Shown here: positions 1 to 64,000 of the stretch, piece by piece
Numbering within the stretch: the first letter of the stretch is position 1
How the letters are laid out: each line of letters begins with the position of its first letter
Assembly: GCA_008477525.1 (NCBI GenBank)
Contig: SPDT01000002.1
Span: 1,736,001-1,800,000, forward strand
From: Hypomyces perniciosus
Lineage: Eukaryota; Ascomycota; Sordariomycetes; Hypocreales; Hypocreaceae
Length of the DNA: 64,000 nucleotides
Reading direction: 5' to 3'
The notes under the pieces: generated by a model
The model's input: the letters and a program-made list of their open reading frames with translations, nothing else
Database searches by the model: none
What the model was told of the DNA's origin: nothing
Made by a program: the position numbers and the translations under genes

Positions 1-480
1 TTTCGCCATCAAAATATAAGGACCCCAGCAGCTCAGAGTTATCTGCAGTATCGCCATACTGGGCCAATAACGGGTCTAAAGGGAAATCTATTACGATATA
101 TAGAATTGGTGTTATTGTTGTGATTGAAAGTGTTGTGGAAGATTGAGGATTTGAAAGCTGGGACGATTTCTGTGTATACGCACGGACTATCTGTTCCAGT
201 AGCAATTTTTGTCTGTTCCAATAGCATTACTCTTTTTAATATACTATTTAATTAATTTTAAAGGTTTTATTTTTATTATTTTAAAATATAGGATATAAAA
301 GTAGAGTATATAGGCCTAAAAATGTTATTTTATTTTACTATCTCTATTTTATAGCTATAGTTCTTAATATTCCACTATTCTTTCCCTTAGATTATTATTA
401 TTTTAATCCCCTTACAGATACAGATCTCTTCCATGGAAGTTGTGTGAAGAGGACATGCCGTAACATTCACCCCATTTTGA
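1..480. other. gene-free AT-rich left edge
   Basis: No coding region can be supported here. Bases 230-420 are strongly AT-rich with runs of TTATTATT-type sequence, as expected for repeat-derived DNA changed by RIP. A short repeat shared with position 30.7 kb lies at 178-245. The 3' end of the first exchanger gene begins at 481. Confidence 0.6.
178..245 (-). repeat. short dispersed repeat, copy A
   Basis: The reverse complement of this stretch closely matches 30693-30762 on the plus strand. Both contain TATTGGAACAGA, AAAAATTGCTACTG and GATAGTC in the same order and spacing. The two copies lie in opposite orientation in gene-free DNA. They look like fragments of one repeat family, possibly the end of a DNA transposon. 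The family could not be named. Confidence 0.6.
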
Positions 481-1924
481 TCACGTCGAGGTCATAATTT
501 CGTCAGGGCGCACGAAAAACGCAATCGCGATGATCAAATACCTAAGCAACGGCAATTAGTCACATCGCATCAGGTATCATAGGCCAGACGATACTTACGC
601 GCCGATCAAGAGCAGACCCTCAAAGTAGTTGATCTTCCCGCTTCGCACGAGACAATTGAGGACAAGCGTCGACATGGTCATCACAATGGTCTCAAATGTG
701 TCGAACTTCAGCGACATGTTCTTGCCAATGATCCAGCCCACGACCACCAAAAAGGGCGTGACAAACAACGAGATCTGCAATGTGCTTCCCACAATAACGG
801 AGACGGCCAGGTTCGTCCTCCCGGTCGAGGACCACTGAACTGCCCCGACAAAGCACCCAGCGTTGCCAACAACCGGCACTAGAATCATGCCAATGAAGCT
901 GCGGCTGACGCCAAGTGTCTCGACGAACCCATCAATGCTGTCCACTAAGGCATCGGAGCAGCCGCCCACACCTAGGGTCGCAACAATGAGGACAACACTG
1001 CTGGCGACCCAATGTAGCTTGTCCTCGGGCTCGTCTTCCTCCTCATTGAAGAGATGTGCATGGCTCACTGACTGGAAGTACAAGTACAGCAGGTAGAAGA
1101 TGAGGAGGAAGATTGATGTGATGCGTGAGAGGGTCAAGACGTAGTCGGTCGGGTCATTATTTAAGTCGCCGGCGTTCGGATCGGTGATGTGGAGGGCCGA
1201 TGGCATGATGAGATACGAGCACGAGATGATCATCAGAGACGTCAGAATGCCGGCCACGTCGACGCTGATTTCAACTGGCGCCTTTCCATTCTCAAGGTCC
1301 CCGAGGAAGAAAGACACGCCTAGGATCTGTAAACGTTTTATTAGCAGGAAGGAATGCCGGGGGGAGTACATCCGGGGAGGAAGAGAGTCTCACCAGCAAG
1401 GTTGAAGATAGAATGCTTCCAATCATACTCGACTGCACAATGCCAATTTCTCCTTCCTTGAGAGCACTAATGCCGACCTACAGAACAGAAGTCAGGAGAC
1501 AGCAAAGGAATGGACAAGGTCAAAGTATACGTACGATCATTTCCACCAAATTGCCGAAACTCGCGTTGATCAGGCCACCGGCTATGGACCCGACTACAGC
1601 AGCAAGCTGCTCAGTTGCAAAGGTCAGAACGGAGGCCAGCGGGAGCATGGCAAGGAAGTTGAGGGCAAAAATTGCGGCGGGGGGCCATCCCCATTCACCG
1701 GCGTATAGGCCGAGAGGCACACAGATGAGAAGAACATTGGTATGGCTGCATCGAAGAGAAGCATCCAATGCATGCCAGGCCTCACGCCCAGCCCGCCATA
1801 CCAGAGACTGTTGTTCGAGTTGGTTCGAATCCGTTTGTTCGCCGGCCGGCAGCAACGGGGTTGACTCGCTAGACTCGGCCACAAGCCCGGAGTCCTGCTC
1901 AGGGGGCGAAGTGGGATTAGCCAT
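481..1924 (-). CDS. CAX-family Ca2+/H+ exchanger, paralogue 1
   Basis: A cation/proton exchanger of the VCX1/CAX type, normally in the vacuolar membrane moving Ca2+ in against H+. Four exons join in frame: 1924-1535, 1477-1394, 1326-599 and 541-481, giving 420 aa. The start is the ATG at 1924. The first alpha-repeat motif is intact (FGNLVEMI, about residues 123-130), and an acidic loop (NEEEDEPED) sits between the two halves, as is usual for CAX. The second repeat reads GNAGCF at about 312-317, where the family has GNAAEH, so the conserved Glu and His are missing. The exon layout (an 84-nt exon 2 and a phase-2 last intron) is the same as in the next two genes. Membership of the family is clear. 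Whether it still transports Ca2+ is open. Confidence 0.9.
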
Positions 1925-2248
1925 ATCAGACTGACGCCACGAAGAAGGCCTTTGGAGAAGAGAAGAAGGGAAAAGGACTCAAAGAAGTTTGGCGTCGAGC
2001 TCATAAAGTGTGCCGCTCTTCCGTGCCGCTCCGCCCCGATCCGGGAGCCGGCGGGGCTGAGATTGAGGCTATGCCAACGGTGGGGCCGTTTGGTGCTCAG
2101 CCACCAGATCCAAGCATATCTTGTACCTAACCATGTCAAATGTTTGTGACGATGTTGTTTAGACAAGGTGCAAAGTGGTGGGATACCTGATATCGAGCCA
2201 CGGGTACTTTGTACGTCTGTCCTTTCTTAGGAACACGGGGTATCAACC

Positions 2249-3799
2249 ATGAATCTCGAAATGTTGACTGTCCGACGCCGAAATCAGCACGATCGCGATC
2301 AATCCCCAGGAGCTTCCACAATGGCCTCAGACAATGAAGATGCAGCCGTAACGCCGCCTAGCCCACCGAAGCAGCGACCGGACCGTACGATACGATTCAA
2401 TAACAATGATTATACTCCCATTCGAGTGCTGCTCGTATTCGTCCCCATTGCCCTCCTTGCGGGGTGGTGTGGTCTGTACGCTGTGGTCGTTTTCGCTCTC
2501 AACTTTGCGGCTCTGGTGTCACTGACGAGCCTGATTGATCTGTATGTCTTGCAATTCACCAAAGATGCCGGTGTTGGTAGTGGTTTGCTCCGAGGCATGT
2601 TGGGAAGTCCGACCGAGTTGATTGTAAGTAGCGCCATCCCGTTCACCCGTTCTATAATCTCCGGGTCTTGGGAGTCTTGCTGACCATGATAGCTTGGAAT
2701 AATGGCCATATATCACGGCGAGGTCCAATTGGCCCAATGGATCATGATAGGGAGCACGCTCTGCTACTCACTCTTCGTACAGTCGCACCTTCCCCTCTGA
2801 GCACACTTCCATGTTGACCCGTTTTGAACATAGGTATTAGGCGGATGCCTATTGTACTCGAGCTACGGAAAAGAAAGTGAGGGTTTCAGCAAGACCCGGA
2901 TGGGCGTCATCTCGGCGCTTGTGATGGTCACCTCTGTCTGCTTGACCGTCCCAACCATCATGTCTGCCACGAACGAGGGCACCTACCCAGACCATAGCGA
3001 GGTGGGAGGCGACGTCGACATGGAGAGGAACATAGCAGCCCTCTCCCACGTAACTGCAGCAGTCCTCTTCCTCCTCTTTCTCTCTTACATACTCTTCCGC
3101 TTCCGCACTCACCGTCAGCTGTACCCCTCAAACGAGATCACGCCCCTGCTTACCGGTGACCCAGCCATGGAAACAAGCGAGACACGAACCGGGACCTCCC
3201 CAATGGGGCTGTCTTGGCCGGTACAGGGACTCGTCTTCATCGGCGGGATCTCCTGCGCAGCCCTATGCTCCCACATCCTGGTGCACAACGTCGAAGCAAC
3301 CGTCCGGACGTTGCATGTTACGAAATCGTTCATTGGTCTTGTGGTCTTGCCGCTGGCGGGAATCTTTACCAAGGCCATGGACATCATTCGCCATGCACGT
3401 GGCCATGTAGTCATCAAAACCGGGACCATGAGCCGTCTGGATTTCGCGATCCGCTCTGTCATGAGCAGCGTACTCGACACACTCCTATTTAACATGCCGG
3501 TGCTGGTTCTACTAGGATGGGCCCTCGGGCAACCCATGATTCTTGAGTTTGGCCTCTTCGATGCGGTGGTGTTTCTAGTGGCCACCCTCATCATGACATA
3601 CCTGATGCAACATGGGAAGACGACATATTTCGAGGGGATTATGCTTATGGGAACGTGAGTCTATTTCTTGCATTTCACACGATTTTACTTCCGTGATCTC
3701 CATTTAATTGACTGTGTGCGTGCTAGCTATGTTTCCATCATCATCGCCTTCTATCTCCGCCCAGAAGCTGCCGAAGCAGCATACGCCGCATGGAGGTAA
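2249..3799 (+). CDS. CAX-family exchanger, divergent paralogue 2
   Basis: Four exons (2249-2623, 2693-2776, 2834-3654, 3727-3799) join in frame to 450 aa. In-frame ATGs at 2249, 2264 and 2321 make the exact start uncertain. The hydrophobic profile and intron positions match the flanking CAX genes, but this is the most eroded copy. The first motif is GSPTE (residues 119-123) in place of GNxxE. The second is GIFTKA (about 329-334) in place of GNAAEH, and the central acidic loop is absent. The frame is open throughout and splice sites are intact, so it does not look like a plain pseudogene. It may have become a non-transporting or altered-specificity membrane protein. The gene diverges from paralogue 1 across 324 bp. 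Confidence 0.85.
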
Positions 3800-3847
3800 A
3801 AAGCCCAAGTTTGGGAGAGCTTCTCAGAGTGCTACGGAATACGGTTA

Positions 3848-5280
3848 TTACGGAAATGGACAGAGGAAATAAGCTGCTCCAATGATGATGTAACTAGAAG
3901 CAAAAGTTAGCCCGAATCTTACAAGCTGTCTCTGTATTTTGGGGCGCCTTACATGGAGAGGAGCATGAGGCCATGTAGATATGTATACTGCCCATCCTGT
4001 AGCACCTGATTCACAATCATGACAGCAAGTAGTAGGATCCACGTCTGGGACATCTCAAAGAAAAGGTCCATGGCGCGGTTCATAAGCCAGCCAACGATGA
4101 CGAGGATTGGTAGAACAAAGAGCGCGATTTGTAGAATGCTGCCGATGATGACACTGATGGCGAAGTTGATCTTCTTCCTGTGCGATGCTGCTATCACCTG
4201 GTGTATCTCCGATGCATTGCTGGCCAGGGGGATGATGAACATGCCCACAAAAGTCTTTGTGATGCCGAGGGTCTTGATGGTGCCATCCAAATTCCGGAGA
4301 AAGAAGTACGTGCAGCCCATGACGATCAGTCCGGCAACGACCAGAATGACGGCAGCGACATACACCTTGTCTGCAGTCGGGGTATCATCGTCAATCATGG
4401 TGACTTCCTCTCCCACCGTTTCTGACGCCCTTGATGCTGCATCGTCGTCGTCGTCTGTCGCTTCGTGGTCACTTCGTTTCGTAGGAGTTCGAGGGACGTC
4501 CTCATACGCCTCCTGGTCGACGTCCTCATCCTCGTCCAAGAACAGATGAGAGTGTGTTTTGAACTGGAAATACTGGAACACAATATATATGCAAAGAAGA
4601 ACGGCGGCGGTGGCACGGCTGAAGGATAGAATTTTCGGCTTGATATCGATACCATCATCAGATTCTGGGAATGTCGCGTACAGAACTGCGGGCAGGATCA
4701 GCGCGACGGCTGTGATGAGCATCAGCGACGAGAGCGCATCGACAACTGCTGCGTTCACGGACAGGACGCCGGTGCCGCGGGCCGCGACGATAAAGCAGAG
4801 GCCCTGAACCTGTTCGGCGCAAAGAGTGGTCAGTGATGCTAACAATGGAGCTCCGAGAAGCTGAAGCAACTGACCATGAGAATATCCGAAAGAATGCTTC
4901 CCAGCATGGTAGACTGTGCAAGCTCCACCTCGCCGCGACTTACAGCCAAGAGGCCGACCTGAAATCCGAGTACCAGTTAGCAAATCGCGAAACGTGGCGC
5001 TGCCAAACTCCAGATGCTCCAAGACACTAACAGTCAGCTCAACAATATTCCCAAAGGTGGCATTGACCAGCCCGCCAACCAAGGTTCCCCAGCGGTTGTC
5101 AAACATGTCCGAGGCATCGGAGATGAGAGCCGATAGCGGCATGATCGCGACGAGGTTCAGTGCTGAAACTGCCACGGGATGCCATCCTAGGGCCTCGGCA
5201 AGGAACCCTAGAGGGACAAAGACCAGAAGCACATTGACGCTGATGAGGTAGTCCCTCACCAATCCCAAGAAGACCGACAT
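3848..5280 (-). CDS. CAX-family Ca2+/H+ exchanger, paralogue 3
   Basis: Exons 5280-5032, 4958-4875, 4809-3953 and 3893-3848 give 411 aa. The second exon is again exactly 84 nt. The first motif FGNIVEL is intact (GN at 77-78, E81). The second reads SNASEI at about 308-313, so N, A and E are kept while the leading Gly and the final His are changed, making this the least damaged of the three. A long acidic loop (DEDEDVDQE, then a run of five Asp) lies between the halves. It converges with paralogue 2 with 48 bp between stop codons, and diverges from the Ca2+-ATPase across 246 bp, a spacing that allows a shared promoter. Likely a vacuolar Ca2+ or other divalent cation exchanger. Confidence 0.9.
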
Positions 5281-5526
5281 TGATTGAGTGATGAATGGCT
5301 GGCTGCAGTCTGTGGCCTGAGCTGTGTTCTCTCACGTTCCCCGCAGCGATGACAGCCAAAACACCACCAAAAATCCAAAAGAAAATGGTATAAAGGACTT
5401 TAATGGGACATATGATGGACAAACCAGGGCCATTGGGGGCAATTGTTGCGGGGATCTTAACGACTCAAGCACAGCCACCTTGCACTGGAGTCCTGTCCTC
5501 GTAAGTGGTGTTGGCAGAGTGGTGCG

Positions 5527-8500
5527 ATGGTCTCACCATATCCACACGACGGGGATTATTTTTTTGCCCAGATTCCTTTTATTGAAAATTGCCGCTTTGC
5601 CATCTTTTTATCGCACAAATACTACCCTCTCTGCGTCGTGGCCTACCAACCAACACGCAGTTATCCCCATTATGTGCGACGTCACAGAGCGTCTTCACTG
5701 TTCCACATCTCGACATCGATAGCATTAAGCGAGTTATTCATCTATGGGGCTCGTATCCGGCGAAGACCTTTCATCGGGGCCGGCTTTCTTCGGCGTTGCT
5801 CTCGGCCCGCGAGCCCCGAAGATCACGGTTCATCAAGTCGTGAGTCTTCCGTCTTATACGCGTCCGTGACCCCCAAGCCAGGACCATTCTTACCAGCCTC
5901 AAACCAGCAGGACAGCTACGATGTTTCGCCCGCTTCGGATCCGAATTCGTCTGCAAATCGCTTTAAGAAAGCCGTCGCCGCCGCCGACGTCAACTCCACA
6001 GCTCTGGAGAATGCAGCACGTGGCTGTCGGTCCTCTCGGACCTCACTCGTGGTGCCGTCCAGTCTAGCCGATCATACAGCGTCTCTCGACTATCTGAGCG
6101 CAGCATCTACGGTATCGCGTAATGAAGACTCCGTGTCTCGCTCCCCTTCCTATTCCTCCTCCCGAGACGGCTCGTCGACGACCGATCAGCCTTTAGTCTT
6201 CTCCGCCGCACTATCGCTCGCGTCGTCAGAAATAACGCAGTCGAGCCGCCAAAGCCGTGAGTCGATCCCGCCAATGCCTGGGTCTGGTGAGGAGGAGGAG
6301 GAGGAGGAGGAGGACAACCCCTTCCGCTTCAAGCCCCAGGCATTGGCGGAGATGATCGACTCGAAGAACATCGACGCGTTTGCAGCGCTGGGCGGGCTTA
6401 CAGAACTGGCCAAGGGTCTGCAGACAGATCTGGCTGGAGGTCTGGGATTAGACGAGACTTGGTCGCCACCCGACGGGATCGGGTCATTACAGCTAGGCGA
6501 ATGCGAGCGTTTCCAGGTCAGGAAGGCTGTCTACGGGACAAACAGAATTCCAGATAAACCTATCCGGGGTATCTTGGAGCTCATGTTGTTGGCTCTCAGT
6601 GACAAAGTTCTCATCCTACTGTCTGTTGTTGCCATCATTTCGCTCGCACTGGGCTTGTATCAATCTTTGGGACGGCCACATGCGCCAGACGAACTGCGAG
6701 TTGAATGGGTGGATGGCGTTACCATCACTGCAGCCGTCCTGATTGTTGTTGTTACTGGTGCTGTGAACGATTATCAGAAAGAACGTCAGTTTGCTCGCTT
6801 GAACAAAAAAGTAAGGCACCAACTCCCCAAGAGCGCTCTCAACTCGTGACTAGATCCTGACGCACATACCACTAGAAAGAGGAACGGATGGTCAAGGCTA
6901 TTCGATCTGGAAAGTCCGTCGAGATCTCGGTTTTTGACGTTCTTGTAGGGGACGTCCTTCATCTCGAGCCGGGGGATCTAGTTCCAGCAGACGGGATTCT
7001 CATATCGGGTCATGCGGTTCAATGTGACGAATCATCCCTCACAGGAGAATCTGATCAGATCAAAAAGAGTTCAGGTGCTGAGGCCCTGGACAAACTACAA
7101 TCAGCATTCGATAGGAACTACATTGATCCCTTCATCATCTCTGGAAGCAAGGTCTTGGAAGGGATCGGCACGTATTTGGTCACTGGCGTTGGTGTGAACA
7201 GCAAATACGGTCGGATCAGCATGAGCCTTTCAGAACGGACTGAGGCGACACCACTACAGCAGAAACTGAGCATCGTCGCTGACAACATCGCAATAGCCGG
7301 CGTAGCTGTCGCTACAGTCATGTTTACGGTACTGATAGTCCAGTTTCTAATTCGGCTCCCAGACAGCAAGAACACCACAGTCGAACTAGTCCAGATCTTC
7401 CTCCAGATATTTATGGTCTCAATAGCTGTTGTCGTGATCGCTGTGCCAGAAGGATTACCATTGGCTGTCACGCTGGCTCTGGCTATCGCAGTGACACGAA
7501 TGCTTAAGGACAACAATCTCGTGAGAGTCCTTGCCGCATGCGAGGCAATGGGAAACGTAACAACTGTGTGTTCCGATAAGACTGGAACTCTTACAATGAA
7601 CAAGATGAAAGTGACAGCAGGTGCTTTGGGAGTCGATAGTCACTTTTCTGACCAGCATAGTAACGAGTTCGCTAATCATTCTCCACAAGATTCCGATGCT
7701 AGATCCCTAGATCAGACACCCCGAAGTTCCTCTTCAGACCAAGCAGTCGCATCGACCAAGCAATTTTGTGCGTTGCTTTCCCCAGACGTCCGCGACATCA
7801 TGGTTAAATCTATCACGCTGAATTCCACTGCATTTGAGGGAAAAGAGGATGGCGCGCCTGCTTTTATCGGATCGAAGACTGAAGCCGCTCTCTTAATGTT
7901 CGCGAGAGAACATCTGGGCATGCGACCACTCCAGGAGGAGCGTGCCAACTCTACTGTGGTGGCCGTTTTCCCATTCGACTCGAGCAGGAAGTACATGGCT
8001 GTTGTGACCAGGTTGTGCGACAATATGTACAGGATGTATGTAAAAGGTGCTCCTGAAATACTTCTTGAGAAGTGTAGCCGGGTTATTTTGCAGCCAATGT
8101 CTGGACTGGACGCGGCGGAGATAACCAAGGAACGATACAATGAACAGCTGGGGACCATTTCCGAATATGCATCTCGGTCGCTGAGAACTCTCGGCTTTGC
8201 ATATAAAGATGTGCCGTCCTGGCCGATATTGGGAGTTTCCATGGACAGCGTCTCGGTTGACGCGATCTTGGTTAATATGACGCTCCTAGGGGTCTTGGGA
8301 ATCCAAGATCCGCTGAGATCGGGGGTGTCTGAGGCTGTTGGCAAGTGTCAACGTGCCGGAGTGACTGTGAGGATGGTAACAGGCGACAACGTCCAGACGG
8401 CCGAATCAATCGCGAGGGAATGTGGAATCTTGACCGATTCTGGTATCGTCATCGAAGGCCCGATGTTCAGGAAATTGCCCATCGAAGAGGTGAACGATAT

Positions 8501-9888
8501 CTTGCCCCATCTGCAGGTGCTCGCCAGGTCTAGTCCAGAAGACAAACGGATGCTGGTAGAACGGCTCAAAGACCTCGGCGAAACAGTGGCTGTGACTGGT
8601 GACGGTACAAATGACGGTCCAGCTCTGAGAGCAGCTGATGTTGGGCTTTCCATGGGCATCTCTGGGACCGAGGTTGCTAGGGAAGCCTCCTCGATAGTCT
8701 TGATGGATGACAACTTCGGATCGATCGTCAAAGCCATTGAATGGGGACGAACTGTGAATGACGCAATTAAGAAATTCCTCCACGTAAGTCTCCTACCGAT
8801 GAAACTTGGCAGACAGTCAGCTCACGACATCCTTAGTTCCAGCTCACCGTTAGCATCACCGCCGTCACGCTCACTTTCGTGTCTGCAGTTGCGAGCGATA
8901 GAGAGCAATCCATCTTGACGCCCGTCCAGCTTCTCTGGGTGAATCTGATCATGGATACCTTCGCTGCTCTCGCGCTCGCCACAGATCCTCCAAACGAAAG
9001 CGTCCATGACAAAAAGCCGAGCGCGAAAACAGACCCATTAATCTCAATAACTGGGTGGAAGATGATTATCGGACAGGCTTTATACCAGTTTGTGGTCATC
9101 ACCTCGCTAGATTTTGCAGGTGATCGAATCCTGGGATTGACTCTGCCAGAGGACACGAAAAGGCTTGGAACGATAATCTTTAACGCTTATGTGTGGATGC
9201 AGTTCTTTAATCTTTACAAGTGAGTGCCAATATGGCGTGCTATTTGATGCGTTGAATCTAACTCTGGTCTAGTAACCGCCGTCTTGACAACAAGCTCAAT
9301 GTTTTTGAGGATATTCACAAGAACCCGTTCTTCATCGCCATCAACGTAGCCATCATCGCAGGCCAGGTCCTCATCGTAAACTTTGGAGGCAACGCACTGT
9401 CTGCTACAAAACTCTCTGCCACGGAATGGGCTGTAACCCTAGTTCTAGGTGCGTTGTCCATGCCTGTTGCTGTCGTGTTACGCCTCATCCCAGACGAGTC
9501 GATCCAATGCCTGTTTAATGCCCCACACCACCTGATGTGGAATACAACAGTGGATAGTGATCAGGGACCCCGGGCGGACTTGCAGTGGTTCCAGGCCTTG
9601 GAAAATATCCGCTCTGAGCTTGTCGCTATCCGACAGTCACGCAGCTCCCGGCTACAGCGTCTATGCCGTGATAATTATGACCTAGTTAAGAACAAGGTAT
9701 TTACAGAGAGCGCCGACGGAGACGAGGGAGTGAACGAGAGATCTCCGCTACTTCAACGGCCCTACAGTGATCACGATCGATCACGATCGAGCTCAGTGTG
9801 TGGGCCTTCTCTGGTCGTGGCAGGGTTGGTCGCAGGCGGAGTGGCCGGCTGGCCTCCGACCCCAACTCCAACAACACCAATAGGATGA
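5527..9888 (+). CDS. PMC1-type P2B Ca2+-transporting ATPase
   Basis: A calcium pump of the plasma-membrane/vacuolar PMCA class. Exons 5527-6810, 6876-8783, 8837-9219 and 9273-9888 give 1396 aa, within the range of fungal PMC1 proteins. Landmarks in order: a long Ser-rich N-terminus with an eight-Glu run (bases 6291-6315); the PEGLP motif of M4; the phosphorylation site CSDKTGTLT (Asp about 662); KGAPE for nucleotide binding; the hinge TGDGTNDGPAL; and the C-terminal membrane segments. The first in-frame ATG of the open frame is at 5527, and its first ~80 residues look unlike the family, so a later or spliced start is possible. Together with the exchangers it would load Ca2+ into the vacuole and end cytosolic Ca2+ signals. 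Confidence 0.9.
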
Positions 9889-11274
9889 AGGCAATGGTTC
9901 CCCGTGTGAGATACGGAGTATGTAGTACTACACTCTTTATTTACTCTAGATATGTACGTACCCCAACCCTTTCAGCAAACCATCTGATGTTCCTTGTTGT
10001 TGTTGATGTCGCTTACCCCTCTCCCTCTCCCTCTCCCTCTCCCCTCCCATTCATCCGTACTTGTTGCATAGACATCAGCCGGGCATCTCCAAGCAGCGCT
10101 CTTCAACATTGGGCGATCTTTCATGTGTCTACGAAGTAGGCTAATGTTCTCTACGGAGTACTGACCGTTGACTGGTCTAAATACGAGGAATCAGCCCGGG
10201 TGGGAGGGAAGACAAGGAAAACTCTATTTTCTTTTCTTGAAGCTGAAGCCATTGAAACGGCAGAATGAAGCATGTGGTAGCAAACAATTATGGCTGCGTG
10301 AGCTTCTCCGGCTTAGTATGGCGGAAATGACATCACAAAAACTTAAAATTAGGAATCCTTCCTTGCCTTTTGCTGGGCTATTGGCTGGCATACCTTGGTC
10401 ATATCACACGTACGTATGCATAGCATCACGGATTGGGAATTTCTCCGGTGCTCTGAGACAGAGGAGAGAAGTTGGAGTGTAGCCCCGTCGCCAAGTAGAC
10501 ATGGGATGCTTCGTGAACTACATGAGGTTCTGCCGTTTAAACGATTGCAGCCAGGGAAAAGAGAGGTTTCCCAGATGCATACGGGACATTCATTCATGTG
10601 CAAAATCATGCTGTTGGACTGTGTCTGGCTAGTTGATTTAGTCACGGCACGGCCCGATAGTTGACATACATCCTGCTAGGATATACACTATCGTGACGTG
10701 GAGATCAGGCTTATACTGAAGCAAAATCGACTACTTTCCCCCACTTCAGGCGGATCATCCACATACAGTGCGTATATTGACATTATAATATATATATTAA
10801 TATACATATTAATATATGTGCTTGCCCGGTCTCTCAGCCAATCTTGTGATTAGGTCAATAGCGCTGGTTGTAAAGCAGCTGCGCAACCCCTTCACACAAG
10901 CCAAGAACCGCCACCCCCCAGTTATTCCTCAATATGGCAAATACTCAGCAAGAAACAAGTCGAAGGAATGGGCTACGGTGAATCAGGCAGTAACATCCTG
11001 ATGGATGGACTGACTCGCCCCAAGACCGAGCACCCGAGGAGGCATTAATGGATGCCTAGCGATAAACGACACGTCACTGTGGTGTTTTGATGTAACCCAC
11101 CATGGAGGGATCTTGACTTGGGTATTTCTCAGTAGACGTGATTCTGGAGTCAGGTCGTGGCATATAAGAATGCAGGTCCTTCCCTTCAGTTTCGGCACTC
11201 GGGTTCTGATTTCATTTCCAAACCAATTCTTCTGCAACTACTGAGTACACTTCGATCTGACTTCCATCGCTACC
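9889..11274. other. intergenic, no supported gene
   Basis: About 1.4 kb between the ATPase and the P450. Short open frames here show no recognisable domain. A CCCTCT microsatellite lies at 10016-10043, TACGGAGTA-like motifs occur near 9912 and 10152, and an AT-rich palindromic stretch lies at 10783-10817. Confidence 0.6.
10016..10043 (+). repeat. CCCTCT microsatellite
   Basis: More than four consecutive CCCTCT units lie downstream of the Ca2+-ATPase stop codon, probably in or just past its 3' untranslated region. Confidence 0.85.
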
Positions 11275-12952
11275 ATGCCGAACCAATTTCTTGTATTTGG
11301 CGGTATTATCTTGTTCCAACTACTCATCTATTTTAAATACTTCCGAAAGAAGAATGCCTTGTTGAGACTCCCTCCAGGGCCCAGGCCTCTGCCAATCATT
11401 GGTAACATCTTTGACCTCCCACCACCTGGGGTTCCCGAGTTTCAGCATTGGCTCAAGTTCAAGGATACCTACGGCCCTATCAGCTCGGTCACAGTGTGGG
11501 GCCAGACAATGATTATCATCCATGACAAGCAGGCAGCATACGACCTCCTGGAGAAGATGTCGATAAATACCTCGAATCGCCCGGTGTCAACTTTTGGGGA
11601 TGAGCTTGTTGGTCTGAAGAAGCTTATGTCTAACAAACAGTACAATGAAACCTTTCGACTACATCGCAAGTTAATACACCAACAGGTAGGCACGAAAACA
11701 TATACTGCACGCTTCTTTGGTACTCTAGATGTAGAGTCGCGACGCTTTCTGTACCGGACTCTGGAGGATCCTAAGAATTTCATGCAACATCTCAAAACGT
11801 GAGTTTGCCCATGGTTCATCTACAGTTCATGGTGATCGGATTATCTGACCGGGTAGGTATCAATCCAACAGCCAGGCGGCCGCCGTCGTCCTTAAAATAG
11901 CGTACGGCTATTCTGTCGACCCAAACATGGCTGACCCATTGGTCGACTTGATCGAGGATATGTTGACAGTGCTGTCGAACTCTCTGGTTCCCTTATCATG
12001 GCTGGTCGACATGGTTCCTGCCCTTAAGTATCTACCTGATTGGTTCCCAGGCACAGCATTCAAAAAGACTGCCCGGCAATGGAACAAGCTCAACCAAACG
12101 ACAGCGGACATTCCCTTCGCATTTGTTCGACGAGAAATGGCAAACGGTACTCATCGGCCATCATACGTATCAGCCCTCATTGAAAAGTGCGGTCGTGGTG
12201 ACGTACAGGATGAAGAGTTGGATGCCATTAAGTGGACAGCCATGATAATTTACGGAGGAGCAACAGATACCACCGCGTTTACCCTCAGCGCCTTTGCATT
12301 GGCTATGACCATGTTCCCAGAGGTCCAGCAAAAGGCGCAAGAGGAGATCGATAGCGTGATCGGCACAACCCCAGATCGACTTCCCGAATTCGAAGACCGA
12401 GAAAGGCTGCCATATATCTCAGCTGTTGTCAAGGAAACGATTCGATGGTTTCCCCTTGTGGCAATGAACACGGCTCATGCGACTAACCGGGAGATCACAT
12501 ATAACGGTTACCGCATCCCAAAGGGCGCATACCTGCTCGCCGCAACGTGGTGGTTTCTTCGTGATCCTCAAACATACCCGGACCCCTCGGCGTTTATCCC
12601 AGAGAGGTTCCTGGAGCCGCGTAACGAGCCTGATCCAACTGGAGCATTTGGCTGGGGCCGCAGAATATGCCCTGGCCAGTACCTTGCCTACGACAGCGTC
12701 TTCATCTCGATTGCGAGAATAGTAGCCACATTCAACGTCACCAAGGCAGTTGACGAGCAGGGGAGACCAATTGAACCTAAGCCGGAACACGCCCCAGGAC
12801 TTCTCAGTCATCCTGTGGATGTCCCATCGAAATTTACCGTGAGGAGTGATAGGCACGCAGAGCTCATCCGTTCTGTCGTGGTGGACCATCCATGGGAGAG
12901 GAGCGATGCCGATCGTCTTGATTTTGAGGGAGTGCAAACGGGCGCTGTCTAA
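11275..12952 (+). CDS. cytochrome P450 monooxygenase
   Basis: A microsomal P450 of 539 aa in two exons (11275-11798, 11857-12952). An N-terminal membrane anchor (residues about 4-20) is followed by the proline hinge LPPGPRPLPIIGN. The I-helix oxygen-activation motif reads GGATDTT, the K-helix ExxR is KETIR, the PERF motif is present (FIPERF), and the heme loop is FGWGRRICPGQ with the Cys ligand. All parts needed for catalysis are visible. The overall style resembles the CYP64/O-methylsterigmatocystin oxidoreductase-like group of fungal enzymes, but the substrate cannot be told from sequence. It is not adjacent to a polyketide or terpene synthase. A link with the carotenoid cluster 7 kb away is possible but unsupported. 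Confidence 0.93.
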
Positions 12953-14311
12953 TTTGTGGCTATGGGTCATGGAAATTGTTGTATCGCTATCTTGTGGACT
13001 TGTCTTGGGCGGATCGTCATCACGTTGGTCTCGCAACTTTGCTGTGCTCGAGTTCAATTGACTTTCACATGTCAGATATATCTGAATGGCTACTTCGTAG
13101 TACTTGGTACTCCGTACTCTGACCCCAATGACATCGGTAATACGTAAATCCGGGGATCATGGCTTTTCACCAGTTTAGAGGCTTGGCTTTTGAATGTCTC
13201 AGAGTTACCAGCTCACGCTAGTTTGTAAGGGGCTAGCGGGGTGGGGGAAAGTAGTAGTTGCTTGCATTAGGCCAAAGAAGTGAACCTATCAAACGAGCTA
13301 GGAACCGTCTGGGTGGGGTGGACTAGGGAGCTAGCGCCAACAGCTCGCAGCAGCCGAAAAGATGCTCCTGAATTGTTTTCTTGCCAGGAAACACAAAACT
13401 ACCTAAAACAGCAAGAAAGTAGATACAAAGTACTCCGTCGGTAATGCCGAAAGACTGAAAGGCGTAGCAGAGCTTCATAGAAATGACTTTATTGGACTAG
13501 TGACAAAATACATTTACGTTTACAGCTGCGGCTAGTTAATGTATAAGAGGAAATAACACTGGAATTCAAGACTGAAGCTCGAGGTTTATTGTGGAATGTA
13601 TGTCCGGAGTACGGAGTAGGCACCTAATTTGAGCAGTTGTTTAGGAAATATGTTGGCGGCTTTCTGGCTATTTCTTCGTTGTTTACTCCGTACTTTCAGA
13701 ACACACAGCACGCTGAAATGCAAAGTACTTCCCACATTAAGCCGCCGACCAGCGAGTCAACAACATCACTCCTCCAAGTGTCGCGATGGCACCGCAAAAA
13801 TTGAGTAGAATCCCCACGCGCACAATCCTGTTGCTCGCTTATAGTATGTATGTAGGAAAAATATTAAAGGTAGCTCGGAGCTCTAGTCCTAGGCCACTCG
13901 ATCTCCTCAATGCCGCGTCAGTCGTCATTGTTGTCAGGTCCCTCGTCAGGAAGGCAAAGGAGGCTCATCTTATATGCTGAAAAAAGCCATGTCTGGAGCT
14001 GACCAACACGTGCATCAGCCTTTCACCTCTCCATCTTGAGACCAAATTTCGGCAGACCCAAGACGAGGCTCGGTAACTGTCGAATCACCCAAATGAGACT
14101 GGTAAGACTCCAAGCGTGCCCAACACTTGCACAGGCCATCACGGGGACACAATTTGTTGGTCTCAGTACGGAGTAGAGCTGCACGAGGCAGGTCTGAGAT
14201 TGGGCAGTTTATTTTCGGGACGATCGGACCGCCTTATGTAGTGAATTAAATGAATTGGAACCTTAAGTCTTCGCCGATTTTAATCTGCCTTTCTGTTGGG
14301 AACCTATTCTG
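12953..14311. other. intergenic, no supported gene
   Basis: About 1.36 kb between two converging genes. No family-like open frame is seen. Several copies of the TACTCCGTAC/GTACGGAGTA motif occur (near 13108, 13430, 13605, 13687, 14166), the densest group in this half of the window. Confidence 0.6.
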
Positions 14312-16112
14312 CTACCAAGCCTTGCAACTCTCTCGCAGTGGCTTTATCACATTCTCACAATACTGTATCAGAAATTCTTCATCATTCCACCGTCGCAGCC
14401 TTCCTGAGCAGATCGCCAGGCAGTGCTCCACGGCCGTCAGGTGGTGTGGAGGCAGCCATTCCGAAGTCCTCTCCAGCCAGCGAGTGGCAGCGATATACCG
14501 CATATCTGGCGTATTGACACTCTCCATTCCCACCTCACTTGCCCACGCCTCCATCGTCTGATGGTGCCATATTTCCATCAACAAAATCGCGAGCTCTAGC
14601 ACCACAGTCTTAGGGTCGGGGCCGTCCAATGGCCCCTTGTCTGCAGAGCAACTCTCTTTTGGGTCAATTATTTGCTCCACAAAAGGACCTATTGTAGTCT
14701 TGTGTTTTTGATGGGGAAGAAGCTTAATGGACTTCTTATTCCATGGCAAGCTTAGCCAAGTCGTCTCCCGTAACTGAAGTATGCCTGCGGCCACGTCAAG
14801 AGCCAGGATTGTTCGTTGTTTAGGCGTTAGGTGAGAGTCTTTGTCTAGAGAACTGTCAATGAGAAATTCCTCAAAGCTAGTCGGCATGGAAAATTTCCTG
14901 GTCGCCTTAATATGCTTGCTTAAGCACGATAAAATGCTAGATGCCAGATGAAGATGAAGAATACGCTCGTCAAGGTGCGCTTGACGAGCATCTTGACAGA
15001 TGTTGGTCACTGTCACACGATTGTAGCTATTATCTGCTCCTGTTGATGTTAAGCTAAAAGTAATTTTTGGTCCTCCTAGTTGCTTTGGGAGGTTCACTAC
15101 CCCCAATCCGGGGTTCCTGGGACAATATAAGCATCTAATTCGTATGCATATATATAAAAATTGTCACATACGCAGTATGCGATGAAGCATCGTCATCAGA
15201 TTGAGATACAGCGTTAACCACGGCTTCTTGGGGTAAATCGCCTAGCATCAAGACCAAGTTGAAGGCAGTTGTGCATCCGGTCCTCCGCCTAAGCTCTCGC
15301 GGCTGGTGTAACCTGCTCTCAAGCCGCATCATGACAGTATGAGGCTTTGTACAGTTGCAGGTATAGCCTTGGCACATAGCCATAGATAGAGCCATCGCAG
15401 TCGGACGAATCTGCGAGAAACTTGCTAGCAGTCGCTTCGCATCCTGTGAAGGCTCGTGGAGAATGAAGTTCCGCTGAGACCTGATGCCTTTGAGCACAAT
15501 GTTTAAAGAGAGCTGTTCCTCGGTGAGGTTATCTAGTAGCTCGCTAAGGTGACGTCGTTTAATAGTAAAAGAAAGACGCTCTTTAAAGTTGAATCTTCCG
15601 TCTGCTGACTTATTGACTGTAACAATAGCTGCAAGGTCGTCCTTTGATGTCTTGTCTTGGTTTTAGATATCTTTTTTTTTATAGCGGAGGATGAGATATA
15701 GTGCAAAAAGACTTACATTGGGCAGTCGGCGAATACCTCCCAGGCTAGAACATATCGTTTTCAGGCAGATCTCATAGCGCTTAAGAATCTCCATAAATGG
15801 GATGTATAGCTGTCCCAAATACTCTTCAACCTGCTTACCAGTGTTGACATTTCGCAGTAGCTCAACACACTCGTCTTCTGACAAATGAATCTGCTCCACA
15901 GCTTCCTCGACACCTGCCTCTCGGAGGATCTCAGATATATGAAGGCTGAAGAATGTTTGCTGTAGCTTCAGGCGAAAGATGAGCCTATCAAGTAAGCCAG
16001 AATATTGGATGAAGGAAGCCGCGAGTCCTTTGCCGGCTTTGTAATGTTCCAGTGCTGAAATGACAAGCGGAATTGCGCCCAGCACAATTCCCGCGACCTC
16101 AAAGCCCGACAT
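14312..16112 (-). CDS. DUF7580-type protein with HeLo-like N-terminus
   Basis: Three exons (16112-15717, 15650-15172, 15116-14312) give 559 aa. The start ATG at 16112 opens with SGFEVAGIVLGAIPLVISAL, the usual hydrophobic N-terminal helix of fungal HeLo-like/DUF7580 proteins. An upstream in-frame ATG at 16247 would add 45 residues unlike the family. The C-terminal half holds the stretch LALDVAAGILQLRETTWL, which in this family resembles an eroded kinase-like fold. The last segment with conserved Trp and Leu positions (WLERTSEWL) also fits. No enzymatic role is established for the family. HeLo-like domains act in fungal allorecognition and cell death, so a role there is an inference. It diverges from the C2H2 gene across 300 bp. 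Confidence 0.75.
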
Positions 16113-16412
16113 TATATTCGTAAAGCAAAGATTTGTCGTACTTCGGCCCGGCCGGCTTTCTCCAAGGGAGCGCCAGTGTTGTGGTGTAGTACGTGTCAAA
16201 GGATGAAAATCGACCATAGAAGTCCGAGTCGAATGACCGAAGGACACTTACCAAGCATGTCCTCCTTCATAGGTGGACTACAGCTGCAGCTTCCAGCTTG
16301 CGGAAGCGGGGTTTGCTGTATACTCCTTGACAGCCTCTCTCTCCGTCAGGTCCATCATTTGGCCAGTCTCATACCTCATGCTCCATCAGCGGTTCAGTGA
16401 AACCGAATCAAG

Positions 16413-18412
16413 ATGTATTATGGCGACCTACATGCCATCGGTACTGAAATCTTCAGAGTCTTTGATGCCTTGCATGAAACCCCAGAATTTCGCAATATTG
16501 AATCAGACGAGCAACGGTTTAGGCTCTGGGCCCACAGCCTTGGCCTTCACCAAACTGGCCATGCCTCCCTCGATTATCGCATCCGAGACGCTACTATCGT
16601 TCGAGTTCGAATCTCTGATATACTAAAAGAGTTAAAGTGCATTTAGAAAGCCTTTTTGCTATATGGACTGGGGACCGGCTGCCATTCGAGAAAGACGATA
16701 ATACCTTATGGACTGAAGATGTCGATGCTAATCCCTCATCTGAGAATGTCAGCGAAGACTCTGACAACAGCCATCGCGGATGTGATTCCGCTCCAAGTAG
16801 CGAGGCTTCATTCCATGAAGTAGATTTTCGTATATGTTCGATAGTCGACAGCATCGATGCTCTGTACAGCATCTCCACAAAGATCCGCACGCCACTAAAT
16901 CGCCCGCAGCGTCCCAAATATGAGCTGTACAAACACACCCCAATTGGTGTTCGCGACCAATATATACAAGAATGCGAAGAAATATCTATCGCAATTGTAT
17001 CAGGTGCTCAGCGAGAGCAGCTTCTACAGCTCCTAGAACCTGAACCACCTAGGATGTCAGCAAACGAGATTCAGGAACTCGTTGACGTTTTGACATCTCC
17101 AAGTCACTGGCTCATCAAGCGAACCGGGATTGCTAACGCAAGGCGGAAGCAACAGTTTATTTATTGGAAAACTCACGCAGAGCGCATAAGTCGCCAGCCA
17201 TTTGAGGAGAAACTCAATCACTCCAAAGAAGTACAACCAGAGTCGGTCATCACGAGCAGTAATATCCTGATACCAGACAATGGTGTTAAGCAGAATATGC
17301 AAATGCAGCCAAGGTCACTTGCTACTTCTGCAACAAAGCTCGATACAGGGTTCCTGAAGCTAGATGACACCGGATCTGTATCTTCTCAAGACAGTCGCCC
17401 ATCAACGAGCATAACTCTCAAAACAGACGGGCTCCAATGGCCCCCGCCGCCAATAAAGGATACCACAACGAAATTCTTTCTCTGCCCTTACTGCAAAGTA
17501 ATATGCCCAAAATCATATCTTTCTGAACGCTTCTGGCGGTAAGATTACATATCATTCCGGAACGGATAATTATCTAACTACTATGTTCTGCATAGCATTC
17601 ATTTAAAGCACGATCTTCAGCCATACCATTGTACCTATGAGATATGCCATGATCCCAACCGAACGTACAGTTCCCTCCAGGAGTGGCTGGATCATAAGAG
17701 CCTTCATCAGCTCGTATGGCATTGCCAGTCTCATGATCTCGAGTTTGACTCCCAACCGGAATACGTCAACCATCTGAGGGAGGTTCATATAGACAACCTA
17801 GCTGAGCACTTCACTACAGAGCTTATAGCTGCCGCGGTTCGGCCTCCCAATAAACCACGACGGAATTGCCCTTTCTGCTCAGCTCCGTCGTTCAGTAGTG
17901 TACCTGAGTTCCAGAAACATGTTGCCTTCCACCTAGAACGGCTTGCTCTCTACGCTCTACCCAAGGCAGACGAGCTTGAGAAGGATGGGCAAGCTCAGTC
18001 CGGCCACGAATCAGATAGCTTTCAGGTGCAACAGCTAGGAAGGAAAGACTCTATTGCCTTGGACTTTACTCTGGATGAGATAGAGTCTTTCAACTCTACG
18101 ACAGCCCTTGAGCGTCTTGATTCCACTCAATCCAACTCTCAAGATTGGACCGTTCTCGACTCAGCAGCTTTTGGCCAATCATCTGCACAAGAAATGGCTG
18201 GATTAAAGGAATGGATACTCGATAGTGCATCGGAAGATGAATCTTCTTTTCCTGACCACTTTGATGATCCTTTTGAAGCAGCAGGAATGTCAGGAGGCGT
18301 TTTTCGCAGAGAGAGCATGGGCGATCAGCACCTTCGAGAGCAGAGTCACCAAATCATTGAGAGGATACCCAGCAAGATCAAATTAAACTCTGGGTCGCTC
18401 ACCATCAATTGA
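16413..18412 (+). pseudogene. C2H2 zinc-finger protein gene with a frameshift
   Basis: The gene encodes a fungal C2H2 protein of the kind often annotated as acuF-like. The N-terminal part (ATG at 16413) runs open to a TAG at 16644-16646, while the protein clearly continues one frame over from about 16640 (HLESLFAIW...), so a single base appears lost near 16625-16645. No GT...AG intron of normal size repairs it. A true intron lies at 17539-17595. Zinc-finger residues are visible in FFLCPYCKVICPK, then in CTYEICHDPNRTYSSLQEWLDH and later in NCPFCSAPSF...FQKHVAFH. The C-terminus is Ser/Asp-rich. Either a recent pseudogene or a sequencing error. Its position beside a HeLo-like gene fits an accessory locus. 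Confidence 0.65.
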
Positions 18413-18487
18413 AACCCCCCAGATCTCCCGTTCCCACTACTGAGGAAGAAATCGTCCAAGGAACCAATTAAACAGAGCACATCTAGA

Positions 18488-19020
18488 ATGTCCTCAACCG
18501 CAACACCTTCCTTCACACTATCTCCAGCTAAGAATCAGAAACAGCATAATCAGGGTTCCCAAGACACCAAAGTCTATCATCTCTCAAAGTCAAACAGAGA
18601 GCGTCCAATCAAGCTCTTCATCCGCTACGTTGGGGAGAATGGAGACCGTGTCATGGTCCGTGTTGGTGGTGGATGGGCCGATTTGGGTGAGTATTTAAAG
18701 GAGTATGTTACTCACCACGGTGCTCGTGTTACTAGCAAGGATAAGGTTACCAAGTGGAGGCCCACGGCCCTCTTCAGTCAAAGATGCCTGTCAGCTCTGG
18801 TTTAACGCAGCAAGAAACGCCTCCTTCCGAAAGCTCCCGATCAAAGCCCAGTTCCCGCATGAGTACAGGCGGGGTGGACAGCGAGAGCTCAAGCTTAGGC
18901 ATGTCAGGACCAACGGCCAAGAAGGTTGAGATGAGTGAGGAGAACAAGGCATGGGTAGAGAGCGTGATGGAAAAGGTCCGGATGGTCAGTGGAGAACACA
19001 GATCTGCGCAGTCCAATTAG
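18488..19020 (+). pseudogene. truncated GAS2/GAR-domain gene fragment
   Basis: From the ATG at 18488 the frame encodes a Gln/Ser/Asn-rich leader and then LFIRYVGENGDRVMVRVGGG followed by WADLGEYLKEYVTHHG. This is the core of the GAS2-related (GAR) domain that in other proteins binds microtubules. The frame stops at about 18803, and the remaining C-terminal Ser-rich tail (ending at 19018-19020) is open only in another frame from about 18750. The break falls just after the domain. Full-length fungal GAR proteins are much larger, so this looks like a displaced, frameshifted 3' fragment. A spliced gene cannot be excluded. Confidence 0.55.
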
Positions 19021-19389
19021 TTTGGGGAAATGGGAAAGGTCGGGTTAACGAAACGAGTGTTCCGGAGAAGGTGAAATATCATTAGCGATACAGTATATCA
19101 AAATCATTCCTAGCTTTTATCAGGGCAATGAACAAAGAAGTTATCGTTAATTATAACCTTTATGTGACGATCCGGGTTGATTCTCAAGGGATAAACCGAG
19201 GTTCGTGGGTTTATGTTGACAGAGAGGTCAGGGATGAATACTGAGCAGGGTAACGTAGTCATGATTCTGTAGAACAGGCGGTTCTAGTGAATACAATTGT
19301 TAACGACTGTCTAAGTAACTATACTAAACGAGTGACAAGCCAGTCGTATATATACAAAGGGAATCATCGTGGATCACCTTGGGTCACAC
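19021..19389. other. intergenic, nothing recognised
   Basis: No coding region or RNA gene seen. The right end merges into a hairpin (stem 19370-19378 with 19400-19408) that overlaps the 3' end of the next ORF. Confidence 0.5.
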
Positions 19390-19408
19390 TCATCTTCCTG
19401 GTGATCCA
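19370..19408. repeat. 9-bp stem, 21-nt loop hairpin
   Basis: TGGATCACC at 19370-19378 is perfectly complementary to GGTGATCCA at 19400-19408. The stem spans the stop codon of the small minus-strand ORF. It could be a 3' processing or terminator-like structure, or a remnant of a mobile element end. Confidence 0.45.
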
Positions 19409-19731
19409 TGAATCTTGGGTATGGCCCTCAACTGCCTCCGTAAGAAATCGCGTGGAGCCTCATTCGTTTCCGGAAACTTCACATCCAGTACCCTGCCTCG
19501 AGCACCCTTTCGTCTCCACTTCAGATCGGAAAAAAGCGTACCGACCTTCAATCTCCGTCGACTGCAAACGATCATGTCCATGACACTGCGCCCGTCCCGG
19601 ACTACCATGCTCCCAAATACAGCGCTTTGTCCTTCTACCACTTTGCGCACGGCGTCCAATACCTCAGGGATAGTCTCACCATCTGCGCGCCCGTAAGAAA
19701 TCCAAAACACCTGGCTTCGTTGCTGTGCCAT
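19390..19731 (-). CDS. small ORF of unknown family
   Basis: 113 aa from the ATG at 19731, not confidently recognised. It is basic (many Arg) with a beta-strand-like start (QVFWISYGRA), then VVRDGRSVMDMIV and LFSDLKWR. The order of a short hydrophobic strand, an Asp-Gly turn and a basic strand, followed by an F-x-D-L-like motif, faintly recalls HUH endonuclease domains of Rep proteins, but the two catalytic histidines are absent. A second unassigned open stretch on the same strand runs upstream (ATG at 19985) through AT-rich sequence. It may be a gene remnant. Confidence that it is expressed is low. Confidence 0.25.
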   Translation of the reverse strand: MAQQRSQVFWISYGRADGETIPEVLDAVRKVVEGQSAVFGSMVVRDGRSVMDMIVCSRRRLKVGTLFSDLKWRRKGARGRVLDVKFPETNEAPRDFLRRQLRAIPKIHGSPGR

Positions 19732-20138
19732 GTTCGTAACAAGGTGACTAGTTTAAAATTGATAAGTGGAAAATGAAGAGTCACGTTATAATGGTCGGAT
19801 CGTGACAGCAACGCCTTTATATATATATATCGAATAACCTCTTCATTTGACAAATACTCCATGCGGATAACCAGTCCAATGGGTTCCTCGGCAATAATGA
19901 GCAAATCCTCGGGCGTGTTATCGATAATTCCAGGCTTGATGAAATCTCCTTTCGACTCTTCCTGAGCTTTGCCATTCAAGGCCATCTTATATCCAGCATT
20001 AATAAGCGGCAAGGATTAATCAACGCCCAACACCTTAGACCAGGTCTACCCTAACATCGGATTCAAATCCCTCGCCGACTGTAACGTTATTCTCCCCATT
20101 GGTGGGGACTTTGTAAACCAACTAAAAGACTTCGTCTT

Positions 20139-22084
20139 TCACAACGGGCAACTGCGAAACTCCTTCACTGGGCGCTGTTGTGCAATTTCATCCTTTGAAA
20201 ACCAAGTTCCATGCAACCCGTACGGCACTCGTTGTGGTAACTGAACGCGTGCCACTACATCCTTCATCGTCTTCGCGTCGATAATCCATAGCTCACCCTT
20301 AGCATCATCAGGTGCATTACCCTCTGCATCAAGCTGTGATTCGTCGAAAACGAATGTCAAGAGCCAGCCGTCATCCTCCGAATCACCCCCCTTACGCGGG
20401 ACAAATACACATTCTTGTGCATAAAATCCCTCAGGCATCACAAATATTTGAATAGGGTCATCCGGGTCGCCCGAGGCTAAGACTTCTTCGACCGATCGGT
20501 CGTCAACGCACCCAGATACGGGAGCTGGAGGGTTCTTGAGCCCTCTGGAAATGAGCTTCTGCACATTTGCCTTGGCCAAGCTGCCGATTTTGAGTATGTA
20601 TTCATCTTCCAAGTCATCGCCTCGGCCCACGGAGCAGCCGTAGACGAACCGAGTAGCAGACACAGCAAGGAGATCGGGCACATGGGGAAACTCGAATGGA
20701 ATAGCACTCAGCGCCCACTGCTGGGTAATTGTTCGATTGGCGCCCTCGACAGCAAATTGGTAGTAGTAAAGCCGGCATTCTTCCTTCAAAGTGGCTTGGT
20801 TGCTGGGCACGGGAATATTACCAGAGGCATAGACCATAGTAGGCCCGGTCATTCGGCACACGAGCATGTTGACCGTTGTCTGTGGCGTATCAGCCTTTAT
20901 GACTTCGTCCCATGTGTTAACTGTGTGGAAGATGCAACAGGCCTCTGTGGAAAACCATTGCACTTCTTGGGGCATGTAGCGTGGAAATACTCCAAACCGG
21001 GTTTCTCCTTTCGGGTTGAACAAGACCACCGGCTTGTTATGGGCCAAGTCGAGGGGATTAAGCGACAATGGCATGTCAATGATGACCGTGTGCCGGCGGG
21101 ACACACCAAAATCATGCATCATCTTTGGCGATGGGACGCCAGGCACAGTTCTGCCGAAAAGCTCATTTTCAGTGGTAGACGTGCTACTTGATCCGGCTTG
21201 GATAGAATAGCGGACAAAGGGTCGAACAAAAGTTGAATGAAACAGTAGCATTTCACCCGTACGAGGATCAATGTGAGGCTTTGTTCAAGTTAGCTTCATG
21301 TAGTACGTTGTCGTCGGATCCCAAGATTGCACTTACATGCGCAGTAGTCCACTCACGGAAAAAGCTCAGTAATCCGTTGTCCGTAAACCTGGAGCCTGGA
21401 ACTGTTCTCTCGGTCCCGTCTGGCTCTCCCTCGGCCCTGCAGCCGTCAAACCATCCAACCGTTTTGAGATCCGGGAGGGAGACCCGCATTGGGGGACCGC
21501 TTTCGCACATTGCCAGAATGCGGCCATTGTGGGATATAATATTCGTATTTGCAACGCTAATCCTTTTGATAGGTGTCAATGAGTGGCCCATCCATGAGCA
21601 GAGAACCACCCAGAGCGTTCTGAGCACGTCTCTGAGGATTGTGAGCAAAGACGATGCTGGATCGATCAGGGTTGCTATGCTCGGCAGGATGGGTGACCCC
21701 TTCCGGGACTTGGATTCCGCCAGAAAAACGTCCGTCAGCACATACTGGTTGCTGAACAGCGGCTGCACGTCCGATCCGTTGCCAGCGCGGCTCTTGCTCG
21801 GGTTAAAGTACACGGCATGAAGCATGCCGTGGCCGTCAAACCAATGCAAGGCACGCCTCGGGTCGCCATGGGGCAGAGGATTGCTGCTATTTCGCACATA
21901 CTGCCCGCCAATAAGCTCATCTGGTATCGTCCCCTGTATTTCGCATGGCTCTAGAGACAGCTGCTTCGAAACCGGGGCGAAGTTGCCATCAAGAAAGCTG
22001 CAAAATATTAGCTTATGGGGTGATCCAGTAAGGCGGCACGGTCATGGCTTACGGATGTTTCGGTGGATTCTTGATGTCTGCCAT
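20139..22084 (-). CDS. carotenoid cleavage oxygenase (CarX/CarT type)
   Basis: An RPE65-family non-heme iron dioxygenase of 610 aa. Exons are 22084-22053, 21997-21337 and 21278-20139. The first is only 32 nt and is joined through a clean GTAAG...CAG intron. The four iron-ligand histidine contexts are all visible: TAHPHID, MMHDFG, CIFHTVN and GLHGTW. The N-terminal EIQGTIPDELIGGQYVRN and WFDGHGML are family hallmarks (the second Gly-Asp-Gly is Gly-His-Gly here). Known fungal relatives cut beta-carotene to retinal (CarX) or torulene to apo-4'-carotenal (CarT/CAO-2). Length and N-terminus lean to the CarT side while the position next to carRA matches CarX, so the substrate is unsettled. It is transcribed divergently from carRA across a 1.25-kb region. 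Confidence 0.92.
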
Positions 22085-23330
22085 GATTTCGTTGGCCGAG
22101 CTACCAGGACCAGGCCAGCTTATTGACTGGGCACGAAAACGACCAGTTATGGTTCATGGCCATACGTATCATGAAACAAATTTGCCAGAAAATGACCCAT
22201 AATTGTAGGAAACGCGCGAAGAGGGAGTTTCTGTATAATAGCATCATGGTCCGCTTGCAAAGCTGCGTGATATTCATTCCCGAGTGTCATATGTCTCAGT
22301 GTGAGTGAGACAAGTTGATTAGTAGCTCCTTGGTTTTGCTCGAAAATTACGGAGTACATTACTCGTACGGAGTATACTACGAAGTAATAGCGCTGTCTGA
22401 AATGCGATGATACCCAGGTCTCGCTAAATTAAAAAAACGAGAATTCTACTGTTTTTCGTCTGAATGAATTCAGGCGGTGGCAGCGCCTGGATTTACTTTA
22501 ATTAAGATATTTTATTTAATTTCTATTTATTTAATAATAGTGCTATAATATTTATTAACTAGCTATTATTTCATTTATTTATTAAAAAATAAAATAAAAA
22601 TATAATAAATTTATTTATATTATAATTCAATATTTAAGTTAATATTACTATTAACATTTCTTTATGGTCAAGTACTATTATTTAATATTTTTATAAGCTT
22701 TTAACTTGCTATTTTAGGCTTTAATCCCTAACGCCTAAATTTTTTTAGGCGGATAAGAGAAGGTATATTTACTAGTAGTAGAATTAGCAGGTATATCTAC
22801 TTTATACTATCTCCACTTAAAAGCCACTTAGAACGCCACTAATCCTTACCTTTTTGGCTTACCGCTTTCGTATCGGATATAACCAATGTTCTTAATAGTG
22901 TTGCGGGCAGAATTCCTGTTTTTTTTAGCAAATTCCTTGGCATCTATTCCTCTTGAAGACATTTTGGCGAAGCTGTAAATCACCTGCTAGCTCGATATAT
23001 TATTTACAGGGGGGGACGGTCAGCAGGCTGTTTAAGTGGCTTTTAAGTGGAGACAGTACATTGTAATTGTACCCGCTAGTTCTAGGAGCAGATATACCTT
23101 TTTCAGTCTGCCTGAAAAAAATTCAGGCGTTAGGGATCAAAGCCCAACAAGTTGGTCTATATACTCATCATATTGTACTCCGTATGTACTTATGATAAAG
23201 CACGGCTATGTTCCTCCGCAAATTCAGACGAAGCCTATAAATTTGCTCTTGCTAGCACCCGAACAAACACCAACTATCGTTAAGCATTTTACACTGATAA
23301 CCGTTGCTCGACAAACTGAGATAATCCAGA
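22085..23330. promoter_or_regulatory. divergent promoter region of oxygenase and carRA
   Basis: This 1.25-kb spacer separates two head-to-head carotenoid genes and must hold both promoters. Bases 22490-22700 are extremely AT-rich. An inverted-repeat element occupies 22703-23153, leaving about 177 bp before the carRA ATG. TACGGAGTA motifs lie near 22350 and 22370, close to the oxygenase side, and another near 23174. No known light-response element was identified by eye. Confidence 0.5.
22703..23153. mobile_element. ~450-bp inverted-repeat (MITE-like) element
   Basis: The left arm (22703 to about 22832) and right arm (about 23034-23153) are imperfect inverted repeats of roughly 120-130 bp. Both contain, in order from the outside, AACTTG, GGCTTTRATCCCTAACGCCT, a T7 run with AGGC, AGGTATAT and CTCCACTTAAAAGCCACTTA. 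The left arm differs mainly by G-to-A/C-to-T changes (GCCTAAA against GCCTGAA, TTTAATCCC against TTTGATCCC), as RIP would leave. The interior of about 200 bp has no coding capacity. Each arm end also carries its own small palindrome around the T7 run. No target-site duplication was established. This is a non-autonomous DNA-transposon type element. Confidence 0.7.
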
Positions 23331-25437
23331 ATGGGACTCGACTATTGGTTTGTGTAAGTTATCCAGTCTGTTCCTTCCGGAAGCCGAAATACATGCTCAA
23401 ACTCATAAAGCCACTTTACGTGGACTATTCCACCCGCCCTGTTGATGACGACCGTCTACTGGCCCTTTTTCACTAGACTCGAGTTCTTTAAGATATCTAC
23501 CCTGATTATAGTATGTCTATTCTCCTTCACCCAAACAGTATTTTACTAAAAACACAATACAGATCGCCGTCCTCGCCACCATACCATGGGACTCATACCT
23601 TATTCGGAACAATATCTGGTCTTATCCAGCCGATGCAGTGGCTGGGCCCACGTTGTTTGCTATTCCCTTAGAGGAAGTCTTCTTCTTTGTCATCCAGACC
23701 TATAACACAGGCCTTCTCTATGTGATCTTGACCAAACGATTGGTACTGCCAGTGTACCTGCATCGATTGGCAAAGGGGCCAATGCCACATATTGGATCGT
23801 TTGCCATTTTGATAGGATTTGTGACTGGCGCCGCTGGTATCTGGTCTGGTGGCAGTTGCACTTACATGGGCCTGATTCTAGTATGGGTGTGTCCCTTCAT
23901 GCTGTTGCAATGGTGAGTGGTTTTGCAGATCCGTCTCTGATCATATGATGTGGGCTAAAGTACCGAATGTGCTTAGGTCAATGTGCAGCCGCTTCCTGCT
24001 GGCACTGCCTCGCAAAGAGGTCCTCCTCTCAATCGGGATCCCCTCTTTCTACCTCTGCATGGTTGATAATTTGGCATTGCAACGTGGGACGTGGGTGATC
24101 GAGCATGATACAAAAATGAGTTTTCAGGTTTGGGGTTCGCTAGATGTGGAGTATGTCCCATCCCATCTGAAAGGCCTCCCTCACGTAACGAAACTAACAC
24201 ACGCGTCATTCAGAGAGGCCACTTTCTTCTTCGTCACGAATATCATGATTGTTTTCGGCCTGGTCGCCATCGACCACGCCATCGCCATTGCTGAGTACCA
24301 AATCGCCAGCTCGCCCGGAACTTTGAAGCCGTTCCCGTCACTGGGCAAGCTCATGCTCTTGTACTTTACTGATCGTGCAGAAAATCACGATCAGAGCTTC
24401 CTTCAAGGCTTGGACGAGGCAGTTCATATCGTCTCTCAGAAGAGCCAAAGCATGTATATGGGTAGTGCCATGTTCCAGAGTGGATTGCGAATCGATCTGC
24501 TCCATCTGTATGTCAATACGAGCTTCCAGCAATACAACCTTTCTAGTTGCTAACTGGTGGTCGTAGGTATGCTTTTTGTCGGGTTATGGATGACCTCGTT
24601 GACGAAGCTCTCGATCGCGAAACGGCCCATCTCGTAATAGGGCAATGCTCCGTGGCCTTGGAAAGCCGGTTTAGTCAACTGACCCCAGGTGGGAGTAAGA
24701 AGCAAGAGAATGCTCTCTCTCAGATGAAAGAGCAGGGCAGTCAACATGACCCAATTGCGCCGTCTCTCCTCTCCTCCATTGCTCTCCTACCAGCTTCTCG
24801 GCTCACTGTCGATCCATTGTTCCACCTCCTGGCAGGGTTTAAGACTGATCTTGATTTCTCTGTCGAGAACCAATATTTCCCTATTGTCACGGAGAAGGAC
24901 TTGGAAACATATGCCTACAATGTTGCGAGTTCTGTCGCGGTATCGGTGCTCGAGCTGGTTTTGGAACACTACCGATTGGCGTGCCCCCAACCACCCGAGC
25001 AACAGGAGAAAATCATCAAGGCAGGGGAAAAGATGGGCCAGGCTCTCCAATACGTTAACATTGCACGCGATATCGCGCATGATGCGGCCATTGGTCGGGT
25101 GTATATCCCTACAACCTGGCTGCACGAAGAGGGCCTGAAACCCGCCGACGTCATTGAAAAGCCCCATGATCTGAGAATCACGAAGCTCAGAAATAGAATG
25201 CTTGATAAGGCGGATGAAATGTACCGCATGAGTGTGGATGTCATCAATGAGCTACCGGGTGAGACATGTGGTGCAGTCCGGACGGTCGTGGAGAGTTACA
25301 TGATGATCGGGAAGACAGTCAGAAAGGGGTCGCGCCAAGTACGGCCTGGAAAAGGCAAATTAAAACTGGCGCTGTGGCGGAGACTCTGGGTTGCATGGAG
25401 GGCCATGTGTAATACTACGAGTACGAGTAATGTATGA
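23331..25437 (+). CDS. carRA: bifunctional lycopene cyclase/phytoene synthase
   Basis: The central carotenoid enzyme: its C-terminal domain condenses two geranylgeranyl diphosphates to phytoene, and its N-terminal domain cyclises lycopene ends. Six exons (23331-23353, 23411-23510, 23563-23912, 23977-24150, 24214-24507, 24567-25437) keep one frame and give 603 aa. The N-terminal third is a multi-helix membrane domain with PWDSYLIRNNIWSYP and FAIPLEEVFFF, typical of CrtYB-like cyclases, repeated in the second half (NLALQRGTWV, EATFFFVTN). The synthase part has RVMDDLVDEAL, the first Asp-rich motif, and YVNIARDIAHDAAIGRVYIP, covering the second. No frameshift or lost key residue seen. It is divergent from the cleavage oxygenase and close to the rest of the pathway. 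Confidence 0.96.
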
Positions 25438-25784
25438 CAGATGTCAGGCACTTTGGGTGAACTAGAGGCGAGATTGCCCGAGTAAAATAGTTCCGATAAA
25501 ACAAACTAGCAAGCAAACAAAACAAACCAAAAGATTATTAATAATACACATGAGTTGCCGGGATAGAGGGGGGAGGCAGAAACAGAGGGAAAAGGTAAAG
25601 GATATACGTCTCAAAAACCACCCATATCAAGCATAAAAAATAACTAGAAAAATATAATCCTGATATCTATACTATGTTGAGTTAATGATAGTATTTTTTA
25701 GCTTGTACTTTTATATATTGACATCACGCGAGGAGCGAAGTGCATTCTGTCCTTTCCCTCTTCTTCTGTCTCCCAGTTGATTGC
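25438..25784. other. 3' spacer between converging genes
   Basis: This 347-bp stretch holds the 3' ends of carRA and of the short-chain dehydrogenase gene. It is AT-rich in the middle (25620-25720). No gene or repeat recognised. Confidence 0.6.
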
Positions 25785-26908
25785 CTACTCTTTCTCGCCG
25801 ATCACTCCAGCCCTTTGCAGAATCCGCACCACATCCGCATAAAGCGTCTGCTGTATCTCCTGTCCACTTTTACAAGACGCCGCTGTAGACGGCCTAGGGA
25901 GAACCGTTAGTGGCGTGGAGTGGAGCCTGAAGTTTAGAGGGGATATACGCACTTTCTCCACCCTCCGTCTGACCAGAAATCCCCGTTTGCCTGCCCGCGT
26001 GCCAAACGGCCAAGACCCTGGAGAGCGTACATGTACTGAGTCGCCCCCTGCTCGCTACTGCGACAGACCACTCTCTCTAGTAGCGTCCTTTCAACTATCG
26101 AACCGTTGACATCTCGGAAAAGCGCGGTGCGCGAAAAGCCTGGCGAGACTGCTGCAACTGATACATTGTCCCACTCCCCACGATTCGCAATTTCACGGGC
26201 CCAGAGAACCAGCAGTAGCTTGCTGATGTGGTATCGATGGTAGCATGGATACAGCGTGCCGTCCGGGTTACTGAGCTCACGGAGCAGCTGCTCTGTCGAG
26301 CTATGCTGAGGATTGGCCCAGCCGTGGGCCTCAGAGGAAACAATAAGGAGGCGGCTGTTTTCCGCGCGAGACAGATAGGGACGGAGCAATAGCGTGAGAG
26401 CTGAGGTGGCCAGGATGTTGACCTGGATTGTCTCTTCCCAGCCTGTCTCAACGCACATGCGAAAGTCGGTCTGGTAGACACCGGCGTTGAGAATGGCAAT
26501 GTCTAGCTGCGGGACTAATTTCTCCAGGCGCGAGGGAAAAGAGTGGATGGACTCAAAGGATGTCATGTCCAGCTCAAGCACACTGATGTTGGTTCGAGCA
26601 CCGGCTTCCTTGGCCTCGATCTGCATCTGCCGTTTGACATCTTCGCCCCGTCTTTGATCTCTCGTCGTCATAATGAGGTGGCATCCCGTTTTGCTAAGGG
26701 CCCTTGCACACTCGAAGCCACAACCACTTGTAGCGCCGGTGATCAGAATAGTGCGACCGGCATATTCAGAGAGATCAAGCGTGTGGATGGAGGGCGAGTG
26801 GACGGTTAGAAGGCGGAACAAGGTGGGGAATGGGCCATCTGGATCCAAGGTCAGGCTGTAGGAGTTCCGCAAGCTGAATGCGAGCATGTGAAGCCAAGAG
26901 AGAGCCAT
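25785..26908 (-). CDS. short-chain dehydrogenase/reductase
   Basis: A classical Rossmann-fold SDR of 354 aa in two exons (26908-25953, 25893-25785). The ATG at 26908 was chosen because the longer open frame upstream begins at a GTG and reads a His-Arg simple repeat. The cofactor motif TGATSGCG, the structural NAG (ILNAGVYQ), the serine strand (LLIVSSEAHG) and the catalytic YHISK are all present. The C-terminus comes from a small second exon reached through a GTGCGT donor. The proteins most like it are retinol-dehydrogenase-type SDRs. Its place inside the carotenoid cluster suggests reduction or oxidation of retinal or an apocarotenal, but that is inference from neighbours. Confidence 0.88.
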
Positions 26909-26920
26909 GACCGGTTGTTT

Positions 26921-26945
26921 GCGATGGCGATGGCGATGGCGATGG
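26921..26945 (+). repeat. GCGATG hexanucleotide repeat
   Basis: Four consecutive GCGATG units lie immediately upstream of the dehydrogenase ATG, in its 5' leader. Copy-number change here could influence translation, but nothing shows that it does. Confidence 0.85.
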
Positions 26946-27168
26946 TGAGTGAGTCTGAAAGAGACACACACCAGTGGGCATATAAGATTAAATTATACGT
27001 AGCACTATCTATCTATCCATGACATCCATGACCTGCTTAAGGCACATTTCATTATACAAGTTCGTCTACGTACAGTTCAAGCTCGCGCTCGAGACAGCAC
27101 TACTCGTAGTGTATTATTATACACCCTTGGCATTTTGGGTGGCTGCGACATAATACTCACATGACCTT

Positions 27169-28142
27169 TCAGCTCTGTAATCCATCGCCAGTCTCACACA
27201 GACATTGACAAGCGGCAAATGCCACGAGGATCCCAAACACTGGGCCTCCCATGAAGTCCAGTATACCGTAGAAAACGCCTTCCCAAGCAGGGGAAATAAC
27301 GTTACCACCCTCGCCCAGTCCCCACGCCAGACCATAGCCAGTCCATAAAACTCCAACTGTCGAGCTGCAGAGCACATACATGCGCTGCATCTGCCGCCCT
27401 TGCGCCGACGCTAGCTTGTACCCAGTGTGGGCAATTAAGAATGCAATGCCGGCACAGGCAATGGCGCCGTAGAAACTGTGTTTCACGTCAGTAATCAGTC
27501 AAACCGAAAGGTGGTGTTACTAATACTTGACACGTACTAGTAAGCCCACTTGTATGAAGTTGGAATTGCCGCTCCGCCGTAGCCTGTCGCCATGACGACA
27601 AAGATGAAAAAGGCGTCGAGCAGACTGACTTCAATCGGGGCGGAGACCAGGAGGAAAAGTTGGGTGTTAAGCAGGGGGGTGCCAACGAGCCTTGCGGAAA
27701 GTCAGTGTACTGATATCAGTCGTTCCTTGGAACGAGATAGATGAGCATACCACATCAGATAGCGAATCCAAAACACCTGGCGAGTGGGATGGCTCCCTGG
27801 AAGCGCTGACCACTCCCCACGCTCGAATTCCACCTCAACTGCCACCCATCCGAGATCAGCGGCCATGGCGAAATAGCCCATAGACATAACATAGCAGGAC
27901 AGAGCAGAGAGATGACAGAATATTGGCAATCGTTTCTTGCGAGTCGTCAAGGCTACGGCAAGGAACAGAACCCCGAAAATGGTAAAAAGAGCTGTCAGTG
28001 CCCAGTACCTACTTCAATGTCAGGTCCCCCCCTCTTGTCACCATGCCGGAACTTGTACCTACCATGCTTTTCCCCAATCCGAAACTGTAATGTCTGCTGG
28101 GTCCGTGTGGACGGTGATGGCTCTCTTGGAAAACACCGCCAT
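27169..28142 (-). CDS. microbial-rhodopsin homologue without retinal lysine
   Basis: A seven-helix opsin-family protein of 265 aa, at the carO position beside carB. Exons 28142-28063, 28008-27751, 27690-27538 and 27475-27169 join in frame. Family signals: DWGKAWYWAL at helix A; RQVFWIRYLMWLVGTPLL at helix C; GYGLAWGLGEGGNVISP before helix G; and the helix-G segment ILDFMGGPVFG. Using bacteriorhodopsin numbering, Arg82 and Asp212 are kept, but Asp85 is Met, Asp96 is Gln, and Lys216, which forms the Schiff base with retinal, is Gly. It therefore cannot bind retinal covalently or pump protons in the known way. It resembles the opsin-related proteins (HSP30/YRO2/MRH1 class), which also lack the lysine. 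It is divergent from carB. Confidence 0.88.
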
Positions 28143-28618
28143 TTTCCTGATTCAAGCAGGAATTTCGTCCCTCACAAGGTAAAATATGCTGTAAGAACGA
28201 TGCTGGTTGCAGGGAGGATAGCACCACGGGAAGATGCCCACATTATCATGAGTCTGAGTTGGCACACTTCCCCTACGTAACGTACTATAATTTAATAGCC
28301 TGAGCGACGGCACGCACCGTAGTACTGGTAAAATAGCCCATGCTCCAGATCAATAATTACCGGTTAAGTTAGAGCGGATCGAGCCATATGCCGAATAGCC
28401 ACGACAGGGATACAGGGACAAAAGCATTTAATAGGCGAGACAGTCTAGGTACCCACGCACTCGTATGTATTTATCAGGATAGGTTGCGTTTAATTCCGTG
28501 ACTGTTTGGGCATTCACGTGGGACCCATCAAGCTTTAAGATGGTGAAAAGGACCTCCCGAGTCCCCTTTTGTTTAATGTCCAAGTAAAATCCAGAAACCA
28601 GACTAATATCACGTCACA
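28143..28618. promoter_or_regulatory. shared opsin/carB divergent promoter
   Basis: This 476-bp spacer lies between head-to-head start codons (opsin-like at 28142, carB at 28619). In Fusarium the equivalent carB and carO promoters are light-induced together, so co-regulation is likely here by analogy. No specific factor site was identified. Confidence 0.5.
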
Positions 28619-30386
28619 ATGGCCCCCCCTACCGTTATTATCATTGGTGAGCAGCGCAATACTTTTTATATGGGATAATTCTGACCATTTTTGTTCTAGG
28701 TGCCGGCGCAGGTGGGATATCCACGGCTGCCCGTCTAGCCAAGAATGGATTCAAAGTCACGGTGGTTGAGAAGCATGATTTCACAGGAGGTAGATGCTCG
28801 CTCATTCGCCGAAATGGCTACGTGAGTGCTTCTTCATCTACTTATCGTTGGGTACATCTTCTAAACGGGTGCTTAGAGATTCGATCAAGGTCCTTCCCTC
28901 TTGTTGATGCCAGAGGTCTTCCAACAGACCTTTGAAGACCTCGGCACATCGCTTGAGGATGAAGACGTTCACTTGTTAAAATGCGATCCAAATTACCGCA
29001 TCTGGTTTGCAGACAATAGCTCCTTTGAGCTTTCCACTGACCTCAGTAAAATGGGGAAACAAATCGAGCGCTACGAAGGCCCAGAAGGCTTTCAACGATT
29101 TCTGTCCTTCATGGCAGAAGCCGGAAGACACTATGATTTGAGTATGGTGCATGTCTTGTCAAAGAACTTTCCTCATCTCCTGAGCATGCTCCGTCCAGAT
29201 TTCTTGAAGTCGGTATTCACGATGCATCCTTTTGAAAACATATATGGTCGCGTTAGTCGGTATTTCAAGTCGGAAAAGCTCCGTCGCGTCTTTACCTTCG
29301 CCAGCATGTACTTGGGGATGAGCCCGTTCGACGCTCCCGGCACGTATTCATTGCTGCAGTATACGGAGCTGGCGCATGGCATTGCCTATCCTACGGGCGG
29401 TTTCCAAAAGGTAAGCATTTTCTAATGGGGAGTGGCATTTCACAAACTGACAATGTTCATAGGTTCTGGACGCCCTGGCAAAAGTTGGACAGCGGTTAGG
29501 TGTGGAATATCGGCTGAATTCACCTGTCGAGTCCATCATTGTGTCGGAAAAGAGCGTCGCGCGCGGTGTTCGACTGCAGTCGGGTGAGGAGCTGTTTGCC
29601 GATCTCGTGGTGGTCAACGCCGATCTGGTTTATGCCTACAACAATCTGCTACCACCCACACCGTCTTCACGCAGCCTGACCAAACGACCAGCATCTTGCA
29701 GTAGTATCTCTTTTTTCTGGTCACTCGACAGGGTCATTCCAGAGCTTCTGGGGCACAATATTTTCCTTGCCGAAGAGTACCGGGAAAGCTTTGATGCTAT
29801 TTTCAAACATCATAAGCTCCCGAACGAGCCATCATTCTACGTCAATGTCCCCAGCAGGATCGATCCATCTGCGGCACCAGCAGGCAAAGATGCTGCGGTG
29901 GTTCTGGTACCTGTTGGGCATATCGATTCGTCAAATCCCCAGGATTGGGATGCCATCGTCAACTTTGCACGTGAATTCGTCTTGAGTACGATTGAAGCGC
30001 GCACTGGAGTCCGCGGCTTGCGTGATTTTATACTACATGAATCGGTGGACACTCCGTTAACCTGGCAAGCCAAGTTCAATCTCGATCGTGGTGCGATTCT
30101 GGGTCTATCGCATGACTTCTTCAATGTGCTGAGTTTCAGGCCAAAGATTAAACATGCCAGTATTAACAGGCTTTATTTCGTGGGCGCCAGCACACATCCG
30201 GGAACCGGTGTCCCGGTATGTTTGGCTGGTGGCAAGATTGTGAGCGAGAAGATTATTCAGGACTGGAACCAAACATCGAATTCAACGTGGGGAGTAGTTC
30301 AAGGCTTCATCTCATTAATTGTCTCCCTTGCTGTAGCTTTGCTAGCCTTCATATACCCGAACGCGGCAGCTTTAATCGCCCACTAA
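28619..30386 (+). CDS. carB: phytoene desaturase
   Basis: An FAD-dependent desaturase that introduces the double bonds turning phytoene into lycopene and, in fungi, further to 3,4-didehydrolycopene. Exons 28619-28646, 28700-28821, 28877-29410 and 29463-30386 give 535 aa. The dinucleotide fold is visible at the start (VIIIGAGAGGISTAARLAKN), followed by FTGGRCSL and FDQGPSLLL. The C-terminal bacterial-type desaturase signature appears as YFVGASTHPGTGVPVCLAGG. A hydrophobic C-terminal helix (about residues 510-530) probably anchors it in membranes. It is a little shorter than many fungal homologues, but no internal break is seen. It completes the core pathway with carRA. Confidence 0.96.
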
Positions 30387-31558
30387 GGAGACACAGCTTT
30401 TTGGGCTTAGTCGGGCTTTGTTCAGCGACTCCAGTTTTCAACGTCTTGCCTGTGCTTAGCTTGTCACTTTTGAGGTCTCTTATACCGAGAACACTGATGG
30501 AATCTGTTCTTCACGCCGTTTATGAATAGGAAGCAGAGTTGGTATGGAAAAGGGTCGGAATGAAAACACTCGGGAAAAACGTGTTATTACAGTACCTAGG
30601 CTAGGGCACTTAGGAAGTGGCTTGCCTTTACCACATCTGTTGTGAAATGCAGAATCTTATAGTTGCTATCGTCAATCTTCAGAAGAGAAGGGTTATTGCA
30701 TAGTATAATAAGTAATGGTATTGGAACAGATAAAAATTGCTACTGAGATAGATAGTCTGTGCACAGCTGCGAAACTCTCCCAGCAACCTCCCCAAAGCTG
30801 TTCCCGAAAAAGCGTGCACGTGAACTCCAGTTCATCGCTCGTCGGTTCGTACCCGCAATACAGGATCTACGGCGGTTACTGTATTTACAAGACGTAGTGG
30901 CAGCAACAGCTGTAGCTAGCCGAGGTGTTGCCGCGTTGCTGGTAGAGGCGCCTGACCCGCCCAATATCCTCAAACTATGTAGTCGGTTCCTTTCGATTTT
31001 TTGGTCAGACCAGTCTCTTGATCGAAAAGAACTGGCAAGCAGAGCTTGAGGGATTTGGGAATTTGACCCCCGAGTACTTCGTATACACGGAACGGAGTAC
31101 TTCGTACGAAGTATACTTGCTTGCCAATATCAGCCCTCTATTATCCGGGCCGGGAAAATAATAGTCCGAACGCCACATGAACTCCCTAGCCCTATTGGTG
31201 TAACTGTACTTCGTACGGAGTACCAAGTAACATTACTCGTTTACCTTGAACGCCGACACCTGAACACCAACAGACGTGAGTATGAGCCTGACTACGAAGT
31301 ACTTCGTACAACATTCGACTCGACCTGCATAACCAGTGCATAATTTTCATCACAGTGCATGATTCTTCACGAATCTGAAGCAATCAAGGCTCGGCATGCA
31401 GCAAGCAGGGTCAGGCGGAAGGCCAATAAACGCGGGACAGCTCAGGCAACTGATGCCCAACTCAATCCCCAGTCAAATACGTTTGAAATGCATTTTGTTT
31501 TCGCCTTTTCCCCGATGTTTGCTCCTGTTGAAGGCACTCACCGTGTTGCACATCCGTC
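30387..31558. other. gene-free spacer with repeat fragments
   Basis: This 1.17-kb stretch separates the carotenoid cluster from the NLR block. It carries the second copy of a short dispersed repeat (30693-30762) and several TACGAAGTACTTCGTA/TACGGAGTA palindromes (31064-31105, 31203-31222, 31292-31308). A 96-codon open frame at 30759-31049 has no recognised relatives and may be repeat-derived. Confidence 0.55.
30693..30762 (+). repeat. short dispersed repeat, copy B
   Basis: Matches the reverse complement of 178-245 over about 65 bp with a few substitutions. It marks the right edge of the carotenoid cluster, while copy A is at the left end of the window. Confidence 0.6.
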
Positions 31559-34500
31559 ATGGAGCCCCTTAGCCCGTTTTCCAGTGTCAGCGCTGTCACT
31601 GAACTATCCGTGACGGTCATTTCACTGTGTTTCCAATACTCCAAAGACGTTAAGAATGCAAGAGCTGAGATCGAACAACTACGCCGAGCGGTCAACAACC
31701 TCCAACGTATCTTGGAGAGCGTTGAGGATCTGCGCGGCAGTCCCGATAATGCGAAGCTCAAGGATACACGTCGGCTTGTTGGCGCCATTGATGACGGTCA
31801 ATTGCTGTTACAAAGACTGAACGAGGATCTTTCTCCAAAAGGACACCGCAAGATCATGCACAAATTCGGCATTCGCGCTCTGAAATGGCCGCTCCAAAGC
31901 AAGGATGTCGAGAGGATGGTCTCTGATCTTCGCCAGTGCATAGAGACTATTTCCATGGGTCTTCAAGTCGACCAAACGTAAGTCCATTCTCTCCATACGT
32001 CCTCATAAGCTATAACTGACAAGGAACCAGGAATATACTGCTAGACATCGACCAGAAGGCGGTACTTGACAGGCTCCCTATTGCAAACGGCGCTTCTTTC
32101 GACTCTTTTGACGAAGCCCGGAAACCAAAATGTTTACCAAACACTCGAGTTCATCTTCTTAACGAGATATCCAAATGGGCCGATGACCCAGACTCTCGCG
32201 CTGTCTTCTGGTTGAATGGTATGGCGGGCACTGGGAAGTCCACCATCTCTCGAACTGTTGCCCAGTCCTTGGCAACCAGCAACCGCATTGGAGCGAGTTT
32301 TTTCTTTAAAAGAGGTGAAACTGACAGAGGGGGCTTGCTAAAGTTCTTCACAACGATTGCTGCCGATCTTGCAGTGAGACAGCCAGCAATTGCATCACAC
32401 CTGAAACAAGCCATCGACGCTGACCCCAGTCTCTTGGGAAAGTCGGCACGAGAACAGTTTGAAAAGCTCATTCTGGGTCCTCTATCCAATATTTCGCAAG
32501 ATTCTAAAATGAGAAGTCCTATCATTTTCGTCATTGACGCCTTGGATGAATGCGAACCAGACAATGATGTGAAAGTTCTCATCCGCCTCTTTTCTCAAAC
32601 CCGAGACCTAGTCTCTCCAAGAGTAAAGGCTTTTCTTACTAGTCGACCTGAACTTCCGCCCCGTATAGGTTTCGGGGAGATCAACGGCAAGTATCAGGAT
32701 CTCATCCTCCATGAGGTACCAGAGTCTGTGATCGAGAAAGACATATGGACCTTTTTCGTGGACGAGCTGTCCATCATCCGACGCGAGTTCAATAGTTCGG
32801 TAGCGGGGAATCGAAAGCTTCCGGATGGTTGGCCTGGGGATAACAACATCCAGACCCTTGTGAAGATGGCAGTTCCTCTCTTCATCTTTGCCTCTACCAC
32901 ATGTCGTTTTATTGCCGATCGCAATTGTGGAAGCCCCGAAAAGCAGCTTAAAGAGGTCCTTCGTTACCAAACAAGAGCCCAGGAATCACAGCTCGATGCC
33001 ACGTATTTGCCGGTTCTAAATCGACAGATCGTCAAGTTATCCCGTCAGCGGAAGGCCATGGTTGTTGAAGAATTTCGAGCTATTGTTGGATCAATCGTCA
33101 TTCTCGCAAATCCCCTCTCAACTGTTGCGCTATCTCAAATTCTCGACGTTCCCCAGGATATCATTGCTAACCGACTGGATATGTTACATTCTGTTTTGAG
33201 CGTCCCGCCGTCAGCAGAAACACCTGTGAGGTTGCTGCACCTCTCTTTTCGGGACTTTTTATTGGATCCAGAAACGCGTGAAAAAGCCGAATTGTGGGTG
33301 GACGAGAAAAAAACACATGAGAATATGGCAGCTCATTGCCTACGTGTGCTCAACAACCTCAAGTCGGATCTTTGCGGCATTAAGGCTCCAGGTACACCGC
33401 GCTCAGATATCAATCGCAAGACGATTGACTCCTGTCTGCCCCCCGAGCTTCAGTATGCTTGCCTGTACTGGGTGAACCATTTACAGCGATCCGGAACCAA
33501 ACTCATCGATGGGGGCCAAGTCCATGAATTCTTGTTGCTCCATTTCCTCCATTGGCTGGAAGCATTAAGCCTCATGGAAAGGGTTCGGGAAAGCATAGGC
33601 CTTATCAAAGCGCTGCAGTCGCTCTTGAAGGTAGGGCAATACCACAAATTATATTGCGACTATCACTCACTGATCACGTATGATGTAGCCTCAATCCAGT
33701 ATCAAGCTGTCCAAGTTTCTGAATGATGCCAAGCGCTTCACGCTTGCCCACGTCTCAGTTATTGAGTCTTGGCCGCTTCAGATATACTATTCTGCACTGG
33801 TTTTTACGCCAGAGGAGAGTGTAGTGAGGATTAACTTTAAGGATGACTTTCCCCCTTGGCTGTCTCTTGCACCACAAGTAGACCAAAAATGGGGCGCATG
33901 TCTACAGGTCTTGGAGGGGCATAGACATTGGGTGATTTCTGTTGCTTTTTCTCACGACTCAACATTGGTGGCCTCAGCTTCATGGGATAAGACAATCAGG
34001 GTATGGCTCGCCGATACGGGTGAGTGCTTGCAGGAACTAAAGGGGCATAGTTCGGCTGTTGAGTGTGTCTCCTTTTCACACGATTCATCGCTCCTAGTTT
34101 CTGCCTCGTTTGATAGTACGATCCGCATTTGGCGAGCCGATACAGGTGATTGTATGCGGATACTTGAGGGCTATACTGCCGCTGTTCACTCGGTGGCCAT
34201 TTCGCACGACTCGGCGCTTATAGTGTCGGGCAGTGGGGATAAAACTGTTCGGATATGGGATGTGAGCACAGGGAATTGCATCCACGAGTTCCGGGGTCAT
34301 ACCGAATCGGTACGGTCTGTGGCATTTTCACACGACTCAACGCTCGTGGCATCTGCATCGGAGGATGGGACCGTCCGCATATGGAGTGCCGACGATGGCA
34401 CCTGCAAACATATTCTGAAACACAGCGATGGAGTATATTCCGTCGCTTTTTCTCATGACTCAATACTCGTGGCATCTGCCTCAAATGGCGGCATACGACT

Positions 34501-35914
34501 TTGGCGAGTCGATACAGGCAACTGCGACCGGGAATTTGGGAATCGTGCCTTCCGATTTTTCTCCGCGGCCTTCTCGCCCGACTCGGCCTTCATCGCATCA
34601 GGTGGATCCGACCAAACGATTCAGATTTGGCGCACTGATACGGGGGATTGCGTGCAAACATTCAAAGGCCACACCCGCGATGTTATGTCTGTGGTTTTTT
34701 TCGCACGATTCGACACGCATCGCATCAGCCTCAGATGACAACACAGTCCGCATTTGGGATGCTATTAGTGATGACGATAGTCCTCGGAACCCCAAAAGTC
34801 GAAAACAATCAGCCTCCGCTACGACACTGGACATCCAGCGCGCCGATACAGGTCGCCATACTGGGGCCATCGAATCAGTCATCTTCTCGCATGACTCAAC
34901 ACTCATAGCGTCAACAGCTTACGATGACGAAAAAATCCGAATCTGGCACGCCGATACTGGTCGTTGTATTCAACAGCTGGATGGTAATGACAACAAGAGT
35001 CTATCGCATTCTCTCATGACTCCTCGCTTCTAGCAGCTGTGGCAAGGAAATCAATTCGCATCTGGCAAGCCGATACAGGCGTTTGCATTCATAAATTCGA
35101 TTATAATGTCGAGATTACGTCCAGTCCGGAATTTTCCCGCCACCTAAAGCTCTTTGCTTTGGGTTACGATGACGGGACGGTTCGGGTGTGGCGCGTCGAC
35201 ACGGGCGATTGCATTCACACCCTCACAGGCCATGAGGGCCATATTTTCTGTGTGGCCTTTTCGAACAATTCAACACTCGTGGCATCAGGCTCGGGCGATA
35301 AAACGGTCCGCATATGGGATGTTGAAACCGGCAATTGCATCCGTGAACTGGAAACACATGACCATGATGTTCGAACCATTGTATTTTCTCACGACTCGGC
35401 GCTTGTGGCATCTGGCTCAGGTGGAACAATCTGCATTTCCCGTGTTGATACAGGCCATTGCATCCAGACACTTAAACACCCAGCTAGAGGTGGCCTTCTA
35501 TCGATAGCCTTTACACATGACTCTTCTCTTCTAGCGTCTAGCTCCAATCAGGAGATCTCGATATGGCGAACAGACACAGGTGAACTGATGCAGAGTATTG
35601 ATGTTGGGTACCAGTCTCTCCCTCGCCTAGAATTCGAAACCGACCAGCATCGGCTGCTTACTAACGTTGGCTATTTTGATATCGATAGCAATCAACACAA
35701 CAGCATTTCTGCAACAGGGATCTATCGTCGCTCTGGCTATGGCATCAGTCCAGATAAGCGTTGGATTATGTGGGGTGAAGACAACTTGCTCAGACTGCCA
35801 CAAGAATATGAACCGAAGTGCTCGGAGGTAAGGGAATTCACAATTGTCCTTGGAGATAGAACAGGCAGAGTCGTTATCCTTGGCTTCTCGGCAAAGGTAT
35901 TTCCAGACTTCTAG
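31559..35914 (+). CDS. NLR protein: SesA/HeLo-like, NACHT, WD40 (frameshifted)
   Basis: A STAND-class receptor like the HET-E/D family. Exon 31559-31977 encodes a helical N-terminal domain of the SesA/HeLo-like kind. Exon 32031-33630 carries the NACHT domain with Walker A GMAGTGKST and Walker B FVIDALDECE. Exon 33707 onward encodes WD40 repeats with the recurring VAFSHDSTLVASAS and IRIWxADTG units. The intron 33631-33706 (GTAGGG...AAG) is inferred because it restores the frame exactly at LSKFLNDAKRF. Two breaks interrupt the repeats: an extra T in the seven-T run near 34695, and a lost base near 35001 that restores the original frame, which then runs to the stop at 35914. Either an eroding allele or assembly errors. 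Probable role is non-self recognition and programmed cell death. Confidence 0.8.
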
Positions 35915-36194
35915 CATGTCTCTTAAAAAATAGCGGAACATCATGTCTTCTCCGATCATCTTACCGACTCAGGCCCTGCTTATCCATCATCATCATCATT
36001 GAGTGTAAAAATTTCCGCTTTAAGCCACGGAGATCCAGCTATTGTCCATCAAGAATGCAAAGACCCATGAAGTAGTAATGCTGCTCTCATCTAGGCCAAT
36101 GATACACGTCACCCTGACTGATCCGAGCACCATTCCCAAAGATGTTACCTGAGATGCTTCGATTGCCACTCCCCTGTCCTTCACCTGTCCCATG

Positions 36195-37286
36195 TCAGTG
36201 GTGGGAAGCGAAGCTGCGGATTGAATGCTTACCATTCTTGCCATGGGCTTCGGTCCGAATATCATCACTCACCGTGTATCGCTCCAGAATTGCCCGAGCC
36301 ACGGATGCCGCGGTGGCTGCCGCAAAGTCCTGCCACTTCTTGTTCTTATGGCTGTCGGCGTAATCGCAGATGCCCTTGACCACCAGACACGGAACTTCGT
36401 CCCAGGCCCCGGCCCCTTCCATCTCGAAAGCAATGATGTTGTGGTCTCTAGCAAAGTCATCGCGGTGCTTTCCTGACTTCAGCACGGTGTTGCCTGAGCC
36501 CACTCGTCCGATGAAGATTTCTGGCATGTAATCGCCTTCGTCGACAAGGCGTTCCCTCTGGGCTAGGTGAGTCTCATCGCACCCGATTTCAGCGCATGAT
36601 GCTTTTGAAGCCGATTGGCAAAAGTCCGCTTTGGCGCATAGATCACAAGAGTCACGATGGGCGTGCGTGTAGTCTGATCGAAATAGCTTATCTTCAGTTA
36701 CCCCAGGGTAACGGTAGTTTGCTCTTCGTCGTTTACGCCGTGCAGCGTCCTGAAGGTGCTTGAGATGGGTAGAAGCTTTGGTCTGGAGCTGTTCCCTAAC
36801 CATCTCCGTCTCAAAGATTGCAAGAAGACTGCGAATGTCTTTGTTTGCCCTTCCCAGACTGTCCTCCATCTCGTTTTTGACGGCAAACCTTTCTGGATAT
36901 TTTCGTCCGTAGTCGTACTGGATGATGGTCCTGCTTATCACCACATCACCCAGCATGGCATCCCAGCCATCAATCTTGGGGACGCCACCGCAGATTCCGA
37001 CAAGGAGAGCAAGCTTGATTCTGCTGTAACTCGATCGTAAACCGGCCGTCGCTGATGCCGCGCTGTTCGTTCCCATCTCGGGGAGAACAACCAGAACAAC
37101 TTTGTGTTTACCAATACGGCCTGTCGTATAGGTGTTGTTATCACCAGCCGCCCGACCGTACGGTTTGTCACTGTCGTCCCAGACGTGGTCCAAGAGGAGT
37201 GATACCGCATCGAATTCGCGTGGCAGGGCGCAGATGATGGCGATTTGAAAGTCTTCACGACCAGCGGGACGGACTAGATCAGCCAT
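36195..37286 (-). CDS. PNP/UDP-phosphorylase-domain protein
   Basis: About 363 aa from the ATG at 37286. The N-terminal half is a nucleoside-phosphorylase (PNP_UDP) fold: FQIAIICALPREFDAVSLLL, then LALLVGICGGVPK and GDVVISRTIIQYDYG. The C-terminal half has the matching IIAFEMEGAGAWDEVPCLVV and KGICDYADSHKNK. A Cys/His-rich insert (DLCAKADFC...SCAEIGCDETH) between them is common in the fungal version. In fungi this domain is usually the N-terminal effector of NLR proteins. Here it stands alone, with a possible extra 3' exon (a donor-like GTAAGC near 36229). It is divergent from an NB-ARC/TPR relic 450 bp away, so the pair may be a split or rearranged receptor. Confidence 0.82.
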   Translation of the reverse strand: MADLVRPAGREDFQIAIICALPREFDAVSLLLDHVWDDSDKPYGRAAGDNNTYTTGRIGKHKVVLVVLPEMGTNSAASATAGLRSSYSRIKLALLVGICGGVPKIDGWDAMLGDVVISRTIIQYDYGRKYPERFAVKNEMEDSLGRANKDIRSLLAIFETEMVREQLQTKASTHLKHLQDAARRKRRRANYRYPGVTEDKLFRSDYTHAHRDSCDLCAKADFCQSASKASCAEIGCDETHLAQRERLVDEGDYMPEIFIGRVGSGNTVLKSGKHRDDFARDHNIIAFEMEGAGAWDEVPCLVVKGICDYADSHKNKKWQDFAAATAASVARAILERYTVSDDIRTEAHGKNGKHSIRSFASHH

Positions 37287-37739
37287 GATTGCGTACGTTG
37301 GGTGGACAGGAGAATTCTGTGGAAAACAGATATTCGATCCCAGGTCAGCTCCCTCATATTATAGTCGGGCATACACATATGCCCCCCCCCTTTCCCCATT
37401 GGGCGGCTCGCGAACCAATGCCATCGCGAGGCTATGTGCTTCGTGGGGCATTAACCGCCCAGGTCGTTTCAGGCCAATCCGAACTTGGCATTTCGCAGCT
37501 AAAGCTTTCCCTGAAGTACTCCGTACAGAAATCATTCTCGACTGTCTTGGCAAACTCCATGTCCCAAAATAGAGCAGTCTACTGCGTCTCACAGGCGGGC
37601 TGCTTACCATAATATCTTCGCCGATAATACTACGATACACCAAGGCGATATCCACAAAAAATAGTACCATTCGCCGGCCCCACAGCTCCGAGCACCGGTC
37701 CGGGCCATCCCGTCCGTTACAGTACGAAGATGTCCGATC
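37287..37739. other. spacer between PNP gene and NLR relic
   Basis: 453 bp with no coding signal. A poly-C tract lies at 37382-37391 and a TACTCCGTAC motif near 37517. Confidence 0.5.
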
Positions 37740-39520
37740 GGCCGGAGCTAGTCAACAAGCTTGGCTCCAACTCCGATCATAGCGTCGCTCTCGGAGGGTA
37801 GATTTCTCCTTCATTCCATGGCCGAGGCAGCCTGGTCCAGCAAAGCACGGATTGCGCTCCAGTATGCCTACGACAGATGCGAAAACTCCGCCTGCTCCGT
37901 CGTTTGGGTACACAAACAATCGTCGCTCATCTTTGGCAATGCCAATGATCTCGCCTTATTTGGGGCCGGAAGGGTATGAGATACCACGGATCCCTCCGCA
38001 ATCAATCCCAAAGGCACTACGGGAGCGGTCCTATGGACGAGTCGAGGTGAAAGATTGCAGGTACGAATCGAGGGGGCTTTTTGAGATCCGAAGAGGCTAT
38101 ATAACTAAACGGCCCGAAACGAGGAACATGGCGGAGGGAAGATACGTCAATATCCTTCTCGTAGAGTCACAGTGGCTTCCGCTGGCGATCTTACATGCCG
38201 GCGCATATATGCGCAGGACATCAACAGCTGCGAGAGAGTATTTTTCCATGTTTTCCAAGGATGAGTACACATGGAAGCTCCTGAATGAGAGTTAGTTCGA
38301 CAGGCATCGGGAATTCGACGCATCAAATGGCAACATCCAGACCTTGAACGGCTTCATTGCTCACATCTGGCAAGAGAATAAGCTGGCCACTGATATCATC
38401 TGTGTGATCGCGTATTTTGATAGCCAGAATATTCCCCATCATATGGTTGCTCTTGCTAGCCATCTCAAATTGACCCGAGCGACACAGAAGTAAGGCGGGC
38501 TATAACTTATGGCGTTTCTCAGAGGATTCTCGTTCATCATACTGTTAAGACAGCACGGCAGCCGGAGCTATGATGTGCATGGCTTGTTGCAGATGGTACT
38601 TCGTAGTGCTTTTTGGGTTAAGCATGGAACCCCGGCCACTTTATTTGGAGAGCAGGCAATATTCCACCATCACTCTGCGCATTGCCGTGACCTGTTAGTC
38701 AAACTGAAGCAAATCATATCGGCACATTTTGAGACGTGTCTAAGACACGCTGCGCGGATAATACATGGAGCGGTCGAAGGTGGCTCCGAAGCAGACTGGG
38801 GCTTATGAAAGTCAGCTTCTCACCCGATTCTCCGTCTTTCTATCAAATTCCGCGAGTTGGAGAGTAATAGATGTTGAGACGAGAGAGGTTCCCCATGACA
38901 TTCTCGGCGAGGTGCACACGAGGACAGACGGTATACGACTCTTGCACGGACATCCCCAAGCCAGGGCTCAGCTTCCGATGCCGTGAGCAGCCCGAATCAA
39001 GTGACCGATGCCGAGAAAATAATTGCGCTCGTCATGAGGTTTCGACGTGACCTGTTGGAGAATAAGAATCCCGAAACGATTGACAGCGTGGTCTCTCTAG
39101 CAGACATGTACTGGAGGAAAAGGCATTTTGACAAGACAAAGGATATATTGGTCAAGGTGTTGCAGCTTTTTCAGGGATTCCTCTGCCAATGGCATGCTGG
39201 AACGCCTGGTACCTGGCTGTCTCTAGCAAAGACATGCGGAATACAGGAGTCTAGGCCACCCTGAAGTGGCTCAGAGTATTTTGAACGAAAAATTGCATCT
39301 ACACAGGACGCCTTCCGACACGAAAAATCTCACCATCAAAATTCGGCAGCTCCAAATTTGCAGCTATGGCCTTCCATGTCGAAGAACCAATCTTCACAAC
39401 GCACTCTTTACAAGTGAACACACGATGTCGCATATAGGTAGCGAGAAACGCTGTGTGAGAAAGCAATCTCAGGGTTTACAGCCGTCGACTGGTCCTGATA
39501 TCTGTCGGGGGAAGTAATAG
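37740..39520 (+). pseudogene. decayed NB-ARC/TPR NLR gene
   Basis: Pieces of a fungal NB-ARC protein with C-terminal TPRs can be followed in several frames. Around 37830-37925 lies ARIALQYAYDR...SVVWVHKQ, where the P-loop before it is destroyed (AEAAWSSKA in place of the glycine-rich GKT loop). Around 38155-38290 lies LPLAILHAGAYMRR...REYFSMF, the usual end of NB-ARC. Near 38570 lies SYDVHGLLQMVLRS, the usual winged-helix end. From 39030 to 39190 lie TPR-like units (DSVVSLADMYWRKRHFDKTK, ILVKVLQLF). Stops and frame changes separate all of these. It is clearly non-functional as a single protein. It points to earlier presence of another receptor gene in this cluster. Confidence 0.65.
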
Positions 39521-40455
39521 ATCTAAATTGGATAGGAAAGCCACACTTTGATGAAGAAAACACGTCTGGTGACACTGACTTCAATGCTTCCTCTAGCCAT
39601 CTCGCAAGCTGGCCCTACTGTGGAAGAGTACTTATACATGTTGTTGGGGGTATTTGACACACCCGGTTACATATTAGGGTAGGGGGATCAGAGCCTTCCT
39701 GACCCATGCAGACAAAACAACGGAAACAGAGGACATGATAGTAATTCGAGAAATCTTCAAATTCATTGGTCAATTTCCATCAATCCCTCACCATTAAGAA
39801 ACTTCTCAGCATTGCACAACGTTGTTGAACCTAGTCGTTCTAATTTTGGCATCAGCATTCGTACACAACATGTCGTGTTTCAGCGCTATTACGTTTGACC
39901 TGGGAATGAATAGCCCTTGAGTTAAAGTCACCCAGTGCCTGGCGAAAAGAAATCGGGATATATTTCGGTGTTTGCGAGCCCAATGAGACTGAGATCCAGA
40001 CTCCCGATATTCCGTTGCGTTTCCTGAGCAAGCCGACCGCGATCTTCTTAACCATCTTGCTCTTGCTTTTAAGCACAACGAGACAATATCCTCGTTTACT
40101 ATCAGATCCTGCTTTCCCCGCCTCTAGCGTTCTCCGGAGCGGATCGCCGTGTCTGATGGTCCGGAAGTCCGGTAGTCGGGCTCTCCCGCGATCTAAGTCC
40201 CCCGGACCACCCGGGATCCCGGAATGACGAGCAGAGTGGCACTAGCAGAATATGCACAACATCGATATGGGGACGACATAAGACAGCGTTGTTCTGTACG
40301 TCATCACGATTTGCATCAGAAACGAAAGTACAAGCGAAACTCATGATAAAAGTCAAGATTGATTCAAAGCGACCCAAGCAAATATCCGTCTGATAATAAG
40401 CAATCCAACCACCTGATGGAGCCCCATTGAGCTCAAAGTCCTCCGTAATCACACT
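39521..40455. other. intergenic, no supported gene
   Basis: 935 bp. A minus-strand open frame at 39806-40078 has no recognised domain. A GC-rich stretch at 40120-40215 stands out from the AT-richer surroundings. Nothing else supported. Confidence 0.5.
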
Positions 40456-41334
40456 CTACCACCCCCACGCGGTACGACGCGCTACCATCTCACCAATGCA
40501 CATCTCCAAAAAGTCTCCCAGCAACTCCTGCTGGGACAGGAAAGGGAAGTGGTCCGAATCAAGCTCGGCAGTTAACAGCCAGTGCGGGTTGCCCCTCCTC
40601 ATCATGTTCGACTGGACTCGCAGAGGGATCAGCGCGTCTTGGGTGATCATCAAATACGCGCGACCATAGGTGTATTCACCACTCATACTCTCGGGAGCCG
40701 GGCTGGGGCTGACCACGGGAGCGAATGAGTGTGGGCGGAGCGACCTGCAAGCCATATCCAAGAGCTCGCAGTCCTCTTCTTCTCTAGCGATGTCTCTGAA
40801 GAACGTCATAGCGAGCTCCTCGGTGATTTCGATCTGCGAGGTTTCCTCCTGTTCCCAGGGGCAAAAACAAGTCAGCATTCGGCAAGAAATAACACAATGT
40901 TATTGAGGGTTATTGCTACTCACGTTGTAAGGGATGTCCGGAAGACCGATCCGGATCAGTTCGTACGGCAATTGACCTTCCTGGAGGATGAGTCCAGCAA
41001 CATAGATCAGACCGATGATGCCTCCGCTGCGGCCTTCGAACACGCGAGCTCTCTTGCTCAGGCCCCTGGCGGCCGCTGCACCAGGAGCAGCTCCGTAGGC
41101 GTGCATGACGAGAATTATCTCAATGCCATCTTCCAGTTCTGGCATCAGGACATCCCTGCGGATGTACTCGGCATCTCTGGAGAGGGACTGCTCTAGAGCG
41201 TCGTCCGGGTCCACGGATGGGAGTCGGGCGCATTTGGTTGGGAACCCTTCCGCACGGAGCAGCTGCATGAAGGGCTCGAAGTGCTCGGGGGTGTGGCACA
41301 GGCTGGGGATGAAGACGATGGTGGGTTTGGTCAT
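40456..41334 (-). CDS. alpha/beta-hydrolase fold protein, nucleophile lost
   Basis: Two exons (41334-40924, 40848-40456) give 267 aa. The start PTIVFIPSLCHTPEHFEPF and the general layout match the small fungal alpha/beta hydrolases related to EstC/AB_hydrolase_6 (a lid segment, then YLMITQDALIP and LDSDHFPFLSQ). The last supplies the expected catalytic His (DSDHFPF), and YLMITQDALIP lies where the acid residue is expected. The nucleophile elbow, normally HSYGG or HSxGA, reads MHAYGAAPG, so the serine is Ala (GCC codon). Otherwise the frame and splice sites are intact. It may be a non-catalytic relative with a binding role, or a recently inactivated enzyme. Confidence 0.82.
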
Positions 41335-44174
41335 CTTGACGACGTGGGCTTGGTGGGGAGACAGCTTGCAGAAGTGTAGGGGGCAATTGAGTCAGTGTGA
41401 GGATGAGAAGTGCTCTGACAACATTGTTGTTAGGCATATCTTCACAATTGGAGCGATTGAACGTGATATATATGCTTTTCTGAGCAGGCAATCCGTGCCT
41501 CAGCAGTAGTTGGACTTACCGCCTGGGCTGGGGACTTTGCTGAGGCCATTTTGGAATTACTACAAACGCAGAGACGGCAGCAAACGTCTGTAGCGACCAA
41601 CAGCAGCACATCCCAGACCTTGCTCAACCGCAACTCTACCAGGTCGAGCAAGAGATAAGGCACGCACCCGCTGCAACTTGACGCATCACATCCAAGGCCT
41701 TTGGAGGCTGCCAAGTGGTCCAATCGACAAGGTTGTGAGGAAGATGAGGCACAAACAACGTCGGACAAACCCATCACCATGCGGGGATCTCGGACGTCCA
41801 CGTAATTTCTTGGTGTTGCACGGTTGAGTCGTCCTCACAAGCCGACCTGCTACTTGCGCGTCTCATTGGCTCTACTACAAGCTGCTGCTACACAATAACC
41901 CCTCTCTACCGTGTTCGTAGCCGTCTTATTATGAGAATGGGCTTCTTGGCAGCCGATCCTGACTAATGGTGCTCTCATTTTGCACAGCCGCACGTAGTTA
42001 TCCGTTGACCGGTGTGGTTTTCATGCGGCTCATCACCACTCGGAGAGCAAGTCCTAACGAATGCGAATCCCAAGTGGTCTGTGGGGGCTGTGAGACATGA
42101 TATGATCTTGTCTAGGCCACCATCCTTGGTCGTTTGCCTGGTATCCATCCAGCAATATGCAGGCTGACTGATGAGGCTCCTCTGTCAGAGCACCCCGGCT
42201 CCACACGCACCTCGGATAACTAATGGATTGTCGATTTTGGTGTCGATCCGGTGCCCCTGGTTCACTGCCGGATCTGTGTGGCCCTTTGCGGGAAAAAAAA
42301 GAAGGCGGGCAAATCCTCCGCACATAACTACGGAGTAGTACTCGTCAAACGAAGAAATCGTACCCACACGCTCCTCAGTATACTCAGGCGCTTTCGGCAC
42401 GTTGCCGTGTTCACACGACTAGATTATAGCCGCCAGCAAACGCGGGATCCCGTTTATCCTGGGTTTGCCGGGGTCGGCGACGCCGAGAAAAAGGCTGGCT
42501 GTTTTATGTTTCCCGTTTCGTCGTCTTTTTGCGCTTCCACGGTCTTCTATTTTTGTTTGGTTCATACGCAGGGGTGCGCGGTAGTTCCGTATGGCTTGCG
42601 TTTGTGTTTGTTGCGTGCATCATCGCATCACATGCGTCCACCACCAGCAAACTCAGCATCCCGACCGATTTCCCACGACAAGACGACAAGATGAGGAGCG
42701 GCCAGTCTTTGAGTTGGTGGGGACCGGTGAAGACTGGCTGTGGTATGTCTCGTTTTATTTCTTTTTTGTTCTTCATCGTGGTGGTGTCGGGGAGATTCTG
42801 TTTCGTCGCTGCTGTATGCTGTGTTACGCACATATCATATAGTCAGAAAATCGCATTGACAGGAGTTTCCCCGGCGGTACTACGCATGGAGTGTTGCAAT
42901 TAGAGAAAAGGAGGGCCAATGTACCGATACATCCAGTCAAGTCGAGGCCCTCGGGCTCTTGGGTCTTGGTCCGATATGCCTTCGGGAGATGATGTGATGG
43001 CATGCGGGGATGCTCCTCTAATGGCGTGTTATCGGATGCTTCTCATCACATTGTAGCAAACCGCCTTGGCAATCCGATATAGTCGGCCAGGCAAGGATTG
43101 CACGCATCCGAGACACTGGGGCGAGCCTTGATGATTCGATACAATGCGATATTCGGTCAAAGATGTGGAGGATTTGGCTTCTTGCTTCAGGTGTGTGGCC
43201 CACAATGCGAGCAAAGAACAAGGGTGTCGGAGTTTGATGACGCTGCGTATGCCGAGTCTTGAACACGTATTATTCTGCCCGCATACGATGCTACCACCCC
43301 TCGTCGAGTCGCATCCAACTGGACGACTCAAACTCCGAGCCTCGTCGCTACAATATTCCAGTATTCGCGTTGCACAAGCAGGCAGCCGACATTTCAGCTC
43401 GTTCTGGAGGCCACTATCACCCTCACCGGTCAGATAGAGTGGTTGACACCGTCTGTTTGAGTTGTGGTCTCGCATCGGAGACCGTCAGAGCGAGTTGAGT
43501 CTGGATCGATGCGGGTAGATGCTTCGGAGTACAAATGCCCCTCTCTCGTCGACTTGATTAACTATGTTCCACAGTCTTCGCTGTTCTACCAAAGCTATCG
43601 GCGCATACGCACATCACCTTGACTTTGACATCTTTGCCTCTTTGACCCACTGACTCTTCTTGGCCATCTTGGTCTCCCCAACCATCTTGACTTTCTGTTT
43701 GATCTCCTTGGTAACCTTGATCTTGATACCTTGGTCATCATCTTCATCATCTCGATCCCCCCCATCACTGTCAGTTCTTTGAACTCTTTGAACTCCTTGG
43801 TCCTATTGACCTCCTCGATCATCTTGATCTCCTTGATCCCGCCAATTAGTTTGCGCTACTCGGTCACCTAGGTCACCTTGTTCACCTTGACCTTTTTGAC
43901 CACTCTGCTCACCTCGATTCCACTGATCACCTTCACTTCTTGAACTCTTTGAACTCCTTGGTTCATTTGATCACATTGATCATCTTGACCTCCTCAGCCC
44001 CACCAATCAATCACCTTGCGCTCTTCCGTCACTCTAATCACCTTGATCACGTTTCTCTTTATCACATTGATCTCATTAATCGCCGGAGCTCCCTGGCCAT
44101 TGTAATCACCTGATTACCTTGACTACCTTGGTCTTGATCCTTGATCCTAAGTGGCAATCAAGGAAATCCGCAAC
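41335..44174. other. 2.8-kb region without a supported gene
   Basis: Several short open frames occur but none shows a domain, and splice-joined models were not convincing. The stretch 42500-42850 is rich in T and resembles an untranslated or promoter region. A TACGGAGTAGTACTC motif lies near 42328. The last 550 bp is a degenerate tandem repeat, described separately. Confidence 0.5.
43600..44150 (+). repeat. degenerate CACCTTGATC-type minisatellite
   Basis: The stretch is built from variants of short words such as CCTTGATC, CACCTTGA and TTGATCACCTTG, spaced at roughly 9-15 bases and strongly diverged. It also includes two near copies of TTGAACTCTTTGAACTCCTTGG (near 43780 and 43945), suggesting a higher-order duplication of about 165 bp. 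It ends about 25 bp before the HET gene ATG, so it forms most of that gene's proximal promoter or leader. Confidence 0.65.
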
Positions 44175-46313
44175 ATGAACGCCTTGCAGTACACCGGAGA
44201 GGCATCCCATGCCGGCGCCATGGCTGGTTCTCTGATGCACAACACCTCCACCACTTCCCAAACAATCTGCCCTGTCTGCTACAACTTGCAGCCATTTCGT
44301 CATCGCAGTCCACATTCAGCAACGAGCGCATGGAACACACAGTCTGGCCGGCATCAAACGCTAGCTAATATAACGAGAAGACCTTACCTATGTCTCTCAG
44401 ATATTAGTACTAGGACGTTGATTCAGACTCGGGATATCAATCCTGCTACCGGGAGGCCGTTTCACGACTGCCGTTACTGTCGTCTTATATGCGAGATGTT
44501 GGACCAATTCTTTGCCAGTGAAGATATGAATTGGGTTACGCAAACCAGGCTTGGCATGTATCAAGAAGTAACCATACGGGTTTGCGAAGGCTTTCCCTTG
44601 GTGGTTACTTACACTGGATACATAACCGACAACCAAGAAATCACACAGGAGCACCGAGCTGAATTTGAGTTGTCCTGCAGCTCACCTCAGGACGTGCTGA
44701 CGGTTGGTGTCCCGTGTACGGGTCTCCCATCGCCACAAGTCGTGGGCACTCCTGACCGGTGTTCCATGGACTTTTTCAAGAGACGCATTCACGAGTGCTT
44801 CAACCTGCACCCGGGATGCCAGAGGCTGTGGCCAGACTTTGTGCCAAAGCGGCTCCTGTATCTGGGTGATGGCTTGAACAGGCTCAGACTCTGCGAATCG
44901 CCGCCTACTGATGCCAAATGGGCTACACTCGGCCATGACTGGGGAGACTTGGGCCTGCTGAAGCTCACGAGCCGCAACATGGAAGCCTTGAAGCAGAACA
45001 TTGATTTCATTGAGTTGCCTGCGACGTTTAGGAATTTCATCCTAACGTGCCGCGCCCTCTCCATCGACTGGCTCTGGATTGATGTGCTCTGTATCGTCCA
45101 GAACTGCACATCGGACGGGACAGAAAATTCAGTCGTGATGGGGAAGATTTTCCATGAGGCTCTCGTTGTCTACGTCAGCAAACCGTCCACTCCCCGTGTA
45201 CCGCATCTTGGAGCCGAAGATGATGACTGGAGCACCAAGACACTGCAGTTCGAGACACCACTCGGCGTACAAGTTCCTATCAACGTCCGCAAGCGGTATC
45301 ATTCGTACGCTTCTCAGGATCCCGGCCAACTCAGCCCTACACTGATCGCCATTGGCATCTGGGAGTCGCTGAACGGGATGGGACCGGTGCATGTTCCAGG
45401 GTTTGCCTTTGAGGAGCCTTTGCGAGCGTGCCGGGTGTTGCATCTTACTCCAAACGCCTTCTACTACACGTGCAAAACGCATCGGGTCGCGTATGATTTC
45501 CACACCGAGTACGCTCTCTCACGTCTGGATACGACCGACCCTATTCCGGATGACATCAGGTGGCGAGAGATGGTCGAGGTGTACTCGATCAGGCTCGCCT
45601 ATACCCCTGAGAAGCTCTCGGCAATAGCTGATACGGCTATGAAGATGCCGCAAGCACCTGATAATCTGTTTCTGGCGGGTCTTTGGCGCAGCACCATCTT
45701 TGCTGATCTTCTGTGGTACGCCAGGCCCTGCCCTGGAATCACCAGCATGACGTTGACTTTACCGGAGTCTGAGCACCGCACTCCAACTTGGTCGTGGGCG
45801 TCGCTCAATTGCGGAGTGTTGTGGCATCATTTCGAGTCCTTTGTGTCGATTGCTGAAGTCCAGGCGGCATATTGCGTTGTTGATGATGACGATCCTTTTG
45901 GTGCTACAACTACAGGCGTCATCAAGTTCAACGGCCGCATGACTCCCTGTGGGATTTTCCATGACGAGGACGAAGAACGTCATTACGCTTTCTATATTCA
46001 TCCAAACGATCCCGAGCCAAGAGCTATATGGTTCGCGAGCGATGGCAGGCTTGCGACGAGGCCACACTCTGTATTCGCTTCTTCCACTCCTTTGATGCAG
46101 AGGTATCGCCGTGAGATGGGAAATGTGAGTCAACTCAGGGGTAGCGGATTCATCGCTATGCTGGGTCATACTGGCACGCATGGCTTTGTTGGTCTGGTGT
46201 TGACTGCGTCGGAGAGGTACGGCTGGGGGTTCTTTGAGCGGCTCGGGGTGATTACGAACATGGATCGGGGTTGGTATGAGTGTGGACGTCAAATGAATAT
46301 TTCGCTGGTTTGA
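44175..46313 (+). CDS. HET-domain protein
   Basis: A heterokaryon-incompatibility protein of 712 aa in one exon. The ATG at 44175 is taken as the start because the longer frame opens with GTG. The N-terminus has Cys pairs (CPVCYNL, DCRYCRLIC). The HET domain is visible at about residues 255-345: KWATLGHDWG (family consensus SHxWG, with the Ser and Cys changed to Gly and Asp), then LPATFRNFILTCRALSIDWL and WIDVLCIVQN. The C-terminal part has PTWSWASLNCGV, a motif usual in the long fungal HET proteins. HET proteins trigger cell death on non-self recognition. The altered GHDW is a possible sign of relaxed function. Confidence 0.88.
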   Translation: MNALQYTGEASHAGAMAGSLMHNTSTTSQTICPVCYNLQPFRHRSPHSATSAWNTQSGRHQTLANITRRPYLCLSDISTRTLIQTRDINPATGRPFHDCRYCRLICEMLDQFFASEDMNWVTQTRLGMYQEVTIRVCEGFPLVVTYTGYITDNQEITQEHRAEFELSCSSPQDVLTVGVPCTGLPSPQVVGTPDRCSMDFFKRRIHECFNLHPGCQRLWPDFVPKRLLYLGDGLNRLRLCESPPTDAKWATLGHDWGDLGLLKLTSRNMEALKQNIDFIELPATFRNFILTCRALSIDWLWIDVLCIVQNCTSDGTENSVVMGKIFHEALVVYVSKPSTPRVPHLGAEDDDWSTKTLQFETPLGVQVPINVRKRYHSYASQDPGQLSPTLIAIGIWESLNGMGPVHVPGFAFEEPLRACRVLHLTPNAFYYTCKTHRVAYDFHTEYALSRLDTTDPIPDDIRWREMVEVYSIRLAYTPEKLSAIADTAMKMPQAPDNLFLAGLWRSTIFADLLWYARPCPGITSMTLTLPESEHRTPTWSWASLNCGVLWHHFESFVSIAEVQAAYCVVDDDDPFGATTTGVIKFNGRMTPCGIFHDEDEERHYAFYIHPNDPEPRAIWFASDGRLATRPHSVFASSTPLMQRYRREMGNVSQLRGSGFIAMLGHTGTHGFVGLVLTASERYGWGFFERLGVITNMDRGWYECGRQMNISLV

Positions 46314-46733
46314 GTGTAGTCTGTGTAGAAATCAAAGGTTGATTTTGCTGAGCTGATGATAGGTAATGGTAAAGCAGGAATGGTCATGGCAAGCTGGGGA
46401 AATGGTCTTTACAGAATTGATTCAATGGAGTTTGGTATTTCTTTCACTTAAATATATTTCCTTCTCTTAACTGTTGTCCGGGCTCTGTAGTCGTAAGAGT
46501 TGATGATTCGAGTTGCAATTCAATGGCATGATAGAAAGCAGTGGGCTGATCTCAGGTAGTACGGCGGGGTTATGGAGGGGTATTTGGGAGGGGTAAAAAA
46601 TCTCAGCTCAACAAACACTGTCTTTCCATGCCATCGATCAAGACTTCATATAAAACTCAACATCAGAAATAACACCTAGTTGCGAAGTTGATATCCCTGA
46701 CTCAAGACCATCCAGCAACAAGCTCATAGCAAA
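46314..46733. other. spacer before TRM44
   Basis: 420 bp holding the HET gene 3' region and the TRM44 promoter. No repeat or RNA gene recognised. Confidence 0.5.
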
Positions 46734-48218
46734 ATGGCATTCCAGCCAGAGCAGCTCCCTTCGGAGTCTCCACCATTCTTCAAAGATGTCGCCGGTAACA
46801 CTTGGGAACCGCTGTACAGCCATCCCTGTACCTTTGGGCCCGCCATCTTTACAGAGAAGATGATGAATCTCGTGAAGAATCCCAACCTCAACTCCACCTG
46901 GCTGTTCCGCGCCGACATCCTATACGACGACCAGCAGGGCCCAGACTCTGCTAGTGGCCTCATGGCCGATTCCTTTTGTAGTCCGATCACGCAAGAGGTG
47001 CGCGGCATGATCCGGCAAAGGACTCTGGTGCGCAAGTTGATCCCTAGGAATGAGCGGAGGGATAGGCCGTTGGAGCAGACATGTTCGTTTTACGAGTCAA
47101 AGAAAAACACCACTACTATATCGACACTCGTTTTGTACACTCCACATGTGTTTTCTGCTGAAGATCTTCCCTTCTATCATCCCAAAGTTCAGGGTATCGC
47201 TCATCTTCATGAGTGGGATCCCATGGAAAGCGAAGGCAAAATATCTATCCACTTCCTTGCATACCCCGAACACCCAGTGAGCGAGACGAGATTACAGAGG
47301 ACGGCCTACCATCTCCTCGAAATCATCCACAAGCATGGACAAGGCACTGAAGTGGGCTACGTGAAAAGAGTCCATCACGACGTCGTCATCCCGCAACAAC
47401 GATTCCAGGATCGCTATGCGTTTCTCAAGGGTAAATATGCTCGGCAGCTGGTTGATACCTGGGCCGAGAATACAGATCCCACAAAACATGTGTTTGAGGA
47501 CCTGGGCATCGCGGCCTTTCTCCTTGAGCTATGGGCCGATATGTACAAGGATTCTACGAAGTTTCCCGGCTTTGTAGATATCGGATGCGGCAACGGTTTG
47601 CTCGTTTACATCTTGACGCAGGAGGGATACTCTGGCTGGGGATTCGATGCCAGGCAACGCAAGTCGTGGGCTCAATACAAAACTCCAGCTGATTCCTCGC
47701 CCTCAGGCACGTCCCTTGAGGAGCGTCTTCTGCTACCGTCCGTCGTACCCAAAACCAAGGCCAGCGCAGAACCCTCAGAGCAGATCCACCCATGTGATAT
47801 CCACGACGGAACTTTCCCCAAGGGCACCTTTATCGTTTCCAACCATGCCGACGAGCTTACGCCCTGGACGCCCATCCTGGCTATGATTTCGCAGTGTCCT
47901 TTCATCATGATACCCTGCTGCAGCCACAACCTCACGGGGGAAAAGTACCGGGCGCCCCCACCGCGCGACAAGTCCAAGCCCAAGTCGATGTATGCATCTC
48001 TTGTTGACTGGGTCTCGCAGATTGCCGAAGACTGCGGCTGGGAAGTTGAGACTGAGATGCTGCGCATTCCTAGCACGAGGAATACCTGTCTACTGGGGAG
48101 GAAGCGTACGAATGAGGATGAGGTAGATGTGCAAGCTATACTTGACAAGTATGGTGGTGTTGAGGGTTATTATGAGAATGTGGCGAAGTTGATCAAGACA
48201 GGGCCAAGATGTCATTGA
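46734..48218 (+). CDS. trm44: tRNA(Ser) Um44 2'-O-methyltransferase
   Basis: A single-exon gene of 494 aa matching the TRM44/METTL19 family, which 2'-O-methylates U44 of serine tRNAs in the cytoplasm. The N-terminal third is the family-specific region ([36 protein letters not shown]). The methyltransferase domain starts at about residue 260: [10 protein letters not shown], then [15 protein letters not shown] for S-adenosylmethionine binding and [10 protein letters not shown]. Further on are [15 protein letters not shown] and [13 protein letters not shown]. The terminal LLGRKR is also usual. The ATG at 46734 fits the known N-terminus. It starts the conserved right half of the window. Confidence 0.93.
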
Positions 48219-49364
48219 GCCGTGATGTGCCGGCTTTTTGTTGAGCTGCCATGGCAAGGTAGGGATATACAAGGACATTGGATGTCCAGAGAAACCAGAT
48301 ATTCTTGTCTTCGTGTGGTAAATAAGGGTCTAAGACGTGGGCACGTAGGTAGTCTCTAAGAAAGTATATTTGTTGTAAGCGATGGATAATGCTTGCAGAT
48401 AGTAGCTAGGATTCGTACTGCTCTGGAAACTTCTTTAGGATCTTCTCCATTTGTTCCAGAATCATCTCCATCCTGTTCCTCTGCGAGTCGATATTGCCTT
48501 TTCATATCCGTAGCTGGTAAACGATGATTAATGTATTTACTCGGTGCTCTAATGATGAGACAGCGTCTCTCGAGATGGCCGTGACATCGAAGGGGTAGTT
48601 TTCGTGGCGCTGCAGAAGTGTTGATGTTCTTACTATGTGGATGGGACGATTTCTGCCATCTCGGTGGATGCAGTTGGTGGTGCAGAGACTTTAGAGGGGT
48701 ACGCGTGCATCTTCTAGGTTGAGGAATGGTGGGTGAATCATGGAAGATGTGTTTTGGGTAGTATGAAGAGAATTGTGTTGAATGAAAGAGCTGAGTTTGG
48801 CTGACAGTGGCCCGGGGTAAGGGGGGGATGCGACAACCCACGGTGAGAGAGGGTTCACTTTCGATGTAGGAAACGAGCACGACTCTTGATGGTCCTCAGG
48901 GCTGTTAATCGTCATGAATTGGAAATGGTACTGCTGCTGTGGTGGTCTTCGGGGCACTTCGCTAGGACATACTATACTATACACTATGCAGCCCCCCTTT
49001 TCACGCGGCCTCTCCTTGCAAACAGAGCAGATAGCCACGAGGAATAGACCAAATAAACACACAAGCTTATAGACTGAGCTCTCGAGGATAGACCTTATAC
49101 ACGGCTCCCATCTATATAGCTCCTATTCATATCGATGACTGCTGTCCACGACAAAATACTCCTCTCCTTTCTCCTGTCCGTCTCTCCTGTCAGTCTCTCC
49201 GCCGCAGCAAAGCAGATTGGTCCCACAGTGGCCTCGAACGCTCCACTTCTACTCCACATCGGCCCTGGCGGCGAACAGCTCGAACGACTGAAACGACTTT
49301 TCGAACTCGTCAATGTCAATGGTCCTGTCGTCCTGTGCCTGCCCTCAAGATCGATGTGGTCCTC

Positions 49365-49384
49365 TGTCCTGTCCTGTCCTGTCC
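49365..49384 (+). repeat. TGTCC pentanucleotide repeat
   Basis: Four exact TGTCC units in gene-free DNA. Confidence 0.85.
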
Positions 49385-50370
49385 TGCAGTTGCTCATACA
49401 CCGACACGACCGTCGTTGACCCTTCTCGAGGACTGCATCGAGGAGTCATACGGACCTCATCAGCCGACTGATGCTGACCGATGTTGTCCTCGATGTTGCC
49501 CCCCATGCATCCAAGTTGTTGCCCCGACGGTCACTCACCTCCCGTTACCCAATGTCAAGTCTGGGATTCCTTGGAAATGTACACACTTGGCCATTAGTCC
49601 AACAAGTTATATCTTCAGCGCTCTGACACCTTCCAGTCTTCAGTATTAGAACATCTAGATAGTTATAGCCATGGTGCCAGTTTGGATATACAATAGCCAT
49701 GACGTACCGGCTCGAATGCCATAGCATCGGCATATCCCTGCAATAGAGCTTGACGCCGCCGTCCCATTACGGGCTTCTCCGAGCTGACTCACGGATAGAA
49801 CCCTCAGCCTAGGTGGCGGTAAACATGCGAGTTACCTCTGTGGCGAGTCCGCTATTATTCCGTACTCCGTACTTCGTACATGTAGTCTGACAGTCCAGGC
49901 CAGTGCGGTGAATTTTGTTTGGCGTACAACACACACGGATATCCTTTCGATACGCGGTGTATGGCGGTATCGAGTACTTCATACCCATGTCCAATGATTG
50001 CTGTTTGCCCAAGCCTTTGGCCACCACCAAAGCTGTATGACTCTTGCGCTCGTCATCACTGACTGTACTGCCACAATGCGTTATGCAACACGTACAAAGT
50101 ATCCTATCTATCCTATCGATGTATCCTTATTGCTCGAATCAGGCATCCAGATTCCAACCGTCAACCAGCCCCTACATCTCCCACGTGTCGCCATCATCAG
50201 GAGAGCCAAAAATCACACTCTGAGAGCAAACAGACCACAAACAGTGGCGAGGCCGCCAGCTGAGACACTCGGGCTGGGACAGCGTCCATATGGCGGTGTG
50301 TGGCTGCTGAGTTGGGGGGTGCCGGGGGCTGAGGCGACCGCTAGGCGACCACCAAGTGCGCTGTATTTCA

Positions 50371-50398
50371 GAGCGCTGGCCACTGAGCGCTGGCCACT
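50371..50398 (+). repeat. 14-bp tandem duplication GAGCGCTGGCCACT
   Basis: Two perfect adjacent copies followed by a partial third (GAGCGC). Each unit contains AGCGCT and TGGCCA palindromes. It lies about 490 bp upstream of the eIF1 ATG. Confidence 0.8.
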
Positions 50399-50889
50399 GA
50401 GCGCCCTGTAACCTGTAACTGCGCCCTGTAACCGCGTCTTCTGCCTTATTTCCGAGGCATCCATCGGCCAGCACGGGTGTGGTGGAACAGACCCACTTTT
50501 GTGGCCACCTGCCCCTCCTCCCTTTCGCTTCTCCTGTTTTCCCCTCGTCGAGACCAGTTACATTTCATCTCGGAATTTCTATCTTCTTCCTTATCACATC
50601 ACCACTCGACTTCTCTTCTCTTCTCTCCTCTCCATCTCTCCCACAACTTCGTCGCATATCAACCTCGACATCGTCGTTGTCTTCACATTTTCTCGCACGA
50701 AAGCCGCTCACGACTCATCCCCTCTCCGCTCCATCAGCAAACCTCCCAACTCTAAAGGCAAACTCTTCGCCGAGTCCAAACAAGACAAACGTCGCATCGA
50801 GACCGCCGCTCTTTACAGCCGTCGGTCTTTGAAACCCCCGTCCTCCTACAACAACCCTTTTCCCAAGGATCCCAGGAACATCCGAGTTT

Positions 50890-51923
50890 ATGTCCATCGA
50901 AAATCTCAAGACCTTCGGTACGTCTACGTCTCTGCCACCCCCGTTCGCCTTTTCCAGATGGTCAAACAAGCCCCTGTCGTGATGCCCGCGCCCTGCCACG
51001 TTTTCCCCTTGTCGTGTCCCTGTACCTGCATTTCTTGATTCGGGCCGCTGGGTGGTGCACATCCTCACAGCAAGGCCATTTTCGAGACCATCTTCAAGAT
51101 CATATTTGATAGACTATCCTTCCACAAGGGCTCTCTATTTGATGGACTACCTCACTTCAGATGGGAAACGGGAACAAGCCATCCTTTCAAAACAAGGCCA
51201 TCTTCGAGACCATCGATAGACTGTCCTCGATACACTATCCTTCCACATCAAGGGCTCTATTCGATGGTCTACCCCCTCACTTCAGATGAGAGAGCATGCT
51301 ATCCTTCCACAACGAGACCATCTTCGATGGACCTTCCACAACACGCCATCTTCGTTGCACAATCCCATCAAAAACATGTTTGGCTGACTCCTCATTCCAT
51401 ATAGACCCCTTCGCCGAAGCCGACGACGACACCGGTAACGCCAAAAAGGTCGAGACTCACGTCCATATTCGCATCCAACGTAGGTCTTTGTCCTGTCCCC
51501 TGCGCCTTGACCGCACCTGCCGCCCGAATTTGGACGCTTTCCCGCTTGTCTACGAAGATGACGCAGGATCACGTGCCACACCCCAATCTCTCTCCACAGA
51601 TTAACTAATCCGTGCCATAGAGCGTAATGGTCGCAAGTCTCTGACCACCATCACTGGTCTTCCTGCGAAGTTTGACCCAGGCAAACTTCTCACCTTCTTC
51701 AGGAAGGAATTCGGTAAGCTCAAGTTGCCTTTCCCCACCCACGTTTCCAAACCATTTCCTAACCCTGTTTCCAGCCTGCAATGGCAACAAGGTCACCGAT
51801 GAGAAGGCGGGCGAGGTGATTCAGCTTCAGGGAGATCAACGAAAGAAGATCTTGGAATTCCTCGTCGACAAGAAGGCGGGCCTTGGCCTCTCTCCTGACA
51901 TCATCACCGTCCACGGTGCCTAA
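50890..51923 (+). CDS. sui1: translation initiation factor eIF1 (SUI1)
   Basis: The small factor that guards start-codon selection on the 40S subunit. Four exons (50890-50917, 51405-51479, 51621-51713, 51775-51923) join to 114 aa, the expected size. The first exon encodes only MSIENLKTF plus one base. Conserved blocks are DPFAEADDDTGNAKK, HIRIQQRNGRKSLTT, GLPAKFD, ACNGNKV and GEVIQLQGDQRKKILEFLVD. Intron 1 is unusually long for this genome (487 nt) and contains an internal duplication. A pyrimidine-rich leader precedes the ATG. No anomaly in the protein. Confidence 0.97.
51072..51292 (+). repeat. tandem duplication inside eIF1 intron 1
   Basis: About 95 bases starting AAGGCCATTTTCGAGACCATC (51072) reappear from 51194 with substitutions and small indels. 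Both copies share CTATCCTTCCACA, AAGGGCTCT and CTCACTTCAGATG in order. A further partial copy follows near 51300. Confidence 0.75.
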
Positions 51924-52959
51924 ACTCGCTCAACGCGCCGCCGCCCTTCCAGCGACTTGGCTTCACAGCATGCTGGTGACGAGGGTGTCGGGGACGAGGC
52001 ACTAGACAAACCTGTGCAGCTCTGCCAGGCGGGCCCACGCTCGTCTGCACCAAGCTGTGCCCTACATGTCTTGACCTCGGGCGTTCAAGGACGACGAATC
52101 CCTCTCCACCAGTCCGGCCGGTAGCCGTGTCTTTTGGGAGGTTTGGCCGGAAGCTTCGAAAGAGGGTTTCCTGGCTTGCACTCCGTTGCGGTAGTGTGGT
52201 CACAACACTCTGCTTTTACGTTGGGATGGAAAGGTTTTTGACTGCGGGCCAAGATACTCCGTGGCCTGTCGGTCACTTGCTACTTTACAAATGCTTTTTT
52301 TTTCTTTTTTGGGTTTCAGTTGTAGCCGTAGTCTAGGACAATAGGATACAATGCCAAGGAATCCAAATCAAGTTGTTGATGAGTGAAGGCCGTGATGGAA
52401 ACCAAATCAAGTTACTGATAAGTAAAGGCCGTGACAGAAAACAAAATCTAGGTTGCAATGTGTGTTGATACTATTGAGTAAACGCCATGACTCCGATGCT
52501 TGCAAAAACCCGACCAGCCAAACAACTCCCAGTAGCAGAACGACCACAACTCCAACACCCGACTGGTAAATAGACAGGTGACAGATGGCAAGAACCAACT
52601 CTTAGCATGAGAATGACAAGTCCCAGGACAACGACAACTCCTAGTAGAACAGCAATAACAACTCCTGGCATGACGACGACAAGATAAGTGGCTGACTGAT
52701 AAATAGTCAAACACCTGGCGAGTAAGTAAATAGACAAGCGACAAATGGCAAGACATTGCCAAGCACTTGCCGTCTCAAAAACGATCATCCCCGCCCTAGT
52801 CCATGTCTGAGACTCCCCCCCAAGTAACCCCAGATCGACTATCGTAGTTTCTGGCATAGTGATGGTGTGACCTCGTTATCTGAAGCACGTCATTTGGTGC
52901 AGCTGTACTCTTCTCCCTTCCCCATTGCTCCTTGTCGTCCTCTATCATCTAGTAGCACC
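51924..52959. other. 3' spacer, no supported gene
   Basis: 1.04 kb between the converging eIF1 and EOS1 genes. Short words such as ACAACTCC, TGACGACGAC and AAATAGACA recur between 52500 and 52760, giving a weakly repetitive texture, but no gene-like frame or RNA gene is seen. Confidence 0.55.
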
Positions 52960-54163
52960 TCACAATTCGGCATGTTCATTCATCAGGGTCTTGACATGGG
53001 CTACAAGCCGTAAAGCCTCATGCCAGAGGTGGGTGCCCTTGATCATGATGGGCATGGTGGGGTAGTCGGTCTGGTAGGATTGCATGTGCGCCAGCAGGAT
53101 GACCATGGTGATGTAGCTGGCGATGGAGAAGACGTTGACCGACGTGGAGGTTTCTTTGCGGATGTTGATTTTCTGGTGCGTGATGTGGTAGCATACGGTT
53201 AGGGTCTGCAGTTTCGGTTTGTCTGAGTCAACGTTGCATCTGGGGGGGGATTGATGGGGAAAAGAGAGAGGGGGGAGAGGGGTGCGTACTGTGGCTATGC
53301 CGACCCAGCCTGGGAGGAGGAGGCGAGGGTCTTCGAAGCCGCCCGTGAGGGAGAGCATAGAGAGCGTGAGATAGGCGTTGACGGCGTTGATGGACAGGAG
53401 ACGGACAATTGTTGCTTGGGGAGTGTAGTTTATGAGCCTGAGAGGGGGAGTTGTTAGATCGTGAGGAGAAGACTGTTTGACATGTGATGGAGCTTACCAT
53501 CTGGACATGAGGCAGTCGGTAAAGAAGAAGGAGAGGTAGCCACAGGCGAAGCACTATTCCCGTCCCCAAGACCAATTAGCTTGTTGTTTCGTTGTCATTG
53601 CCTTTGTCTTTGTCTTTCTCTCGTCCCCTTGGGGTCTGTGTACACACCCATATAGTAGCCAGGGCCGTCTCGGTCAAGGCATATGGTGCAACGACCACGG
53701 TGGTTGTAGTTCCAACATCTTGGTCCACAGCGCAAGTCGAAGGCGAACAGGCAGACGATAAGGGAGCCAAACTACCGACAGGTCGAACGAGTAGGAACTG
53801 GTCTGGCGGTCCAGGCAGGAAATGCAGAAGCAGCCGCAGCATCGACGGCAGACCCCACCACAGAGCGGGCAGTATAGACAGCAGTCGGAGAGCGAAGAGC
53901 CACGGATGCCACGGCGGCGGCACGTTCAACACAACGGCCACGCGGGGCTGCATTATAGACGGCACTGGAGGCGGCGATCGCGGAGGCGGAGGAGGAGCAT
54001 GTTCGGAGGTGCCGTACAAGTCCGGACCCGAGGTGGCGGCGGCAGTGGTGATACTATCGCCGGAGGAGCGAGCGCGGGAGGAGAGGATCGGAGGAGGGGA
54101 CACGAATGCCGAGGGGAGATTGGACGAAGGCCCGCGGCGCGAATGGGCCGTCGCCATGGCCAT
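52960..54163 (-). CDS. eos1: EOS1-type ER membrane N-glycosylation protein
   Basis: Four exons (54163-53648, 53553-53498, 53437-53290, 53205-52960) give 321 aa. Start: ATG at 54163, as the open frame before it begins with GTG. A Pro/Ser-rich N-terminus of about 75 residues precedes several membrane segments. The family core is visible across exons 2-4: CFACGYLSFFFTDCLMSRW, then INYTPQATIVRLLSINAVNA, LTGGFEDPRLLLPGW, and CYHITHQKINIRKETSTSVN. In yeast EOS1 is an ER membrane protein needed for oxidative-stress tolerance and normal N-glycosylation. The biochemical role is not known. No irregularity seen. Confidence 0.85.
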
Positions 54164-57100
54164 CGCTCGCACTTGATTTCCTAGGCCATGAGACTCTGTG
54201 GAAGAGTCGCTCGGAGAAGAGCTGGAATGGACGAAGCGCGCGGGATGTTTTAATCGAGGGTCTCGAGGGGTGTGGTGGTGTGATGCAAGAAACAGGGGTT
54301 TTTTCGGTGGGCGCTGGGTATGGCGATTGCAGGCAAGCCTAGCACTCTATTGGCGGCGGTGGGCTGTCAGTTGCAGGGGCTGGGGCGTGCTGTATTTTTA
54401 GCCCGGGCGCCATGGGTTAGGGGTTGCAGTGGCTAGGGCAGCGCTAAACGGTGTGCCGTTGCGAGTGTCGCGTGGCCATTGGGATGGACCGTTTAAAAGC
54501 CGAAGAAGAAAGACGTCAGCGATTGGACGATGCTCGTGCTTTCGTATTGAGGAATCACTTGGAAGTTAGAAGTTGATAAGGTTCAGTAATTTGTGAGCCT
54601 CGTCTTGGCGGTTTGCGAGGAGTCCAATTTCCTCAGATTAATGGAGCTGACTTTACGTCTTTCGTGTGTTATGCTTCCATGTCCTTGTGTTGTTCGGACA
54701 GTCTGGTCTTACTGCATGTGCACTGTCATTTACGGAGAATATTAAGCGAGCTACTGCTCTTCAGCTAGACACGCCTTCTAGAAGAAAAGAGGTTGGCGAA
54801 CAAGCATCTTGTGGTGTTCAATGGGATAACCCGGGGAGCGTGGCTATGTTGGCAGGGGGTTAGGGGTAGCTGAGCAGAGTCACGGTGATGCACGTACTTA
54901 GTAGATTGACTTCATACTTGGTAGATCGTAACCAATGATTAGGGTAATGACTGTGTTAATAGCTGGCTAATATCTCTGCTATAAAGGAAAGTTTGGGGAC
55001 TGTAAACGAAGTATTCTGTATGCATATATCGTATACGGAGCGGTTGGATCACTGTTCCTTTGGCTCACCCTGGATCATCATTGGGGATCCAAGTGATCGA
55101 ATAGCAATCCGTACGATTCAGCTTTGATTGGCCTATCGTTCCGACCATTGCTCCGCGTGTGTTCCGTTCCGTACCTTTCTGGGCTCGGCCCGTTGTCACG
55201 AGCACACGTCGTGGTTGATCTAATTATGTTATTGTTAAGCTTACTTTTTTAATCGTAAAGTAAATAATCAAATTCTTTTACTCCAAGGTATAGATCGGAT
55301 TTTGTTTTAATTTCCTTGTCGACAGGACTTCGAAGTCTGATTTCCCTCGATGACGCCAAAGATGTCGTTTTCCTCAGTCTCGATCTTCGTCGTTCAAACC
55401 ACAGCAAGACTCTATAATCCCAGCGTTTCCCACCGTTTTCTAGTGTTCCAAGTGTTTCCAGGTATTTTCGAGATGCAAATAATAGAACTGGCTACAGTAT
55501 CGAAGGAAATAGAAGCAATGGAAAAATTCCGGGGTCCTAATAGATGTGGGAGCAGTACCCCTTCATCATCGGAGGCACATGGTAACGTTGATTAGGATCA
55601 CTCGACAAGAATCAAGCTGAAAATCAACACCAAATCAAGGAAATATAGCTATGAGAGCATATGATTTTGAAGACAAAACCTTATTGCTGGTAAACAAGTA
55701 GATATAGCGAATTTTGAATCAATCGTGGAAGCAGACTATGCGTAGACAGCTGCATTCGGCTTGGAGCAGCTACGAGAGAGGAAATTGGTATTGGGTATGT
55801 GGGAGCGACAGGAAGGTCTCTTTGGAACATGCTTCATGATTCTATTGACGATTCGAGTCATCCTTCTAATGACCAACCAATGTCTTGGGACGAGAACAGC
55901 TGCCAGTGCCCCAAACCCAAATATTTATCAAACTCGCTCGGCTCGACACCCTTTGACTGGGGATTGAATTCGATGGAATGTTTCGGTCTGATTGGCTTCG
56001 GCTCCTACTTTTCGTAACGGTTAGCAAACCTCCTCTTCGAGATATGATGGAAATCGTATTGACACTTCTTGATATAACATCGAGTGTAGCTTAGAAGCAT
56101 GCCAGAAAGAACCCATTTTTCAACTCTTGTTGTCCTACAAGTTTCGGATTCTTGCTGCACGTCTCTCTCACATCTGGTTGTGCTTGTTTAGCCTTCCATG
56201 AGCAGAAGTCTGAAGGGTCGCTGAGAGATATCTTGACCACCTGGTCCTATTCCAAAACCGAAGTTGTTTACTTATCAAATGCATCTTGTCGATGGGGTGA
56301 TGCATGAAAACGTATGCCCAGACAAACTTGGTAGAATTTGGAGGCGAATTGGCCTGTCCATTTGCTTAGTATGGTCGCGAGGACGACGAGGGATGGGATG
56401 GATCGTTTCGAGGAGAAGGGTCAGGTCGAGACAATTTTAGATGACGAGGATATAAAGGTGGAATTCTAGAAGCGTATTAATGTGACCTTATAGCCAGTTG
56501 TGTGTCAGTCCTAACACCTGGCCAAGTCAACGCATTGTCAGGCCAAGTTCACGATATGGCAAGCAGCATCACATGACCACCCACCACTGTGCTTCCAGAT
56601 CATCGAGTGCGTCTATAGAATCGTCCCTAGCATGCCGAATTATCCAGTCCCATCATGGAAAGATAATATCTTGCATATTTGAAGTGTAGTTTGATGGTGC
56701 GGTAGACGGACCATGGCTTGCAGCGAGGCCTGGCAGACCAACCAACCATGACCCAGGTTTTCGAACTGACAGACAAGAATATCGCCGTATCGATCACCTT
56801 GTAGGAAGATCAGACTCTACTTAGTATTACCTGACAATTTCGGCCTCTCTGAAGTTCGACTTCAGGCTGAAGTTTTAGCCAGGGCAAGGCGGCTGATCTG
56901 TGCAGGCAAACATATTGCCATCCGGCCAGCGGCATGGAAACATCAGCCGACCCAGAAAACATGCATTGGCTCAAATAATAGTAGCTTGCTGTAACGAATT
57001 CTGTCTCCTGACCTGAGCCCAATCCCACATTGCCCAGTGTTTGGCACATACATCTCCTAGGGTTCCTCAGGCTCGCCTTCGTCTGTACCGAAAAGGGGGC

Positions 57101-58409
57101 AGAACATTTCGTTGCCTTCGGTCGAACCGAACAAGACAACAGCACAAACATCTACAAGATCATAAATATCTGCAATAAAAGTCCTCGAATCATCAGGGAA
57201 TACCTAGGACTCTATCTCCTCTTCTTTGCACGCTATTTCAACCCCATTCGCGCGTTCAGGGGCCTGCCTGGACACTCCTCAGTCTCTAACTTGTAGTTGA
57301 AGCCCTCAAGCTGTCACCTGTAAGCAATTGATGTTTGCTTTCCAAATTTCCCCTTACCCTAACCTTTCCCAGCTGCCAGACCGCCACTACTCCTCCTTCT
57401 TCTCCCACCTTTTCCCTCCTCCCACTTTTGATTTTTCCCCTTCAACCCTCAGCCCTATCCCCAACACACACAGACAAGAACGATTCGAGCTACAATTTCG
57501 TGATATTCGAGAAGTCCCTTGCATCGTCAAGATTTCCTGCAAGACTTCTTGTTTCATCAAGATTTTCTCTCGAGTTCTCTTGGCTGTGCCCTTCTTGCAT
57601 CTGCTTTTTGCCTCGCCTTCTTGCCCTTCAACTTGCAACAAACATCCTTTTCCATCCTTTTCCATCAACGAAAAGACGCTTAGGCTTTACCTTTCATCAA
57701 AAGAAAGGCCCTGATCATCTTTGACTGGCCGACCATCGAATTTGGTTGGATAGTCGCCGTCGCGCCTCAAAGGTGTGTGGTGGTTCTCCTCGTTCATCGT
57801 CAACTGACTGATTTCTAACAAAAGCTAGGGACTTTCATCATCTTTCATCATCAGAACACCAAGAAATTGTCTGACTGTGTTAAGATCCAAGCCTGATTTG
57901 TCTTTGACTCGCTGCCCAGAGCATCACGCTGCCAAATTTATCCAAGGTAGTGACCGCCTGGGCCCAGGTAGCGACCGAGACCCAGCTGATAAGAAATACG
58001 AGAAGTAAGGCTTTCGTCTCGTCTGTCTTAGTGATAGAAAGGACGATTTGAATCTGGATCTCCAAGTCAAGTTCTCGTTGTGCTTGACCTTGGGCTAACA
58101 TAGAAGTGGTATGTGGCCGTCCTTCCGAGTTCCTTTGCTATCAAACTGACGAGGAAACAATAGCCATCAACTGGATATCTATTCGCGCCGTGTCGAAAGC
58201 GCGCAGAGTCCTTAGTCCAACTCCAAACTCGTTCTTCTGGACTAGTATCAGGGTTTTGTGTCGAAAGTGCGGCTTGAGTCTTCTATGAAAAGCCTAGCCC
58301 TTCTCGCTGTTGACCTTCGTATACTGAGACCTCCTCTCGATTGAAGTAAGTGGTACAGCTCCTCTTCAAAGCGCTGGGGCTAACCAAACATAAGATCCTC
58401 CTAGTCGCC
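54164..58409. other. 4.2-kb gene-poor region
   Basis: No protein gene could be supported. Bases 55220-55330 are AT-rich. From about 57330 the plus strand turns pyrimidine-rich (57390-57480, 57600-57670), as in long fungal 5' leaders, so the downstream RNA-binding-protein gene may have a leader of about 1 kb with its own introns. Short open frames at 55761-56017 have no recognised relatives. Confidence 0.5.
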
Positions 58410-61276
58410 ATGGCTCCATCGCATTCTGCGTTGCGCCATCCCAGAAAGACCCTCTTCAAGGCGTCTTCCTTCGAGGTTCTTTCTCGCTCCTCTTCGTCCG
58501 AGGATGAAGAAGTGGGCGGTGGTAAGTAACTTCTACATCTGTCCCTTTTCTCATGCTAACAACGACGCTCAGGTGTTCGACTGCTTTCCCCCGACCGCAG
58601 CAGAGTGTAAGTTATTCCCCAACTCCAATCTTAGTGGATAGGACTTACGTCTATGCAGTCTCCAACGGCCAGCATCGTCCGGATTTTTGGCTCCTCGAAC
58701 GACTAGGTACGATAGACTTTTCATGTCCTTTTCCATCCTCCTCCCCTAATTCAGCTGCTAACTCGGTTTCTAGCACGCTTGCCTTTCAAGTGGGCAATAC
58801 CAAAGATGACGATGTCTTTACCGAGTCTTCCAAGGCTGAAGCAAAGGGCAAGAGAGCTCTTACCAGGGAGATGGAAGAATATCTCGAGGAGCCATCCTCT
58901 CCTAAGCATGAAGAAGAAGAAGAGACCCAGGACGAGGAGGACAGCCAGGCTCTCATCCCACACGTTCCAGAAGGCCCGGTCCAAATCGATGCCCAGAATA
59001 TCTATCCATCTTCGGCCTGCATCTTTGCTGCTAAGTAGGCCCTTGCTTCGAATTATCCGCCGTTCGACTAATCATGTACTAACTATGTCTAGTCTGACAC
59101 AGGCATACGATGATGGCAAATTGGAGATTGAGTGCACGAAGTTCTTCAGCCAGTATGGTCCCGTCTTTATAAAGATCCGGCGTGACAGTCGGGGCATGCC
59201 ATATGCCTTCTGCCAGTTCACTGTGAGTCAGAAAGTTACCCTCGTGAGGACAATCCTTTGGCTAACACAAAACCAGTGCGATGCCGACGCCGAAAGAGCT
59301 GAGCAGATGGCCAAGGGTGCAATCATCCTTGGCCGTCCTTGTAGAACTGAAATGGCAAAAGCGCATGGTAAGTTTCCATATTCTACTGTTGCACCGACCC
59401 TTGCATGTGTTGACTTGCTCAGCGTCCTACATCATCTACAAGACCTCGGGTTTGCCAACAACTAAGCAAGAGGCGAGGGATCGTCTTGGGATGCTTGGTG
59501 AGGTCGCCAAGGTATGGCCTCTGGAGCGAAACCTTCAGGCAATCCTCAAGTTGCCATCTGCCATGGTGGTTCAGTACAAGCTGTATGACCCCAAGCGAGA
59601 TCTTCATCGTGTAAGTCACAATGCCACCTATCTACGCCGGAAGTGATGAACAATTAACTGAAGTATAGGTTCAGGCCCTCCTGAAGGACCGTGTGTATTG
59701 TGTCATCCCATACGATCCCAAGATGACCGAGAGGCCACAAGAACAAAAGCGCGTCAATGATGATACCAGCATGATGCTTCAGTACGACCGGGACCGTCGC
59801 TCGGCATTCTTTGGCAACTTGCCTCTTACTATGACCGAAGAGACTCTCACTGAGATTGCCCGCGCTTTTGGCAGGGTTCTCAACGTTGATGTGAAGAGGA
59901 AGATGATTCCTCAGAACGACAATAGATGTAAGGATTACAAACCCCTGTCCTGCGTCTATGGCATTTCAGATTACTTACAAACTTCATAGCCATTGAGATT
60001 TGCTTTGCCTTTGTCGAGTTCGTACGCCCCGACTCTATTGACGATGCCATTGCGGCCTACGTAAGTACCACACCGTTTATTCTGCTACGGATATTGTCAT
60101 GCTGACCTTTTCTAGCACAATACGGAATTGGACGGTCACGTTATCAAGGTAGCTCGGAAGCAATCGAGGCTCTTCGAAAACCAGAATCAGCAGCAGACCT
60201 CACACACCCCATTTCAACGGCCCTCGACCAACCGTCGCCGTGCCGGGGGCGCTTTCGAAACTGGCCAGGCTTCAACGTATGCCGGCGCCTACCAATCGCC
60301 TACTGTTGGTCATTCAGGAGCATTCGTATCCCCGAGCGGCGGCTACTCCGGTGCATTTGCGTCTCCCACGGGATACTCGGGATACTCTGCGGGATACTCT
60401 GGTGGGGCCTACTCTGGCGGAGCTTATCATCACTCTCTTCGCCGTGTCCCTCGACATGTGTCTCGTTTTTCTACGTCCTCGGCCGATGCTGGACCTGCCC
60501 CGCCGGAGAGCCCAAAGGCTACTGAGAAAACAACAGCTCCCACTGATGTGAAGCCAGCCGCTTCTAAGGAGTCTGAGGACATCAAGGACGTGGATGAAGT
60601 CAAGGATGAAGCTAAGGAGGAAGCCAAGGAGGAAGCCAAGGAGGAAGCCAAGGAGGAAGTCAAGGAAGAAGTCAAGGAAGAAGTCAAGGAGGAAGCCGCT
60701 CAAGATGACGACAAACCCAAAGAGACGAAGGTGGAAGAGGCCAAGAATCAGGACAAGGCTGCAGAGGAAAAGGAAGACGTCAAAGGCAAGGGTAAAGCCA
60801 CTGAGACGGATGGCGAGGACACAAAGGGCAAAGGCAAGGCTGCCGCGGCGTCCCCTGCTGTCAGTGAGACCAAGGCAACCATCCCGGCTGGTATCCCTCC
60901 CATGGGATATCCCATGATGCCTCCTTACTCTCCCTATGGCTACACGCCTATGCCTTCTTACATGCCCAGCCCCATGACCCCTCAGGGTGCTCCAATGATG
61001 TACGGCGCCTACCCCGGTTCGTACTACACGCCGTACCATGACATGTACACCATGTACCCGATGATGGCTCCATATGGCGCAATGCCTCCCATTGAGACTC
61101 CTACTCGCCCTACCGGATCGTCCCAGACCGAAGAGCAAAAGAAGTCAGACACCAAGAAGAGATCCGATACCACCTCTTCCAAGGACAGCAAGTCTGACCA
61201 GAAGGAGTCCAAGGACAAGCCTGAGACCAAGGGCCACAAGAAGGCTGACAGCAAGGGCAAGCAGCCGGCCAACTAA
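58410..61276 (+). CDS. two-RRM RNA-binding protein with low-complexity tail
   Basis: Ten exons (58410-58521, 58573-58606, 58659-58706, 58774-59034, 59093-59222, 59277-59367, 59423-59610, 59669-59927, 59990-60060, 60116-61276) keep one frame and give 784 aa. RRM1 starts at about residue 150 (KLEIECTKFFSQYGPVFIKI; MPYAFCQFT). RRM2 spans about 334-414 (AFFGNLPLTMTEETL; ICFAFVEFVRPDS; HVIKVARKQ). The C-terminal half is low complexity: a Gly/Ser/Tyr repeat (GYSGAF, GYSGGAY), a charged repeat of EEAKEEAK/EEVKEEVK units, a Pro/Met/Tyr region and a Lys/Ser-rich end. Such tails favour RNA granule formation. The specific orthologue is not recognised. Confidence 0.88.
60606..60702 (+). repeat. 12-bp coding repeat GAAGCCAAGGAG / GAAGTCAAGGAA
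   Basis: About four GAAGCCAAGGAG-type units then four GAAGTCAAGGAA-type units encode the EAKE/EVKE charged repeat of the RNA-binding protein. The repeat keeps the frame and would form a long charged helix. Unit number is likely variable between strains. Confidence 0.8.
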
Positions 61277-62677
61277 GCTGCACATCCAACGTCATTTTGC
61301 ACTCCTCGCTTACATCGAGGCCCCGAAGTTTGCCTCTCGACGCACTTGTGCCTTGAGCTTCTTCGAGCTGCATCATGATCATTGGAGTGTCTTGCTGCGT
61401 TGTCCCTTTCTGCTTTCTTGCCAAAAATATTGACAAAACACAAAAAAAGAGGTCACACTTGTGAGCATTGTTGCTTTTCTTTGCATTTGCCTTTCGAACT
61501 CGAGCAGCCCACTCATAGATGTGGGCCTACGTCTCGCGATCTCAGTCTGCTCCCCAGCAGGCCGTCAAAGGCGAGGACGCCAACACAGAAGTTGGCCAAT
61601 ACCTCGTTTCTCGTTATGATAGCACCTCGGATTGGCTTTCATGCCTGGGCATTTGGGCTCTTGAGCATTCATGCTCCCTATTGAAGTCCGACAATTGCCT
61701 GCTTTCCGACATGCGCTGATTCAGGGTCACTTTGACTCGTATAAATGATTCGTTTCTCTTTCGTGTCACCGATTCTCAGAACATGGTTTCTGGTGAGCTG
61801 GATGAGTTCAACACCCATCCATATCGTGGCATAGCCACAACTCGGCGCGACGCTGGTTTCTGCTTTTCTAATCTGCGACAGCACGCATTGAGCAATCCTC
61901 CAACTCAAGGAGATTCGCGGCGGTACTTTGACGAGCAACGAACGAGCCTTCAACTTCTCTGCCGGCAAGCTTCCATTCATGGCGACCGACACAGGATTCA
62001 TTCGACCACTCGATCGACATACCGCATACGCTCAGCACACGTGCAACTAAAAGTTTTTTTTCTTTCTTTCTCATTTTCGACATGTAGGAGTTTGGCTGGG
62101 AAGAGACACATCTCGGGGTCAAGTTTGCCTAATACCGAAACATTGGAAATACCTCCTCTTGGGGTATTCTTCATTCTTTGGTTGGCGTCATTTCTGCCCA
62201 TCATCAAACGTCTCGACTCGGCCGGTGTTTAAGTATTACAGGGAACAGGGGCACAGTGGATTTACAAATGGTCGATCTTGCGATAATAATCAGGATGGGT
62301 TTGGGGGTTTCTCCAGGCCTACCGAGTCTTACTAGAGACACGCGTAAATAGATAGACCACTAAATAGAAAAGGGAGTTTTCCCACCAATATCTGGTCCTC
62401 ATAGGTGAATGTGGATCTCGAAAATTTCGAGATGGTGATGATGTACATAAAGAGAGAAGAGAAATCTCGTTAAGTCCCTTGTTATCGTCGCACGTGTCCC
62501 TGTCGACTAGACCCAAGTTGGTAGCGTGTTGTGATAAGGCTTTTCATCCGTAATGAGCCTTTTTTCTTTTCTCATTTCTCACCTCAACGTTTTGTGATAT
62601 TCTCAGTCTCTTCAAACGCTTTAATTGAGTGCTCTGAACCGATCGGTATTCGTGTCTTATCTCGACGTCATTACGCG
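61277..62677. other. spacer before the symporter gene
   Basis: 1.4 kb with the 3' end of the RNA-binding-protein gene and the promoter of the symporter. T-rich tracts occur near 62055 and 62560. No gene or RNA recognised. Confidence 0.55.
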
Positions 62678-64000
62678 ATGGGTCAACCATCTTCTGCGGC
62701 ATCGAATGCCGTCATTTATGTCACCTATGGACTTTTCCTGTGCGCATCGCCATACGAGCAGAGTCTCAATCTTTTTTACGTTGATGAGAAACTTGCAGCT
62801 AACAAAGCTATTATAGGATTTTGGGAACAGGAATCGCTTGGAATATGAGAAAGCAGCCCAAGACGGACTTTCTCTCTAGCAATGGAACGCAAACTGGTCA
62901 GACCAACAACACTCGCTTTATTTATTTTTAAATCTGCCCTCAATCTTGCAAGGAGGCGAGAGAATTGAAACTAACGTGTCCTACCTCACAGCTTTCCCCC
63001 TGGCGCTGAACTTCATCGCCTCTGGTGAGTGATGAGCGAAACAGGCGCATTCTCCCTCCCCGGAGCGGTAGCAACGACAGACAGTGGTATCATATGTCAT
63101 TTGGAAATGGAGTTCCATAAAGACAAGCCGACCACAAAATTTGGGCTTTGATCAGGTTCGTATCCCACCGAAAGCAATCTTTGTCTTCTCCCTCCGCTTC
63201 TTCTCTGCAGCGTGTCATCACTCTGCTACTAATCTGCAAGTTGTTTCGTGTCCAGAATCATTTGGAGGACTCATGCGAGAGAAGAAGAGGGGGGAGGGGA
63301 TGCGGCTCACTACGGGCGCCGAGTTAACACATGTGCGAGATCCAACCCTTGGGAGGTATGGAACTTGCTTCCGAATCTTTCCCCAAGGGAGATGCCGCGC
63401 TGTGGAAACGAAGCTGAGATTGTACCGTGATTACTCGATCAAGTTAATGCTTGCGTGGGAAACGTGCTGCCGCTCCAAACCCCTTCTCCCCCCCTAACGT
63501 TCTGATGATACTGACCTCCGCAGCTCTTGGGTCCGGTATTCTTTTCAGCTATCCGGAACTTGCCACCATCGCAGGCGTTCAAGGCGTTGTTATCTACGCT
63601 CTCGCTTCGGCGTTGCCTTTGCTTGTGTTTGGTGCTCTTGGTCCCATCATCAGACGCAAGTGTCCCGAGGGCTTCGTCTTGACTGAATGGACGCGGCAGC
63701 GTTATGGCACGGTTGCGATGCTGTACCTCAGCTTCATGACGCTCGTCACGCTGTTTCTGTACATGGTGGCCGAACTGTCGGCTATTGGACAGGTTGTCAA
63801 TACGCTGACGGGACTGGATGGGTTACCGGTCATCATTGTCCAGTGTGTGGTAACTACGATTTATACGTGTAAGTTTGAGATTGAAGTATTAGGAGAGGCT
63901 TGGCTGACTTGCGTTCTGCAGCACTCGGTGGCTTCAAGATCTCATTCCTTACCGACGTCGTTCAAGGCGCTATGGTCGTTGGCCTCATCCTCATCGCGAC
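62678..64000 (+). CDS. dur3: DUR3-type urea/solute:cation symporter (5' part)
   Basis: The N-terminal part of a sodium:solute-symporter-family transporter of the fungal urea (DUR3) kind in the plasma membrane. The gene runs off the right edge. Exons 62678-62739, 62817-62896, 62992-63024, 63524-63868 and 63922 onward join in frame. The pieces give NAVIYVTYGLF, LSSNGTQTAFPLALNFIAS, ALGSGILFSYPELATIAGVQ, GPIIRRKCPEGFVLTEWTRQ and SLGGFKISFLTDVVQGAMVV, all usual in this family. Exon 3 is only 33 nt, and the intron after it is 499 nt, far longer than its neighbours. The first donor is GTGCGC, less common but usable. Urea as substrate is by family resemblance. Confidence 0.85.

Follow-up and report, generated by a model that had tools for sequence, protein, structure and literature searches.

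A lysine-less opsin in the carotenoid gene cluster of Hypomyces perniciosus

The carotenoid gene cluster of Hypomyces perniciosus encodes an opsin that lacks the helix-G Schiff-base lysine; in related fungi the same cluster holds a light-driven proton pump, and here it holds a lysine-less rhodopsin-like membrane protein instead. Lysine-less microbial opsins are already known in fungi, algae, bacteria and archaea. Their role is posed as an open question, in fungi and in microbes, in the available portions of two papers (PMC10056346, PMC4915679), and the open-access literature, which takes in few subscription journals and was accessible in part, describes no lysine-less opsin within a fungal carotenoid cluster. 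The tie to the cluster suggests a short list of candidate ligands. We tentatively read the protein, at somewhat under an even chance, as an intact lysine-less opsin that originated on the CarO-like branch of the fungal opsin family and that may hold, non-covalently, an apocarotenoid made by the cluster; an equally probable rival would have it as a ligand-free relative of the fungal opsin-related proteins (ORPs). The window, meaning the whole stretch of 64,000 nucleotides that was analysed, contains the following features, given in window positions.

22084-20139, minus strand: carotenoid cleavage oxygenase, three exons, 610 aa; PF03055, 377 bits; divergent from carRA
23331-25437, plus strand: carRA, lycopene cyclase/phytoene synthase, six exons, 603 aa; PF00494, 170 bits; TIGR03462 (CarR cyclase domain), 123 bits
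26908-25949 and 25893-25870, minus strand: short-chain dehydrogenase (SDR) gene between carRA and the opsin, two exons, 327 aa; PF00106, 84.5 bits
28142-27169, minus strand: lysine-less opsin gene, from the gene model, the Pfam match and the four nearest relatives
28142-28063, 28008-27751, 27690-27538 and 27475-27169, minus strand: the four opsin exons of the gene model
27753..27755, minus strand: codon ATG, Met112, at the counter-ion Asp85 site in the bacteriorhodopsin alignment
27660..27662, minus strand: codon CAA, Gln123, at the proton-donor Asp96 site in the same alignment
27246-27244, minus strand: codon GGC, Gly241, at the bacteriorhodopsin Lys216 site in the same alignment
28143..28618, no strand: divergent intergenic region between opsin and carB, 476 bp between start codons
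28619-30386, plus strand: carB, phytoene desaturase, four exons, 535 aa; TIGR02734, 439 bits

The order of the cluster is cleavage oxygenase, carRA, SDR, opsin and carB, which makes it a fungal carotenoid-opsin cluster, with carRA, carB, oxygenase and opsin adjacent, extended by one SDR gene. The carotenoid setting described in the earlier note is borne out by the domain scores of carB, carRA and the oxygenase. That note had also placed the opsin head-to-head with carB and next to carRA; an SDR gene, unmentioned there, separates carRA from the opsin, leaving the SDR gene and carB as its direct neighbours. Among the families listed for the SDR, none closer than PF00106 scored above its cut-off, and there was no sign of retinoid specificity. 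The motif GATCGA, which we take to be a possible light-response element, occurs once in the intergenic region between opsin and carB, starting from the match position 28377; since the window as a whole has 0.78 copies per kb, this single copy is uninformative.

As in the Fusarium carX-carRA-carB-carO cluster, where carX is divergent from carRA and carO is part of the cluster (PMC5715946, in the sections available), a type 1 opsin stands here with carRA, carB and an oxygenase divergent from carRA; one difference from CarO-like rhodopsins lies in the protein, which is without Lys216, Asp85 and Asp96. Lichen fungi usually have the order RPE65-type oxygenase, synthase, desaturase and opsin (PMC11457338, in excerpt), whereas the window opsin has carB on one side and, beyond the additional SDR gene, carRA on the other. 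Several other elements were observed in the window. Between the oxygenase and carRA start codons lies a transposon-like element with nested inverted repeats (22714-23147; outer arms 22714-22746 and 23115-23147, 91% complementary; inner arms 22779-22837 and 23026-23084, 80% complementary), with 52 match rows across several contigs of this genome, counting its own. Downstream of carB, at 32020-35914, lies a STAND (NLR-like) gene made up of an NACHT/NPHP3-type NTPase frame and, after it, a WD40-repeat frame, and a frame at 44151-46313 encodes a HET-domain (heterokaryon incompatibility) protein. At 3949-8918 a Na/Ca exchanger-like frame (minus strand) stands beside a P-type cation ATPase spread over two frames (plus strand).

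The opsin gene is intact: its introns (54, 60 and 62 nt) are all GT-AG, and its reading frame of 798 nt encodes 265 aa without an internal stop, in agreement with the coordinates, strand and length first noted for it. The product is a type 1 (microbial) opsin by its seven-helix fold and its homology to the Pfam family Bac_rhodopsin (PF01036; 71.2 bits against a cut-off of 24.6), and the predicted structure of a Penicillium relative (P0002), taken as a stand-in for the window protein, is a confident seven-helix opsin. Alignment with bacteriorhodopsin confirmed the three replacements read earlier from the sequence, Gly at the helix-G lysine, Met at Asp85 and Gln at Asp96, so that the Schiff-base lysine of the photoactive rhodopsins (CarO, NOP-1, LR) is absent and their counter-ion and proton donor are both replaced. 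With Gly241 at the Lys216 site, the alignment also supports the earlier claim that retinal would not be bound through the usual Schiff base. In bacteriorhodopsin numbering, the protein keeps Arg82, Tyr83, Trp86, Thr90, Tyr185, Trp189, Glu204 and Asp212. A relocated retinal lysine was ruled out, since none of the lysines of the protein (6, 25, 51, 52, 160 and 184) aligns beside the pocket; Lys160 falls at bacteriorhodopsin site 134, off the pocket, and is also present in lysine-bearing opsins. An artefact of sequencing or splicing was likewise rejected. The codon GGC lies three base changes from AAA or AAG, so one read error cannot account for Gly241; helix G is held wholly within the uninterrupted exon 4, so alternative splicing cannot restore the lysine; and relatives lack it too. 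A corrected read or a splice form with the lysine, which would have overturned the original observation, is argued against by this codon and exon layout.

The loss is shared well beyond Hypomyces. A protein search recovered 13 relatives of the window opsin, ten close and three more distant, the latter three carrying the lysine. The close relatives belong to Ilyonectria, Cladobotryum, Hirsutella, two Penicillium, Cladosporium, three Trichophyton and Arthroderma, spanning four orders (Hypocreales, Eurotiales, Onygenales, Cladosporiales) and three classes, and the four nearest, from three other genera, are 65-70% identical to the window opsin over 84-100% of its length. None of the eight close relatives (of ten) that could be scored at helix G has the lysine (seven Gly, one Cys). 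Among the 125 family proteins listed by this search and by a profile search of the opsin family (best 120 of 1280 matches), 114 have it, eight do not, and three (P0004, P0010 and P0118) have no letters at helix G and were left unscored. This contrast, none of eight against 114 of 125, argues that the lysine-less state is not due to chance.

Phylogenetic analysis gathered these proteins into a single group. In a tree of 129 rows that included all 125 listed opsins, the eleven rows assigned to the lysine-less group formed one clade (SH-aLRT 100), as did the seven and six such rows in smaller trees of 35 and 27 listed opsins (100/100 and 100/99). In all three trees the clade fell together with 'CarO-like' rows and separate from LR-type (Leptosphaeria-type) opsins, with support for this split of SH-aLRT 97 in the 129-row tree, 100/98 in the 35-opsin tree and 100/100 in the 27-opsin tree, where the root was set on the LR-type rows; 'CarO-like' is here a label from tree position (plus an oxygenase-shared contig for three rows), CarO and NOP-1 not being among the sequences. 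Judged from these sequences, the loss of the lysine is a lasting redesign, present as well in closely related proteins of several other fungi; a sequencing slip does not explain it. It thus goes further than the earlier note had claimed, extending to a clade in four orders and three classes. Two of the public gene models look wrong: P0004 (Cladobotryum) stops before helix G, and P0009 (Hirsutella) is out of register in helix C, with Cys at 86 and His at 83. Plasmid records gave no match, and among viral contigs one stretch fit a peptide pattern and none coded for a relative.

The retinal pocket of the clade was compared with that of lysine-bearing opsins in a table of 10 clade rows and 111 lysine-bearing opsins, with P0010 to P0013 and P0118 omitted. 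Invariant in all 111 are Arg82, Tyr83, Asp85, Trp86, Thr89, Thr90, Met118, Trp182, Tyr185, Pro186, Trp189, Asp212 and Lys216. Among the 10 clade rows, five different residues occur at site 85, and site 96 carries Gln or Glu, except for Ser in the mis-modelled P0009; nine rows have Val at site 118, and all ten have Cys at site 145 and have lost Pro186. The aromatic residues Trp86, Tyr185 and Trp189 are kept in 8/8 full-length members (which leave out P0009, P0004 and P0010), Arg82 and Asp212 are also retained, and Trp182 has become Phe in all three Trichophyton members. Eight sites are fixed differently in the clade and in the lysine-bearing opsins (at least 7/8 and 90% of 111, respectively), three of them in the pocket, the lysine site included.

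Pocket sites are also the more conserved part of the membrane domain. Mean pairwise identity within the clade was 0.716 at 23 pocket sites against 0.557 at 129 other membrane sites, for a site list and helix limits that we take to be correct, and 132 of 10,000 random draws reached this contrast. The same contrast was larger in lysine-bearing opsins (0.912 against 0.669, and 0.977 against 0.782); the rows compared were six of the clade (window, P0001, P0002, P0003, P0005, P0006), 12 of 60 CarO-like and 10 of 51 LR-type. Since membrane proteins generally conserve their buried core, pocket conservation is weak evidence for a ligand, and burial by itself could yield part of it. Haloarchaeal ORPs share with the fungal clade a clade-wide loss of the lysine, but according to the available part of PMC4915679 they were judged to be without a retinal pocket and have lost several of its aromatics, which the fungal clade retains; at the three ring-cavity positions which that paper names, the eight lysine-less members carry Val, Tyr/Phe and Trp.

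In a search of which the best 120 of 1587 matches were listed (44 of these in a 49-row tree), the cluster oxygenase was closest to enzymes of Cladobotryum (70% identity), Ilyonectria (66%), Hirsutella (62%), two Penicillium (57 and 56%) and Nannizzia (56%), genera that, among these best 120, much resemble those of the lysine-less opsins; none from Penicillium diatomitis, Cladosporium or Trichophyton appeared among the 120. These relatives formed a 13-row clade (100/100) that also took in Ophiocordyceps, four Aspergillus and another Hirsutella enzyme. Presumptive sequences of CarX and CAO-2, to which the cluster oxygenase is 47% and 49% identical, joined each other (100/98) outside that clade. 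Because the enzyme lies in another clade than these two, the encoded retinal supply that the earlier note had assumed is not established; assignment to the torulene-cleaving CarT type was unsupported as well, given the same identities and the position of both presumptive sequences.

The lysine-less opsin and this distinct oxygenase line tend to co-occur, as far as the trees suggest. Oxygenases that share a contig with lysine-bearing opsins (Candelaria, Thelocarpon and Peltula, judged by equal size of contigs and, for Candelaria, locus tags three apart) fall outside the 13-row clade. The label 'species or kin with a lysine-less opsin' (six rows) requires four changes on the oxygenase tree, Nannizzia being labelled as kin from the Trichophyton and Arthroderma opsins and the Ilyonectria oxygenase and opsin coming from different species. 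Evidence for linkage in other lysine-less species appears thin: opsin and oxygenase were on contigs of equal size in Cladobotryum (4.08 Mb) and Penicillium sp. DV-2018c (5.04 Mb) and of unequal size in Hirsutella. A need for linkage is argued against by Trichophyton rubrum, where the opsin, known here from its description and not its sequence, is reported to lie on another scaffold than the three carotenoid genes (PMC4059230, in the portion available). Elsewhere in the H. perniciosus genome, C4:818017-819600 and C16:1854964-1856550 hold two more RPE65-family oxygenases in long open frames, bringing the loci found for this family to three; unlike the cluster enzyme, these two have 6vcf and RPE65 as their closest solved structures, and they might supply retinal from elsewhere in the genome.

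These observations can be joined into a mechanism. Without a Schiff base there would be no need for a counter-ion, and Asp85 would therefore have been free to drift, while the polyene cage (Trp86, Tyr185 and Trp189, with Arg82 and Asp212) would have stayed under selection. The freed counter-ion site and the kept cage lead us to infer that a polyene may be held non-covalently, and the retention of the aromatic cage lends some support to the non-covalently bound apocarotenoid suggested in the earlier note; the membrane chaperone, its other suggestion, is equally conceivable. This ligand could be an apocarotenoid aldehyde made by the cluster, which the neighbouring SDR could reduce to the alcohol; for an alcohol the lysine would be useless. 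The opsin may then act in the membrane, independently of light, to sense, carry or store the polyene. Against this reading stand the lost Pro186, the Phe at site 182 in Trichophyton, the four label changes on the oxygenase tree and the lack of any sign of retinoid specificity in the SDR. A broader version, which we regard as rather unlikely, is that a whole clade of fungal opsins changed from covalent pigments driven by light to receptors or carriers that bind apocarotenoids non-covalently, within the cluster that makes their ligand, the oxygenase product having shifted, the lysine and counter-ion having been dropped together and the cage having been kept. If true, this would be a type 1 opsin acting as a chemical receptor, as GPCRs do.

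The equal rival, likewise falling a little short of an even chance, holds that the window opsin belongs to the HSP30/YRO2/ORP-1 group or is its close sister, a ligand-free plasma-membrane stress protein or regulator, and that its adjacency to carB is inherited from a CarO-like cluster gene and without functional meaning. The yeast ORPs HSP30, YRO2 and MRH1, whose sequences in our trees are presumptive, have by these sequences lost the lysine and Asp85 and carry Gln or Glu at site 96, much as the fungal ORPs as a group (HSP30, YRO2, MRH1, ORP-1) resemble the window opsin in having no lysine and in the replacement of Asp85 and Asp96. At or near site 216, however, the yeast proteins presumably have Leu or Phe, whereas the lysine-less clade has Gly or Cys, and the clade differs further in its kept aromatic cage. 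In the 35-opsin tree the presumptive yeast ORPs grouped with P0011 (98/95), which bears the lysine, beside the lysine-less clade, and forcing them together with the clade cost 9.5 log units (p-AU 0.081, not rejected); when P0011 and HSP30 were omitted from the 27-opsin tree, the presumptive YRO2 and MRH1 joined the clade with 80/84, and long branches limit all such comparisons. Since the presumptive yeast ORPs group with a lysine-bearing protein in the fuller tree, separate losses of the lysine in ORPs and in the clade are slightly preferred over one loss. P0011, of metagenomic source, keeps both Lys216 and Asp85 within that grouping and, if real, would be an ORP-lineage protein with an intact retinal site.

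Other evidence favours the ORP assignment. The Trichophyton members are named 'Heat shock protein 30' in UniProt, and exon-by-exon searches found no other ORP in the genome, so the window gene could fill that role. In the part available of PMC5796164, ascomycete opsin-like proteins are divided among the HSP30, ORP-1, NOP-1 and CarO clades, four in all; the lysine is missing from the HSP30 and ORP-1 clades, and the alignment finds it missing from the window opsin as well. The Wangiella cluster opsin is paired in a table with Neurospora NCU01735 (PMC4059230), itself listed as an ORP (PMC3778014), and as far as these excerpts go the pairing raises the possibility that CarO and ORPs are closely related lines. 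The open-access literature, accessible in part and covering few subscription journals, describes no fungal ORP in a carotenoid cluster.

Non-covalent binding of retinal, or of a related compound, in a protein that stays light-sensitive in a way outside known rhodopsin chemistry is quite improbable. The kept cage would allow it, and bacteriorhodopsin without Lys216 works at reduced efficiency with aminated retinylidene compounds (PMC4915679, in the excerpt available), but the counter-ion and the donor Asp are absent, there is no lysine near the pocket, and an encoded retinal supply is not established. We give scarcely any credence to a decaying carO relic: the loss of three residues important for pumping would fit, yet frame and splice sites are intact, identity to three other genera remains 65-70% over 84-100% of the length, the same changes recur in relatives, and the pocket sites are still constrained.

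The assembled genome (44.0 Mb, 23 contigs) was searched for further opsins with the Pfam family (twice), the window opsin, the lysine-bearing opsin P0016, a presumptive yeast HSP30, the Leptosphaeria rhodopsin and P0011. No other convincing opsin was found by these exon-by-exon searches, which could miss a gene of many introns; the sole match outside the locus was a weak stretch at C4:6142823 (E 0.1, query P0016). The Rh-noK rhodopsins of bacteria and algae resemble the window opsin in having no lysine and, for some, in occurring with retinal genes (PMC7714340), and some of the bacterial ones lie in operons with such genes, beside proteorhodopsin (PMC7714340, PMC10308929), in the text available of these papers; in contrast, a pairing of this type with a lysine-bearing opsin, in tandem or elsewhere in the genome, was not seen here in the exon-by-exon searches. 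That the protein regulates a true rhodopsin as its partner, a role put forward for the bacterial tandem lysine-less rhodopsins in the same partial texts (PMC10308929, PMC7714340), is thus the least credible reading of all, its precedent being set against the failure of these exon-by-exon searches to find a second convincing opsin in the genome.

Because the candidate ligands are few, the cage persists, and the exon-by-exon searches found no second convincing opsin that could mask a phenotype, the function of a lysine-less opsin is directly testable in this fungus. The same genome also showed eight copies of a 5.8S pattern, on C1, C6, C11, C14 and C23, with three pairs about 15.9 kb apart; lying on small contigs or near contig ends, they are probably rDNA units split by the assembly.
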